Shown here: piece after piece, positions 1 through 64,000 of the stretch
Layout: the number at the start of each line of letters is the position of its first letter
How positions within the stretch are numbered: position 1 is the stretch's first letter
Origin: Margaritispora aquatica
Taxonomy: Eukaryota; Ascomycota; Leotiomycetes; Helotiales; Discinellaceae
Direction of reading: 5' to 3'
Length of the DNA: 64,000 bases
Assembly: GCA_007644065.1 (NCBI GenBank)
Contig: VJWN01000024.1
Location: 137,902 to 201,901 of the forward strand
Notes under the pieces: model-generated
Seen by the model: the letters and a program-made list of their open reading frames with translations, nothing else
Told to the model about the DNA's origin: nothing
Database searches by the model: none
Position numbers and translations under genes: made by a program

Positions 1-73
1 TGTCCACATGATACCCTGCCATGACGGCAGAGTGAAGTGAAGGACGGACGGTGCATAGAAAAGAGAGACTCAC

Positions 74-525
74 AAAGCAGCACACCTAGCAATCGGTCTC
101 GCCACCACACTCGGCAGCGTCTGCCTGCCCAACCCATACCCCTCGCCCTTCAAAAAGCGCTCATGACACGGCTCGAGCAAATAAGCGCTCGCCAGGAACG
201 AGTAGTCTCTATAGAGCGCATTCTGCAACGGCAGATTGTCCCTGTACTTCTCGACCTCGTCCGTGAGGTCCGGCAGCTCCGACAGCACCGTCTCGCCTAG
301 CGTGAAGGTTGCGAGCAGACCCGGCGTCCCGGCGGCGGTGAGGATCGGCATCCGTGTGAGAATTGATTCGAGCGCGGCGAAGGAGGAGGGGAGAGACACG
401 ATTGGCTCGCTGCGCGGGAGGAAACCTCGTGTAGTAGATACCATGAAGGCCGGGAGGGTGGTGGATTCTGGGTGTGTGTCTGTGAGGACGTTGAAGTGGG
501 GGAGGGGGGTGGTGATGGAGCCCAT
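74..525 (-). CDS. Indoleamine 2,3-dioxygenase, 5' part, runs off the left edge
   Basis: Indoleamine 2,3-dioxygenases are haem enzymes that open the indole ring of L-tryptophan to N-formylkynurenine, the first step of the kynurenine/NAD route. The ATG is at 525 and the first 150 codons are present. The recognisable family signature is the stretch with DEVEKYRDNLPLQ, RDYSFLASAYLLEPC, and RFLKGEGYGLGRQ with LP after it, near residues 85-135. The exon ends at 74, where a GTGAGT donor (73-68) follows. The haem-ligand region and the rest of the protein lie past the window edge. A possible acceptor at 18-16 would give too few residues to judge. Fungi often carry several paralogues, so the exact orthologue is unknown. 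There is no obvious targeting signal, consistent with a cytosolic enzyme. Confidence 0.88.
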
Positions 526-1579
526 TTTGGTTGTGTTTGAGTTGTGCTTGGCTAGTGAGACAGTATTGATGCTGACGTTGATGTGAAATCAATTCAAAAT
601 TGAACCAAAAAGGGGGCTAAGCGAGAATTCTCAATTTTCACTTCGCAGTTGAAAAGCCAGGAAAGATAGAGGCAAGGATGGTGATGATAGTGCAGTTATT
701 GATGAGAAGAGAAGAAGAAAGAATAGACACCCTCAGGCGGATTTCCTCTCGCTTTTATCATGTTGTGGGCGTGGCCGGAAATTCTTCCGGCCTCTGAAGC
801 TTATGACCTGGCGAACGCAACGATCGGACGTGGAGCGGACCATGGGCTTGTGAGGGAGAGATAAGAGAATGCGACTTTGAATGGATGATGCTGAGGGGTG
901 TTTGGGTGAGTTTGAGGTGTCTGGAGGCAGGAGACAATGGAATGTGTGGTTTAGACAAAGAGGTGATGGATAGGGGGGAGTGCACGTGATATTTGTGAAC
1001 CTCACTCATATCTTACAAGCGAACCGAAGCACTTGCAATATGCATAAATAAGACAAGAAATACACGCATGAACCCCAATCCCTTCCACAAAAACATGTCT
1101 TAACCAAAAGACCTCTATCACCTCATACAAGCACATTCAAGCCATCATACTCCAACCCCCCTTCGAAACGATGCCACTATTCCCAGCACACCCCGCGAGT
1201 ATCCGCCGCCTTCTCATTGGCGAATTGGCCGGAATGCGCGCGCGGTGGGACAAGCGAGAACAAGGGAGCCGGTTGAGCAAAGTCCCCACTTCGGACGGTT
1301 CAGAGATAAGAGAAGCCCGAGATCGGGCACGTGATGGCACGGGAGCCAGTAAGGGGAGGGCGATTTGTGTTTTGAGTTTGAGAATGTAAAGAGCGGTGAC
1401 GTGGGAAGTTCGAGCTTGTTTGGGGTTGAATATTGGTTGCATTTTATTGGTGAGTGTGGTTAGGCGAGGCCCCTGAGTCGGTGGTCGAGGAGGATCACAC
1501 TTAATGTTTACTTTTAGACGTCATTGTAACAATGTGATGTGATGTATACTTTAGCGAGCATCTATTGAAATCAAAGCAA
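526..1579. other. Intergenic region between IDO and P450
   Basis: About 1.05 kb holding the IDO promoter side and the 3' side of the P450 gene. Short open frames on both strands show no family resemblance or domain-like composition. No RNA gene or repeat was seen. Confidence 0.6.
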
Positions 1580-3636
1580 TCAAGCCTCCTTCCCTCGCCT
1601 CACGAACCTCACCTCAACCTTCCCCTGCATCTGCATAACCAGCTCCGAAACCCTCTCATTAATTACCTTCAATGCTCTCTCTCTACACTCGACCCAACTC
1701 TCTGTCTTCCCTTTCCCCATCTCCTCCCCTTTCCGCACAAGTTCAACACTACACCCTTTTAGCAGTGCCGTAATCGTGCCCACCATCTCCACAAGCGCGA
1801 ACTTCCTACCAAGACAAACTCTCGCGCCTGCCGAGAAAGCAATGAATGCGCCCCGCGGCGGCTGCCACATGTTTGCCATACCTGTCGCTTCGGCGCTGGA
1901 GTTTGGGTCCGGAACGTACGAGGCGTCTTTGAGCCAGCGGGAAGGCAGGAAGGCGTGGGGTGAAGGGTAGTAGCGCGGGTTGCGGTGCGTGGAGATCACG
2001 TCAATAGCGATCTCGCCGTGAGGAGGAATGACGATGTCGATTGGTGCCGAGAAGGAGTCGGGCTGGTAGGTGAGTATTTTGGGGGTTGAGTCGTTTGCTT
2101 TGACCATGATCACACTGGGTGGATAGAGACGGATTGTCTCAAGCTGTGTATTTGTCATCCGTTAGCAGGTTCATGACTTAGAAGAGCTGATATGAAAGCA
2201 CGAACAATGACAGCCATCAACGTTCTCATCTTGGGATAATCGGTCTCGTAACACCAATTCTCGCCTTCCTCCTTATCAGCCCACACATTATCCACCTCCT
2301 CCTGAACCTGCGCCTGAATATTCGGATAACACGCTAGCATCAGCAGAATAGTATGCATCACAGTACCCGTACTCTCCGAACCGGCCGCGACGAAAATAAA
2401 CATATTGCCGATAGTTTCGCTCTCGCTCAGACAAGTGTTCTCGTTCTCGTCATCTGCCGCTTTGACGATGGCGCTGAGGAGGTCACCCTGTGGTGGGTTT
2501 GCCTTAGCAGTTACGATCATTTCTTTGATGTACAGAACAAACTCTTCGGTGCATATTTGGAGGTGGCGGAGCTTTGAAGAGGGAGAGTATCGCATGAACC
2601 ATGTTGGGAGAGTGGCTACTATTGGTAAGTGGACGAAGAAGGCGAGGGTGTCTCGGAAGGACATTTTGTGCTGCTTCGATGACGAGGGCGAGGTGGCTCT
2701 AAGGGAATGTTCCATGAACTTTGGAGCAAGAATAGACTTTGTCGACCAAGGTAGATTCACACTGAAAGCAATGCTTGACAGTGTATAAAGTGCAGCCGTG
2801 AATGTCCATGCAGAAAAATCATCTACAACTGGCTCAGAACCTGGCTGAAATAGTCTATTAGAAGCATCATGCGTGAATGCGTAGAGCATCGCCTGCCCCT
2901 GAGCAACACTTTGATCGAAAGCAGCGCTTGAATTCGGTATCAGCTAAAGATCCAATGAATAGTAATATGGGTGCTCTCACCTGCTACTTCTCTCATTGAA
3001 AGAAGGAGCCGTGATCTTCCGGTGACGTTGCCAATCCGCACCATTCAAGGTGTTAACATTCTGACCAAATAAGTTTAGGAATTTGTAATGCTTCGTTTGT
3101 TTTGAAAAGTCTCTCCAGCGGCGATAGACTTCCGTGATCATGAATGCATCAGATATTTGTAGAGTGGGACCTCCAGGACCTACTGTCCAACTAATGACTC
3201 GGGGTTAGCATAATGCTCCAATCTGAAATTGTATGAAAGCAAAACCAGCCGCAAAATAATAAGAAGTCATACAATAGTGTTGTAATGATGCTGCGAAATT
3301 GAGTGACACTTACTAAACATCACTCCCTAATTCCTCTCGATGTAAAGTCCCCTGATGATGCCACGCAAAATCTTTCTTCACATACCGAACCCATTGTCCC
3401 ATTTTCCATGGCAGTTTCTCGAGAACAGGAGCAATCAATGGTGAGAAGACCCAAAAGTAAAGCGACGACCGATAATGGTAAACGTAGACATATGGTACCA
3501 CTGCCGAAGCAGCAAATTGCCGTGCTTTGACAATCCAGGCGAGATATCGGAAGATCTCTACACCACAGAAGATACCGAGGGCAAGAAATACGAGCATTGT
3601 GGGAGAATACATGATGGTTGAGATAGTAACAAACAT
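1580..3636 (-). CDS. Cytochrome P450 monooxygenase
   Basis: A membrane-anchored haem-thiolate monooxygenase of 605 aa with four exons: 3314-3636, 2981-3190, 2206-2926 and 1580-2143. Introns are 123, 54 and 62 nt; the last has a weak GTTCGT donor but a perfect TGCTAAC branch site. An N-terminal hydrophobic segment (residues about 8-30) anchors it to the ER. The I-helix oxygen-binding motif AAGSEST is at about 358-364. The K-helix ExxR, in ETIRLYPP, starts at about 420. The haem loop FSAGARVCLGRKFA has its cysteine ligand at about 528. Residues 160-176 (NGADWQRHRKITAPSFN) match the usual C-helix WxxxR region. At 605 aa it is longer than the typical 500-540. The CYP family and substrate cannot be read from the sequence. 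Nearby genes do not form an obvious biosynthetic cluster. Confidence 0.92.
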
Positions 3637-4525
3637 TGTAGAGAAATGAGGTACGTCAATTGAGGCGAAGCACCCACAAGTTTCAGATGTCTTAACTGGA
3701 AGTTACTAGGACCTCGTATGTGATATAAGAGTAATTATAAAATCGATACTATTAAGATATAAAAGTACTATCATGTATCTTGTACCTCGAGCGACTTGAA
3801 TTAAAGTACAAGTATAGCGAGAAGGAACCAACCATTTAAAGGGTAACATTGCCAAAAATACTGACGTTGCATTATCCTCAGGGTCAACAGCCTAAATAGA
3901 AGCCCGCATAATCAATCACATATTCAGCATCACTTGCATCAAACACATGTAGGTTTGGGGCAAGATAAGGCCACTTGTACCACTGTCGGTACTTTGACAA
4001 CAATCGTACTTGGGGGCTGACAGAAAGGATTCGCGGCAAAGCAATGCGTAATCCTATACCACTGGGTAGACAAAAACGCCGAGTAAAACTACATGCACTC
4101 ACTCAAGCGCAAAATAAAATGCACAATAAAAGCAACGTGGTGATTTAATAACACGCGAAGAAGTGTCTCGAACGTTTAATCCACCAGCAAACACTACTTC
4201 TTCTCCTCTTCACACATACCTTCTTGTCCAAGAACCTACTTAACCCGAATAATCCTCCTCTCTTCTCACCCACATCAGGTAGCCAGACCGCCACAGCCAG
4301 CGGACAAACAAAACCCCGACCGGGCACAAAACATGTTGTCAACGTCGTCCTGATTTCTTGCGATGTGCAACACATTTCAAGTTCTATCTTTTGAGGCCAC
4401 TGTTAGCCATACACCGCCGGTTTAGAAAACTCATCAGCCATCAAAAAGTCGGAAGAATGTTACATATCAGGATATAAGCTATGAAATATATTATGGTGGT
4501 GAAAGAAGTGGTAGGTACCTTTTTA
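3637..4525. other. Intergenic region between P450 and NLR genes
   Basis: About 0.9 kb, AT-rich near 3720-3860 (P450 promoter side). Small open frames show no recognisable product and no structural RNA was seen. Confidence 0.6.
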
Positions 4526-7500
4526 TTAGAGCAAGACAAGATCTAACCCCTGTCTAGCATCAACTAGCAGCTTGACTATAGCTTTATGCCCTCCTTGACT
4601 AGCGTACCACAGCGGCGTCCTACTAGCCCAACCCTTACTATTAATATCGAACTTGTCAGTAGCGAGAATTAGCTTGACTATAGCTTCATGCCCTCTCTCT
4701 GCAGCACGCAATAGCGACAACGAAATATCCACATCGACCTTGCCAGTATCAAGGAATAGTTTGAATATAGCCTCGTGTCCGCCCGCCGCAGCCAGCAAAA
4801 GCGGCGTGTGACCTGACCCAGCCTTTGTATCGACACGGACCTTGCCAGTAGCAAGGAGTAGTTTGACTATAGCCTCGTGTCCGTGAAACCCAGCCCGCAT
4901 CAGCGGCGTCCAATCCATATCATCCTTTATATCGACATCGACCTTGCTAGTAGCAAGAAGTAGCTTGACTGTAGCCTTATACCCTCCCTCCGCAGCGCGC
5001 GACAGCGGGGTCTTACCAACCTCACCCTTTATATTTATGTCGACCTTGCCAGTAGCGAGGTGTAACTTAACTATAGCCTCGTATCCCCCCGCTGCAGCGC
5101 TCAACAACGACTCTCCATTGACATCGACCTTGCCAGTAGCGAGGAGTAGTTTGAATATAGCCTCGTGCCCTCCCGCCGCAGCGCGCGACAACGACTCTCC
5201 ATTGACATCGACCTTGCCAGTAGCGAGGAATAGCCTAACCACGCCCTCGTAGCCTCTTTCTGCAGCCCATACGAGCAGACTTCCATAATTTTGAGAAAAC
5301 TTTTGAGAAATAAGTTCATCTCTCATTTTAAGAATGAATTTAATGGACTCTTGGTACTCCGTAGTTAGAGAGACAGAGTGGTTAAGGGGCAGCTTCTCAG
5401 CTGGCCAGGTAGTGGTATCCGGTAGCAAAAGTGCTCTTACAGCTGCTTCGTTTCTATAAAACAGGGCCGCATTCAGAGGAGAGCCGTGCCGCCCTCCTTT
5501 TATTTCCAATTGCTGCACCTGATTAAGTTCAATCCGGATAAGGTTCGGTAAGGATTTTTCTGAAAGGATATATAGCTGGCTGCAATCAGGTTTGTGCCGT
5601 CGTACTTGATACTTTTCGAAGATGTTGTCTAAATTAAACCAATCGCCGAGAGGGAAATTCTCCAAGAAATGAGTTTGCGAGATCCCGTACCCACTTGCGG
5701 TATCGGCATGATGAAACACGTTATGTACTGCATATTCCAAGAAAGGGAAATTTTTGGACATTGATTCGCGCAGCTTACGACCCTCCTCAGAATTTGCAGC
5801 TGGCAGCGGCGTGTTAGATGGTAAATATTCCGAGGTGTCAATCTTTGCATAAGTTTGACAGCACTCCTTTAGTCGCTCATGACTAGATCCCGGAAAGTTA
5901 TTTTCAAGGTGAGATTGAAGACTGTTCAGTCCATTTCCTTTCAGGAGAAAGTCCCGAACGGATTCGTGAATGAACTGAACCGTTGGATGCTTGGATTTGG
6001 TCATTTCTGCGAGTCCCTTGGACGAATCGAGTATATATCTTCCCATGTCCTGCTCGGTAACTTCTTCACGTCTCCATGCAGCCAATGCAAAAGGTGCAAC
6101 TCCAGCTAAGATAGCAAAGTATAGTTCCTCAGACTTCATAGGCCTTTTAGCGTACAGTATCCACTGTAGACACAGAACAAGGGCATCGATGTTCTTGTTG
6201 TTTCTGGTCAAAATGTCTCGGAACAGGGCATCCAAATCGCTCGGGATGTCCTTAAGCCGCCTTTGAAGCATATGGATGCGGCCACCATCAAACTCTTCAT
6301 TCAGCATTGGAACAACGAGTACAACCCATAGAAATACCCCAGAGGCTCTCTCAATCATTTCGTCCCGGATTTTCTCCATTTTCTTGCTACCTCCATCCTT
6401 CAGTTTGGCACGCAGATACTTAACAATATCCTGTGAATGGCCATCTTGGTCTTCTAGGATAAGGTAGACACCTTTTTCGATCGTGATGTGCGGGTAGTGG
6501 CGACTTGAGAAGCAGATATGTAGTTGGATTTTGGATGAAACAGCACTTTGGCCAAGACTTTCGAAGAAAGCCACCATATCTCTTGTTTGATCCTCCTGGC
6601 ATTCATCCAAAGCGTCAACAAAGCAGGTTAAGTGGCGCTGTCCGAGGCGCTCCACTGCACGGCTGAAAAGATTCTTGATGGTCTCGATATCGCTATCAAA
6701 GGTCATGGACATCCTCGCCCCAAGTAATTCGAACGGGTCTTGAATATCCGGAAGCCGTTCTAGTAATTGAAACAATAAGGATCGGTACATCCCTAAGACG
6801 GACTTCTCCAGCTCTTCACCTCTTGCGTTAAAGAAGAAGGAGATAACGATAGTATCTGCCATGGCCTTCTTAGCAGTTTCAAATGCAAACTTCATCAACG
6901 TTGACTTTCCAGTCCCGGGTTTTCCCTTTACCCATAAAAAGCCATTATGGTCGGATATCTTGGTGTCGTCGAGCCAATCTTTGTACTCGGATTTGCTAAG
7001 CAGCCATTGGCATGTTTTTGCGTGTGCGGTCTTGATTGTCGCATGTCGAGCATCGATTTGATCAAACTTCAAGCGATCCATAAATTCCTGTCTTGGATTT
7101 ACGTCGCTGGTTGCAATTTTTCCGGAGTGGGCTGATTCTGTAGTACCATTTGCCCTCTGATTAATAGACACGATAACTTTGATAACTTTCTTGTACTCGT
7201 CATCGTCATGTCCACGAAATCGACACATTTCCATGTGGTTGCTAGCACTTTGTTGAACACACTCAATTATTGGATCATTCAAACGAGAAGCAGTATCTTC
7301 GACGCCCTAGATGAATTAGAATCTTATACAGGAATGTATTTGAATCACTTACCATTTGACCACGAAGGGCCATGTCGTCGTATTGTGGCTGAAAGGAATA
7401 TATAGGCCATCGCTTATGACGAGCGATTGGGCGAACCATCTCATCCCATGTCTTGAGCTGTTCTGCATAGAGTAAGAAACTATTAATAATCTGATCATTG

Positions 7501-8919
7501 ACCCTGAAATTCTCAACTCCGGTACTCTTCTCGATAGCATCCCGAACCAATTCTCTGAGATTTGGACCACTATGCGGGGTTCCAAAGAAAAGTATGCCAG
7601 AAGTACTACCGTAGATGCTATTAAGATGATGCTGGTATGTTTTACAGGAGCTGGATCTTCGAAGCATCTCCATTATAACGACTCCTCCAAGGCCATGGGC
7701 AACAAGCAGTAATGGCCTTGACGACTGGAAACGTCGGACTGATTCCAACTTGAGAAGGAAATCCCATGCGATGTCCTGGGTTGCGCTCTTCTCGATGCCA
7801 TCACTACTACAATTATCCGAACTTGTGTCGTATCCATACGTGAGGATACGTGCATTTGGGACAGCGGTTGGAACAAGATCTCGCGGCCAAAAAATGGATT
7901 TATGGTCTCCATTTCGTCTTTCATGGGGCGTGGCGGATGGGAAAAGCTTCCGTCTTTTGGAACTACGCTCATCCTCAGTATCGTTATGATCATTTTGTTT
8001 ACGACCAACTTCTTGTTGTTCCCAACTCCATGTATACTCGGGATGACCAGTGAAACCATGAACAAACACAATACTGCCTGGGATTAGTAACTTTTCAAAT
8101 GTAAGAGATTATAAGTGAGACTTACTCGAGAGATGGTGATTCCGGATCAATAAGCAAGGAAAGGCCGGTCTTACAAGGCGTCGATGTTTGTCGTAACGAC
8201 TCGGGTTTTAATTTTCTATCAATCTCACGATAGAGACGACTCATTGCACTATCTCCGCCCTCGCCATAGTTAGCCACTAATTTGACACCAAAAATGCCGA
8301 GAAGACAATATGCCGCGTCTTCTTTGCGTTTGGTTTTCCGGCATTCCGTCCATGATAACCGCTCCTCAACGGTAAAGCACGACAGAGGGCTCCCCTCAAG
8401 TGCTTGAATGGCAATTCCCGTTGCCCTGTGAATCTGATCCTTCAGGAATTTCTTATCACCAAGTAGGTGGCCATCTTTGGAGAAGAACTCGACCGATGCT
8501 GGAGCAATAAGTTCTTGAAGTGTCCAACCCCGAGTAAACCATTTGCTATTCAGAAATGCTGCAAAGTCGTCACACGTTAAAACGTCAGGGAGGTACACGT
8601 AGCACTTTGTTGCTCGACAGTACCAGTCAAACATGGAGGTGATGGCCTCGTTGAGCTCAGCACTATTCGACTTATCGATACAACAAGTATCCACCCAAAA
8701 GTACTGGAGGTCATCGCTGGCAATTTGGTTTCCGCAAAACTTGATCTTGTTGTAGCCGGCCTTGTGCTTTCCAGTACCCTCTATTATGTCTTTGAAGGAT
8801 ACCTCGTCGCTATCAGCTCCCCAAGTATGCGAAAGGATAGCATATGGAGGAATATTATCATCATCATACTTGTCGGTCAGACTGAATTCACCACCGTTTT
8901 TTCGCTGCAAGAGACGCAT
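4526..8919 (-). CDS. HET / alpha-beta hydrolase / NACHT / ankyrin-repeat NLR-type receptor
   Basis: A 1431-aa STAND/NLR protein, probably of the fungal heterokaryon-incompatibility and cell-death repertoire. Exons are 8126-8919, 7353-8073 and 4526-7306. Both introns have GTAAGT donors, and all joins keep frame (LD|IVFVHG, GQM|GVED). The first ATG (8919) gives MRLLQ, the classic HET-protein start; upstream in-frame sequence has only a TTG. The HET domain has YAILSHTWG at 26-34, WVDTCCIDKS at 75-84 and RGWTLQELIAP at 130-140. The SesB-like hydrolase (about 266-500) has FVHGFTGH and FFGTPHSG, but its nucleophile elbow reads AHGLGG, Gly at 392 where Ser is expected. The NACHT domain has Walker A GKPGTGKST at 633-641 and Walker B FVDALDE at 734-740. 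The C terminus is about eight near-identical ankyrin units. The P-loop is intact. Ligand and partner are unknown. Confidence 0.92.
4570..5290 (-). repeat. Homogenised ankyrin-repeat array within the NLR gene
   Basis: About eight units carry the core HEAIVKLLLATGKVDVN. Four or so are full length (about 34 aa, with KG..G.TPL). Three are shortened to 28-29 aa and lack the KGxxGxTP hairpin segment. Neighbouring short units at about 5090-5250 are nearly identical at DNA level, which points to recent unit duplication or gene conversion. Confidence 0.85.
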
Positions 8920-9829
8920 TGCTATACATAGACTTCGATTCAGAGGGGAGAGTGGATAACAGATCACAAAGCCTTGCTTGTCTTTTGACGTATCGTTCAC
9001 ATTCACGTTGTTCGCCTTGGACACAAAGTGGATGATCTGGTTGATAGACAGATCCTCAAATGGCAGCAAGAGACTGGAATTTACGCTGTAGAGCAGGTCA
9101 AAAAGAAGATTCTCTGTTGTAAAGATGATATGCCCAGCAACGGGAGTGTCTAGGCGGTGAGGGTGAGGCTAAATTTCTGGCATATCAACAATGCTGGTTG
9201 AGGAGGAGGCTGAGTGAGTTCGAGCTGAGCCAGGCGACTCTCACAACACTGATGGACTGATGCACGAATGAACCTAGGAAACAACACCACCTGCAATATG
9301 CCACAAAATGTGTCAGGTAAGAGAACTAGAACCAATCAGATGAACTATTTCAGCGACACATAGCCAAACAGCGTGCAATAAGGTGTGCAACAGAACTTCT
9401 GAGTGAGCTAGAACCTACCTAATCACAGGAGCCAAGGGATTCATTCAGCAGCAGACTTGAAATCGCAGCATCAGTAAGACGTGCAACAACAAAACAGCTG
9501 AAGCTGGCTGGCTGTAGCCCAATTGGAAGTACCCATTCAACAACGAGAGATTTAAAAACACAGGATACGATATCTTATGCAACAAAACGTCGGCTTGGAA
9601 ACTGGATTTGGTTAGGTAATCAAGAGAGCAAGCTGCACGTGACTCGTGCTTTAATGATACTACCTTACCTAAGGTACCTTAGGTACCTAGTAGTACCGTA
9701 TATCTAGGAGATCTACTACGAACAATAGGTAATCGATTGTTAAGTGCAGACTTGGTGCATTGCCGAATTTTGTATACATCTATTGCTCATTACATTCATG
9801 TCTCGTCATCTAGTTACCTTAATGCTCAT
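8920..9829. other. Promoter region of the NLR gene and 3' flank of the AIF-like gene
   Basis: 0.9 kb without a supported gene. It includes a 20-bp palindrome at 9666-9685 inside a run of TACCTA/TAGGTA motifs. Some of 8920-9069 could be 5' leader of the NLR gene. Confidence 0.55.
9666..9685. repeat. Perfect 20-bp palindrome
   Basis: The sequence tacctaaggtaccttaggta equals its own reverse complement over all 20 bases. It is flanked by more AGGTACCTAG-type words. It lies about 20 bp beyond a CACGTGACTCGTGC stretch and about 140 bp past the 3' end of the AIF-like gene. Confidence 0.9.
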
Positions 9830-11776
9830 CTAGATAGTAATCTCAGCTGGCACCTCAATGCTCAGAATATCCACTCCCCCATCCAACTCGCTCTTGCTAG
9901 GCATCTTTCCCCTCCGCATCAATTCTGACGCCTGAACCATGACTGGATCGACGCCCATTGTGCCTACCGCAACGACAGTCTCGCCCTTGCAGTAATACGC
10001 CACAAACTTCGCCTCGCCAGGGGTGTGGTTCTTCAAGACCAACTCATCCCATCCATTCGGTGTGTTACCACAGTAGCGGAGTTGAGAGCCTAGTGCAGAC
10101 CAGAAGATAGGAATGAATGCTTTGGGAGCAGCGGAGGGATCGATGATGTTGGCTGCGACCGCACGACCAGCGTTTTGAGCGACGTTCCAGTGCTCAATGC
10201 GGGTGGGTGAGCCGTTGCCACCAGGTCCGTGGTAAGGATAAGTTGCTATATCACCGATAGCAAAGACGTCTTTCATGCCTGAAACGGCAAAGTGTTCGTT
10301 TGTGGAGAGGGAGCCATCCTTTTCGAGGCTAATGGCAGAGTTGTCTTTGAGGAAAGCTGTTGCTGGCCCGACTCCTGTTCCGAGGATAACAACTAGAAGG
10401 TTTTAGTAAAGATACCTTGAGAGAGGGATTGAGGTCTTACGATCTGCAGGAAGAACGGTTCCATCCTTCAAAGCGATACCACCAACCTTGGACGAGTCTG
10501 AGTCGGATGGAACGGCTTTCTCGACACCAGCTCCCATGTAAAATTTGACACCATTTTTCTCCAAAGCGGTTTGGAAGATTTTGCCAACTTCTTCACCCAT
10601 AACACGTTCCACTGTTTGGAGTCAGTACTGGTCATGGATATCACACGAAGTACTCACAAGGTGCCTTCTCCATTCCAACGACAGTAACATCATTACCCTT
10701 GGCAACTGCATTGGCCACTTCCATGCCAATGAACGAGCTACCAATAATGACAATCTTCTTGTTCTTGTCTCCAATGGCGTCATTAATCGCCTTGACATGA
10801 GGGATGTTGCGAAGGAGGAAAATATTGCTAAGTTCCTTGAATCCTGGCAAAGGCAAAGATTTTGGATTTCCACCTGTGGCCAGCACAAGCTTCGTGTATG
10901 GATATGACTTTCCGGCTTTCGTCGAAACCTTCTTGGCTTCGAAATCAACACCAGTTACCTCATCCTCGACGAAATCAACTGAACCTGACTTAAACCAAGC
11001 ATCATCTCGCAGAGCAATCTTGGACTGATCAGCAATCAATGCCTTTGACAACTTCGTTCGATCGATTGGTGTGTATCCCTCATTGCCAATCATAGTAACC
11101 GATCCCTTGAATCCGTTTTCGCGGAGAGCTTCCACTGTACCAAGAGCACCACTACCCCCTCCAACTACGACGACCTTCTCAGACGAGTTGGCAGATCCAG
11201 AGATTGTAACGTTTGGCTTCCTCCTGCTGCTCTTGATGGCGGCTTGTTCTCCAGTCACGAAGACCGAGCCATCCTTTTCGGAAAGTTCGAAGGAGGGGAG
11301 GGCATCGATAGCGGGGGCATTTTCGATATCACCGTTTGTGGCCTTGAAGCAAGCACCGTGCCATGGGCAAGTGATTCTGCCATCTGCTGAGGATTAGATA
11401 TATAGTACATGATGTTGAATATAAATTTCTCACCTCCAGTCAAAACTCCCTTGATCATTGGAGCTCCATAATGCGTGCACTTTGATCCAATAGCACTGAC
11501 TTTCCCACCCACGTTGCAAAGCAGCACCTTTCCACCTTCGATGCCCTCAACTTCAACCTCCTTCTTCTCGCCGGGCTTTAGATCGAGGCTGGTGATGCCC
11601 TTGAGCTTGTATTCCTGAGCCATAGTTGGTGATGTCGTTGAGAAAGCTCTCTGTACTACTTGGTAGCGGGGTATGTGGGCAGGAGTAAATCTTGGTGTGG
11701 CTTGACGAATCGTCTGTCGAAGTCCTTTATGTAGAAAGAAGCGTGGGGAGAGCATAAAATAATTGGTACTGTACAT
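9830..11776 (-). CDS. Rieske-domain AIF-like FAD/NAD(P)H oxidoreductase, mitochondrial
   Basis: A 600-aa flavoprotein of the AIFM3-like type: N-terminal Rieske [2Fe-2S] domain plus a pyridine nucleotide-disulphide oxidoreductase domain. Exons are 11434-11776, 10658-11383, 10441-10611 and 9830-10392, all joined in frame. The presequence is basic and hydroxylated, with FFLHKGLRQTIRQ and RAFSTTSPT before MAQEYK at residue 52, as expected for mitochondrial import. Rieske ligands are Cys100/His102 (CTHYGAP) and Cys120/His123 (CPWHGACF). The FAD site is VVVVGGGSGALG, the NAD site KIVIIGSSFIGME, and the second FAD motif DVFAIGDIATYP. The start could be the ATG at 11776 or the next at 11755 (MLSPRF); both keep the presequence. 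Members of the family are linked to redox metabolism and sometimes cell death. The reaction here is unproven. Confidence 0.93.
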
Positions 11777-12613
11777 GAAAGAGGGGGAGGGGAGGTGGGA
11801 GGAGGATGGGTAGGGACGGAGAGACGATGACAAACGAGGGGCAGAGTCAATATGTAGCAGTGGCCTAATGTGGTATATTCTACGTTTTAGATGGGCACAT
11901 GAAGTCGTCACTGATTGATAGACTGAAGTGATTAAAAGTGGACTTGGTATTGGAGTATTGATGGTGGACTGACTTTGGTGGGGTAATTGGCAATGTATAC
12001 AAGTTGATTTGCTGAATGTTGCTGCAACTGTCCTTGTTGCTGGCAAGGATTCTCGGTTCGGGCTTCGAAAGAACGCAAGATGACATTCCAGCCGGCGAGG
12101 ATAGGATGACGTCTGGATCTGGATCTGGATCTCGAAGCTTGAGCTCGGACTCTCGGTACTGTGAGCGAGCTAATATCGATTAGGATTTTCAAAGCTAAGC
12201 CTATTTAGATTCATCAACTCTTGAGAGCTCTCTTCGGTCTACTGTATTTTCCTTGGACATATTGATAAGAGGCGTCTCCGCCTTTTTATTTTGTTCAAGT
12301 GCTTTCCTTATTTTAGGAAATGATGGTTGTAAAACACTACTATATCGCTAAAGCTAATACTGAGGTGACTTATTAGGAAAATGAATCTATTGTATCAACT
12401 CAACTAAGACACATATCTACTTATTCAGGCAGGTGGTTATTCTCAAATAACATCCAAAAGACTTTCCAAGTTCATTTATTCATTCTTGAAAGTCCACCCA
12501 TCCACCACTCGACACAATGATACTTTTCGGTTATTCATGGTATTCATATACTTACCCATGAGACCCATGAACATCCAATCAGAACCTCCCAGTTCCGACC
12601 GGTCAACCGACAA
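11777..12613. other. Intergenic region between AIF-like gene and tRNA-Ile
   Basis: About 0.84 kb. In-frame extension of the AIF-like frame to about 12046 has no ATG and reads as 5' leader. A GGATCT triplication (ctggatctggatctggatct) lies near 12112-12132. Nothing else was recognised. Confidence 0.6.
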
Positions 12614-12687
12614 GATCGCTTAGCTCAGTTGGTTAGAGCGTGGTGCTAATAACGCCAAGGTCGCGAGTTCGACCCTCGTAGTGATCA
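12614..12687 (+). tRNA. tRNA-Ile (anticodon AAT)
   Basis: A 74-nt cloverleaf without intron. The acceptor stem gatcgct/agtgatc pairs with one G-U. The D-arm contains agctcagttggttagagc. The anticodon stem tggtg/cgcca holds the loop ctaataa with anticodon AAT, read as AAU and usually modified to IAU, decoding isoleucine. The T-arm is cgcgagttcgaccctcg. The discriminator base is A. A Pol III T-run follows 15 nt downstream. Confidence 0.95.
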
Positions 12688-12702
12688 TCAGAATAACCAT
12701 TG

Positions 12703-12709
12703 TTTTTTT
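12703..12709 (+). terminator. RNA polymerase III terminator of tRNA-Ile
   Basis: A run of seven T residues just downstream of the tRNA, followed by a second T6 run at 12712-12717, as expected for Pol III termination. Confidence 0.8.
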
Positions 12710-13495
12710 GCATTTTTTCTTCTTCATTTCTATCTAATTAGGTACCTACCTACCTACTCACTTCATTCATTTTGTTGTTTAAGCAAGGTGTGAATGAGAG
12801 AGAGGGAGAGTCTGACTTTTGCCAGCTTACACAGAATAGGGAAGGAAGCTATGGCAATTTATGTCTGGATGAGTACCACGGCGTGCCTTTGCGTTGATCA
12901 ACTGTTATTTTTGCTTTACACGGGGACTGCTTCTATATATCACAAATCACCAAGAACTTCTCACTCAGCAATACTTATAAATTTCAACAATCTTGATATG
13001 TGGTTCGATTTGTTTCCTTCTCCATATGTAAATCTATCTCAATTCTCATGATATAAACATAGCACCCAGTTGTCCGATCCTAACTACACTATATACCTAC
13101 CTACCTACATACATATAAAACATTAAACATTTGCCTTCATCCATCATTCCTTGGAGAACTCTCCAACACTGTTCATCTCGCGCGCTGCTCAATCTGATAA
13201 AAAAAATTGACCGGGGTATCCAGCACGCCAGTTCCTACTCCAGATCCGACTCCAATTCCAGGTAAACCCAAACCAAATCAAAGAAACATTATCTTGCGTG
13301 CATCGCTTGTGTCCATCAATTGCCGATCCTATTCCCATTGACAAAAGAGAACCTCCTCTCATGTCTCTCAAAAGATTGTTCGTTCGATCAGTTAGTCCTC
13401 ATATCCAATCTTCATTTCTCCTGCTCGTGTGTTCATTATCCACCTCGTAAATTCCCAGTCCCATACCAACATCATTCAACCTGTGTCTCTCACTC
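12710..13495. other. Intergenic region downstream of tRNA-Ile
   Basis: 0.8 kb with short CTAC tandem runs (cctacctacctac) near 12743 and 13090. No gene was supported. Confidence 0.55.
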
Positions 13496-15974
13496 TCACT
13501 CGCCCAACACCTCCCTCAACGCATCGTGATCCACCATCCCAGGTACAACCTTGACCTGAAATGGCACTTTCTCAACTTTCTTCGCGAACCCTGGAACAGG
13601 GCCCTTTTGATTAATCCCCGGTGGTCTCCCCATAAACGCTCTCAAGGGATCCACAGTCGCAACCGGTGTACTAACCGCTCTACTCTGCTTCGCCATTACT
13701 GTGGTTGAAGGAGCCAACATACCAACCAGGAGCGGCGACACGGATACAGCTGAAGATGTTTTGGCAGAACTGCTGGCCCAACGTCCGAATACCCATCCCA
13801 TGCCACTAGAAGTAGAGCGAACGCCTTCCGTGGAGTTCGAGCCAGATGAAGAAACGGAGCGTGTATCACTACTATCTTTCGAACTACGCATGGCAGAGCG
13901 TAAATAAGAGGAACTGTCTTTACTATATCGCGAGAGTTCGGGGCGAGCGGTAATGGCCGAGGCACCGGTAATTGTTTCCATGGAGACGTAGCTTGATGCT
14001 GTACCGAGTCTTGATCGAGGTCGGAAAAGCGGATTTCCACCTGCCATAGTAATCTGTGCAGGTCTCGATTTGAGAGTGTGTATATCAAGACCGCTAATGG
14101 ATAGGATAGACTCGTGGGAAGTAGAATGTCGAAGGGTACGTTGGAATGAGGGACTCCACTCTTCATTTACAGAATCCTGAAATACGCTTGAACTAGTAGG
14201 AGCTTCGTCTACCGAAGGTGGGCTTTGTGTTTGCTGCAAATCTGGCAATTCTTCCACATCGTCATCCTCCTCTTCATGAATCACATGTGGTTGAAAACTC
14301 ATTGCAGTTGCAAAGCTCCGTGTAGAAACTTCGGACATTCGTTTTCTGTGATGGTACGGCGTAAATTGTGGTGAAACAGGGTCCACACTCGAGGTTGGAG
14401 AAGTAGGGCGGGACGAGTCCATATCGAAGCCTCTGTCGAACAAAGCACTGTGTCTGTAAACCGAGTTGGGCGAACTTGGTACTGAAGATGGTGCGAAGTC
14501 CGACAACTGTCCTGACTGCATAGACCATCGGTTATGGCTTGGTGTTATTGGAGAAGGCACTGAAGTTTGTGACAAGATTGCATTGGCCGACTCCTGACTC
14601 CGCAGTGTAGATGGCGATTGTAATTTCCTAGGAGGAGTAAAAATTGCAGCATTAAGCGAAACCCTCTTCTTCTTGGGTCGTCGAATGTCTTCCTTCTTTG
14701 GGCCATGGTAGTGGTGATGGATGTGCAATTCTTGGGATATAACGTGTGGTTCGGTGACTTGCTTGGGTGCCATTTCCGCTCTGAGTGTCGACTGGCCATC
14801 TCCATAATGATGGGCTATAGGCTGGTGCATTAATAGTTGCTCTCTGAGCAACTGAACCTCGTCATTAGAGTTCATTAGCAATTCTCTCAGTTCCACGATC
14901 CCTAGTTGCAAATTGGCATTATCGTGTAAAATATCCTTGACAAAATGAGAAACGACATGGCTTTTGCCGTTTCCTGTAGTTATTGCTGCTCCTCTCGATC
15001 GTCCAGCACTTTCATCAAGTTCCTTTTCCACAGCTCGTTGTCTCTCCATCCGTTCAACGACCTCTACATGACGCTCCCTCTCTTCCCTTGTTTCTCGCTC
15101 GATTCTTTCCAGCTGGTCATTAACATCCATTAGTTTTCGCTCGGCTATCCTCCATCTCTGAATCGAACATCGTTCCTCCTCCTGGCAAGTCGTCAATGTT
15201 CTCTGCAGCAGCTCCTGCTCCTGTTCTATAGCAGCCAACTGAGCCTCCAAGTCGTGTGTTCTTAGTGCCAAAGTCTCCAGTCTCCGTATCTCCTGCCGTG
15301 TACTCTGAAGTGTAGCTTCCAATGATTTGATATGCAGGTCTGACTCTGACAAGGTCCCATTCAACCCCTCCAACTCATCCAACAACCCTCGGTTTTCCCT
15401 GATTGTCTCCGCATTCTGATCCTCCAGGTTCCTCTTCTCAAACTCCAGTTGCTCGATCTTAGCACTCAATTCCAATCGATCCCGCTCGGCATCATGCATA
15501 TACTGTTCGTGCCGGATGAGGAGCGCCTGCAACGCAAAGGTTAGTGATTTACTCATATCTTCTGCCACTTAAGATCAATGTGTCGCTGTGAAAACTCTAC
15601 AGTCTTCTTCGAGCGAAAATAAAAACAGTAACCTAGACCAACGAGCGGGAGGGACAAGGAATGCATACTTGACCTAACTGAGCAGCAGTCCGCACTTCCT
15701 TTTCCAAATCGTCGAGCGCCACACAGTTGTGTTTAAGATATGCGCAATCTTGGCGGCCACAACAACAGCTTAGATTTGGAGTCGTCGAGCAACACGCTGG
15801 AATGCGGCCTATCAGGACCTCGAGATCGTCTTTTGGTGACACATCTGTCTCTATCTCTGCCTCGAAGTCGTTTTGTAGTGGTACACCCGTCTCCATCTCC
15901 ACCTCTACCTCCAACTCTGCCATTGTCACCGCCGCTGCCGCCGCCTGTCCATCTGTCCTTCCCAGCTCCTCCAT
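13496..15974 (-). CDS. Fungal coiled-coil protein with cysteine-rich N terminus
   Basis: A 778-aa protein with two exons, 15669-15974 and 13496-15526. The intron has a GTATGC donor, a CACTAAC branch site and a TTGCAG acceptor. The join AAQLGQ|ALLIRHEQY makes a smooth helix, so an in-frame ATG inside the intron (15568) is not the true start. Residues 61-84 hold seven cysteines (CC, CCC, then C and C around CCCGRQDCAYL). Residues about 103-335 form a long coiled coil, ending in VSHFVKDILHDNANLQ, a segment I would expect to be conserved. HIHHHYH lies near 370 and a basic PKKKR, possibly nuclear-targeting, near 388. The rest is Ser/Pro-rich and probably disordered, ending in VDHDALREVLGE. I recognise the general type from ascomycete genomes but not a named function; scaffold or cytoskeletal roles are guesses. 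Confidence 0.85.
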
Positions 15975-16921
15975 GTTGTCCTCTCTCTCTCTGTGTCTGT
16001 CCTAGGCTCGCACTTGTACTTCCGGATCTCTGGTTCTGGTGTCGCGTCGTAATTTCAGCATAGTGGCGACGAGGTTGCAGCGGTCGAGGGGGAAGGTAGT
16101 ACGAGTGAGTACACAATGCTCGACCTAGTCAAGGGGAGCTTGTATTGTGTATCAAGAGGAAAGTATGAATCATTGAGAGTTAATTTTGGAGGGGTTGGGG
16201 TTGAGAATAGAAAGTTGGACACTTGTGGGTGTGGGCGAGGGCAGTGACCTCGACGTCGACCTCATGAGCAAGCGGGATGGATGGTAGTCGTGGTTCATGA
16301 AGAAGTATTGGCGGTGATGTCTTGTGGGTGTCTTGCTTGTTGTTTTTCGGGTTGCAATCTTAGGTGGCGGGGCGGTGTTCAGGGAACAGGCTTTACTGGT
16401 TCCAGGTACCCGAGGGCGGCATCTCCACTGAACTACAGGGTCTGATGGGATTTATTGGCTGTGGTAACATCTGGCCAAAACGCTATCAGACGCACTATCT
16501 TAGAACAAGATGAGCACCAAGTGTACCAAGTAAATAACGACAGGCCCTCAGATACCGAAAGGTAAACACAATTAAAAGAAATCAAGTAAACATTGGAAGT
16601 AAATATCAAAACACCAAGAAAATAAATATCGAAGATAAATATAAACATTGGATCAGTTCAATCATCAACAATCAATTCACCTCCTGGAAACTAAAGTCAC
16701 TCAAAGTTTATGTATACGGAGGTAGAACACCAATCATTAGAAGTGGACCAAGTTGCATGTGCAATGATGTTGATTTATGTACTACAGGTCCTGAAGTCGG
16801 TACCTGGAAAAAATAAATACAAGAACTAAAAAACCCTGGCGTGCATGCATCCCACGGATGCGTCTGATCTTCCAAACGAAAAACAAAATCAGACTTTTGT
16901 TTTGTCGAAACAAGAAAGGTC
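15975..16921. other. Promoter of the coiled-coil gene and 3' flank of the arabinanase gene
   Basis: About 0.95 kb. Pyrimidine-rich near 15975-16010 and AT-rich at 16550-16680. No gene or RNA was recognised. Confidence 0.55.
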
Positions 16922-18051
16922 TTAAACAGATGGCCATCCACTTGACCAGGTCAAGACGTTCCAGCCAAACTTGTAGCTTCCATCACCAAGACCAACAGTC
17001 GTATCAGCGTAATGGTAGTAAAGTACCATTCCCTTGCTTGCATCGTTGAAGACACCCCTATTCTCGGTTAATTATTTGTTATCACAAGGGTGTTTAGAGG
17101 TAACATACTGTCCACCAGGTCCATAGACGGTTCCGTGGGATTCGAGAAGAGTGGTTCCTCCGCTGGAAGTACAGCTGACTCCAGATTTGTCGACGAATCC
17201 ACCAGTAGCAGAAGTGGAACGACACATTCTGATCTTGTACTCCTTGCCAGTGGCTGGCTTAGAACTGAAGGGATGTTAGTCTACAACTCTCATGATACCT
17301 TTGCTTGACAACTTACGTATCATAACCGCAGCAGATACCCTCAGACCACAGAAGATAGTAGTATCCGGAGTAATAGAACATGTAGGAGCCTTCGGAAGCG
17401 TGGGTTCCTGATGCTTGGTATTCAATGTTGTATGATGCTGTGCCTGCAGTCTTGGTTGCTGCCGAGTTCAACGCAACTTGGTAGATATCACCCCAGAATG
17501 ATCCGAAGTTTAGGTAGTATGCACTTCCAACCTTGATCAAGTTTCCATCGATGGCATTGTAAGCCTTGCCAGCAGTAGATGAGACACCAACTCCTCCCTT
17601 ATCGGTCCAGGTTCCAGCATCCATGGTGGTGCTGGTGGCAAGACCGATTGCGCTCACTTGAGTACCAAAAGTAGAGACTGAGTAGTACATGTGATAGACG
17701 CCATTGACGAGAGTGACATCAGGAGCCTTAGATTTCTGTCAGTACGTGTCTTTGCTCGCTATAGTATATTGAACATACCCATAAGTCTTTGTTACCAGAG
17801 TTGCTAATAGAGCTTCCACTGGGAAGGACGTAACCTTGTAGTGTCCAAGGCCCATTCATGGAGGAAGAAGAAGCAATCTCGATTCCAGCGCCAGTGTTGA
17901 ATTTGAAGTACTTTCCATCACTGGCACGACGGATCACAGCAGGATCGTGAGCCCAACATGCTCCCGAGCAAGGACCTGGGTTTGAGTAGGCTTGAACAGC
18001 GGATGCTGCCGCCAGGACAGCGATCGACAAAGACTTGAGAAGGTTGAACAT
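16922..18051 (-). CDS. Secreted GH43 endo-1,5-alpha-L-arabinanase
   Basis: A 324-aa glycoside hydrolase of family 43 that should cut internal alpha-1,5 bonds of pectic arabinan outside the cell. Exons are 17779-18051, 17317-17726, 17109-17264 and 16922-17057; all joins are in frame (KDLW|APDV, CGYD-T-SKPATG, GPGGQ|GVFND). The signal peptide [21 protein letters not shown] ends at about residue 21. The GH43 catalytic set is visible: general base Asp36 in HDPAV, pKa-setting Asp151 in NAIDGN, and general acid Glu203 in SEGSYMF. Length and the ending [12 protein letters not shown] fit single-domain fungal endo-arabinanases. The start is the ATG at 18051; the upstream frame has only a TTG. It is divergent from a second GH43 gene at 19298, suggesting shared control by arabinose or pectin. 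Confidence 0.92.
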
Positions 18052-18119
18052 ATTTGCAAGAAGGTGACGAAAGTAGTTGAAGCTAGGAGAACCGCGTCTG
18101 GACTTCCTCTTATACAAAC

Positions 18120-18126
18120 GGCTAAA
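18120..18126 (+). promoter_or_regulatory. GGCTAAA, match to the XlnR/Xyr1-type activator site
   Basis: GGCTAAA lies 69 bp upstream of the arabinanase ATG at 18051. It equals the consensus known for XlnR-type Zn2Cys6 activators of hemicellulase genes. A seven-base match is common by chance, so the position is the only support. Confidence 0.35.
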
Positions 18127-18948
18127 ATTGGAGGAGGGGATGGATTCTCTCGAAATAAAGCTTATTCGTGGAATGCCTACGGAGCCTCGGCCTCAAATCA
18201 AATACCGGTATAAATATATGAGATCGAAAATGACTGCTGTGAGCTGGTCAGCAGAGGATCCGGATCTTGTGATTAAAAGGATCCCACTCCGTACCGAAAA
18301 CAACCAGAGTGGTCTTGAGCACAGGCAGAAAAAGCCTGATCATAAATGAAAGACCCAACTTTTAAAGGATATGAAGGACCACTGAGGAAGGCGAATCCAT
18401 TTGCAGACTCGTATCTCCGCATAATCATGCCGTTAGAGGTAGACTGCCGGCATCTCGTCCCAAACATCGAATGAACTGCCATGAAAACGTGGATTTCTCC
18501 ACACTTTGTTGATCATATCAACCTTGTTTCTCGGAATCATTCCTGCTCCTGGTTGGGAGTGAAGAGAAGTGGAGGTGATGGAAGTAGACACCCATGACTA
18601 CTGGGGTCTGAGATCAGGATAGATGGAAGAACTGTTTCATGCAAATAGCTTCGAGATGAGGTGAGAGCCACCAATGAGAAAACACCAAGAGCAATTCATG
18701 GGTCCCTGAGTTCCACGAATTAAAACAAATGAAACAACTTTGATTTAACCATAATATTGACGATGACGAAAGCAAAAGCTGGTACTTCTTCCATGCGCTC
18801 CAATAGAACTGTGGAGGAAAATATATTGGATGATGTTAATGAAAAATCCCAAGTTGGAGGATGAAGGATCATGAGCTGCCGACATGAAGGAAAATCTCCG
18901 GCTGGGTCATGTCGGCTCTTGGTGTCACGTGTAGCGCTAAGCCTCTCA

Positions 18949-18992
18949 TCGGGTCTTTGTCGGGTCTTTGTCGGGTCTTTGTCGGGTCTTTG
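18949..18992 (+). repeat. Four exact tandem copies of an 11-bp unit
   Basis: The unit tcgggtctttg is repeated four times without mismatch, about 305 bp upstream of the GH43 ATG at 19298. It could be an array of binding sites or replication slippage. Confidence 0.95.
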
Positions 18993-19297
18993 AGAACTTG
19001 CATCCTCTAACTCTCCTGCAGCAGGACCTGCAGGTCATCATTGCACAACCGCGAGGGCTTTTGAAAATGAAAGCCATCGGGTATATGCAGCTGTGTTGCG
19101 TATATACAACAGGAAGTAGGAGGCTTACACAAACTACTCTACCAAGGAAAGGCTTCAGCTTGGCTGGAGAGTCGACTTTCCACCTCTAAAGAGGAGGCTT
19201 GGTATGAATCCTGCTGAGATTTTGCTATCCATAAGTCAAGTGGCTTGACTGCTACCATTGCAGCTGTCTCCATCATCTTCGTACCATTGTAGAAATT

Positions 19298-20380
19298 ATG
19301 TTGCTCTCCAATTTTGTCAGCGTGTTTCTTACCTTCCTGAGCTGTGCAAGTGTAGCTTTTGGAGCAACCTACTCGAACCCCCTTCGAGCAGTAGATGGCA
19401 GCGACCCTTTCATCGTCTACACAGGAGGCTACTACTACCTTCTCACCACAACCTGGGTGGATGTATCTATTTCACGCGCGACAACTCTCAATGGCTTGAA
19501 AACCGCCACCAAGAAAGTCGTCTACAAGACCTCGACCGCATCGCGATGCTGCAATGTGTGGTCACCAGAGGCACACTATATCAATGGTGTCTGGTATATT
19601 TACTATACCGCCGGAGTCACCACGGATCTCAATAGCCAGAAAGTGCATGTCCTTGTTGGTAGTAAGTCTCGACCTGCCTTTAATCTTAGACATTGCTAAT
19701 TTATCACAGGTGGTGCTACTCCTTGGGACTCGTTCACATACAAAGGCGCCTTAACCTCACAATGGGGAATTGATGGCACTGTTCTTCGCTTCGCATCCTG
19801 GGGTAACTACCTTGCGTACTCATGCTTCAACGGCGGTGCACTGCAATCCCTCTGTATTGCACCCCTCACCTCACCCACGGCCATCGGATCCACAAGCATC
19901 ATCTCCACACCGGCAAGTGCTTGGGAGACCCACGGCGGATCTGTCAACGAAGCACCTGCCGCTCTCTATTATGGTGGCAAGACATATCTCACATTCTCAG
20001 CAAGCTCCTGCTGGACAAACTACTATTCCCTCGGTCTGTTGACCTGGGATGGAGTGACTGATCCCACGAAGAGTGCTGCATGGAGCAAGAAAGGTCCTGT
20101 GTTGAGCAGTGCGAATGGAAACTACGGACCTGGTAGCAACGGGTATGTTTGCTCCTTCTCGCAAACTACATGAAAGATGACTGACGGAAACAGATTCTTC
20201 ACCTCGCCAGATGGCACTCAAATCTGGAATACCTTCAATGCCGATGCTAACTCGGCTGGTGCATGCGATTCGACTAGATATACAATGGCCAAGGTGATGA
20301 CTTGGAACTCGGATGGCTCGCCAAAGTTCACCGCCCCTGAGACACTGGGTACAACCTTGGCTGGGCCTTCGGGTGAGTAG
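19298..20380 (+). CDS. Secreted GH43 exo-arabinanase / alpha-L-arabinofuranosidase
   Basis: A 327-aa family 43 hydrolase resembling the exo-acting alpha-1,5-L-arabinofuranosidases (subfamily 26 type). It would release arabinose from chains opened by the neighbouring endo enzyme. Exons are 19298-19661, 19710-20142 and 20194-20380, with in-frame joins (VLVGS|GATPW, GSNG|FFTSP). The signal peptide MLLSNFVSVFLTFLSCASV is followed by cleavage after AFG. Catalytic candidates are Asp36 in DGSDPF, Asp143 in WGIDGTV and Glu202 in VNEAPA. The 3' end has two readings. The simple one stops at 20380 after PSGE. Alternatively the GTGAGT at 20373 is a donor spliced to CATACAG at 20430, ending PSGSGLD at 20447. 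I prefer the first because PSGE-like ends are familiar in this family. Confidence 0.9.
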
Positions 20381-20752
20381 TGGGAGGGAGAAGACATTAG
20401 CTGAGGAAGAAATAACGTGATGACATACAGGAAGTGGACTTGATTGATTGAGTGTATATGTTGAATATTGAAAAGCTCTTGCGCCATTTGCGTCTAAAAT
20501 CATCGTTCAGAATTGACTTAAAATTTTCCTCTACGTCGCAACCACATCAAAATTCATCTAGTGAGAGTGCTCGCTTACTCTACAGCCGCGCCAACCACAT
20601 CCATTACCCCGCATTCGCACACACAAATCCTTCCATAGCACGATCATAATCAACTGAATATTATTCAATGCTCCGCCACCCCAATATCGTGGTTTCTGTG
20701 GCAATTGGAGATGTAGCGATAGTATATTATCTTAAACACTAGAATCTCTGTC
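20381..20752. other. Spacer between GH43 gene and 5S rRNA gene
   Basis: 372 bp, including the GH43 3' untranslated region. No further feature was seen. Confidence 0.5.
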
Positions 20753-20871
20753 ACATACGACCATAGACTGAGGAGAATTGGGCATCCCGTCCGCTCTGCC
20801 ATACACAAGCCTCAGATCGGTAGATTAGTAGTTGGGTGGGTGACCACCAGCGAATACCTACTGTTGTATGT
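20753..20871 (+). rRNA. 5S ribosomal RNA, dispersed copy
   Basis: About 119 nt starting acatacgacc and ending tgttgtatgt, so the two ends pair as the terminal helix. The internal control region is recognisable in ttagtagttgggtgggtgac at about 20825-20844, and cccgtccgctc is present. Helix ctgagg (20768-20773) pairs perfectly with cctcag (20810-20815). A T4 run begins at 20871. Isolated 5S genes are normal in Pezizomycotina. Confidence 0.93.
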
Positions 20872-22008
20872 TTTGTTTTTCGTTTTGCTATTGCCGCCAA
20901 TTGATGGGAAGTTGGGGATGGGAATGCTTTTCTATCTTTTGCTTGTTCCTTTTAGAGATGTTACTTCTCAAGTCAAGCTTTTTTAGGAAATGTTTTTTGT
21001 CTGCTGTTCTATAATGACAATTCATGTCAACGCTGTAGTTTGCTATAATTCATATAATCAAACCAACACACTCCACAACTTTTGCATCTAGATCGCACGA
21101 TACTATTGCTTCAAGCCCTTGCATCTCTCGACTGTTGAGTAGAAAGACTGCCTACTGTGAAAGGTTGGTAGAATGATTTCTCGTCTATTACATCTACGAA
21201 TGGCTCGTTTATAACAGCAGATCTATTAGGCGAGGTTGCTCCTCTGTTACAAGAAAGTGTTTAAATATTTTTCAAGAAATAATTAGAGGAACGTTGTTGA
21301 GAGCATACAAAGGTCTCGCTCCTACAGCAAATGCTCGCTTTTGGACTTTCTTCTACGAATGCTGTTCCGTAATGGGAGCGAAGAGTCGAGGAAAATTCTG
21401 GTTCGAGCCTTTTGCCAACGACCTCAGCCAACCTTTGAGAAAGAGCTTTGCTAACTAGAGCCTTCTCTTAAGCAGTTTAGAATGGACAAAATTCAAAAAT
21501 CATACCTCGTAGAATATCAATATCTGTGAAAAAGAAGAGCCGTAAATCTGGAGAGAGCGCTAGGTGGATAGAGCATTCTACTCCTCTTTGACGTACACTA
21601 TTATCTGAAATGAAATTCATAATATAAGACCGCCTTTACTCGAGGGATTAGGCAATAAAACTGTTTGCGTTAAATAAGACATAGAAATACCAAGCAGTAA
21701 CATGAATTGTTTAGCAGAAGAAATAGGTCGATTTTTTGCTGTAGAATTCATGCTCTAACTTCAAGCAAAACACTGTAGAAGCAGGAACGGGAACTCAACG
21801 ACGAAACAAAGACTCAGTGGATCACACACAAAGAGGTTTAGAAAGTCAGAGGCTACATCTTTCATTCGATATTCTGCAGTAAGTGGAGCCAGAGCCATGG
21901 AGACAAAGTTCGGCCACTCCAATTGTTAATCTTGACCCAGCACTCCATAAGTATCCTATCGTACAACACCAACTTTCTCCCCAATAAATTTTTAGACTTT
22001 CCTCCAAT
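20872..22008. other. Intergenic region between 5S rRNA and first 2EXR gene
   Basis: 1.1 kb, AT-rich, with no supported gene. Confidence 0.55.
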
Positions 22009-23009
22009 CTATCCTCTATTCTCCAAACTGACGATTTTGACTTCGGGCCAAGTAATGACAAGTCCTACATCGTCCTTATCGTCTTCCTCATCACAGTAGT
22101 CCTCATCCTCATCAAAATTTTCATTATCGACAGAGTCTTCCTCCCCTCCATCCTGCTGTTCAGTAACAAGGCCAATATTCTTAGCAATCCTAAGTTTAGT
22201 CTCCTGAAATGCCAAGTCATAGTCAACAAACGCCTCATGGAGACTGGCAGACAACATCTAAGCACGATGCTCCAAATTTTGAACCTCAACAAGCTCCGAC
22301 TTCTCAACATCGCCCTTTCTGACTGAATCCTCTTGCAAAATGCTAAGCTTGCGAGTGCGTGAACGGTAGACGAAACCTGCCAAATTCGAGCAAAAGGCAT
22401 GTTCTTCCACAGCCGAAGCAAACTCGACGTCTAGAATCAGTCTTTCAATAGGGACAGTAAGGGAGAATGCCTTCATCATCTGGCGTGGAGTGATCTTGTT
22501 CAAGAGATCGGTCTCGATCCAGGGGTTGTAGCTTGTTCGGCAAGAAAGAAAGACGGTGTCAAGCTCCGGATTGAAGAAATACATTGGTGGCAACGTAGCA
22601 ATGACTACTGCACTGTTGGTGAATGGGTGGACGAGAAGATGGCTCCCACCAACCTTCTGGTATACACGTAAACCCTGCTTCCTGCTCTCCTTGCATACGT
22701 GAAGTATCGACGGTGGTGAAGACACGCAGATCCAGTTTGCCTGGTTTATTCCATGATCTGTGACTATATAGGTAAAGGTAATGACTTGAGGAACACTAGT
22801 GGCAGCTTTCCACTGGGAAAAACGTCAGCACGTCTTTGTGAGGAGGTCGAGTACGGGAAGTCTTACAATCTTGCACTGAATCTCGGTAGGCAGCTCTGGA
22901 AAGCATGTGAACTCCCGATTGTGCTGACCTAGAGATGGGCTATAAATCCAAAAGGAAGAGCAGCAGCAAACTCAACCTCCCTTTCCAATGTATTATCTTG
23001 CGAAAACAT
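22009..23009 (-). pseudogene. 2EXR-domain protein, copy 1, with an in-frame TAG
   Basis: 2EXR is a fungal domain related to F-box-type regions; functions are unknown. The domain is clear: CFPELPTEIQCKI ends exon at 22867, then an intron, then WKAATSVPQVITF from 22812, and ICVSSPPSILHVCKESRKQG. The frame stays open to a TAG at 22258-22260, then continues in the same frame for 83 codons to 22009, through an acidic stretch and GLVITWPEVKIV, which looks like a 2EXR C terminus. So the gene is either broken by a nonsense change or an intron removes the TAG. An 87-nt candidate from GTTGAG (donor) to CATTTCAG keeps frame but has a weak donor. The 5' end is uncertain: an ATG at 23009 needs a further small intron before HNREFTCF. 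Confidence 0.6.
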
Positions 23010-23215
23010 AGCGATGCTTTAATTGTACTCTAATGTAGTTGTGGTTGCAACTCGCTTTACCTCGCTGACTGATGCCGAGCAAGCGTCCGTAATTTCGCTG
23101 AGAACCATGTCAGGTGGATTCTAAACAAAAATAAATTGGGATTTACTCAGAAAGCGTCACAGGAGATTCCGAGGAGGTATAACCTACTCTCTGACAGAGC
23201 TGGGTTCTTAAGCGG

Positions 23216-23452
23216 AAAGTGACGTCCTGCTTGCTGCGCAGACTTTTGTATGCAAATGGTGAAGAGAGCGAATTCTCGCTTTGACGAGTTGCCAATGCGA
23301 TTGAGATGCAGCCTGTGAGAAATTAGTATATCAGCATCAGCATCAGAAGGTGACGTTGTTGCAAAGTGGCATTGAAAGAAAGTGACGTCCTGTATATATC
23401 TGCTGAGTGCCGCAGGAGTTTTCAACTTAAAAATGGTGTAGAGAGGGATGCT
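23216..23452. repeat. Imperfect direct repeat pair around gtgacgtcctg
   Basis: Copies at about 23216-23278 and 23386-23452 share aaagtgacgtcctg, then gc(t/c)gc..ag and aaatggtg(a/t)agag. Spacing is about 170 bp. Identity outside these blocks is low. Confidence 0.55.
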
Positions 23453-23590
23453 TGTTGACTTCAAAGCGACACGAAGGAATACTTAGTCTTTGCTAGATCG
23501 GTATCTGTGTTCCATGTGTGACGCCCTGCAAAGTGTTCGAGGAAATAATTGTTCGTAGATGGGGACTAGAATGCAACCCAGGTTGAAAAG

Positions 23591-23865
23591 AACGCTAAGC
23601 AATATTAGGCGTGAGTCAAAAGATCACCATGAATAAATAAATAATCTTTTACAAGGCTGCAGCCGCGTCATTTTTGGGGGGAAACTTTAGTCGAGTAAAG
23701 AGATCTGATCTTTTTTTTATGGTAAGGAGAAGAATGTTTGCCAACTTCAAAGAAATGCTAAGCGAGAAATATATGAAGGTCAAAATGCCACTACGGATTA
23801 TTGAATAAAGGTACACGAGGCTGCAGCCGTGTGATTTATAGTTGCAAGTTTAGCCGGGTGGGTAA
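23591..23865. repeat. Imperfect direct repeat pair around ggctgcagccg
   Basis: Copies at about 23591-23700 and 23752-23865 share gctaagc, gtcaaaa, ttgaataaa-like words, ggctgcagccg and a following a(a/g)tttag(t/c)cg(a/g)gt. Spacing is about 160 bp, similar to the neighbouring pair. Confidence 0.55.
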
Positions 23866-24176
23866 TTACTTCCAGTGATGTTCAAGTAAGTAGATATATA
23901 ATTTTTCATGAGAAATTATTGCAATGTCACAAAAATCAAAGGAGAAGGCTCAAAGTAGATGCATCTCCAAAGTAGATTGATTGAAGTGTATCTAAATGAC
24001 TTGAAGACGAGCTGCTGCCATTGAAATAACTTCTGGCTTGCCTAGAGCAATGGCGCAACTCTATTGAGTCTCGAACACAAGAATATCCTCCAAGTCAAAT
24101 AGCCAGTCCTCAGCAGCAGCAATGCTTGTTATCAATCCCCAAGTGTGTAGAAGTTTCTTTCCTTGATGGCATCAAT

Positions 24177-25381
24177 TCAACAGAAGATCTTCTTCTCTTC
24201 ATTGACACCATGATAAACCCAGACGCAATCGAATTCGCCAAATCTGGTGCCATCCTTTGTAATAGCAAGTCGACCAGTTGATGGCTTCTTTCTTCCCCAG
24301 GCTCGACCCCAGCTATTGGCTAGGCCATACTCAGTGCGCAGGAATCTCGAGATAAATCCAAAGCCTTTCATTTCTGAGTCCAGAAGCCAGTGGTGGGGCT
24401 TGAGCACCTTACAGCTCTCAGCGTGATACAACGAGTCATCCCTGAAGCTGGTAACACCAGTGACCTTCTCCAGAGAGGGACATCTCTGGACAAAGTCGCA
24501 GAGGAGATCCAAAGGCACATCATCCTCTGCATCACTGATCTTGGTGCAAATATCAAGGTCAATGGCGAGGTATCTCAAGCTTACCCAAGGTCTTGGTTGA
24601 CAAAGGTCGTCAGCTGCCATGAACTTGGCTAGGTTGCCGAAATTATTCTTGTCGATTCCGGACTTAGTGGAGAAGTACAGGATATCCGAATTCATGTTGA
24701 ACCAGAATTTTTCCTCTCTAAAGAAGGTCTCGTCAAGGGTTCCATCAACATAATCATCCCAAGTGCCTGCCAAGAACAAACGAGTTCCAAAAACAAGGTG
24801 GAATTGTTGAAGCAGCTCGCGTCGAACCCTGCGAGTGACATATAGGACTGGATGTTGGCGTGAGGTACTCTTCTGAGTGATGAGCAAAGGCTCCTGCCTG
24901 TACTTGGTCGAAGGTTTCTCTGGAAGGAGTGCATCGATCTTTTGAGTGAATGTGATCAGGCGAGAGATGTTAAGGTTAGCCTTCCACTAGATTTTATTGT
25001 TAGTATATTACAGAAGATTAGAGCGCATGTTAGAAGAGACCGGTGACGCTGTGTGTGGAGTGGAGAGAGGAAAGTCCGTCGTGCTTTTCATTTTTCGAGG
25101 ACTAGTTTGATAGAATCAATACATACAATCTTCAGCTGAATTTCCACCGGGAGTCTCAGAAAGGGCTCGAATTTCTCCTGCTTAACTTCGACATTGACTG
25201 CAGATTGGATAGTATCTTCTTGTTGGAGAGTTCCGCTGACTTCGTGGCTGACTTCAATCGCATTCGAATCGCAATTTGGGTCGCTGATGGAGAGCTCATT
25301 CCTGTCAAAGATAAGTCAGCGCATTAATACGAAGTACCCAAAGAATAACTCTTACAAGCCTGCTCCATCGATTGAATCCAT
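24177..25381 (-). CDS. 2EXR-domain protein, copy 2 (intact)
   Basis: A 336-aa protein with three exons: 25356-25381 (only 26 nt, MDSIDGAG), 25127-25301 and 24177-24986. All joins keep frame. The 2EXR core is FLRLPVEIQLKI|WKANLNISRLITF, with a phase-0 intron exactly between Ile and Trp. Copy 1 has its intron at the same place, so the two are paralogues. VLYVTRRVRRELLQQF follows as the second conserved block. The C terminus (TKDGTRFGEFDCVWVYHG) is aromatic. No signal peptide or membrane segment is visible. Expanded 2EXR families are common in Leotiomycetes, and biochemical function is unknown. Confidence 0.82.
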
Positions 25382-25769
25382 TGTGATGTGTTTTCGTTGA
25401 TGTTGGGAGGAAGAAGTTGTGGTAGAGAAGAGAGTTGGTGCCAGATAGGTGGGTAGGTGGTCAGAAGCGAAAATACAACAGAATCGTGCGCGAGAATAAT
25501 CATCCGTAACTTCGAAGTTCTTGACGTACTTACAGAAATTACAAACGGAGCTACCCTAGATTTGATAGAAGGAGACTTTAACTGGTCTCCAACGAATTTT
25601 CTGCTCTGTTAAATGTTCCATCAAGAATATTCGTGGAGGTTGAACCTGGCGGAGAGCAACTAGCTGCAAAACACCGACATATCGCATTTTCAATTATAGA
25701 AAGATCAGTCATTCAGTTTCCAAAACAAGGGCTATATAATCTCTCTAACTCTGACACGGCTGGTAATGC

Positions 25770-25940
25770 TTAAAAGTTTTCAGCATTGGTGACAGAAGCC
25801 GAATTATGGTTTTGGTCACTCGTCCGCCTTCTCCATGCGTGGTGCACCTCAATATAGCCAGCCCAGCGCCCAAAGAAGAGTTTGGATCCATCACTCTCTA
25901 GATAAGTAACTTCATCTAGAAACTCCATTTCGTCGACCAT
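25770..25940 (-). pseudogene. Possible relic of a third 2EXR copy
   Basis: A 56-codon frame contains LESDGSKLFFGRWAGYIEVHH, resembling the C terminus of copy 2 (DGTRFGEFDCVWVYHG). A TATTTAG acceptor with a TGCTAAG branch word lies just upstream at about 25950. More open sequence continues to about 26390 on the same strand, but I could not build a full frame, and the conserved LPxEIQxKIW block was not found. The resemblance is short. Confidence 0.3.
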
Positions 25941-28793
25941 CTCCAGTAGCTAAATACAGTTCCCTTAGCACTCAAAATCTGATGCCATCAAGTGCTGCGA
26001 TCTCTCGAGAATCAGCTGCCTCCGCACCTGCAAAGAACAAAGCAGGATTCGATACCATGGAGATAGCCAGCTCCCCCTCCAATGCCTTCGAAGGTGGTTG
26101 GTTGCTCATCAAATATGTGATTCCTGTTGCTGATTCAAAGTCTCCAGCCGATCGTTGAAAGAGGCCTGAGTAATCTGCTCGCTATCCATCCCCAAGCAAG
26201 TGCCAACCGGCATCGAAAAATCGGAATCAGTGGTACGTCTCTGGTCTGGGTATTGGTTCGTTATGGAACTATTGTCACGGTATCTGATAGCAAAGTCAGA
26301 TGCTAGGAAAATGCGACTCTTGAGCTGGTCGTCATGACCTCGGCTATTATAACCTTGAAGCAAGAACCAAGCAACGAAAAGGCGTACCACTCTTCTGGAT
26401 CAATATGCAAGTTTGAAAACCCAACCTGCCAATCTATTATATCGTTGCTTTCTACTCATTGATTCTTCAATCGAAGACTCCCATCTTTTCCATGTTTGCT
26501 CGAGAAGTGAATCGTCAGGAGACGCGGATTTTCCGAAATATGGCCATACAGAAAGGCGGCCGAAAATATCAATGAGAGTGTCAGTTCAAGGTCTGTGATG
26601 CGGTGATGATAATGCGTATCTGGCTGACTCTTGTTAACATAGGTCAAAATAGAAGTGAGGGATGCTTTAACGGAAGTCTGGCTCGTGAAGTTGCTGTTAC
26701 GGGCACGAGATCAACATTTCTCTGGCGGCACTTCATCAGCACAACTTCCCCTCAATCGAAGATTCCTCTCCAGCTGAAAAAGTATTCCTACACTTCTGCT
26801 TCAAGACGACAACTGCCCCCCTCCTCTTACAGGAACCTTCAGCAGCCTCTTGAAAGCCTTGGTCTCCACCAATTCTCCAGTCTCCCGACCCTCTTCCTTT
26901 TCGCTAAGCTTCTACTAGCATTCAATGCAATCCACACACTCTCCATCAATTCTCTGGTAAGGCTGTGGCCCAAAAACTCAACTCCTCAACGAGGAGTTAA
27001 TAGCAATAGCTGACTGCCATTTCAGATCCAGACTCGCTAAGCAAATTCCATTTCGATTACGTTGATTATTCATTGCCCGTGGGCATGAAAGCTTATTATC
27101 AAGACTTGGGAGGTAAGAGCACAGCATTGCTACGCCAGAGAAATTTTAACATGCTTGCAAGATAATAATATAGTACTTTCGAAATTGAGCAAGCTACGAG
27201 GATGTTCCTCAGCACCCGAGCGAGATTCTCGAAATTTACGCAGGCTTCATGCCAGAGAACAATCAAGCAGAAATTTACACGGCAAGATGTAACAATAAAG
27301 AAGTATACCCCGAGTACTACGAACCCGTATTGCATAAATTTGGCATTGAGCAAAAAAGCAGGAGATCCATTGAAAACTCAGCCCAACAAAGTCATAGCCA
27401 CGAACGAGTATATCCAACGAACGAAAAGGCAAATACTCAATGATTCTAGCCTTTATCGTGGTTCTAGATGGTGTTTCCATAAGGTAACTCCTCGTTTGTT
27501 TGATCTATGATCCTCTCAAAGTCTTGATGCAATTTAGCTTATTTACCTATCCATCTACTCACAACACCAGCCGCCTCCTATCCTCATATCAGCCGCCCCC
27601 TTACTTTTACACCAGCCGCACTTCACCACCACCACTCAAACACCACCATCATCATCACCATCGTCATGACAATATAACATCGCACAGCCTCTTCCTTTCA
27701 CCTCCGCCTAAGCAAGATATACCACACCAGCCGCACCCCACTACCTCTCAACCATCACACCACAACACAACATAGCACCACACAGCCGCCCCCTGAGCAA
27801 CTGAGCCTCTCAACATCACGACATCACGGAGCAAGCTCAAGCTCAAGGGGCACTCATCTCTGCGTATTCCAAATGAAATCGCAAGATGTACAGTCGCAAA
27901 AGGACTTGCGGGTATGAGGGGCACGACCAAGTTGTGTTTTGGCGGATAGATATTCTAACTTGCGAATCTTGTTTTGTTTAAGAGCAGACAGCAGCAGATG
28001 ATTCAAGAAAGAAATGAGAATGCATAGAATGCTTATAGATAGATCCTCACAGAGAAAGAGAACGAAAGGACAGACGGCTCGAGACGAGACAAGACAAGAA
28101 GAACCATAGAACCGCCTGCTAAGCTAGGGAAGTTGACGGAAGGAGGGGCAGTGGTATTGTTCTCACTTGTCAGAAGCAGAACCAATTTATAGAACGTAAG
28201 CACAAAGAGTCAGAACCCATGTGTCAAACATCCGAAGCACCAAGCACCAAGCCGAGCAAGCACAAAAAAGCAAGCAAATAACCGCCAGCCAATGCATCAC
28301 TTGATAGCTACCAATCAACAGGTAAGAATCACAACTATTAGGGGGAATCAAGTTGTCTGTATCATGTATCATTGCTTAATTGCTTGTGTGACTTAACTAA
28401 TCTGCCTCATAATGACCAACCAGCCGACCAGCCAACCACCTACCAAACTCCCAAATCAAAGAGTCGGTATGCTCGCGCAACGACAAGATACAATCCAGCC
28501 AGGCACCCCCACACCCATCCCAGCTCAACCATGATAATAGCTCCCCGTCCACTCTCATTGAGCGGGACATTGATGAAGAGACAAGTACCGTACCGGGTAG
28601 TAGTAAAACTAGAAAAGAAATCGGGGAATGTACAAAAAGGTTTGGCAGCATGTTATGAAGAACTCCACTTCAAAAAAGAAATCCGAAAGTTTGTACGCCA
28701 TGTGCTCCAGAAACCAAAGTTGCAATATTCCATCACCCTTTCAAGTAGGGCTCGTAGAGTGTTTTTAGTCAACCGAAAGACAAATGTCGCCTC
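25941..28793. other. Intergenic region between 2EXR cluster and pseudo-caspase gene
   Basis: 2.85 kb. A minus-strand open frame at 26109-26390 may belong to the relic. A C-rich low-complexity stretch with repeated cagccgc and ccaccat words lies at 27560-27800. No supported gene. Confidence 0.5.
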
Positions 28794-31383
28794 TCAGCCA
28801 TTGAAGGACATGTTGTTGCCAGGCTTGTTGGACCGTGGAGCAAGGTTGCCGTTACCGTCACTGTAGTAACCAGTACCAGAAACATCCTTCTCAGAGCCGA
28901 TCAGTCGATACTCGCCATCGTCCCGACGTTCAATGATGCCTTGTTCCAAAGCCCACCTAGCAAGGAAGTTATCAACGCCGAGACAATCAGCTTCACCTTT
29001 CTCCATGTGACGACCAACGTGCTCAGTCCAATCATCCCAACTACCTGCGCCCTCAAAAACATTGGAGCAACCAGGCTTTGGACAAGCAGATCGCTGAGGC
29101 GGCTGACGTCTTTGAACCAAGCACGAGGCCTGCATCTCCTTAACGTGAGCCTCCCACTCAATAAGCAACTTATCACTGGCCTTAGAGATACCCTTTTTGA
29201 TAGCAAATGGAGCATGCATGCGGCGCAGATGTTGAGTGAACAGGTCCTTGCGATTGAATTCGTTACCCTTGCCTTCAACGGTGCTTTGTGGGCAAGATGA
29301 GCAACGATAGATGGTTAAGCAAAGATGTTGCGAAGCAATATGACGCTTCCACTCATTCTTCGATCCAAAATTGCTCGTACATCCGGCGAAAGAGAAAGCG
29401 CAAGGGAATGGTCTGGTGTGTGCTGCAGAAACATGCTTCTTCAATGACGAGGCATCCTTGAAAGGAGCGTGTTCGCAGTGAGTACATTGGGTGTCCTGCT
29501 TGGGTCCTGACTTTGGGACAGAGCGCCTAGGATGCTTTGTGCGAACTGCAGCAGAGTTATACTCGGCGTTGTATATGGGATCTTCAGCTGCAGAATCTAG
29601 GTTATCTGGTGAAGAAGCCGATTCCTCACGTGCACTCCGAAGTCCTGGCGAGCCCTCACTAGCAATATGAGAGTGGTTACGCTCACTATGAGCTCGGTCA
29701 TGGCTAACGTGTCGAACATGGCTCAATGCCTTCAACTGTTCCGCAGCCTCGTGCATCTCAACTGAGTCCTCAACCTCATCTTTGTGACCTGGCAAGGCAG
29801 GAGGCTCTGGATAGATTGAACCAAGACCCATTGCCTCCTGGCGCAGCAAATCAAGACTATCTTGACGCATTGAATCTTGATGGATAACCTCTGCGTGGAT
29901 GATATCATGGCGATGCATGACTGGGGTGGATGCAGCAGCTTGGCGAGCCTCAAGAAGAATCTTTCCATCTTCCAGCTCCTTGTTCGTAGCAGCCTTGCTA
30001 AGAGATGCCATACCACCGAGAAGGCGCTGATACTCAGTGGTCAAATTATGAGAATTGACATAACCAAGAAAGCCACAAGTGCGATCAGCAGAGAGAATAT
30101 CCCAAATTGCAATAGGAATCGTCAGGAAAAGTACAGTTGGTGGTCCTTGAAATATTCCCTCAACTGTAATCTTCGAATATGCAGCCGGCATAGTTGCCAA
30201 CCACTCCTTGAAATCGGCCATCTCAGCACTTGGTTGACTGAGGAACGTGGTGCACACCAATGCTCTTGTCTTTTCGAAAGTCAAGCCAGGATCTAAATTT
30301 GCTTTCACAAGTTCAGTAATGTGATTTACAGAATGAACATTGCTGATAGGTGATCCCATTGGAGATGAGATCTGGGGATCAGCAGGTGGCTGCGCACCAA
30401 CCGGCGAGATTGATATGGTTTGATTTCCAGGAGTCATGAAGTAGCAAACGGGAGTTCTCCTAAGAGCAGCCATTGAAGCATCTGATGTGCCATTTACAAG
30501 AGGTTCCTGCATAGCTTTCATGTGCTGCATGGCCATGGTCTCCTCATGAAGGCGTTGGACAGTGAATGGACGGCCGCTGCAGAGTCTTGCAAGTGCGTCA
30601 ATCAGGTTGCGAGTAAAGGACTGAGGGCCAACTTCGCGACTGACTTGATCAGGTGTATAGGCGGCGATGGTTTGTTTTGAGCCATACTGTCCTGTGACAA
30701 TTACTTCTGGAGGAGAAATGGTATCGAGAAGAAGCAAGACATCAGACTGAACTTCATCAATGACATCCTTTATGCTATCCCATTGGATTCTGGATGATCC
30801 TTCACGTGTAGTGCTTCGAGCAAGTTAGCATATTGGACGAGGCTGAGCAAGAGTAAAACATACTAGGACCAATACAACTTAGTATCATTTCCCAGAAATC
30901 CTCGGCCTCCATAGTATACAATCCAAAGGTGATCTGGTCTTGCTGCAAATTCAAGAGTCTGGCGAAGATCTGGAATGAGCTTCTCGGCAGCATTGATCCC
31001 GCTGGAAATGCCATAGACTTGGGTTTGGAAATTATATCTCTCACGAAGCATCGTCTCGAGGGCCCGCAAATCTGGTTCCGCAGCCATATCATCTGCCCAG
31101 CGCATCAGCAAGACTGAGACGCTGCTGTATTGGCAACGAGTAGCCTGCGAATAAATGAGTACGGCGGCATCTTGCAGATGGCGGGCGAAAGCCTCGAAAG
31201 TATTGCGCTCAGGCGGGGTTGCATTATCGGAGAGAGGGCCGTTGGATTGGTATTTATCGTAGGTCTGTGATTGAATAAATTAGAGACGTTCAAATCATGT
31301 CGTGATCTAGAAAATACCTGGTCATTGGAAGGCTGATCGGCAACCTTGGGCGCGAGTCTGCGCTTCTTGTTCGAGGGTTCCAT
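28794..31383 (-). CDS. Inactive caspase-like domain fused to C2H2 zinc fingers
   Basis: An 828-aa protein, probably nuclear. Exons are 31318-31383, 30864-31264 and 28794-30813, with in-frame joins (SNDQ|TYDKYQ, LYWSY|TTREG). The N terminus MEPSNKKRRLAPK is NLS-like. Residues about 65-290 follow the fungal caspase-like (C14-type) fold: SVLLMRWADD, LWIVYYGGRGF, DVLLLLDTISPPE, and QSFTRNLIDALARL. In active relatives the histidine lies in YYGGHG and the cysteine in an LLDCC-type motif; here they are Arg143 and Thr187/Ile188. A Ser/acidic linker is followed by four C2H2-like fingers: CTHCEHAPF..H..H, CAFSFAGC..H..H, CSSCPQ..H..H and CPKPGCSNVF..H..H. Arg-Arg-Thr-Pro at RRTPVCYF matches the end of the caspase-like module. 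I infer a non-proteolytic DNA-binding or scaffold role. Confidence 0.85.
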
Positions 31384-32065
31384 CGGTGCGGTTCCGGGCT
31401 GGCAGAAACAAAACCTTTGGTAGGAAGGAAAATGGCGGAAAGTATGAAAGGAGAGACTATGCTTGACTCCGAAGAGAACTCAAGCACAGTAATTGAATAG
31501 ATAGAAGTTGTTGTTCCGACAGAGATCGGAATAGATAGATTCGGTGCGAGGCTTGTTGCGAGCCTTCTTGGACGAGGCTTCCTCTGGCAAGATGTTGATG
31601 ATCAAAGAAAACGCTAGTAACGCTAAGCCGCTAGGATAGATCAGGGTTAGCGTCTCATAGCCTGACGCTAACTTGGGCGGTGGGTGAAGGCAGAAAGTCG
31701 AGGCATATAAAATAAGGTAAGATCTTACAAATTCAAAGCCAAAAGGAGGTCAAGATCACGGGAGTTCTATGTATTGGCTTTATGACTTACCTTAATACAG
31801 AGTACTGATGTTATGGATAGGTAGGTAGTTCATCTTGGTTGACCTTTTGGAAACAGGTTGCATTACGATTACAACTCAAGTGGAACTTGTTCTCACATCA
31901 TGACAATTCAACCAACTAGACAATTCAGCCTCATAATTCAGCCAGGTCACTGCTCCCCCCTATGTGTCCGTCCTCACAGCCTTCATTGTTGGTCAGATGG
32001 AGCCAATCACTCTCGAGAGAACATACATCCACATTGCACCAGTTTGCCAAGTCTATAGCCTCATC

Positions 32066-32092
32066 CTCTCTCTCTCTCTCTCTCTCTCTCGT
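32066..32092. repeat. (CT)n microsatellite
   Basis: A 27-bp uninterrupted CT dinucleotide run. Confidence 0.95.
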
Positions 32093-35000
32093 ACTATCTA
32101 TCATACCAAGTTCAATTGAAACCCTACCGACCGTTCACAATCGCAAAGACATCTTCATTCATACCTACTCTAAAATCATTCTCTGTTGTGATCAACCTCA
32201 ACTCAAGGAAGATGTCTCCTTTCATTGACTTTACCCATGTTGTTTTTTCCACCACGAGCAATGCAAGGCGGACAACACACCATGCAGTCAGCCGAGAACA
32301 CCGCCGAGGTTGAGAAGCCTAATCCAGTCCCAGTCCAATCTCGTCCGCCTAACTCGCCACACCAAGCGAAATCTTCCTGAAAACAAGCACCAAGAGGCAT
32401 GACGAATTTTCGAAATGGCTATGGTTCACGTTATTGCTAATTTTTAATTCCCATCGAACAATGCCAAAGAACTGTGACCTCGTTTCCTCTTGTTACTAAG
32501 ATTGTGCACGAATAGAAGGTGTTTCGCTTCAGAAGTCAATTGTCGGCTATTTCCCTCTATTTGGAACAGCTCCTCCAAGACCTGTATCCAAAGGAAAGAA
32601 CAGTCTTACAAAGACTTAGACTTATGGTTACCAGTCCTCTGCCAGGAAACTGGATGGTTAGATTGTGGTTGACAACAGGAGGCAGACACTGTGCGAGACT
32701 TCACTGACGAACATGAAAGAGCACAAATAACAACTCTGACCTAGTCTCAATATCCTCAAAGCTCAACTAGAAGTGGTGAGGATCCAGGGACTAGGATATC
32801 AAGTGATGTCTTTCAGTGAACCAATAGCGACGACTAGCTTTGGCCAGTTACACAGAGATGACATCAGAGTGAACGATACTCGCCACCGTTATTACACCCT
32901 CCAAGCTCTGTATCCTAGCAAAGGCATTCTTTGGACTATAAAAAATTGGATCTTTTTAGGAAGGGTCTGGAAGCGGAAAGTACTTGCTCACAGAGAAGAG
33001 ATAGGGTAGAAAGTCGTTTAGCTAAGCAGGATGCTGCAACTTTATCCTAGCTGTTGGACCGTCAATTACTCACATCCAGACATGGCGATGAAACGTTAGA
33101 AGTGCTTCACCACAATAAGCATGGCCTACTAGCTTTCTTTGGGCCTGGCTTGCGTCAGTCAGCAGAGCTGAATATGTGCTGTGATCGTAGCTTGCTTAAT
33201 GACATGACACGATTATCTCAACAACGACCACTACCATTTTCGAACCTTTCTCTAAAACTTCCAGACGTAAATAGACAGTTCATGTCACTCTGACTTCACA
33301 TAAACTAATCATATTGTGTGTAAATCGTCCTCGAGCCCGCTGTCCACTATTGAAGTGCCATTTGAAAGGCCTCTCAAGATGAATTAAATGCCATTCTACA
33401 TCCAAAATGGTTTTCACACCTAGTTTGTGAAGAGTTCACTGCACAGGTTGTTTTCTAGGGCGCTTCCGTCATTCTTCGCAATAGCTGCAGCCAAATCTAA
33501 ACCAATATCATTACCACTTCAACTAGCAGCATCTTTTCCTCAACCATCGCAGCCAAAACCTAGATCCCCGTGCTCCACTAGGACATCAATCCCAGCAACA
33601 ACTCACTTGACTTCCACGACACCTAGCTACCTACCTATCTAGGTGAGAAGCACTACCTCTACCTTACACTCGCCAACCTCCATATTCGAGATGACAACTT
33701 CCCACCTCACTATCCAAGTGAGGATATGTACCAATAAAGAAGCGAAAGAACTTGGGCTACGTCTTGGAGATGATATACGATCAGGATTAATAGCGGAGCC
33801 ATAGCTATCATTCCTTTGACGCGCGAGGATTTTGAGGACACTGATATATGGTCTCTCGTGACATCGATGTTCAACCTTGCGTGTATGCCCGAAGAGGTTG
33901 CTAGGCATCCCTATGCTCGCAAAATAAAAATACTTTAAGCGAGAACGATACCGCAGAGTGATCTCCCTCTCTAGTCTCTTCTCTAGCAAACTCATATTCT
34001 GGCTCCAGATTCGTATGTAAAGAAGGTAAGCGAAGTCGTGTGAGCAGCGAGCATCTGGAGTTACCACTATCGATCGAGTTTTGTGAAGGTAGTGCGTGTA
34101 TGGGATCGAAGCGCTGATGGTGATAATGATAGGGAGGTATATATTTGCGCCTTATAAGCTGTATGATAAGAAGTGCTGTCATCTTTCAGGTTAAGTACTG
34201 GGGACGTATATTTTTGGGGCAGGGGAAGTTTGTGATTGTTGCGATTAGACGACGAGGGGGGAGGAGAGGAAGCGTAAATGAGGAGAAGAGAACTTCTGTT
34301 CTTCGTTATTAGAAGGCATGGGATTTCTCTCTTGATAGAAGGACGAATTGAGGAAGGCTTCTGAAAAGTTTGTGTTGATCTTGCAACAAGGTGGGCCTTT
34401 AGACTAACAGCTCAAATTTGAAAATTGAAATCAGAGCATCCTCAAGATTTACGCAAGTCTAAGAAAATATTCATATTCTTGATATCCTTCAGTAGCTCAC
34501 TACATAAAGTCTTCTATGGAAGGTAGTTTTCTAAAGAAAGATAGGCAGGTGAGGAAGAGTACAGAATCCGATAGATTTACTTTCTCGCTAAATTTGCCTT
34601 CCCTGCTAAACGGACAAACAATAACGATATAGAAGAGTATGTACACAAGGACTTTGAGAACAGTTTTGACTCCTTCCTAATGACCCAACATACGAGCCTC
34701 TGGGCTCCTTCTACTGAATTCCCGATTTACAAAACAAAAGTACTTGGGAGCTGACCCGAGTGAGTATTGACACCAAACCTCGGAGATGAAACATGAAAAC
34801 AAATAGAACCTCAGCGTTTGACAGTAACAATGACTTAGATTTCCACCCATCTCCTTCCCTACCCACCATCACTACCAAGATACACAACGGCACGCCATCA
34901 AATTTACATTCACCATCCAAAGTCCGATCGGTATACGGCGAGCAGAGGTTTCCCCATCTACGTAGACCAAAACAACAAGAGTCAAATTGAGCTGCAGCAC

Positions 35001-36212
35001 CTTTGACAAGTCAAACATTCTATGTATAGCAACAAAGATAGATCGGAATAAACCAGTCTCACGCTCCAGCTGCATATGACGGAGATATCTCCAAGTCGTA
35101 TTGAACAAGTTTCAAACATACACACACAAAGAGAGAAAGCCACGCCATCGAGAGCATCACACACAAACAGCAAGCCAAAAAAAATATAACACATATCTCA
35201 CCAGAATCTGCCACCTCTCTGATCCGAGACAGTCTATATACTCGGTCAGATCACCGGGTCTCACAATGAATGTGGCAGGCATGAAACTGAAATTCAACTT
35301 CCACTTCATTGCCAGAATTAGATCGAAATCTAAATCTGAGGTCAAAAAATTAAATTAAAATTTAAAAAAAAAAATCAAGATACGCAACTTTTCTCCCTAG
35401 GTATGTTCTAGACACCAGAGCTTTGCCTTTTTTTTTTTACACCGCAACTTGGAAAAAGAAGAAGCATTCAAGCATCGAGCAGCAAAACAGGATAGCAACC
35501 CGACGCCTGAAAAACCCACATTCCAAATACCGAGCAGCAGCAACACTGTGTATCTCCACACCGCAACGCAAACAGACTCACTTTACGCATTTCTACGCCG
35601 TCCACTCACAAACACACACACTCACTCGCATTCATATTCACAACCGCTCTTACCGACCGAATCTCAAACAGAAACCAGCAGACACGGCCTGCCTCAACTA
35701 AAACAACAAAAAATCTTCTCCACCACTTGATTCACAATTCACAAATAACAATTCCAGTCAAGTTCAATTCAATTCGAGTTGATTTACTTACTGATCTACC
35801 CCGCCTTCAATCCGCTAAGCGAAAAACCCACCACCACCACCACCACCACATCCATCAAAAGACTTTTTCTGTACCGTCATTCCGTCTGTCTCACTGGTAC
35901 ACCTCCAATACCATCAAATGCTTTGAAGGGGTCGCCACACATTTGCCACCCGCGGTCTGAACTTAACATGACCAGCAGTCACATCCATCACAGCAAGACA
36001 TACCAAATGCATGATCGAGTGAGGCCATTCATCCATCCCCGATTCCCCACATCACACATACAGTGCATAAGCAGCGTAGAAACAAACAACACCCAGAGCA
36101 ACAGACACACACACACGGAAAGAAAACCAAGTATAGACCAAAAGAATCTTACGTATGAAGTGTCGAAAATGTTCATACGGTCGTAAAGTACCCCCATTAA
36201 CGCTCAGTGGAT

Positions 36213-36230
36213 GAGAGAGAGAGAGAGAGA
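36213..36230. repeat. (GA)n microsatellite
   Basis: An 18-bp uninterrupted GA run. Confidence 0.95.
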
Positions 36231-37935
36231 TCGTCCCATTTCCAACCCAGATCTGCATTCCACTCCCAGTCCCAGTCCCACTTCCACTCCCGCCCGCCAC
36301 CGCCGCGTGCCTCTGCCTCTCTTCCAGAAGCACGACACATGCTCAACCATGCTCCACCCAAGGTCGCTGACGAATGTGAACAACCCAACCACAATAACAA
36401 ACAAACAACAACAACAACAACGCATAATCCGGACGGGAAAGATCTGACAACCAAATCTAGAATCTGAACCCCTCGTCTCTCGTATCGTACTCGGCCTCTC
36501 TCCGCCACACGCCTCTCAAGCCTCAGCGCCAGAAACAAGCGACCTCTCAGCCTACCAACTTAGACACCGCCAAGAGACCCTAATTCGATTCTGGAGCTGA
36601 GAGGCCCCCTTTCATCCCTCCTCAGTCCTCTCCATCTCCTTGCTCGTTCACCGCCTATGAGATGTCTGAGAATCTAGTCAAGGGAAATCAACAGCGCAGA
36701 GATCTTGTCAATAGTGTCTGTCTATCTTCGGCCGAGGAGCGCTAGAAAGGGCAATCTATCCGCACGTACTCACAGCGCCACGAAGTAGAGTCAAAAGGGT
36801 GAACATAGGCGACAATAAAGAAAAAGCAAGTCACTCGAGATGACACGCTAGCGCTTGCATCGTAAAGCCACCTACCATTACCATCACCACCATCAGTAGC
36901 CAGTTGGGAGCAGGGTATTGAAGAAGAGACACGGGGACACGGGGACAAAACTCCAGTGCGGAGGTACCTGATGCGGACACCCGAGATCTGAATCGTATCG
37001 TAAGGCACCACACTTCATCACATATTGCATCCGATTTCCTAAACTCTTCATCTTCTTACATCTCCCCGCTCTAACCGCCAGCAACGCCGGCGGCCCGCCG
37101 GCTTCCTTGATATCGAAGATGTGTATGAATCAGATGTCTGAGACAGCTGATTAAAATCGAATCATATCCGATTATTACAGTTGAAGGAGAAAGAGGAGTA
37201 GGAGAAGACACCACTTGAAATTGATTATTGATGATTCGCTTTCGAGACCACTCGCTGCGTGGGGGTGGGAGCGAGATGAAGACAAAAAAGGAGGCATGAA
37301 AGTCCAGAGATATGCACCCACCGCAAGCACTATTACCCACTGGCACTCGAATTGCCCCCACATACGGAATGAACTCATCAACGGCAAGTCCCCTGTGGAG
37401 TATCGAATTTCGATCGCGATCGGGGCATGAGCACGAACAAGGATATTGTTGTGCCTTTTCTAACTAAGCAAGTGAAAATGTATATTGCTCATGGAGAACG
37501 AACTGACAAACTGACTGAGAACAAGGAACTGCCCTGTCGCGATTCTATCGTTCAGGGCGGATGAGGAAGGTACCAAAGAACTGGGACGTCTCTTCTCTTG
37601 ACGTTTCTGCCGCTTGAGCTAAATTTGGTATAGAGGAATGATGGTTCACTCACCACTCACCACTTTCCAAAACAACCTAATGTAAAAGGCTATCTCGAAC
37701 ATCCAGAGACGCAAAAAGAAAGAGAACGATGAAGAAGGAATTTACTTCGTAGCTAGAAACCAATGAGACGAAAGCTACCGGTCGGCCCTGTGCTGTGCGG
37801 CTCCAAGCTGTCGGTACACGCTTGTCTGGAAACAGGAATGAATGTCGTTCAAGATGGATTGAGTCTAGCTGATCTTACAGCGTGTACAGCGTTGAGTCAT
37901 GCCTATTAACTGAGCTATCAACTGGAATGAATATC

Positions 37936-38598
37936 TCAAGGACAAACCAACTGAGTCTCAACCCCCCTTGGATCAAATCGGTCAAAGGTTGAAAGTGACG
38001 CAATGAGGTCTGAGATGAAGCCCTGGAATGCGCTGATTCCGATCGACGATGGTGAGCATTTGATAGAAGGATTCGTTATGTTTATTTTCACCCCACTTGT
38101 AGCCCTTCGAAGGAAGAGACAAGTTTCAAGGGGGGACAAAGGAATGTATTCGGACATCGATTTAATCCTGCGAGTGAACTGAGACGAGACATCTGTATCA
38201 AGACTAGAGTACGCGATGCCTATCACGTAGCCACGAGACATACTCATTGATATTCCTACACTCCTCACGAAAATTACGACATCCACTCTAATTTGATCCA
38301 GATAGGACGTGAAAGCCACTTTGTCCACGATACACAAGCTTTGGAAGTGTGGAGTATCTAGTTTCTTGGCAGCCTGTAACTTTTCTGAGGACATGAGGTC
38401 GGCTCTAAAAGTAAACCTTGAAAAGAAAGCAAAATGAACTGGGCTTGATATCTTCCTCACATATCTCTTTCCGGTGAGATGTCTTCCCGAGTTAGGAAGA
38501 ACAGCTTCCAACTTCCGCAGCTTTGGACACATGTCAAGAAAAGCGGTAAAACCTATATCATTTATACGCCGAATCAGTGCATGGTGTAATATCTTCAA
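37936..38598 (-). pseudogene. 220-codon open frame, possible gene fragment
   Basis: An open frame of 661 nt, the longest without assignment in the right half of the window. Its first part reads like a leucine-rich F-box-associated segment: FEDAELKILHHALIRRIND just upstream, then FTAFLDMCPKLRKLEAVLP. The first ATG is at 38532, inside this segment, so an N terminus is missing. The rest (from about residue 40) is less protein-like. I cannot name a family. It may be a decayed or partial gene, or chance. Confidence 0.3.
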
Positions 38599-41500
38599 CT
38601 CCGCATCTTCAAACCAAGGCGTTCAGAGACAGTACTTTACTAAAGAAGGACAATAGCACCCCGGGGAAGGAGAGAGTTCATCTCGCCAATGCATGCACTC
38701 CACGAGGAGGAGAAACAAAAACAAAAACAAAATAGACGACCAAGGACGGGAGGCTTTGGCAAGCCTCTCGGGATTCACAAAGGAAAACAACTTCACAGAG
38801 ACACTGTCTCATAAAGCCATGCGTTTCTATGGAGGACGAAAATAAGAATAAGACAAGATCGTAAAAGCAAACAGACATTGGAATCAGCAGTGCCAAGGGA
38901 GTCGATCATCGATCGTTCTTTAAGCGAATTGCAGGCGTCGAAGCGAGGGGATGAGCAAAAAGCAAAAAAGGGGCTGACCAAAGAGACCAACAATTTCATA
39001 ATTGGGGTGTATTTGTGGCTTCGGATATGGAGACCCGAGGTTTCTCGAAGGCGTTTCGATCATTCTGCGTGTGAGTATGCAATGCCTTCAATCGAGGATC
39101 TGACTCTGCCTGCCTGTCTGACTTGGTATAAGCAATATTAGTGCAAATAGTTTGAAGCTTGGCTGAAATACGTTCTCTTATGCAATAGTAATGAAATAGG
39201 AAGGAGGATGTATGAAGGATCACCTTGTCTTCAACGTTGAGAAGAAGAAAAGACGAATGGCGAATCTCCCTGAAGGCGGCACACATCTGATAGCCGGAAG
39301 GGTTGGTGGGTGAATATAGTATGGCAGGGTGAATTTTGCGTGGGGGTATTCAACAGACTTCCTATCGTCAGATATTCGAAATAACAGTTGATTCAGAAAG
39401 AACAAGCACGTTGAATTTCCGCCTCGACGACTTTATCCTGCCATCTCTCTGAATCATTCTCAAATTCATTCAAGACGAAACAAGCCATAGAGTCAGATAG
39501 GATTCTCGCGTCGTCTCCCTGCCGTCAGCGAATGGCAAGAATAACCATGAAGGCGTTTGTGATTCCACAGCTCTCGCGGGAAATATTGTGGCACGATGCT
39601 ATGGTGGTGAATCAAGTATCACTTTGAAGCAAGCCAGCCTTACACTGCAACATCTTGTCTTACAAGAGCTCAATGTCTAGAGATGTTTCCATCAACCGGA
39701 CTGTCACCTCTGCCACCAGCACATCACCTTGTTGCCATTCACTCGGGAGGGAGCACGAGGCCTCTCTGGCTTCGCCGCCGGATAATGTGCTCTGCTAAGA
39801 TTTGAATAACATGGGCTGTGGTTGTACGTCGTGGACACCGTTCTCCAATCGAGTGTCTAGATCATCGATCTCGTAGGCACAAGCTCGGCCATTGGTCTCT
39901 ATATTCACACGGGATTCCTTCGTCCTTGTCCAGACAGCTTATACGAATCGGAGTATTTAATACGTGCGGGCGCATCTTGGTAAGATATTGAGAAAGATGA
40001 GCAATCTGCTTTGTGAGGTTGCGGCCCGAAATCGAACGATAGCTGCATGGGTTGGTTTCGCTCGGCAAGATGGCCTGAATGACAGATTTCCCCATGAGCG
40101 AAGCGGGTGATGATGTTGGTTGACGACTTGATGGAGTATCGAAACTTGAAACTCGTTATTACGAGGATGAAAGGGTGTCTTTGGCTGAGGAGACATTTCC
40201 GAAGCTATGGGTCGGGCATCAACTTCGTACTGTATCAGGCTTTCTTCTATATTTTTCTTCACAGGCTAAGTTGCTATTATGCAAGATCAAAGATCTGGTG
40301 ATGAAGACGAACGAATGGTGCTTAGTCTCATGACGCCACGTAGTTTGTGGTTTGAAATCTGGTTGCCATCCGTATGTGTGATGGTTGAAAATCCCCAAAC
40401 GAGCCATTGTAGTTCAAAAGTATGCAATATAACTGAGATCTGAGCCGTATTATCCCACCAAGAAGAACTCCCAACTGTTCCCGTGGGTGTGATGCATGAA
40501 TGTGATCTGAAATACTCAAAGCCGAATGATTACTTTTAATGTGAACTATCTCATGTCACAATGGTATTCAATGCAGTCATGCCTTGGTTTTTTGTTTTTA
40601 ATAAAAAGCATTAGATTCCTCAACGGCGTTGCATCAATCTCGTGGCTCGTAAGGTAGCATGCAAGGGAAATATCAACGGATCAACGGTGCCTCTCTGCTT
40701 TTCGACTTGATCTCGGCGTTTCGAAAAGGATGAACCAAGTTCAATTTTTGCGAGCCGAGAGTCCTGATAGGTCGCCTGGAGTGAGATATCCTAGGCGCGT
40801 AATGAAGGACGATCATTGCACCTTGTCCAGAGGGACACAGGGTTCCAAATTTTCTTGAGATTCCAACAATGTTCTAGGATGTTTCCTGTGTAAGCCTCAA
40901 GACAGTAAGGTTAACTCACTTATACATGTAGACGACTTCAAAATTTCGTAAACACACAAAGATTATGTTTGGATGCCATCTTCATGGAATTCCCCTTCCA
41001 AAAATCCCCCTTCAGTTTCGGCGACAAAGAGTGATTCGTCAAGACAAATAAGGCCGAGGCTGGGGTAATAATGACCGAGCTCTGAAGATCATACCAAAGT
41101 TGACTCCCCTTGGATAATTGTGTGATGTCTCGTAGCCTATCCAATGGTTGGCACAAGGGGGCTGAATATAAAATTTGTTGCCAGCGACGAAAGTGCTTTG
41201 CCTCTTTCTCACATCTTCAATTATTGGCCACCAAGGAAGGACTGTGATGATTCAAGGCTGGTAGGTTCTATTCATTGGCTGTGCCCACAACCCACGATAC
41301 ATGTGAAGCAGTGAAGGTACCGTACCGGTACAGTGGGAAGATCACTTTAGGCAATTCAGCTCCAGGTCGGAGTCGTAATCTGAATCCTAGTGCCAAGTCA
41401 ATTCGGTGATAGCCCCAGATTCGATCTCAGGCCCGAGGGCCTGAGAAGCGAGAGACAGGAAAACGTCGCTGCTCAACCATGCATCCACACTCACCACAAC

Positions 41501-44500
41501 CTCATCATCCATGACCATGACCATGACCTGGCACATTCAGACCCCGCAGTGTAGGGTTCTAGGGTCGATAATGCATTAGATCGAGCGATGAGATTCAGTC
41601 ACGGAGCTGATCATCCCAGGCAGGACTCCGATTCAGTGCAGCCCAAACGCATCCGAAGAAGGATTTTGGAAGATCTCTTCAGGTGGTTGGCAGGGTCAGG
41701 TGCGAAGGATTATCGAATCAGGGGGAGTTTAAGCGGATGGACGCTCGTTTCATAAACAAGATAACGGCAGCTTTGATGAAAACTGCTCTCAACGGCTGGT
41801 TTATCTGCCGAGTGTCTTTCTGCTACCACTGCACGAATGTGGCGCAGAATCGTATGATTCTTGCGTTCTGGACTTTGGAAGTCGGCACGGGAGACATCGA
41901 AGCACTTCAGCTTTGATTCCGTCAAATATAAGGTGTGTATTTTCGAAGTCGTGAGAATAAGGCCTTGTAGTTTAATGGTGATAAGATACGCGTATTATAG
42001 ACATGGTGAAGAACATTAGATACCTTCTTTGTCATTATCAAAGCATCCCAATATGTATCCTAGTGTGAAGGATTTGTATTCATAGGCTTAAACACTAACC
42101 TAGGTGGTTATTGAGCTTTGCGTATGTATTTAACTCTAAAATAACCAGTTTCGCACTTGTTAATCAATCGTATGGCTCGTCAACTGAACCTCAATATTGC
42201 AACTGAGTAATGGATACACTTTTTCGTACTCGCATCTCACAACGGCTCGCATTTGTAAATCTCAACTCATGGATGTCGGATCCCACCAAAACATGATAAA
42301 AACGATAATGGGATCCAGAGCGGAGGTCAAAGCGAATGTCGGACATTTATTTCCCAGGCGGGTTTGAGTGCTGTTGCGTACTTTCCATGGGGCAAGGAAA
42401 ATCCAATTGTCGATCAAGCGGAGCTGAAAATAGAACTCCGGAGAAAGAACCGAAGAAGTTGTCTTGCTCCGTTGCTTGAGACCCCGTGTGCAGCTGGTTC
42501 TGCTGTGAATCTGGTGCAGTCAAACGTGTCACGTATTACGCCACTTGTACTTTTAAAATATCGAAGTTTAATCTTGCGGTCAGTCTATTTATTTTCCCAG
42601 TGAGCGATACTTTGCCCTTCAAGGACTTTCGCTCTAGATGCTGATGGTCTGATCAAAGGCCGTTAGAATTTGAACGACAGGCTTGGTCCATGAGCAACCG
42701 CGTGGCTGACGGGGCCGCTGAACGCCCTCATCGTCCAGCTGGTCTGGCCTGCCCCTGTCAAATCTCCCATGCCTTCTAGGATTGTTGCCTGAGACGATGG
42801 AATTCGGGATATCTTGTGCATTGTTCCCTCATGCACGTACCAGACCTTACAGACGACAGTGAAAGCTCATTAAAGGCACGCCTCGGATGATGAGGTGACA
42901 GATGCCGTCATCCAATAGTTTTGGAATGTTGATATCTAGATCATGTCTGAATCAGGGACATCACTCAAACAGCCTCGGAGGAACACAATTCCACTCTTTG
43001 GTCGGAATAGTTATGGAGATAGCACAACAGCATTGTCAGTGGCGGCACTAGATCTTTCGTTCTGGATGAAATCCTGCTGTGGGGCGATCTTCAGTAAGAA
43101 TGTACTGGGGTGAGAAGTAGACAACCTCTTTCTATTGGATAAGTGGAGTTGCATAACAAGATTCACGCACTGTGTGTTGTATGTTCCATGAAAGGAATTA
43201 CAGATTATATGACGCACCGCATCATGGTGTGCTCTCAAACTGCTAGAGATCGTCGTTGGCTTTCAAGAAGGCAGGAGATGTGGCATCGGTCCGCCAGGCA
43301 CGATCTCAGATCTGACGGCTTTGGTATACCCAACTTGTTCTGTGAGGCGTGTTAGCAATGCAAAGAATACCGCCTGTCAGCTTGGTTTACCTGTTCAAGA
43401 TTCTTTGTTTTAAATGTACTACCATTAGACTCGATGCAGTTATTCTAGGATAGCTGTCTTAGCCACTTATACAGCCACGGATAGTCACATCTGAACATCC
43501 TAAGATTGCATCTGAAGATCGTAAAGTCACGTCAACCCTGATCAGCGTCGTGTAAAGTTTGATATCCGCTTCCGTGATATGCTTGCCGAGAAGAAATGGC
43601 GCGCTTTAGGTTCCTCGATCTAGAAGATGCCTTTCCAAGTGGTCCAAAACTTGAACAACATACCAAGATATTCATCATAAGCCTCTTGCGTGGTTGCAAA
43701 TCTGGGTTTGTGCAGGACCGTCACGTCACGGTGAAGCGGAGCTCATAATTCGGATCCGGCTGAGAGCGGTAATGACCATCAGGATCCGATGTTTTGTAGA
43801 TATTCCATTCCTGGATTTAGTGTTATTGTTATCCAGATGTTTTGATGGAAAAGAAGATGAAGTTGAAAAAAAGTGTGCGGGGTCGTGGTGGGGTTAAGTT
43901 CTTCTGGTCGTTGAAGAAAGGGATGGTGGCCTCGCTTGCCATTTTCGGGGTTTGTTCTGTTGGTGTTTATGAAGTAAGTAAGGAAGGAGCAAACACTATA
44001 TACTGAGAGGCTAGATAAAGACCGAGAAAGAGAAGATTAGATACGATGAAATATTGTTGAATTTAATATACTAGGATATATGTTAATAACATACGGTTCC
44101 TCTGGCTATTAGTATAAGATGGTTGACTAACGCTTTAAGAGTTTGCGTTAATAGAACGAACATTAGATCGTAGGCTCATAATCGGTTAATCCTAATTCCT
44201 ATCTACGCTCGACGTCAAAAGTCTAATTCTTGTAATTGACCATTGAGAATGGAAATCCAACGAGAAGAGCAAAATCATGATGACATTCAAATTGTAAAGC
44301 TTATCCTCGTTGTTCAATAGCCCTATGCATACATATCACAGGTAGGCGGTTCTAACTGAAAACGTCCGGCGACGGTATCGACTCTTACATAACCTAGCCC
44401 TGTTTGCCAAAAGCGATTGATACCCTTACCTACACCGAGCGGACGGGCAACGAAGATCCCAATTAACACAGGGCAAGAAACAACGAAACTCAAAATCTAC

Positions 44501-46115
44501 TGTGGCAGTCTAGACTTTCCTGTCTCAAGCGGCTCGGTAGGATGCATGCACCCGAAACCTGCAGCTGTCAAGCCCTGTCAGATTCGTAGTGTGGTAACCT
44601 CTCGTCTGTCGACAAGTAAGTACTTGTGAGCAGTACGTACTGTACCTCCACACGTACTCAAGTACAGCATACCCCGGAACTCGATCATGTCAAACAATCA
44701 GCTCAATATGTGAGAGATAGGGAGCTGCCTCATCTCGACAATGTAAGTAACCTGTGATGGTGATGTGTTCAACAGTGATACCGGCATGCAACCGCTCCAC
44801 ACCTAACTCGCGAGTGTGTTCGCCTGTGTGGATTGCGAGCAGTTCAAGACATTTGATCTGGCTGGATGGAGCAGGTATGTGAGCTTCGGTGAGTGTCTGA
44901 GTGTGAGGTTGCCAGACCCACCCAGACACGTTCGTACCTCGGGATGCCACGGATATTGGCATTTTCGAGGTATGTTCATTTAGCGTTTCTAGATGTTTTC
45001 TCAGTAGGGGCGCTGGAAAAGAGAAACTTTACTCGGTAGCTCCACACGCTAGGCAATCTGCCCCCGTTTAAACGTCCGGTTCCCATATTCAAGTGTGGGT
45101 AGAACACGGAGTACATCTGTATCTTGATCGACCTAACCAAATGAACTTTAAGGAGCCCTGGTCAGACCCAACGCAAAACGATGCAACAAGCTCTAGATCA
45201 ACTAAAAGAGTCGATCTCATCCATGTGGTCCGAGAGAGCAAGGACTAGCATCTCGTAGAAGTGAACTGAACCGGAACCAAAAAAGACTGGTGGTCAGCAA
45301 GACGGAAATCAGTAGCAGATTGTTTCTAGGGCACACGCATGTCTGGAAACGAGATGCCATCCGGTGACTAAAAGAGGGTCCTGTCATGCTACAAGATGTG
45401 ACTTTGACACTCTGTAGTATCGAATACCGTGCGAATGATCCACCCCCCTCCCTGGCAAAGAACTTGATGTCGATGAACCATCTGCTGGAACGTTCAGGGT
45501 GCGGAGGTGAGACCGATTGAAACCGAACATTGAAAGTGGGTGATTCAGTAAAATTATTTTCCGTTGATCTGCAGCTGTCATATTGGGACGCATGTAGCCT
45601 GGTTGACACGACAGAGAGACAGACGTGCATTCTCAACGGCGAAATATCCTGTTTGGGGTGTTTTGTGTTTGATGTTTGAGTTGTGTACTGATGAATGTCT
45701 TTCAACCACAAGGCATTGTTGAGATGAATCTCAGTTCTCGGTGCTCAAGAGTCCAACCGACTGTGATAAGAAGTGTCAAAATCGTACGATATATAAAGAT
45801 CGGTAAAAAAAAAAAAAAGCAGTCCTTGAACAGCAGATAACGCTGCTCCCTCACAACACACGTGGTATACACAAAATCTTTGCAAGAACCTGTCTGAATC
45901 TCGGAGCTGAAAGTTACAAAGAGAGTCGATGATCTACCGAGAATCGTCTAAAATAGCCTTCGGGGAAAAGTCACTCGACACGCGGGAATCCCGCTAAAAC
46001 CTCCTTCTAATCCACCCCACTCAACTACCACTACCACTACTCCCAACTCCCACACCACATCGACCCATCCATCGAATCAATCGATCAATCAAGTATCAAC
46101 TTTTCCTCAGCGCCC

Positions 46116-46154
46116 TGGTCTGGTTTGGTCTGGTTTGGTCTGGCCTGGTCTGGC
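46116..46154 (+). repeat. 10-bp tandem repeat (tggtctggtt)
   Basis: About four units of tggtctggtt, the last diverged to tggcctgg. Confidence 0.9.
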
Positions 46155-48069
46155 GAAGAATGGAAAACAAGAACAGAACACGAGGAGCAGAGACAACGTG
46201 CTCCATTCCCAAAGCAGCCCGCTCACAACGCCTCCTCTCTCGATTGAGCAATCCGTTTCCGTGTCCCGCTTCGGCACTTGAGACCAAAAGCAATTATTGC
46301 GCTGGTTATCTTTTTCTTTTCTTTTTCTACCTTCTCGTTGTACGTGCGCATTGCGATTTGCTTGGTCGAGATACGGAGGTTGGAGTGTCAAGGGAATGAT
46401 ATTGGCTGATGGATGACGGATGATGAAGGCTTTGCTCTGGATGGATGACCTGACACCGGCAAGCAACTGTACGTGGCGTTTGTTCGTACCAGTGTCGTCT
46501 CACCCCAGGCCAGTGGGTGGTGAAGGCGGGACGGGGCGTTGGTCAGGTTGTGGAAGGAAAGCGAAGAATGCGCCTAGGAGAAAAATTTGGCAGGCCAGGG
46601 TCAAGAGGGAAGGTTATGGCGAATTTCCGATTGAGTGTGTGATCGATTGAAACACATCTAGTGTGATTCGCTTCCACTTACTGAGTGTTGTTGCTGCGTA
46701 TTTACGATACGTGCGAAGGAAAGAATCCCAGCGATGCGAGAGGGGGCGGGTACGAGCATTGGTGGAGTGGCAATGAGTTCACGGGAGAAAGTATTTTACT
46801 GTACTTTATGAATGTTCCCTGGTACTACCAATACTTTGCCTGTCAGAAGGTGGAAGAGGAGGAGGGAGAAAGGGAGCTTGCAGGATGCACTGGTGAAAAA
46901 TCGACTCCAGCTCGGTGTACGTTGGCCAATTATCGGGAGAGGGCCGTAAAAATATGCTGGTTGTGCTGATGGGCTGTGATTATTCGGTAGAGCACAACAG
47001 AAGTCATTTGCCGTGTTGGGCGACGGGAGGGAAGATTCCAAGTCGACCTCAAGTGTACTGTACCACTGCATGTGCCACAAGACGAGAGCCACGCAACGGT
47101 TTGGTTCCTGCTGCTGCTCGTCTGGCTCTCAATTTGCCCGCGCATGTTTGTTTACCCCTGCTTGCATTTGCAGCAATATCTGTATCTTGCAGCCGAGATC
47201 CTGCTTCTGATTAAGCAGGAGTCGTTAATCGCCTTGACGACGAATAACAATGAGATGAGACTGGAAAAGTATCGGTTTCGGTGAGAGAATTTGTGGATAG
47301 GTATGGTGTGTACAGTATTGACTCGCTTGTTTTGCCCATTTTCTGCGATTTCTCACTTCCTCAAAGTGTATATACTCCGAGGTTTGCAGTAGTTTCGCAG
47401 TATCGCATCGACCTCGTGAGCGAAAAGTACACTATGCAATACCTATGATTAGCTAGAGCTACCATTTCAATACCAATCTCGACTTATGAATTATCCCAAA
47501 GCGTCCTTTGTCCCAAGCATCTTATTCCTTGTGGATCCCAGAGATCCCCCCGTTCAATAATACGGTATCGAGGTTACATCGATAGAACATCGAGCGAACC
47601 CTGGGGCAGTTTCAAAACGGTAGACCGGTATTCCAGAAACGGTATTCCTCCTCATCGTTTGTCTTCCCAGCGTATCCGATCTCGCTTGTGGCTTTCTTTC
47701 ACAACTTCTCATCCTGCGATATGTCAACAGTAAGTTCTGAAGTATATTCTTGCAAACATACCTAGCATGCTTATTTCAAGCATAGTAAACTTCATCTGTA
47801 ATCTCGTCCCAACTTAAGTGCTAACCACAGCAGTCAGTGAGTCGAGATTCCCACACAACTGCAGTAACCAAAATCGCCTCGTAACGACTGGTCGACGGAC
47901 TTCATGCTGGATGCACGATGCTGGCTGCTTGGCTTTGGCCTGGTCGACCAGGCCAGGGACAGGATGGTAGGCAAGCAAGCAGCAGCACCTCATGCATTCG
48001 ATTCGATGCACAGGCCCATTTAATCGTGATCAAGCCGATCGCTTCCCTGACCCTGTCGACGTGATGCCC

Positions 48070-48101
48070 ATGCCACGCCCATCCCATGCCACGCCCATCC
48101 C
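48070..48101 (+). repeat. Two exact 16-bp tandem copies
   Basis: The unit atgccacgcccatccc occurs twice without mismatch, followed by a partial third copy. Confidence 0.93.
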
Positions 48102-48659
48102 ATGCATCCGCTCGAAGGGGTATTGCGGGCCCGCAGCAGGCGCTGCACCATCGCACAATTCCTGTCAGTCGTCGATGGACGCGGATACAGGCAGCCTCTG
48201 AATCAGTGCCCCAATTCCATGCTGCGGAAGTAAATACAGTGTAATACCGAAGTACTGCAAACACACCCTCTGTATCACTAGCTAGACTACGTATTTACCT
48301 ACACCTCGCTTATTCCGCCATCATCTTCTCGTTATGCCTATCTGCCATTTGGATGAGCGCAATTCTCATCAAACGACTCAGTGCCGTAGATAGACCATCC
48401 AGGTATTTGGTGATCCTTGTTCTTGGAACCCTCTCTTGTCTCTTCCTAACTTTGACTTTGACTTTTGACTGTGACCTTGACCTTGAATAATTCCAAAATC
48501 ATCCCTTTGACACCCTTGACTCAGGCCAAAACCCTGCCCTGTCTGTCGCCAGCCAGCTCGTTCGTGCCTCCTCCACCAGACGACACCACTCCATCCACCA
48601 CAGACTCCCTAGCCTAAGGTAGCTGACACCACCACAGCCACACACCTCACAGGTTCACT

Positions 48660-48694
48660 CACCCACACCCACACCCACACCCACACCCACACCC
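48660..48694 (+). repeat. (CACCCA)n minisatellite
   Basis: 35 bp of a perfect hexamer repeat, nearly six units. It is not the TTAGGG telomere unit. Confidence 0.93.
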
Positions 48695-51600
48695 TCGCAC
48701 TTCAATACCTTACCTGGCAATTCAAAAATGATCAAAGCCCATCTATCTAGATCCTCGCTAACCCTAAACAAGCACTATCTCGCCCCACGCTCTTCCTGGG
48801 TGAAATTTTAGCTTTTTTTTTTTTTTTTTTGGCTTTTGACTTTTTTGGCTTTGGGTTTTCTGACCTGATTTGATGCCAGACAGGGTGTTGTGAGTGATGG
48901 ATGGGTGGGATCTTCTTGTCGTGTGTCGACAGCGGTTCATCGAGATCCATCGACGATTGCCCGGCGACGGACGGATGTCAGGTTCTAGTCAGGTCAGGCC
49001 CCAATAATTCTCGTGAGCGAAATATGATTTCAGGGTCCTGTCTATCCGTCCGTCTATCTGGCCCCTCTCCTCTTCTTAGATCTATGTGCCGTCTTGTGGA
49101 TAGTTCCATGTATTTCTCCCAACTACCTCCGTGGTGCATACCTCTCACATCCACAACCACAACAGCAAGCAATATTCATTGTCGTAACTCGGTCAAGTAG
49201 TGTTCACTATAATCCGAACCCCTGCGTCGCAAAAGTACCAAGTCAATTTTACATTGAAAGTCTCCGATACGGAGGTACCTCAGTCGAAAGAAATACCGAA
49301 GGGGGGTGCGAGATATGGGTACACAAGATCTACACGTCTAAAGCTGGAGTAGGTAATAACTCAGCCAACTATTGTCTAGCACTAGCCCTAGATCCATGCC
49401 CCATCCATCTCCCCAACTTGACTTTTCGCGATCTTCCCGTCCATTCCAGCGCTTCGAATCGACCCATGGAGCATGGAAGCCAAACTAGATCCTTCGTTTC
49501 TGCTGGATCGGGGGGAGATGCCCCATCCTTCCCATCAATCTGACTAGCTAGCATCTGCCCTGCACACTGCCAATAATAGTGATGAGAAAAGGCTAAGTCA
49601 AATCTAAGTTCGCGGCCGCCGCCCGTTAGAAGTTATGGGAGGTAGTATCAACTGCTGCAGCAGCATCTGCAGCACCGAACTAAAGCTAAAAATGATCTTT
49701 TTCCCTTCTGGGCCAATTGTCGTCGTGGGAAAAGTCTCGCTTGAGTCGTGGGCACACTGCTATACGAGATGAGAGTTGCATTTGCGACCAATTGCCATGG
49801 TTGCTGAATGGATATTCGGCTTGAGATGAGGGCTTTCGGTCGCCTAATGTTGTTGAATGTAGGATCTTTGGATCTTGATGCTTGACCGCCTCGAGCATCT
49901 TCGTATGATCTTCAGCATCAACTTCTCCATTGCGGATACTGTAGGTGTCATAGTGCAGACTTGGGATTGGGTACCAAATCTCTACATCCTGTTTCTGCTG
50001 CATGTTATGAGATCAAAGCACACACCAATGCATTTTCTACAGACTGTACCGATCCCTCGCCGCCGAAGAATTCCAAGAGACATACTTACATCCATCCACA
50101 CCGTCCCGCTCGCTACGGTTGCATAAACTTTCCATTTGCATTTGCATCAGGCCGTTATCGTTATGTCAAGTAAAGTTGGAACGCTACGGTGTTACTGTAT
50201 CATTCTTTTAGCGATGGCGACAGCGACAACGACAGTGACTCTATTATTACTGTTGAAACAACCAAGTAAACATTCCAAGTCGTTATCAAACATCTCATCA
50301 GTCAAAGTACTACGAGGTACAAGACATATACACACATCCCAGCGTATTGATTCCAGCCCCACCAGTCCCCGTCCCCGTCCCATTTCCAATTCCCGATCCA
50401 TCCCCATCGTAATCTCAAGGCTACACGCAGCTTTCAACCTCACCTCACCTCTTCTGGACGAAAGAATAGACGGGCGGCCTGACGTGACAATGGGATCTTC
50501 CTTTCTGTACGACTTCCCACTTCCAATCCAATCCCACTGACAGCCCGATTCTGGGACCCGTACGTATCGCGCGCGGTCCCAGAGGTCTCAGTCATCATTC
50601 ATTTCAACCCTTCATTCACCCTTCAATCTCCAGAAATGGGGTTTTGTTTCTTGCAGGAAAAGAAGAGGATGGATCCACTGCCAATCATATATCTGACTGT
50701 GGATTTTTAGCGAGGGACGGCACGTTTTTCCCCTCTGTGAGTGAGCGTCTGAGTCTTGGATTGTCTGAGTCTGGGAACTGTCTGAGTAAGTGAGGTATTC
50801 TTCTGCTTCTTCTTCTGCTTCTGTCGTCCGAGACATCATCTCTTCAATCTTGAACATGTGAGACCTTTCTGTCGATCAGTCACTTTTTGAAGCAACTAAC
50901 TCAAGCTACTGTCCTGTACTCGTACTAGTCATTCCCAGGTCTAGGGTTTGGGGTTCCCATTCTTTTCTTTATTAGTGCTTTTCTCGTGGATCTCATGAGA
51001 GATGAATGAGGATGACTGAGATGAACTCCAAATGGAAAATCGACCCATACTCCACTTAGTGTCTTTTAGCTCTTCGGTAGCCTGGATCTTTTTTTCTTTT
51101 ATATTATTTTCCTCCTTGACTATCCGATTATTTGACTACTCCTTTTAGCTGCACAAGTGCAAGATGAAGATCGTAGATCAGCACTATTATTACTGTTTAT
51201 ATGACCTAGGTACCCTTACCGACTGTATTATAGATATTTAAAGTACCGTCAAGTAGTGGAGAAGAGCGGAAGACCTACTTTAAAGTATTCGTCAGTGCAA
51301 GTTACATTTATTGTTCTTTTTCCCAAGGGTCATGGTCGAAATGGCGTATCCCACCCATCACCCATCACCCATAACCCTGACGTACACTCTCCTCTCTCCT
51401 CTCTCTGTTCTCCGTACGTGTCCCACCCATCCCCCCCCCCCTACCATCAACCGACCCTGTTCTTTTGTTTTCATCCTTCGATTCCCTGGCTTGTCCCTTT
51501 GTCCCCCTTGTCGCCTTATTCCCTTGTCCCCCCCATGGATCGCATCTGATCGGAATCTCTCTTTTTCTGGCTGGTGAGGGACGATACAACACTAGCACGC

Positions 51601-52678
51601 ACAAGCATACAAGCATACAAAGCACACAAAGCACACAAACGCACGTACTCCAGCATATCACTCAACCCACTCACTCAAGCCTCAAGCCTCTAGCATCACT
51701 CACTCACTTCCTAGTACCAGTACCCACACTACTAGTACTACTAGTACAATACGGAGGAGTACTCCCTCTTTCTTACTAGTCTCCAGTCACTTACTTACCT
51801 TTTTGCTTTCTGGCCCTTCCGAAACATTAACCTCCCACCATCTCCCACCACCCATCATCTATCAGCCATCTATCTACCCATCCAGATTCAAATCCACCAT
51901 CATCCACATCCACATCCACATTTACCTCGTCCCTCTCCCACCTTCCCCCTTCGACTTTTTGATTCCTCCACCCATACCAAAGAAAGGTTATCCAGCAATA
52001 TCTAAGACACTCCAAGCAGTCGACGACGGCTTCACCACAAGAAGAAGAACAACTACTCCACCGCCACTCCACGTTGAATCAGATTTCATATTTCATATTT
52101 TTAGAGTAGGGGTGTGCGGATTCTCCACGGGCACGGTGACGCCTCTAAGACATCCTCCACCCATTCATCACTTCCAAAGCCAAAGCCAAAAAGGGACGGC
52201 ACAGAGTTGCTTCCATTCATAACTGAAGCGCATTCCGACCTTTATCGACCACCGACTCTCTTGTCCCGTAGAATAGACGCAGACAGACGCTCAAACGCAC
52301 CCACGCTCCCCATCTCAATCCTTCAGATCGCACATTGATCTCGGGATCCAATACACACACATATACATAAATACATACCATCTTAGATCTAGATACAGAT
52401 CTTATATACCCATACCATACCACCGTCACTCAGATTTGCCAAAGTCACTCGAGAAAATTATCGAAGCGCACCTCGCACAACCGACTTCCCAAGCACCTTC
52501 CAACTTACAATATACAATATCCCTCACAGTACTCGAATAAAAGGGAAAGCTGCAGATGGTTCGGTGAACTGGTGCAACGGCTACCTACATCGGGATCACT
52601 ATAGTACTCTTCGCCCAAGGACCATCTTCATAAAACCTCACTTGGAGACCTCGGACCGATCATCTTGGGTATTTCACA

Positions 52679-54270
52679 ATGGAGTCTTTAGATGCAAGCA
52701 GACAGATGTACGTTCAAGTCCCTCGTCGTTCTACGAAGTAGTTCGGTGCTCAATAATGGGGAGTTGCTAATTTGTATTGCCTTGACAGTGGACTGCCATC
52801 CATTTTGAACCACCCCCACGAGAAGCACGATCGACTCAATACCGATCGACCATACACATCTGCCAGCGCAATGTCGACAACACAAATCAGTCCTCTTTCC
52901 TATATCAGTAATCCTCCACCACCCTATTCAAACAATTGGGCACCAACATCGTCACATTCGGGCATTCCTTCACCTCCAGACTCGCGGCGGACGTCGGACA
53001 ACGAGAAGCCAGCGCCTATACAAACATCACAACCTCACCGTCCTTCCTTACCCTCCATAAACTCAATAACAGAGCCATTATCTGCGACATCATTCATTTC
53101 ACCACCAGGAACAGCACACCCGTACTCGCAGTCCCAACGCCCTCACTCTGCATCGCAGCCATACCCTCCATCGGACCGACCTCCGTATCCTCCATCACAA
53201 ATCTCTCCTCTACAACGACAACCATCTCCACAGCACCCAACACATTCACACTCAAATCCATTTGCTCGAGCAGAAGAGAGACCAGGAGCTCCATTTGCGG
53301 AACCACCCAGACACTCCTCAATCTCGTCCTTTCGTGGTCCACCTGCACCAGCTACACACTACCCAACTACACCTTATGAATCACCAAGACACGAGTATGA
53401 CCCTCGTTCTCGAGAACCAGTCACAAATGGATACCACCACCCTCCACCAAATTCTTATGCACCAAGTCACGCACAAGCCATTCCAATTCATCAACCACCT
53501 GTGTTCACTCAACCAAGATTCTCACCAAGGGATTCCAGAGACATGCAAGAGTGGAAACTTGCTGGTGAGAAGCAAGATCCGGCAGCTGCTGCAAGACAAG
53601 GTGTGAAGCGACATCTCGATGTGTGGGATTTCGAGAACAATCTCGCCGAGGTTTGTAAAGTTAACACATGAACTAGGCTGTTACTGACATGCTCTAGATT
53701 AATACCCACAGTAATGCATTGCAAGAATGGTCATCGCACTACAACGCCATTGCTCAAGAACAACAGCGGATGGTTGGCACTCTTCCAGCCAGGATGCCTA
53801 CCCTAGATTCTGTGCATGATATGATGAGGAAGCAACAAAAGATCTATGAGGCCCTCGAGAGAATGACAACCATCATCAATGAGCAAGCCGAGATCGACCA
53901 ACGTACTCGCGAGCAAGGCAATAGACCTTCGGAGCATGACAATGAGCAGGCTTATGGTGAAGATATGAGAAACCACGGTTATATTTCAGAAAGCAAGAAA
54001 CGAAGAGGTGTAAGTAGCGTTGGCCCTGGAACAATCAACGGTCTAACACCTTCCAAGAGAGCCGCACCTCCTGGGCGTTGTCACAGTTGTAGTCGAGCAG
54101 AAACACCAGAATGGAGACGGGGTCCTGATGGAGCTCGAACTCTTTGCAACGCATGTGGACTACACTATGCCAAATTAACCAGAAAACAAACGATCAAGCA
54201 GTCGCAAACGGCCAACGGATCATCTCTAAGGCCAAAGTCTATGGATGAGACCTCACCGCGACAGATATGA
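52679..54270 (+). CDS. nsdD: NsdD-type GATA zinc-finger transcription factor
   Basis: A 497-aa nuclear regulator. Orthologues control sexual development, conidiation and light responses (NsdD in Aspergillus, SUB-1 in Neurospora, LTF1 in Botrytis). Exons are 52679-52737, 52789-53650 and 53698-54270, with in-frame joins (RRST-N-GLPS, NNLAE|INTHS). The N terminus MESLDASRQMYVQVPRR is typical of the group. Residues about 50-250 are Pro/Ser/His-rich and probably disordered. A helical region (WDFENNLAE to MTTIINEQAEID) follows. The single C-terminal finger is C-x2-C-x18-C-x2-C (CHSCSRAETPEW, CNACGLHYAKLTRK), preceded by SKRAAPPGR. The start context cacaATGg is good. An ATG-initiated reading at 52772 lies in intron 1 and is not used. 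Very long gene-free flanks suggest complex control. Confidence 0.95.
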
Positions 54271-55700
54271 GAACAATGATTTCCTACTATTCGGTTTTTG
54301 TATTCATAAAATACCTTGTTTGCCGGCAATTTCAGCCGACTACAGACGTCTGATATTGCAATGTTTGATCAAGGAGTTTGGGAGAGGTGGAAGCGAGAGC
54401 AAAAGTTGACACGAATATACAAGATAAGCAGTCAGCATCGATTTTCGCATCACCGCCTATCAGGGCTAGACGTTCTCATCTCGGACCTCTTTTAGGAGGA
54501 AACTTTGTTACATCAGCATCATAACAACGCGGCATTTTGGTGAGCATTTTCTTGCGGGTCCGGCATATATATTCGGGGTCGCTTTTAGGCGTTCTTTTGG
54601 AGCAGCAATTTTCTTCCAGCTGCGGTGATACCTGGAACGGATGGATCTTCGGGGACAAACAGTATACCGGGAGAGAGGCTCACGTGCCCGCCCTTGCATT
54701 CATGGGCTGGAGTTATTTGATTTTAATTTTTCTGTTCACTTTCTACTGCTTTATATGAGCATGTTCTAGGTGGGCTCAATGGGATTTTCGAGGAGGGTTA
54801 CAGAGGATGTGGAGGTAGATCAGGACCTGGCTCGAGACGGATAGGGAGATACCTGTGGATTTTGAGCAAGGATGGATGAGTAGTTTGACCTGGGGAGAGT
54901 TGGACAGCCTTGTGTTTGATGTTAGTGCTGTCGCTACTACTGGAGTCCAGATGGTACTCTTGGGGGTTGATGTTGTTACAAGTTCCGACATTGAGGAGCA
55001 CTGGCTCGGTCCACATACCGGTGGTGATGTTCACGGTGCGATTCAATGTTAAGGCAAGCCAATATCAATTTAGCGGGGTTTAGATAGCTGCTCGATCCGC
55101 TTTGATCACGGACACTAGCTAGCTAGGTAGTTCTCACACGTTGAGAGCGTTGAGCGAACAAACAAATTCACAAATCACTCATCCACCATCTAATTATGAT
55201 GTGTCCTTTTCCTTTCGTGCTCGCTCTGAACCGTATGACATCACAGACGATTTTGCGGCGCTACATTTTTGATTGACCATGCTACGCTTGGTTAGTAGGC
55301 ATCGGTGGTTCACTTATCGATACCTACCCAATCGCCATGTGGCTGAGGTGAACCTATGGTGCGCCACTTGGGATTTCTGTGGTGGCAATTTTTTAGCTAA
55401 GGAAGTCACGAAGGTATGCGTGTGTCTGTATGTATGTTATGTATATGTTGTGTATGTTTGAGACGGTTTTGAAACCTAGGACGTAAGGTAAGGTAAGGGT
55501 AAGGTAGGTGATGAATTATTTGAGATTGGAGATTGGATGTGTGATCTTATTCGCCTCTCCGTGTGTGTGGAACAACTGACCGACCGACTGACCGAATTGG
55601 GCGGTGATGGCGGTGGCGGCGGCGGGGACAGAGAGAGAGAGAGAGGAGGGAGGAGCTTGGAGCTTAGAGCATAGAGTAGTGAAGTTGTGATGGAATGGAA

Positions 55701-55730
55701 TGGGATCGGATGGGATCGGATGGGATCGGA
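55701..55730 (+). repeat. 10-bp tandem repeat (tgggatcgga) x3
   Basis: Three exact copies, with diverged units on both sides (tggaatggaa, tggggatggg). Confidence 0.93.
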
Positions 55731-55838
55731 TGGGGATGGGGCGGTATGGCATTGTATAGTTTGGCTTTGCTATGGCATGGCATGGGGCGGCTCACTCCTC
55801 GCATCCAATAAGTGACCGAGCGGAGGGTTATCCGTTAA

Positions 55839-55870
55839 GTATTGGATTGGGTATTGGATTGGGTATTGGG
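55839..55870 (+). repeat. 12-bp tandem repeat (gtattggattgg)
   Basis: Two exact copies plus a partial third. Confidence 0.92.
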
Positions 55871-56000
55871 TAGGGGGGCGGTAGGGGAGGTAGGGGGGGG
55901 GAGGTATTTGGATGGCTTTTTGCTTTTTGCTATTTGCTACGTTTTCTGTTTTCTGCTTTCTGCGCTCTGTTTACTGCGCTCTAGTTCCGGTTCTGCTTCT

Positions 56001-56043
56001 GGAATGTTGGAATGTTGGAATTTTGGAATTTTGGAATTTTGGA
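56001..56043 (+). repeat. ggaatgtt / ggaatttt tandem repeat
   Basis: Two copies of an 8-bp unit ggaatgtt pass into three copies of ggaatttt, showing one fixed substitution between sub-blocks. Confidence 0.9.
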
Positions 56044-56190
56044 TTACCTTTGGATTTTAGAGAGGGGAGGGAATAGGGTAGGTGGAATTTTTGTGAGTCG
56101 TGAATCTTGCGAAGTTTCGTTTCACTTCGTCAGGCTTTTTTTTCTTTGTTTTTCTTTTTGTTGGTTTTCTGTTTCTGTTTCTGTTTCTTC

Positions 56191-56250
56191 GTCATTGTTA
56201 TTGTCATTGTTATTGTCATTGTTATTGTCATTGTTATTGTTATTGTCATT
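56191..56250 (+). repeat. 12-bp tandem repeat (gtcattgttatt) x5
   Basis: Four exact copies and one variant fill 60 bp, the longest tandem array in the window. The period is a multiple of three, but no supported gene contains it. Confidence 0.95.
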
Positions 56251-56392
56251 ATGTTCTCTTTCTTCGGTCATGTGGGTCTTGGTTGGGTTTTGGTTAGGTT
56301 TTGGTTGAGGTAAGGTAAGGCAAGGTAGGTCTTAGATATTGATTGATGTTGGGTGGCGAGGTCTTTCTTTCGGTGCGGTCTAGATCTCTGTA

Positions 56393-56424
56393 TGTCTGGA
56401 AGTCTGGATGTCTGGAAGTCTGGA
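56393..56424 (+). repeat. 16-bp tandem repeat (tgtctggaagtctgga) x2
   Basis: Two exact copies, the unit itself being a diverged duplication of tctgga words. Confidence 0.92.
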
Positions 56425-59400
56425 TGTTGGAAGTCGTGATGTGATGTCTCTTGTATTTGATTTCATTTGATTTCATTTCCATGCGGCTCGGTTCGGTTTA
56501 TTTGTGCTTTTCTCTTGTATTTGTTTTGGTGTTGGTTTTCGTGTTGGGGATTGAGATGAGATTTTGGGTCTATGGTGTTGAGTCGGGTTGAGTTGAGTTG
56601 GGCAAGATATGATGGCGATGAAATCAGAAACAGAAGCGGAGACAAGGTCTCAAGGGTACTTACTATGCTGTGCTGTACTATGTTTAAGGTAGCTGAGGAG
56701 AGGTATAAAATCTGGTTTTAAATTGCAGAGACTGCCTTGTGTGGAATCGCGTCCCATTCTTTCTACAATTTCTACAGCATCTAAATATCTGCTAGGCTGA
56801 TGCATACATACTTGCTGCTTGCTTGCTTGCAACTCATCAGCATGGCTGGTACACGGCATGAATACCGAAACTCTCCTCACGGTACCCGCACAAATCAATC
56901 ACCAACACTGTCTGTCTGACAAAGTGGGATTTTTATTATTCATCTAGTTGATGCGATGTCTTCGATGCGTAGACAAGTCTACAGTCTCCTAGATCGTGGC
57001 TTATGCGGTCCTAGGTGTTTGCTTTTTTTTATCCCCAAGTCCCAACCTAACCCGACTCCGATTCGATTCAAGAACGTACCTTGCACGCGGTAGGTGGAGA
57101 GATTGGGTGAGGTTGCTCGGTTGCTTCAGGGTAGGTTATGTCGTGTACCCGTGGGTTATGGCTATGGCTGAAGTGGAATCTTGCAGGGCAGGGGAGGGAA
57201 AGTAATGGAAAGGAAAGGCGAGGTGGCTAAGTGGGTAAGTGAGTAAGTGGAAGTAAGTACTTACCTACCTAGCTAGCGCTAGATGTTCAGACGCATGAAT
57301 CAAGCGCATGGTTGAAGTCGGATGAAGGTCGATATATTCATTTAAGACTTTAAATAAAAGAGGAGATGGGTTTCAGCTGGTCCAGCTGGAGTGTAGTGGA
57401 CTGGAATGGAATGAAGTGGAGTTGAATCGGAGTCGGTGTTCCAGGCTGATGATTTCAAATCCTCAGATTCAATTAAATGATGTGATGTGATCGGGTAAGT
57501 TTAAGCTTGGGAATAAGCTTGCTCATGATCTTGATCTTGGCGAGATGGATACCCGAGTTAGGTCATATTTGTGATATTTGTGGGGTGATTAACCAAATGA
57601 AGGGAAGAAGAGGGGGCCAACTAAGTATGAAAGGATAATACAGTCATACAGCCATACAGGGACGTAGGATACATCGCGATTAAGCGCCTGGTATGACAAG
57701 TAACTACGTTGTGATTTGGCGAGGAGGGAAAAGGAGAAACAAGCGAGAAAGCAACAAAGGCAAAGCCCGACGACAAGGGATGACATTGCGCTCGGATAAT
57801 TTGTTCGTTGGCGATGGACTGGACTAAGTGGTCTCCAATATAATTGTAGGTACCAGAGGTAGTGAGTATGATCATAGACACATAAAATACGCGCCGACGG
57901 GACATTAACAAATCGTCGGATAAAGAGGAACTTTGGGATCAGATGTCCGCTCGGATATGAGGTGTTGAGATCTTTATGTCTGTGTTGCGACACTAAAGGA
58001 GTTAGAAGATCCGTGGTAAGATACTTGAACTCGGATCGTTTCCGTGGCAGATTTAATTCCGCCTCATCTTCTCCTCTTACTCCATACCAGGCCTGTTGGA
58101 TGCACGGTATGCACGGTATGATATGATGCAAGGCGCGCCTTGGAGCAAGTTTGACATGTAGATGGGGAGCTAGCGTACTCGGAAGCACGACTAGAAGACT
58201 AAAAAGATTGGACGACATCAATACTTGCCAAGTCCGCCAAGTTCAGAGTATAGTGTAGTATGATTATCTTTTGGTAGTGCTAGCGGCGGAACGAAATGCG
58301 ATTCAAATAACGAGACTTTGATATCAATCATCAAGTTGTAGAGAAGTATCTAAATTAGCCGGCGACGGGGCTAGTGCTTCATTACTCATTTACCTCTCCG
58401 TAGTCTAAGTAGTAGTTGAGTTCTTAGTCTTTCGGGTTTCCCCTGCAGAGCTGAATCGCGGTTGAGGCTTGATGGAGTGACGGAGGATCGGAAACTGGGC
58501 TTGTTGGACTTTGTCCACTAATGCAGGCTTCCACGTGGAGAGTTGGAAGTTGGTACTTAGCACGACTGGACTAGATAGTGAGGACGGCGACCATGAGCGG
58601 GGTCAGTGCTAGTGCTGGTGAGCTGTGTTAGTCATGTTGATAATAGTGAGGGAGACTAAACCAAACTAAGTAGAAAACAGTATCCGTGGCGAGAGCTTAT
58701 ACTATGATGTAATATACCGACCAAGCGACCAAGCGAAGGATTTTAGACAATTCTTTCAAGCACTTACAAAAACCGGAGAACTCTTCACTGTGGAACGAGC
58801 TATCTTCTACCGATCGTACCACGATTCGACTTTCTCATCTGACCAAAATGATGGGTTGTGCAGTTGGGAAACTGAGACATTGGGCTGATTAAGCGAAATG
58901 CCTCGAGGACATTGTATTGGATAAGGTCGATGTGGTGGTGGCGGGGCGGGCAAATCGATCTAGATCCAGATCGCGATCGATTCGGTACAAGTACCCCGCA
59001 GCGGTAAAGTGAAGTGTATCTCCTGGACGATCTGATTACTGAACTGGTCTGGGCTTTGACTTTGGTTTTGGCATTTCCGCTGGACATGGATAAGTAGCTG
59101 ATGTATAGTAGCCCATCCATGACTTCGTGTCTGTGACTATAATATAATACGCTTTGCTTTTTTTTTTTTGTTCCCAAGAGAAGGTAGGACTGATTGATTG
59201 TACGTATATGTGACAAAGCGCCGGCTGTGTCGCTGATAAGGGCCTAATTCAACAGGAGTATCTAGAGCTATGGTGAAATCAGTTAGTGAGCGAGAGATAT
59301 CGTATGTTTTCCCAAAATAAAAATAAAAATAAATATAAAATCGACATACTTGCGATTGGCAGCCCCATCGGTCCAGGTACCGAATCCGACTAGACTTCAT

Positions 59401-62400
59401 CATAGATTCAAGCTTCCGCAACCTTCAACCTGCGTTGCCATGACTAGCAAGCCCTCAAACTCAATCTCCTCCTCTTGTTCTCCCGCCATTCGACAGTGAT
59501 AGACATTGGAAATCCCATTTCTTTGGCAAGGTATTGCAAGAGTCATGAGGCCCTCCCTCCACGCATGCATCGCTCCAGCGGAGGAAGCAGAGGAAGGAAA
59601 GGGAGATCTTAGCGTACAGTAAGCTACTGCATACGGGCAAATCGCATCTCATCTTTAGCTTTTAGCCTCCTGTAACTCGTACTGGTCCTGTAAGGTTCAT
59701 GGGATGGGATGGATGGGGCGTGATGTGATGGGACGGGATCGAATCGTGCTTGCATGCATGCATACTCGCTGGCAGCACATGTGCATGCTACTGTAGTAGA
59801 CGAGTGGCTGGTTGGCTAGTTGGCCGAGTACCGTCCGTACCTTGTATCTACGGTATGCATCTGTGCTGTGTGCATCTATCTTTCCTTTCTGCTTATTGTC
59901 ACTGCTTTGCATCTTGCCCGATCGAAAGCTGGTGCTGGTGGGGGCTCTTCAAGGAATGCTTGTCGGAATAGATAAATCAAATTATCTGATTGGCGTTTTT
60001 GGGGGTAAGTCAGGTAGGGTACGTGGTTACCGAGTAGCTATGGCCATTGCTTTTTATCGACGTGCTTGTTATGAGCATGACATGGTATCGTATGGTGTGG
60101 CTAGCATCATAAAACAAGACACATTACCCCGTGCTCACTTGAAAGGGACCAGGGAGGCAGATATGCCATAGGATGGATCATGGATGAGATGGCATGAAAG
60201 GAAGGCACTTGGTGTGTTGTGCTGCATGTGTATTTCCTTTTTCACGGTCTTGATTCTCCGCGACAAGTCTTCCTTGATGGCTCCCGACTCGCTTGTTTGG
60301 AAAAGCTTACTTCACCCTCTTATTATAACGCACACACTCTTACGCGTACGATTTCTATATATTGGGTTTTCGTTTTTCGGTTTCTTACGGCTGGTGCGGG
60401 GCGGGGCGATGCGGGGCGATTTGGCTCTCTGGCTTTGTTCTACCTATTGTGGTATGCTATGATTACTTGTGGTATTTGCTTTCTTGTTGATGAAGCGATG
60501 ACTAAGTGCTGCTGTGTGGGGGCTTAAGACGACACGAGAAAAGAAAGATGGAGATGGGTGGAGAGGGAGGTGATACAGTAATATTCTATCTGTCCGTACG
60601 GTACAATACTAGGGTTGTGATATCAAACCCTCGTCTCTCCGGTGGGGGGACCGGTGGAGGGACTGGGGATGGATGATGGCTGATGTACTAGGATTCAATT
60701 CGCATTCGCGACCTGGGGTTTATTTCGTTATGCTGCAGTACACTAGTTGATATCTCATGTATGCGTGATGTAGGTACTCCGCAAGATCTCACAACGGAGA
60801 TACCGATACGAGTACAGATCGAAATTGTGCTGACCTGGTAGGAGGACATAACACGTACCCGGTCTGGAATCTGTGTTTAATTCAAGGTTGCTCATTGGTC
60901 GACTAAAAGAGAAAAAAATCTGCCGTACGTAGAGGATAGCAAAATGTAAGGATGAGTGTGTGAGGGAGCCAGGACGCTCGACACGAGACGCATGCTGTGT
61001 GGAATGTGTGGTGGGATATGTGATGGGATGGCAGAGCATAGCATGGCATGCAGATGAGATGAGATCGATCGATCCGATGTCACGCAACACAATGCGCCCC
61101 GTGTCCACAACGGCTTTTTCGTCGCTTCCTGGGGTAAGGCATGTATCTTCGTACTGGCTAGGTTGCCTGGAAAGGGTAAGTTTTTATTTTATTTTGTTTT
61201 TATTTTTATGCTGGTCAGAATAACTTCCTGGTTGGTGGGGGTTTGGAGGGCTTGGATTGGAATGGATGCGATTGGACATCTCCTAAGGTTTTACCCCTCC
61301 ATTCACATCCCTACCTACCGACGTACCTACTCGGACATGGATGGGTATGAGTGAGGATGTTGTGTGCTTTTCGCTGGGGTCTAGACTTAGTGAGGTAGGT
61401 ACTTGGGTATTTCTTCTTCAACCTAAAGATATCCACTTGGATGCCCTGTTGTGTTTGAGGCAGAATTAGACAATGTCATCTTTTCTTGAGTTTCACTTAC
61501 TCCAGTACTCATTTTTGTCGACCAGGGATTCCCTTGTATTAATTAGAGTAGGTTAACAGTTTTATAAAATCAACCATCAATCAACGCGGATCAGATAGGA
61601 CACCGAGCTTGAATAAATTTTGCGCTATTGATTGCCCAGAGGAGTGGTTTCCGCTGAAGACAGTGATCCCAGTTTGGACTGCTACTGTACTGGGGACAGG
61701 AATCTCACTTCACTTCGCTATGTCAATGTCTCATTCCCATGGGGAACTTGAAAGACACCACGCGAGATGAAGCGGGGAAGGAGAATGGACTGGGCTTTGG
61801 CATGTCTCTCATCTGTCCTTTCAGCTTCTTGGTTTCTGCGCCGCTGCTCGCCTCTCGTTCATTGAGTCAAGTCAGAGTCTAGTGGAGAACCGATGCTTTG
61901 GCCCTTATCCGGCTTCTTCCTTACTTGCTTGCTTGATCATTGCTTTTCCATCCCTTTTCTTTTTCTGGGCGTCAAACCACCGGATCACACAGTAGGGAAG
62001 CAAGGGCAACCTCAATCGATAAGGTTGCGGTGCCTTGATGCTTGTCTGCCCTACATGAAGCTAGTCATTGCCGGGTCTTTTCCAGGACTCCTGGTAAATA
62101 TGGAGAAAAAGGAACTTCATGAGAGTGGCTAGAGGTGCGAGCAGAGCGAGTAGGCTTGAAATTGCGTGAGTGCGACATCGGAGCCGTTAGATATTTGGAT
62201 ATTCTCGAGTCGCCGTGGAGGCTCTTCAATTGCTTTTCCGTAATTCCGAAAGAAAAGCATGTGGTGAGTGAAAGTTGGCTGTCACTTCTCACATTCTATC
62301 TTTATCTCAATGTCTACAACTTTGCTATCTTTTTGTCTGGTAGTTTTCTTGTCACTTTTTATTTTTTCGGTGATGTCAGTGTCTAAGTAGACATTGCACG

Positions 62401-64000
62401 TTCCCTGCCAAAATTGCTAGAATCAGACCGTAGTTGGTATGTTTGTTCCTTGGCGGGAAAAGCCATGATTTTGAAGTTGTCCCAGGGACGATTCAGATCG
62501 GAATCCGGGCCTTTACGGGTATCATGGATCTTACCAATCATCAGATGAGATTATACGGTCAGCGAGTTGGAGATTTGCGATTGCAAAATTGTCTCAGCTG
62601 GCTGCGAATTGATAGGCGAGGAATCTGACATGTCTAATGTTTAAGGGGTCTCGGTTCTAGTAGCTAAACTCCTTTCTCGCTAGACGAAGCGAGGAATGAG
62701 CCTTAGACGAAGTGGGGAGGAAAGGAGGCAGTGAGCATTGACATCTCAACCTGCACCAAAAGTATCTGCTAGCACGTGTAACTCGAACGCAGGCGTGACG
62801 GTTTGGCCTCTGCGCTGTGGCGACACGGTAATCTGAAGGGACCTAAGGTATCATGCAGTTTTCACATGGCCTTTTGACCATCAAGTGCGACATAACCTTC
62901 CACATTTAACAGCAATGTCTAATCAGACGGGCCATTTCAGCAGCCACTCAACGTAGGTGCAATGTATATGCATTGCCAGCTCGCGACTTAAACTGCTTTT
63001 GTAAAATGACGCTTGTGAAGGGATGACCGCGATGCGGACTGAGCGCAAAGCAGTGCTACCGAGCTCTTAGAATCGAGAGAGCCGAGCGGGTTCGCGGCTG
63101 TATGCTTGCAGCAAGATAGGGAGTGCTGCAGATGCTGCAAACGTTGCTCGGGTACGAGCAGTGGGCTACGATAATGGGTCCACTGGTCAGGTCCCGGGAC
63201 GAGGGGTTGTGAAATTCGGAATTGGGACGAGGTTGCAGTTGCCATTTCTGTGAGGCTAGGCGAGTGACGCCGAGCCTTGGACAAGGACGTGAATACGTGG
63301 TACAAGGGGAGAAACAAGTACGACAGTGAACGTGCAACTAGTAGATACGGACGTATCTGGCTGGCGATGGGAAAGAATAGTCGTGTTTGAAGAGATCGTG
63401 TGGAACTGTTGCCATTGTGTGAGGCGATATAGAGTTGAGGTGTCTCTCTTGCTGGGGTGGATGAAATTTGCACCGCATTATCGTTGCAAAGGTTGGGATC
63501 AGCAGGGACAATGTTGGTGAGATGGAATGTATGAGGCTCATTTAGGCAGTTTTCGGGATTATTGAGATCGCCACGGGAGTGAGAGGTACCGTGACTGCCG
63601 CCTCGAAAGCGATATGTCAGAACGCCGTGGCGGATGAGATCCGCGTCTGGAAGAACTCTATTTCATTCTTCTGCAGATTGGGCAGGGTTTTGCGAGAGGT
63701 TAATATCTCTCTTCCCGAATCCTAGGTGGTTTGATTGACTGTCACTTGGTGACATCAAACATGTGCAGTGCATGCGTGAATATTCATCTTGATCACCGAC
63801 CTGACATGCGAGGATGCACTTGCATCTACATGTGTGTTCTCGAGTGCAATGGAAGGATATCCATGGATGAAATACGATGTCTTGGCATAGGATGTAGTTG
63901 ACTATGAGGGTGGTTTCTGTGCGATGAGTGACAGTAGATGCAGGGTATCAGCAGGTGCTGCGGGCATATATACACTATCTAAATGTCACTGCATAAGAGA

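Follow-up and report, generated by a model that had tools for sequence, protein, structure and literature searches.

The window, a 64,000-nucleotide stretch of contig VJWN01000024.1 from the helotialean fungus Margaritispora aquatica, carries an NLR-like receptor gene on its minus strand from position 8919 to position 4526. Three segments of the minus-strand reading frames (8919-8126, 8073-7353 and 7306-4526) join to 4296 nt and encode 1431 amino acids with a single terminal stop. The modules of the predicted protein follow each other in the order HET, SesB-like alpha/beta hydrolase, NACHT-type switch, and ankyrin repeats, and the features of the gene are as follows.

8126..8919, minus strand: exon 1, with the start methionine (MRLL), the HET domain (residues 1 to ~244) and a linker
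8074..8125, minus strand: intron 1, 52 nt, GTAAGT...TTACTAATCCCAGGCAG
7353..8073, minus strand: exon 2, the bulk of the SesB-like alpha/beta hydrolase domain
7692..7694, minus strand: Gly392 (codon GGC) at the position of the nucleophile-elbow serine, AHGLGG where relatives mostly have AHSLGG or VHSLGG
7386..7388, minus strand: Pro494 (codon CCA) in place of the predicted catalytic acid, which ends the predicted beta-7 strand in relatives
7307..7352, minus strand: intron 2, 46 nt, GTAAGT...TTCTAATTCATCTAG
4526..7306, minus strand: exon 3, the end of the hydrolase, the NACHT-type switch, a middle part, the ankyrin repeats and the stop
7235..7237, minus strand: His529 (codon CAC), the predicted catalytic histidine, retained
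6500..7015, minus strand: NTP-binding core of the NACHT-type switch (NPHP3_N match, residues 603-774); the Walker A motif lies at residue 633, the Walker B motif at 731
4526..5286, minus strand: ankyrin repeat region, whose DNA is repeated in tandem with units of 84 nt (5040-5286) and 102 nt (4725-5086)

Both introns have a GTAAGT donor, an AG acceptor, and a CTAAT stretch ahead of the acceptor, and retention of intron 1 leads to a translation stop after residue 265. The exon and intron coordinates given in the preliminary description of this DNA fit the re-joined reading frame. Its central claim, that two in-frame introns unite four modules in one 1431-residue product, was confirmed by the splicing and by the domain search of the predicted protein that it had suggested, which found the modules in the same order. 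An effector, a NACHT switch, and C-terminal repeats are thus present in a single protein, the layout of fungal NLR or STAND receptors.

The HET domain matches Pfam HET (PF06985) over residues 26-110 with 47.2 bits against a gathering cut-off of 22.5, a match that covers only profile positions 1-86 of 146. The HET motif and core residues are conserved, the protein belongs to PF06985, and the AlphaFold2 model of the exon 1 HET domain has a mean pLDDT of 89.5. Overexpressed HET domains have been reported to be sufficient for cell death (PMC12881547), and enzymatic activity has yet to be established for the domain (PMC12881547, PMC10197012). The 42.4-Mb host genome has a large HET repertoire, with 151 exon-level matches reported, and 13 of the 22 matches in a search of the genome for the window-type HET, the window's own included, were at E 6.2e-35 or better. 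The Walker A (GKPGTGKS) and Walker B (LTCFVDALDE) motifs of the switch are both intact, as first described. The ankyrin DNA repeat units of 84 nt (28 amino acids, shorter than the canonical 33-residue ankyrin repeat) and 102 nt (34 amino acids), with matches of 73-86%, may reflect repeat exchange by analogy with the repeat domains of other fungal NLRs.

Directly upstream of the receptor, positions 9830-12169 of the minus strand contain open frames that by eye resemble Rieske/AIF-type oxidoreductases. Farther upstream, a 690-residue open frame (13496-15568, minus strand) has 120 listed relatives, 118 of them without a Pfam label; among the matches listed, the best named one is from Oculimacula yallundae (Helotiales, Leotiomycetes; 66% identity), and metagenome proteins reach 73%.

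Relatives of the receptor were drawn from two protein searches (the best 120 of 4089 and the best 120 of 2737 matches), giving 225 distinct proteins, among which 192 have a HET domain, 35 have the hydrolase, and two have both. One of the two is P0001 from Lophium mytilinum (BU16DRAFT_51347, 1295 amino acids), with HET at residues 1-244 and the hydrolase at 260-560. The other is P0010, a 1900-residue protein from the sordariomycete Paramyrothecium foliicola with a doubtful gene model, in which an MFS transporter stands in front, the HET domain is shortened, and the start of the hydrolase is missing. No second HET-hydrolase pair was seen in the 42.4-Mb genome of M. aquatica. The survey of HET-hydrolase-NACHT proteins proposed at the outset therefore returns a rare architecture.

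The accompanying statement that fungal NLRs usually carry one effector agrees with printed schemes, in which the architectures are tripartite and repeated N-terminal effector swaps are inferred (Dyrka 2014, PMC4986451), but it does not extend to all known cases, since double-domain N-termini, among them C2-Goodbye in Agaricomycetes, are described in a 2022 study (PMC9815663) and HET-HeLo pairs occur in P0135 and P0194. A figure legend in a 2025 paper (PMC12258605) also names a "mixed" category of NLRs that have several canonical domains, with N-terminal placement unspecified there. In P0135 and P0194, both metagenome proteins, HET is again foremost, followed by HeLo, NACHT, and ankyrin repeats; at least two HET domains stand in tandem in P0002 and P0121. 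No description of HET-SesB stacking was found in the searched portions of the literature on fungal NLRs. HET-SesB is a real and rare architecture, and double-domain fungal NLRs as such are already in print.

In a tree of the hydrolase and NACHT regions (36 rows), the window protein and P0001 are sisters (98/93). Next to them stand P0003 and P0005, both unfused and both from Helotiales; support for the group of four is 100/98, and P0010 lies elsewhere. A single clade of the three fused proteins was rejected (p-AU 0.004) on a NACHT tree of 64 rows, a quick tree that sampled 30 HET proteins. As judged from these alignments, the chassis of the window protein belongs to the SesB-NACHT-ANK lineage. 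Because P0010 lies elsewhere and one clade of three is rejected, SesB-NACHT-ANK receptors probably acquired HET on two or more occasions; one early gain followed by repeated loss is possible. The end branches of the window protein (0.60) and P0001 (0.53) are long, and their pairing may be due partly to long-branch attraction; L. mytilinum belongs to another fungal class, the Dothideomycetes. A gain of HET ahead of an older chassis appears to fit better than a gain of the hydrolase inside a HET receptor.

Along the strands of alpha/beta hydrolases, the catalytic residues occur in the order nucleophile, acid, and histidine. A structure model of the relative P0020, which stands in for the window hydrolase, places Ser154, Glu256, and His291 at or just past predicted strands 148-153, 250-256, and 282-287, although the model is middling (mean pLDDT 75.6, with 193-226 and 258-271 below 50). 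From the strand order, Glu256 is taken to be the acid and His291 the catalytic histidine, and the three residues match positions 392, 494, and 529 of the window protein. Of 34 relatives, 33 have the nucleophile serine and P0010 has asparagine instead; all 34 aligned relatives have glutamate where the window has Pro494, and all 34, like the window protein, have histidine at position 529. Two of the three predicted catalytic residues are consequently lost in the window hydrolase, and only His529 is left.

The domain has the fold of the SesB-like family and homology to it, and it lacks the Ser-acid-His triad; by sequence it is to be regarded as a descendant of that family for which enzymatic membership does not hold. 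With the nucleophile and the predicted acid gone, it is most likely no working serine hydrolase. Gly392 and Pro494 were read from one assembly, in which a base-calling error is possible at one of the two sites and unlikely at both. The label of a hydrolase domain must not stand for activity. Among the relatives, P0001 keeps all three residues, and the unfused P0065 keeps AHSLGG in a predicted protein from which SFQE and MCRF, the segments with the acid and the histidine, are missing.

Constraint on the two regions was compared in 34 proteins (31 unfused and three fused) with a score, devised after the substitutions had been seen, that counts broken columns among those at least 95% invariant in unfused proteins; P0017 and P0065 were excluded from this comparison by length rules. 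Broken hydrolase columns number 15 of 75 in P0010, 17 of 87 in the window protein, 11 of 93 in P0070, 10 of 87 in P0001, 7 of 92 in P0013, and at most 5 of 92 in the others. In NACHT, the first four of these break 4 of 105, 3 of 105, 5 of 108, and 3 of 105, respectively. For hydrolase minus NACHT, the fused proteins rank first to third of 34, as extreme as one of 5984 possible triples, and for the hydrolase alone they rank first, second, and fourth (2 of 5984), in counts that ignore relatedness and concern three fused proteins, two of them sisters, from apparently two fusions. For NACHT alone they rank 10, 12, and 13, and the mean identity difference runs from -8.3 to -14.2 in fused proteins and from -1.5 to +10.3 in the 31 unfused ones. 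The loss of constraint is confined to the hydrolase, and NACHT is broken at a normal rate. Damage also occurs without HET, in the unfused P0070 and P0013, and the complete triad of P0001 means that HET fusion alone does not imply a dead hydrolase.

These observations are best explained, with fair assurance, by fusion of a HET domain to the N-terminus of a pre-existing SesB-NACHT-ankyrin receptor, where it would have taken over the output while the hydrolase decayed into a spacer or scaffold, or a relic; damage in the unfused P0065 lowers confidence in this reading somewhat. In such a receptor the ankyrin repeats would sense a ligand, the NACHT-type switch would exchange nucleotide as in its family and the proteins would assemble, and the HET domains thereby crowded together, which are regarded as relatives of TIR, would trigger cell death. 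The hydrolase would tie HET to the switch or be in the course of being lost.

The closest competitor, an unlikely one, is that the hydrolase would be kept for binding as a non-catalytic bait or ligand-binding module, either an integrated decoy or a lipid sensor. Such a role is consistent with the 70 of 87 near-invariant columns that are kept, a frame open over ~300 amino acids, and the retained His529, but the pattern is compatible with simple decay too, and the ankyrin repeats already provide a sensor. Less probable still is the dual-output receptor envisaged in the preliminary description, with HET and hydrolase both active effectors under one switch. The two domains do lie in one spliced reading frame, and P0001 retains Ser, Glu, and His, but the loss of constraint in the hydrolase and not in NACHT, together with the replacement of the nucleophile serine by glycine and of the conserved glutamate by proline, makes it unlikely that cell death is coupled to hydrolase activity in this protein.

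It is very improbable that two genes in head-to-tail order, one encoding HET and the other SesB-NACHT-ANK, were merged only by the gene model. HET genes are plentiful in the host genome, as the 151 reported matches indicate, and Met226 could in principle serve as a start, but residues 226 to 320 contain no further methionine, and the hydrolase match in unfused relatives starts at residue 4-23 (the unfused P0007 has an additional partial match at 110). The existence of P0001, a single protein collinear with the window protein (689 of 1275 aligned residues identical), argues for one gene; a linker conserved in both proteins spans splice junction 1, and the good splice signals likewise bear out the one-gene model first proposed. 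Ongoing decay of the whole receptor as a pseudogene, suggested by the state of the hydrolase, is hardly credible given a 1431-residue open frame, only 3 of 105 near-invariant NACHT columns broken, and an intact HET core.

Under the favored reading of HET takeover, the gene is notable above all because its inner effector appears to be decaying. We know of no answer to how an effector swap avoids a non-functional step, and a receptor with a new and a decaying old effector would be an obvious form for the intermediate to take. It is conceivable, though on balance doubtful, that HET-first stacking is such an intermediate in fungal NLRs, in which a new upstream domain takes over and the old one, released from constraint, becomes a pseudo-enzyme scaffold or bait and is then lost, with P0001 (complete, eroding), P0010 (Ser to Asn), and the window protein (dead) as stages. 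The question can be tested through stacked and unstacked relatives.

Among known systems, HET-E and the HNWD proteins of Podospora (HET-NACHT-WD40; PMC4986451, PMC12881547) share a HET domain ahead of a NACHT-type switch and repeats. The window protein differs in its ~300-residue hydrolase between HET and NACHT and in having ankyrin instead of WD40 repeats, and in the 36-row tree its hydrolase and NACHT regions fall within the SesB lineage. The SesB-like-NACHT-ankyrin proteins P0003 (Hyaloscypha finlandica) and P0005 (Cudoniella acicularis) are collinear with the window protein across hydrolase, NACHT, and ankyrin repeats, with identities of 53.5% and 55.4% in the hydrolase and 68.5% and 67.2% in NACHT, respectively, but they have no HET domain and keep Ser, Glu, and His. 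C2-Goodbye proteins of Agaricomycetes (PMC9815663) and the HET-HeLo-NACHT-ANK proteins P0135 and P0194 also place two effector-type domains before one switch, but the domain pairs are different. The nearest counterpart is P0001 of L. mytilinum, which has the same four-part architecture and is the sister of the window protein in the tree, but retains the hydrolase Ser, Glu, and His and by eye has fewer ankyrin repeats.
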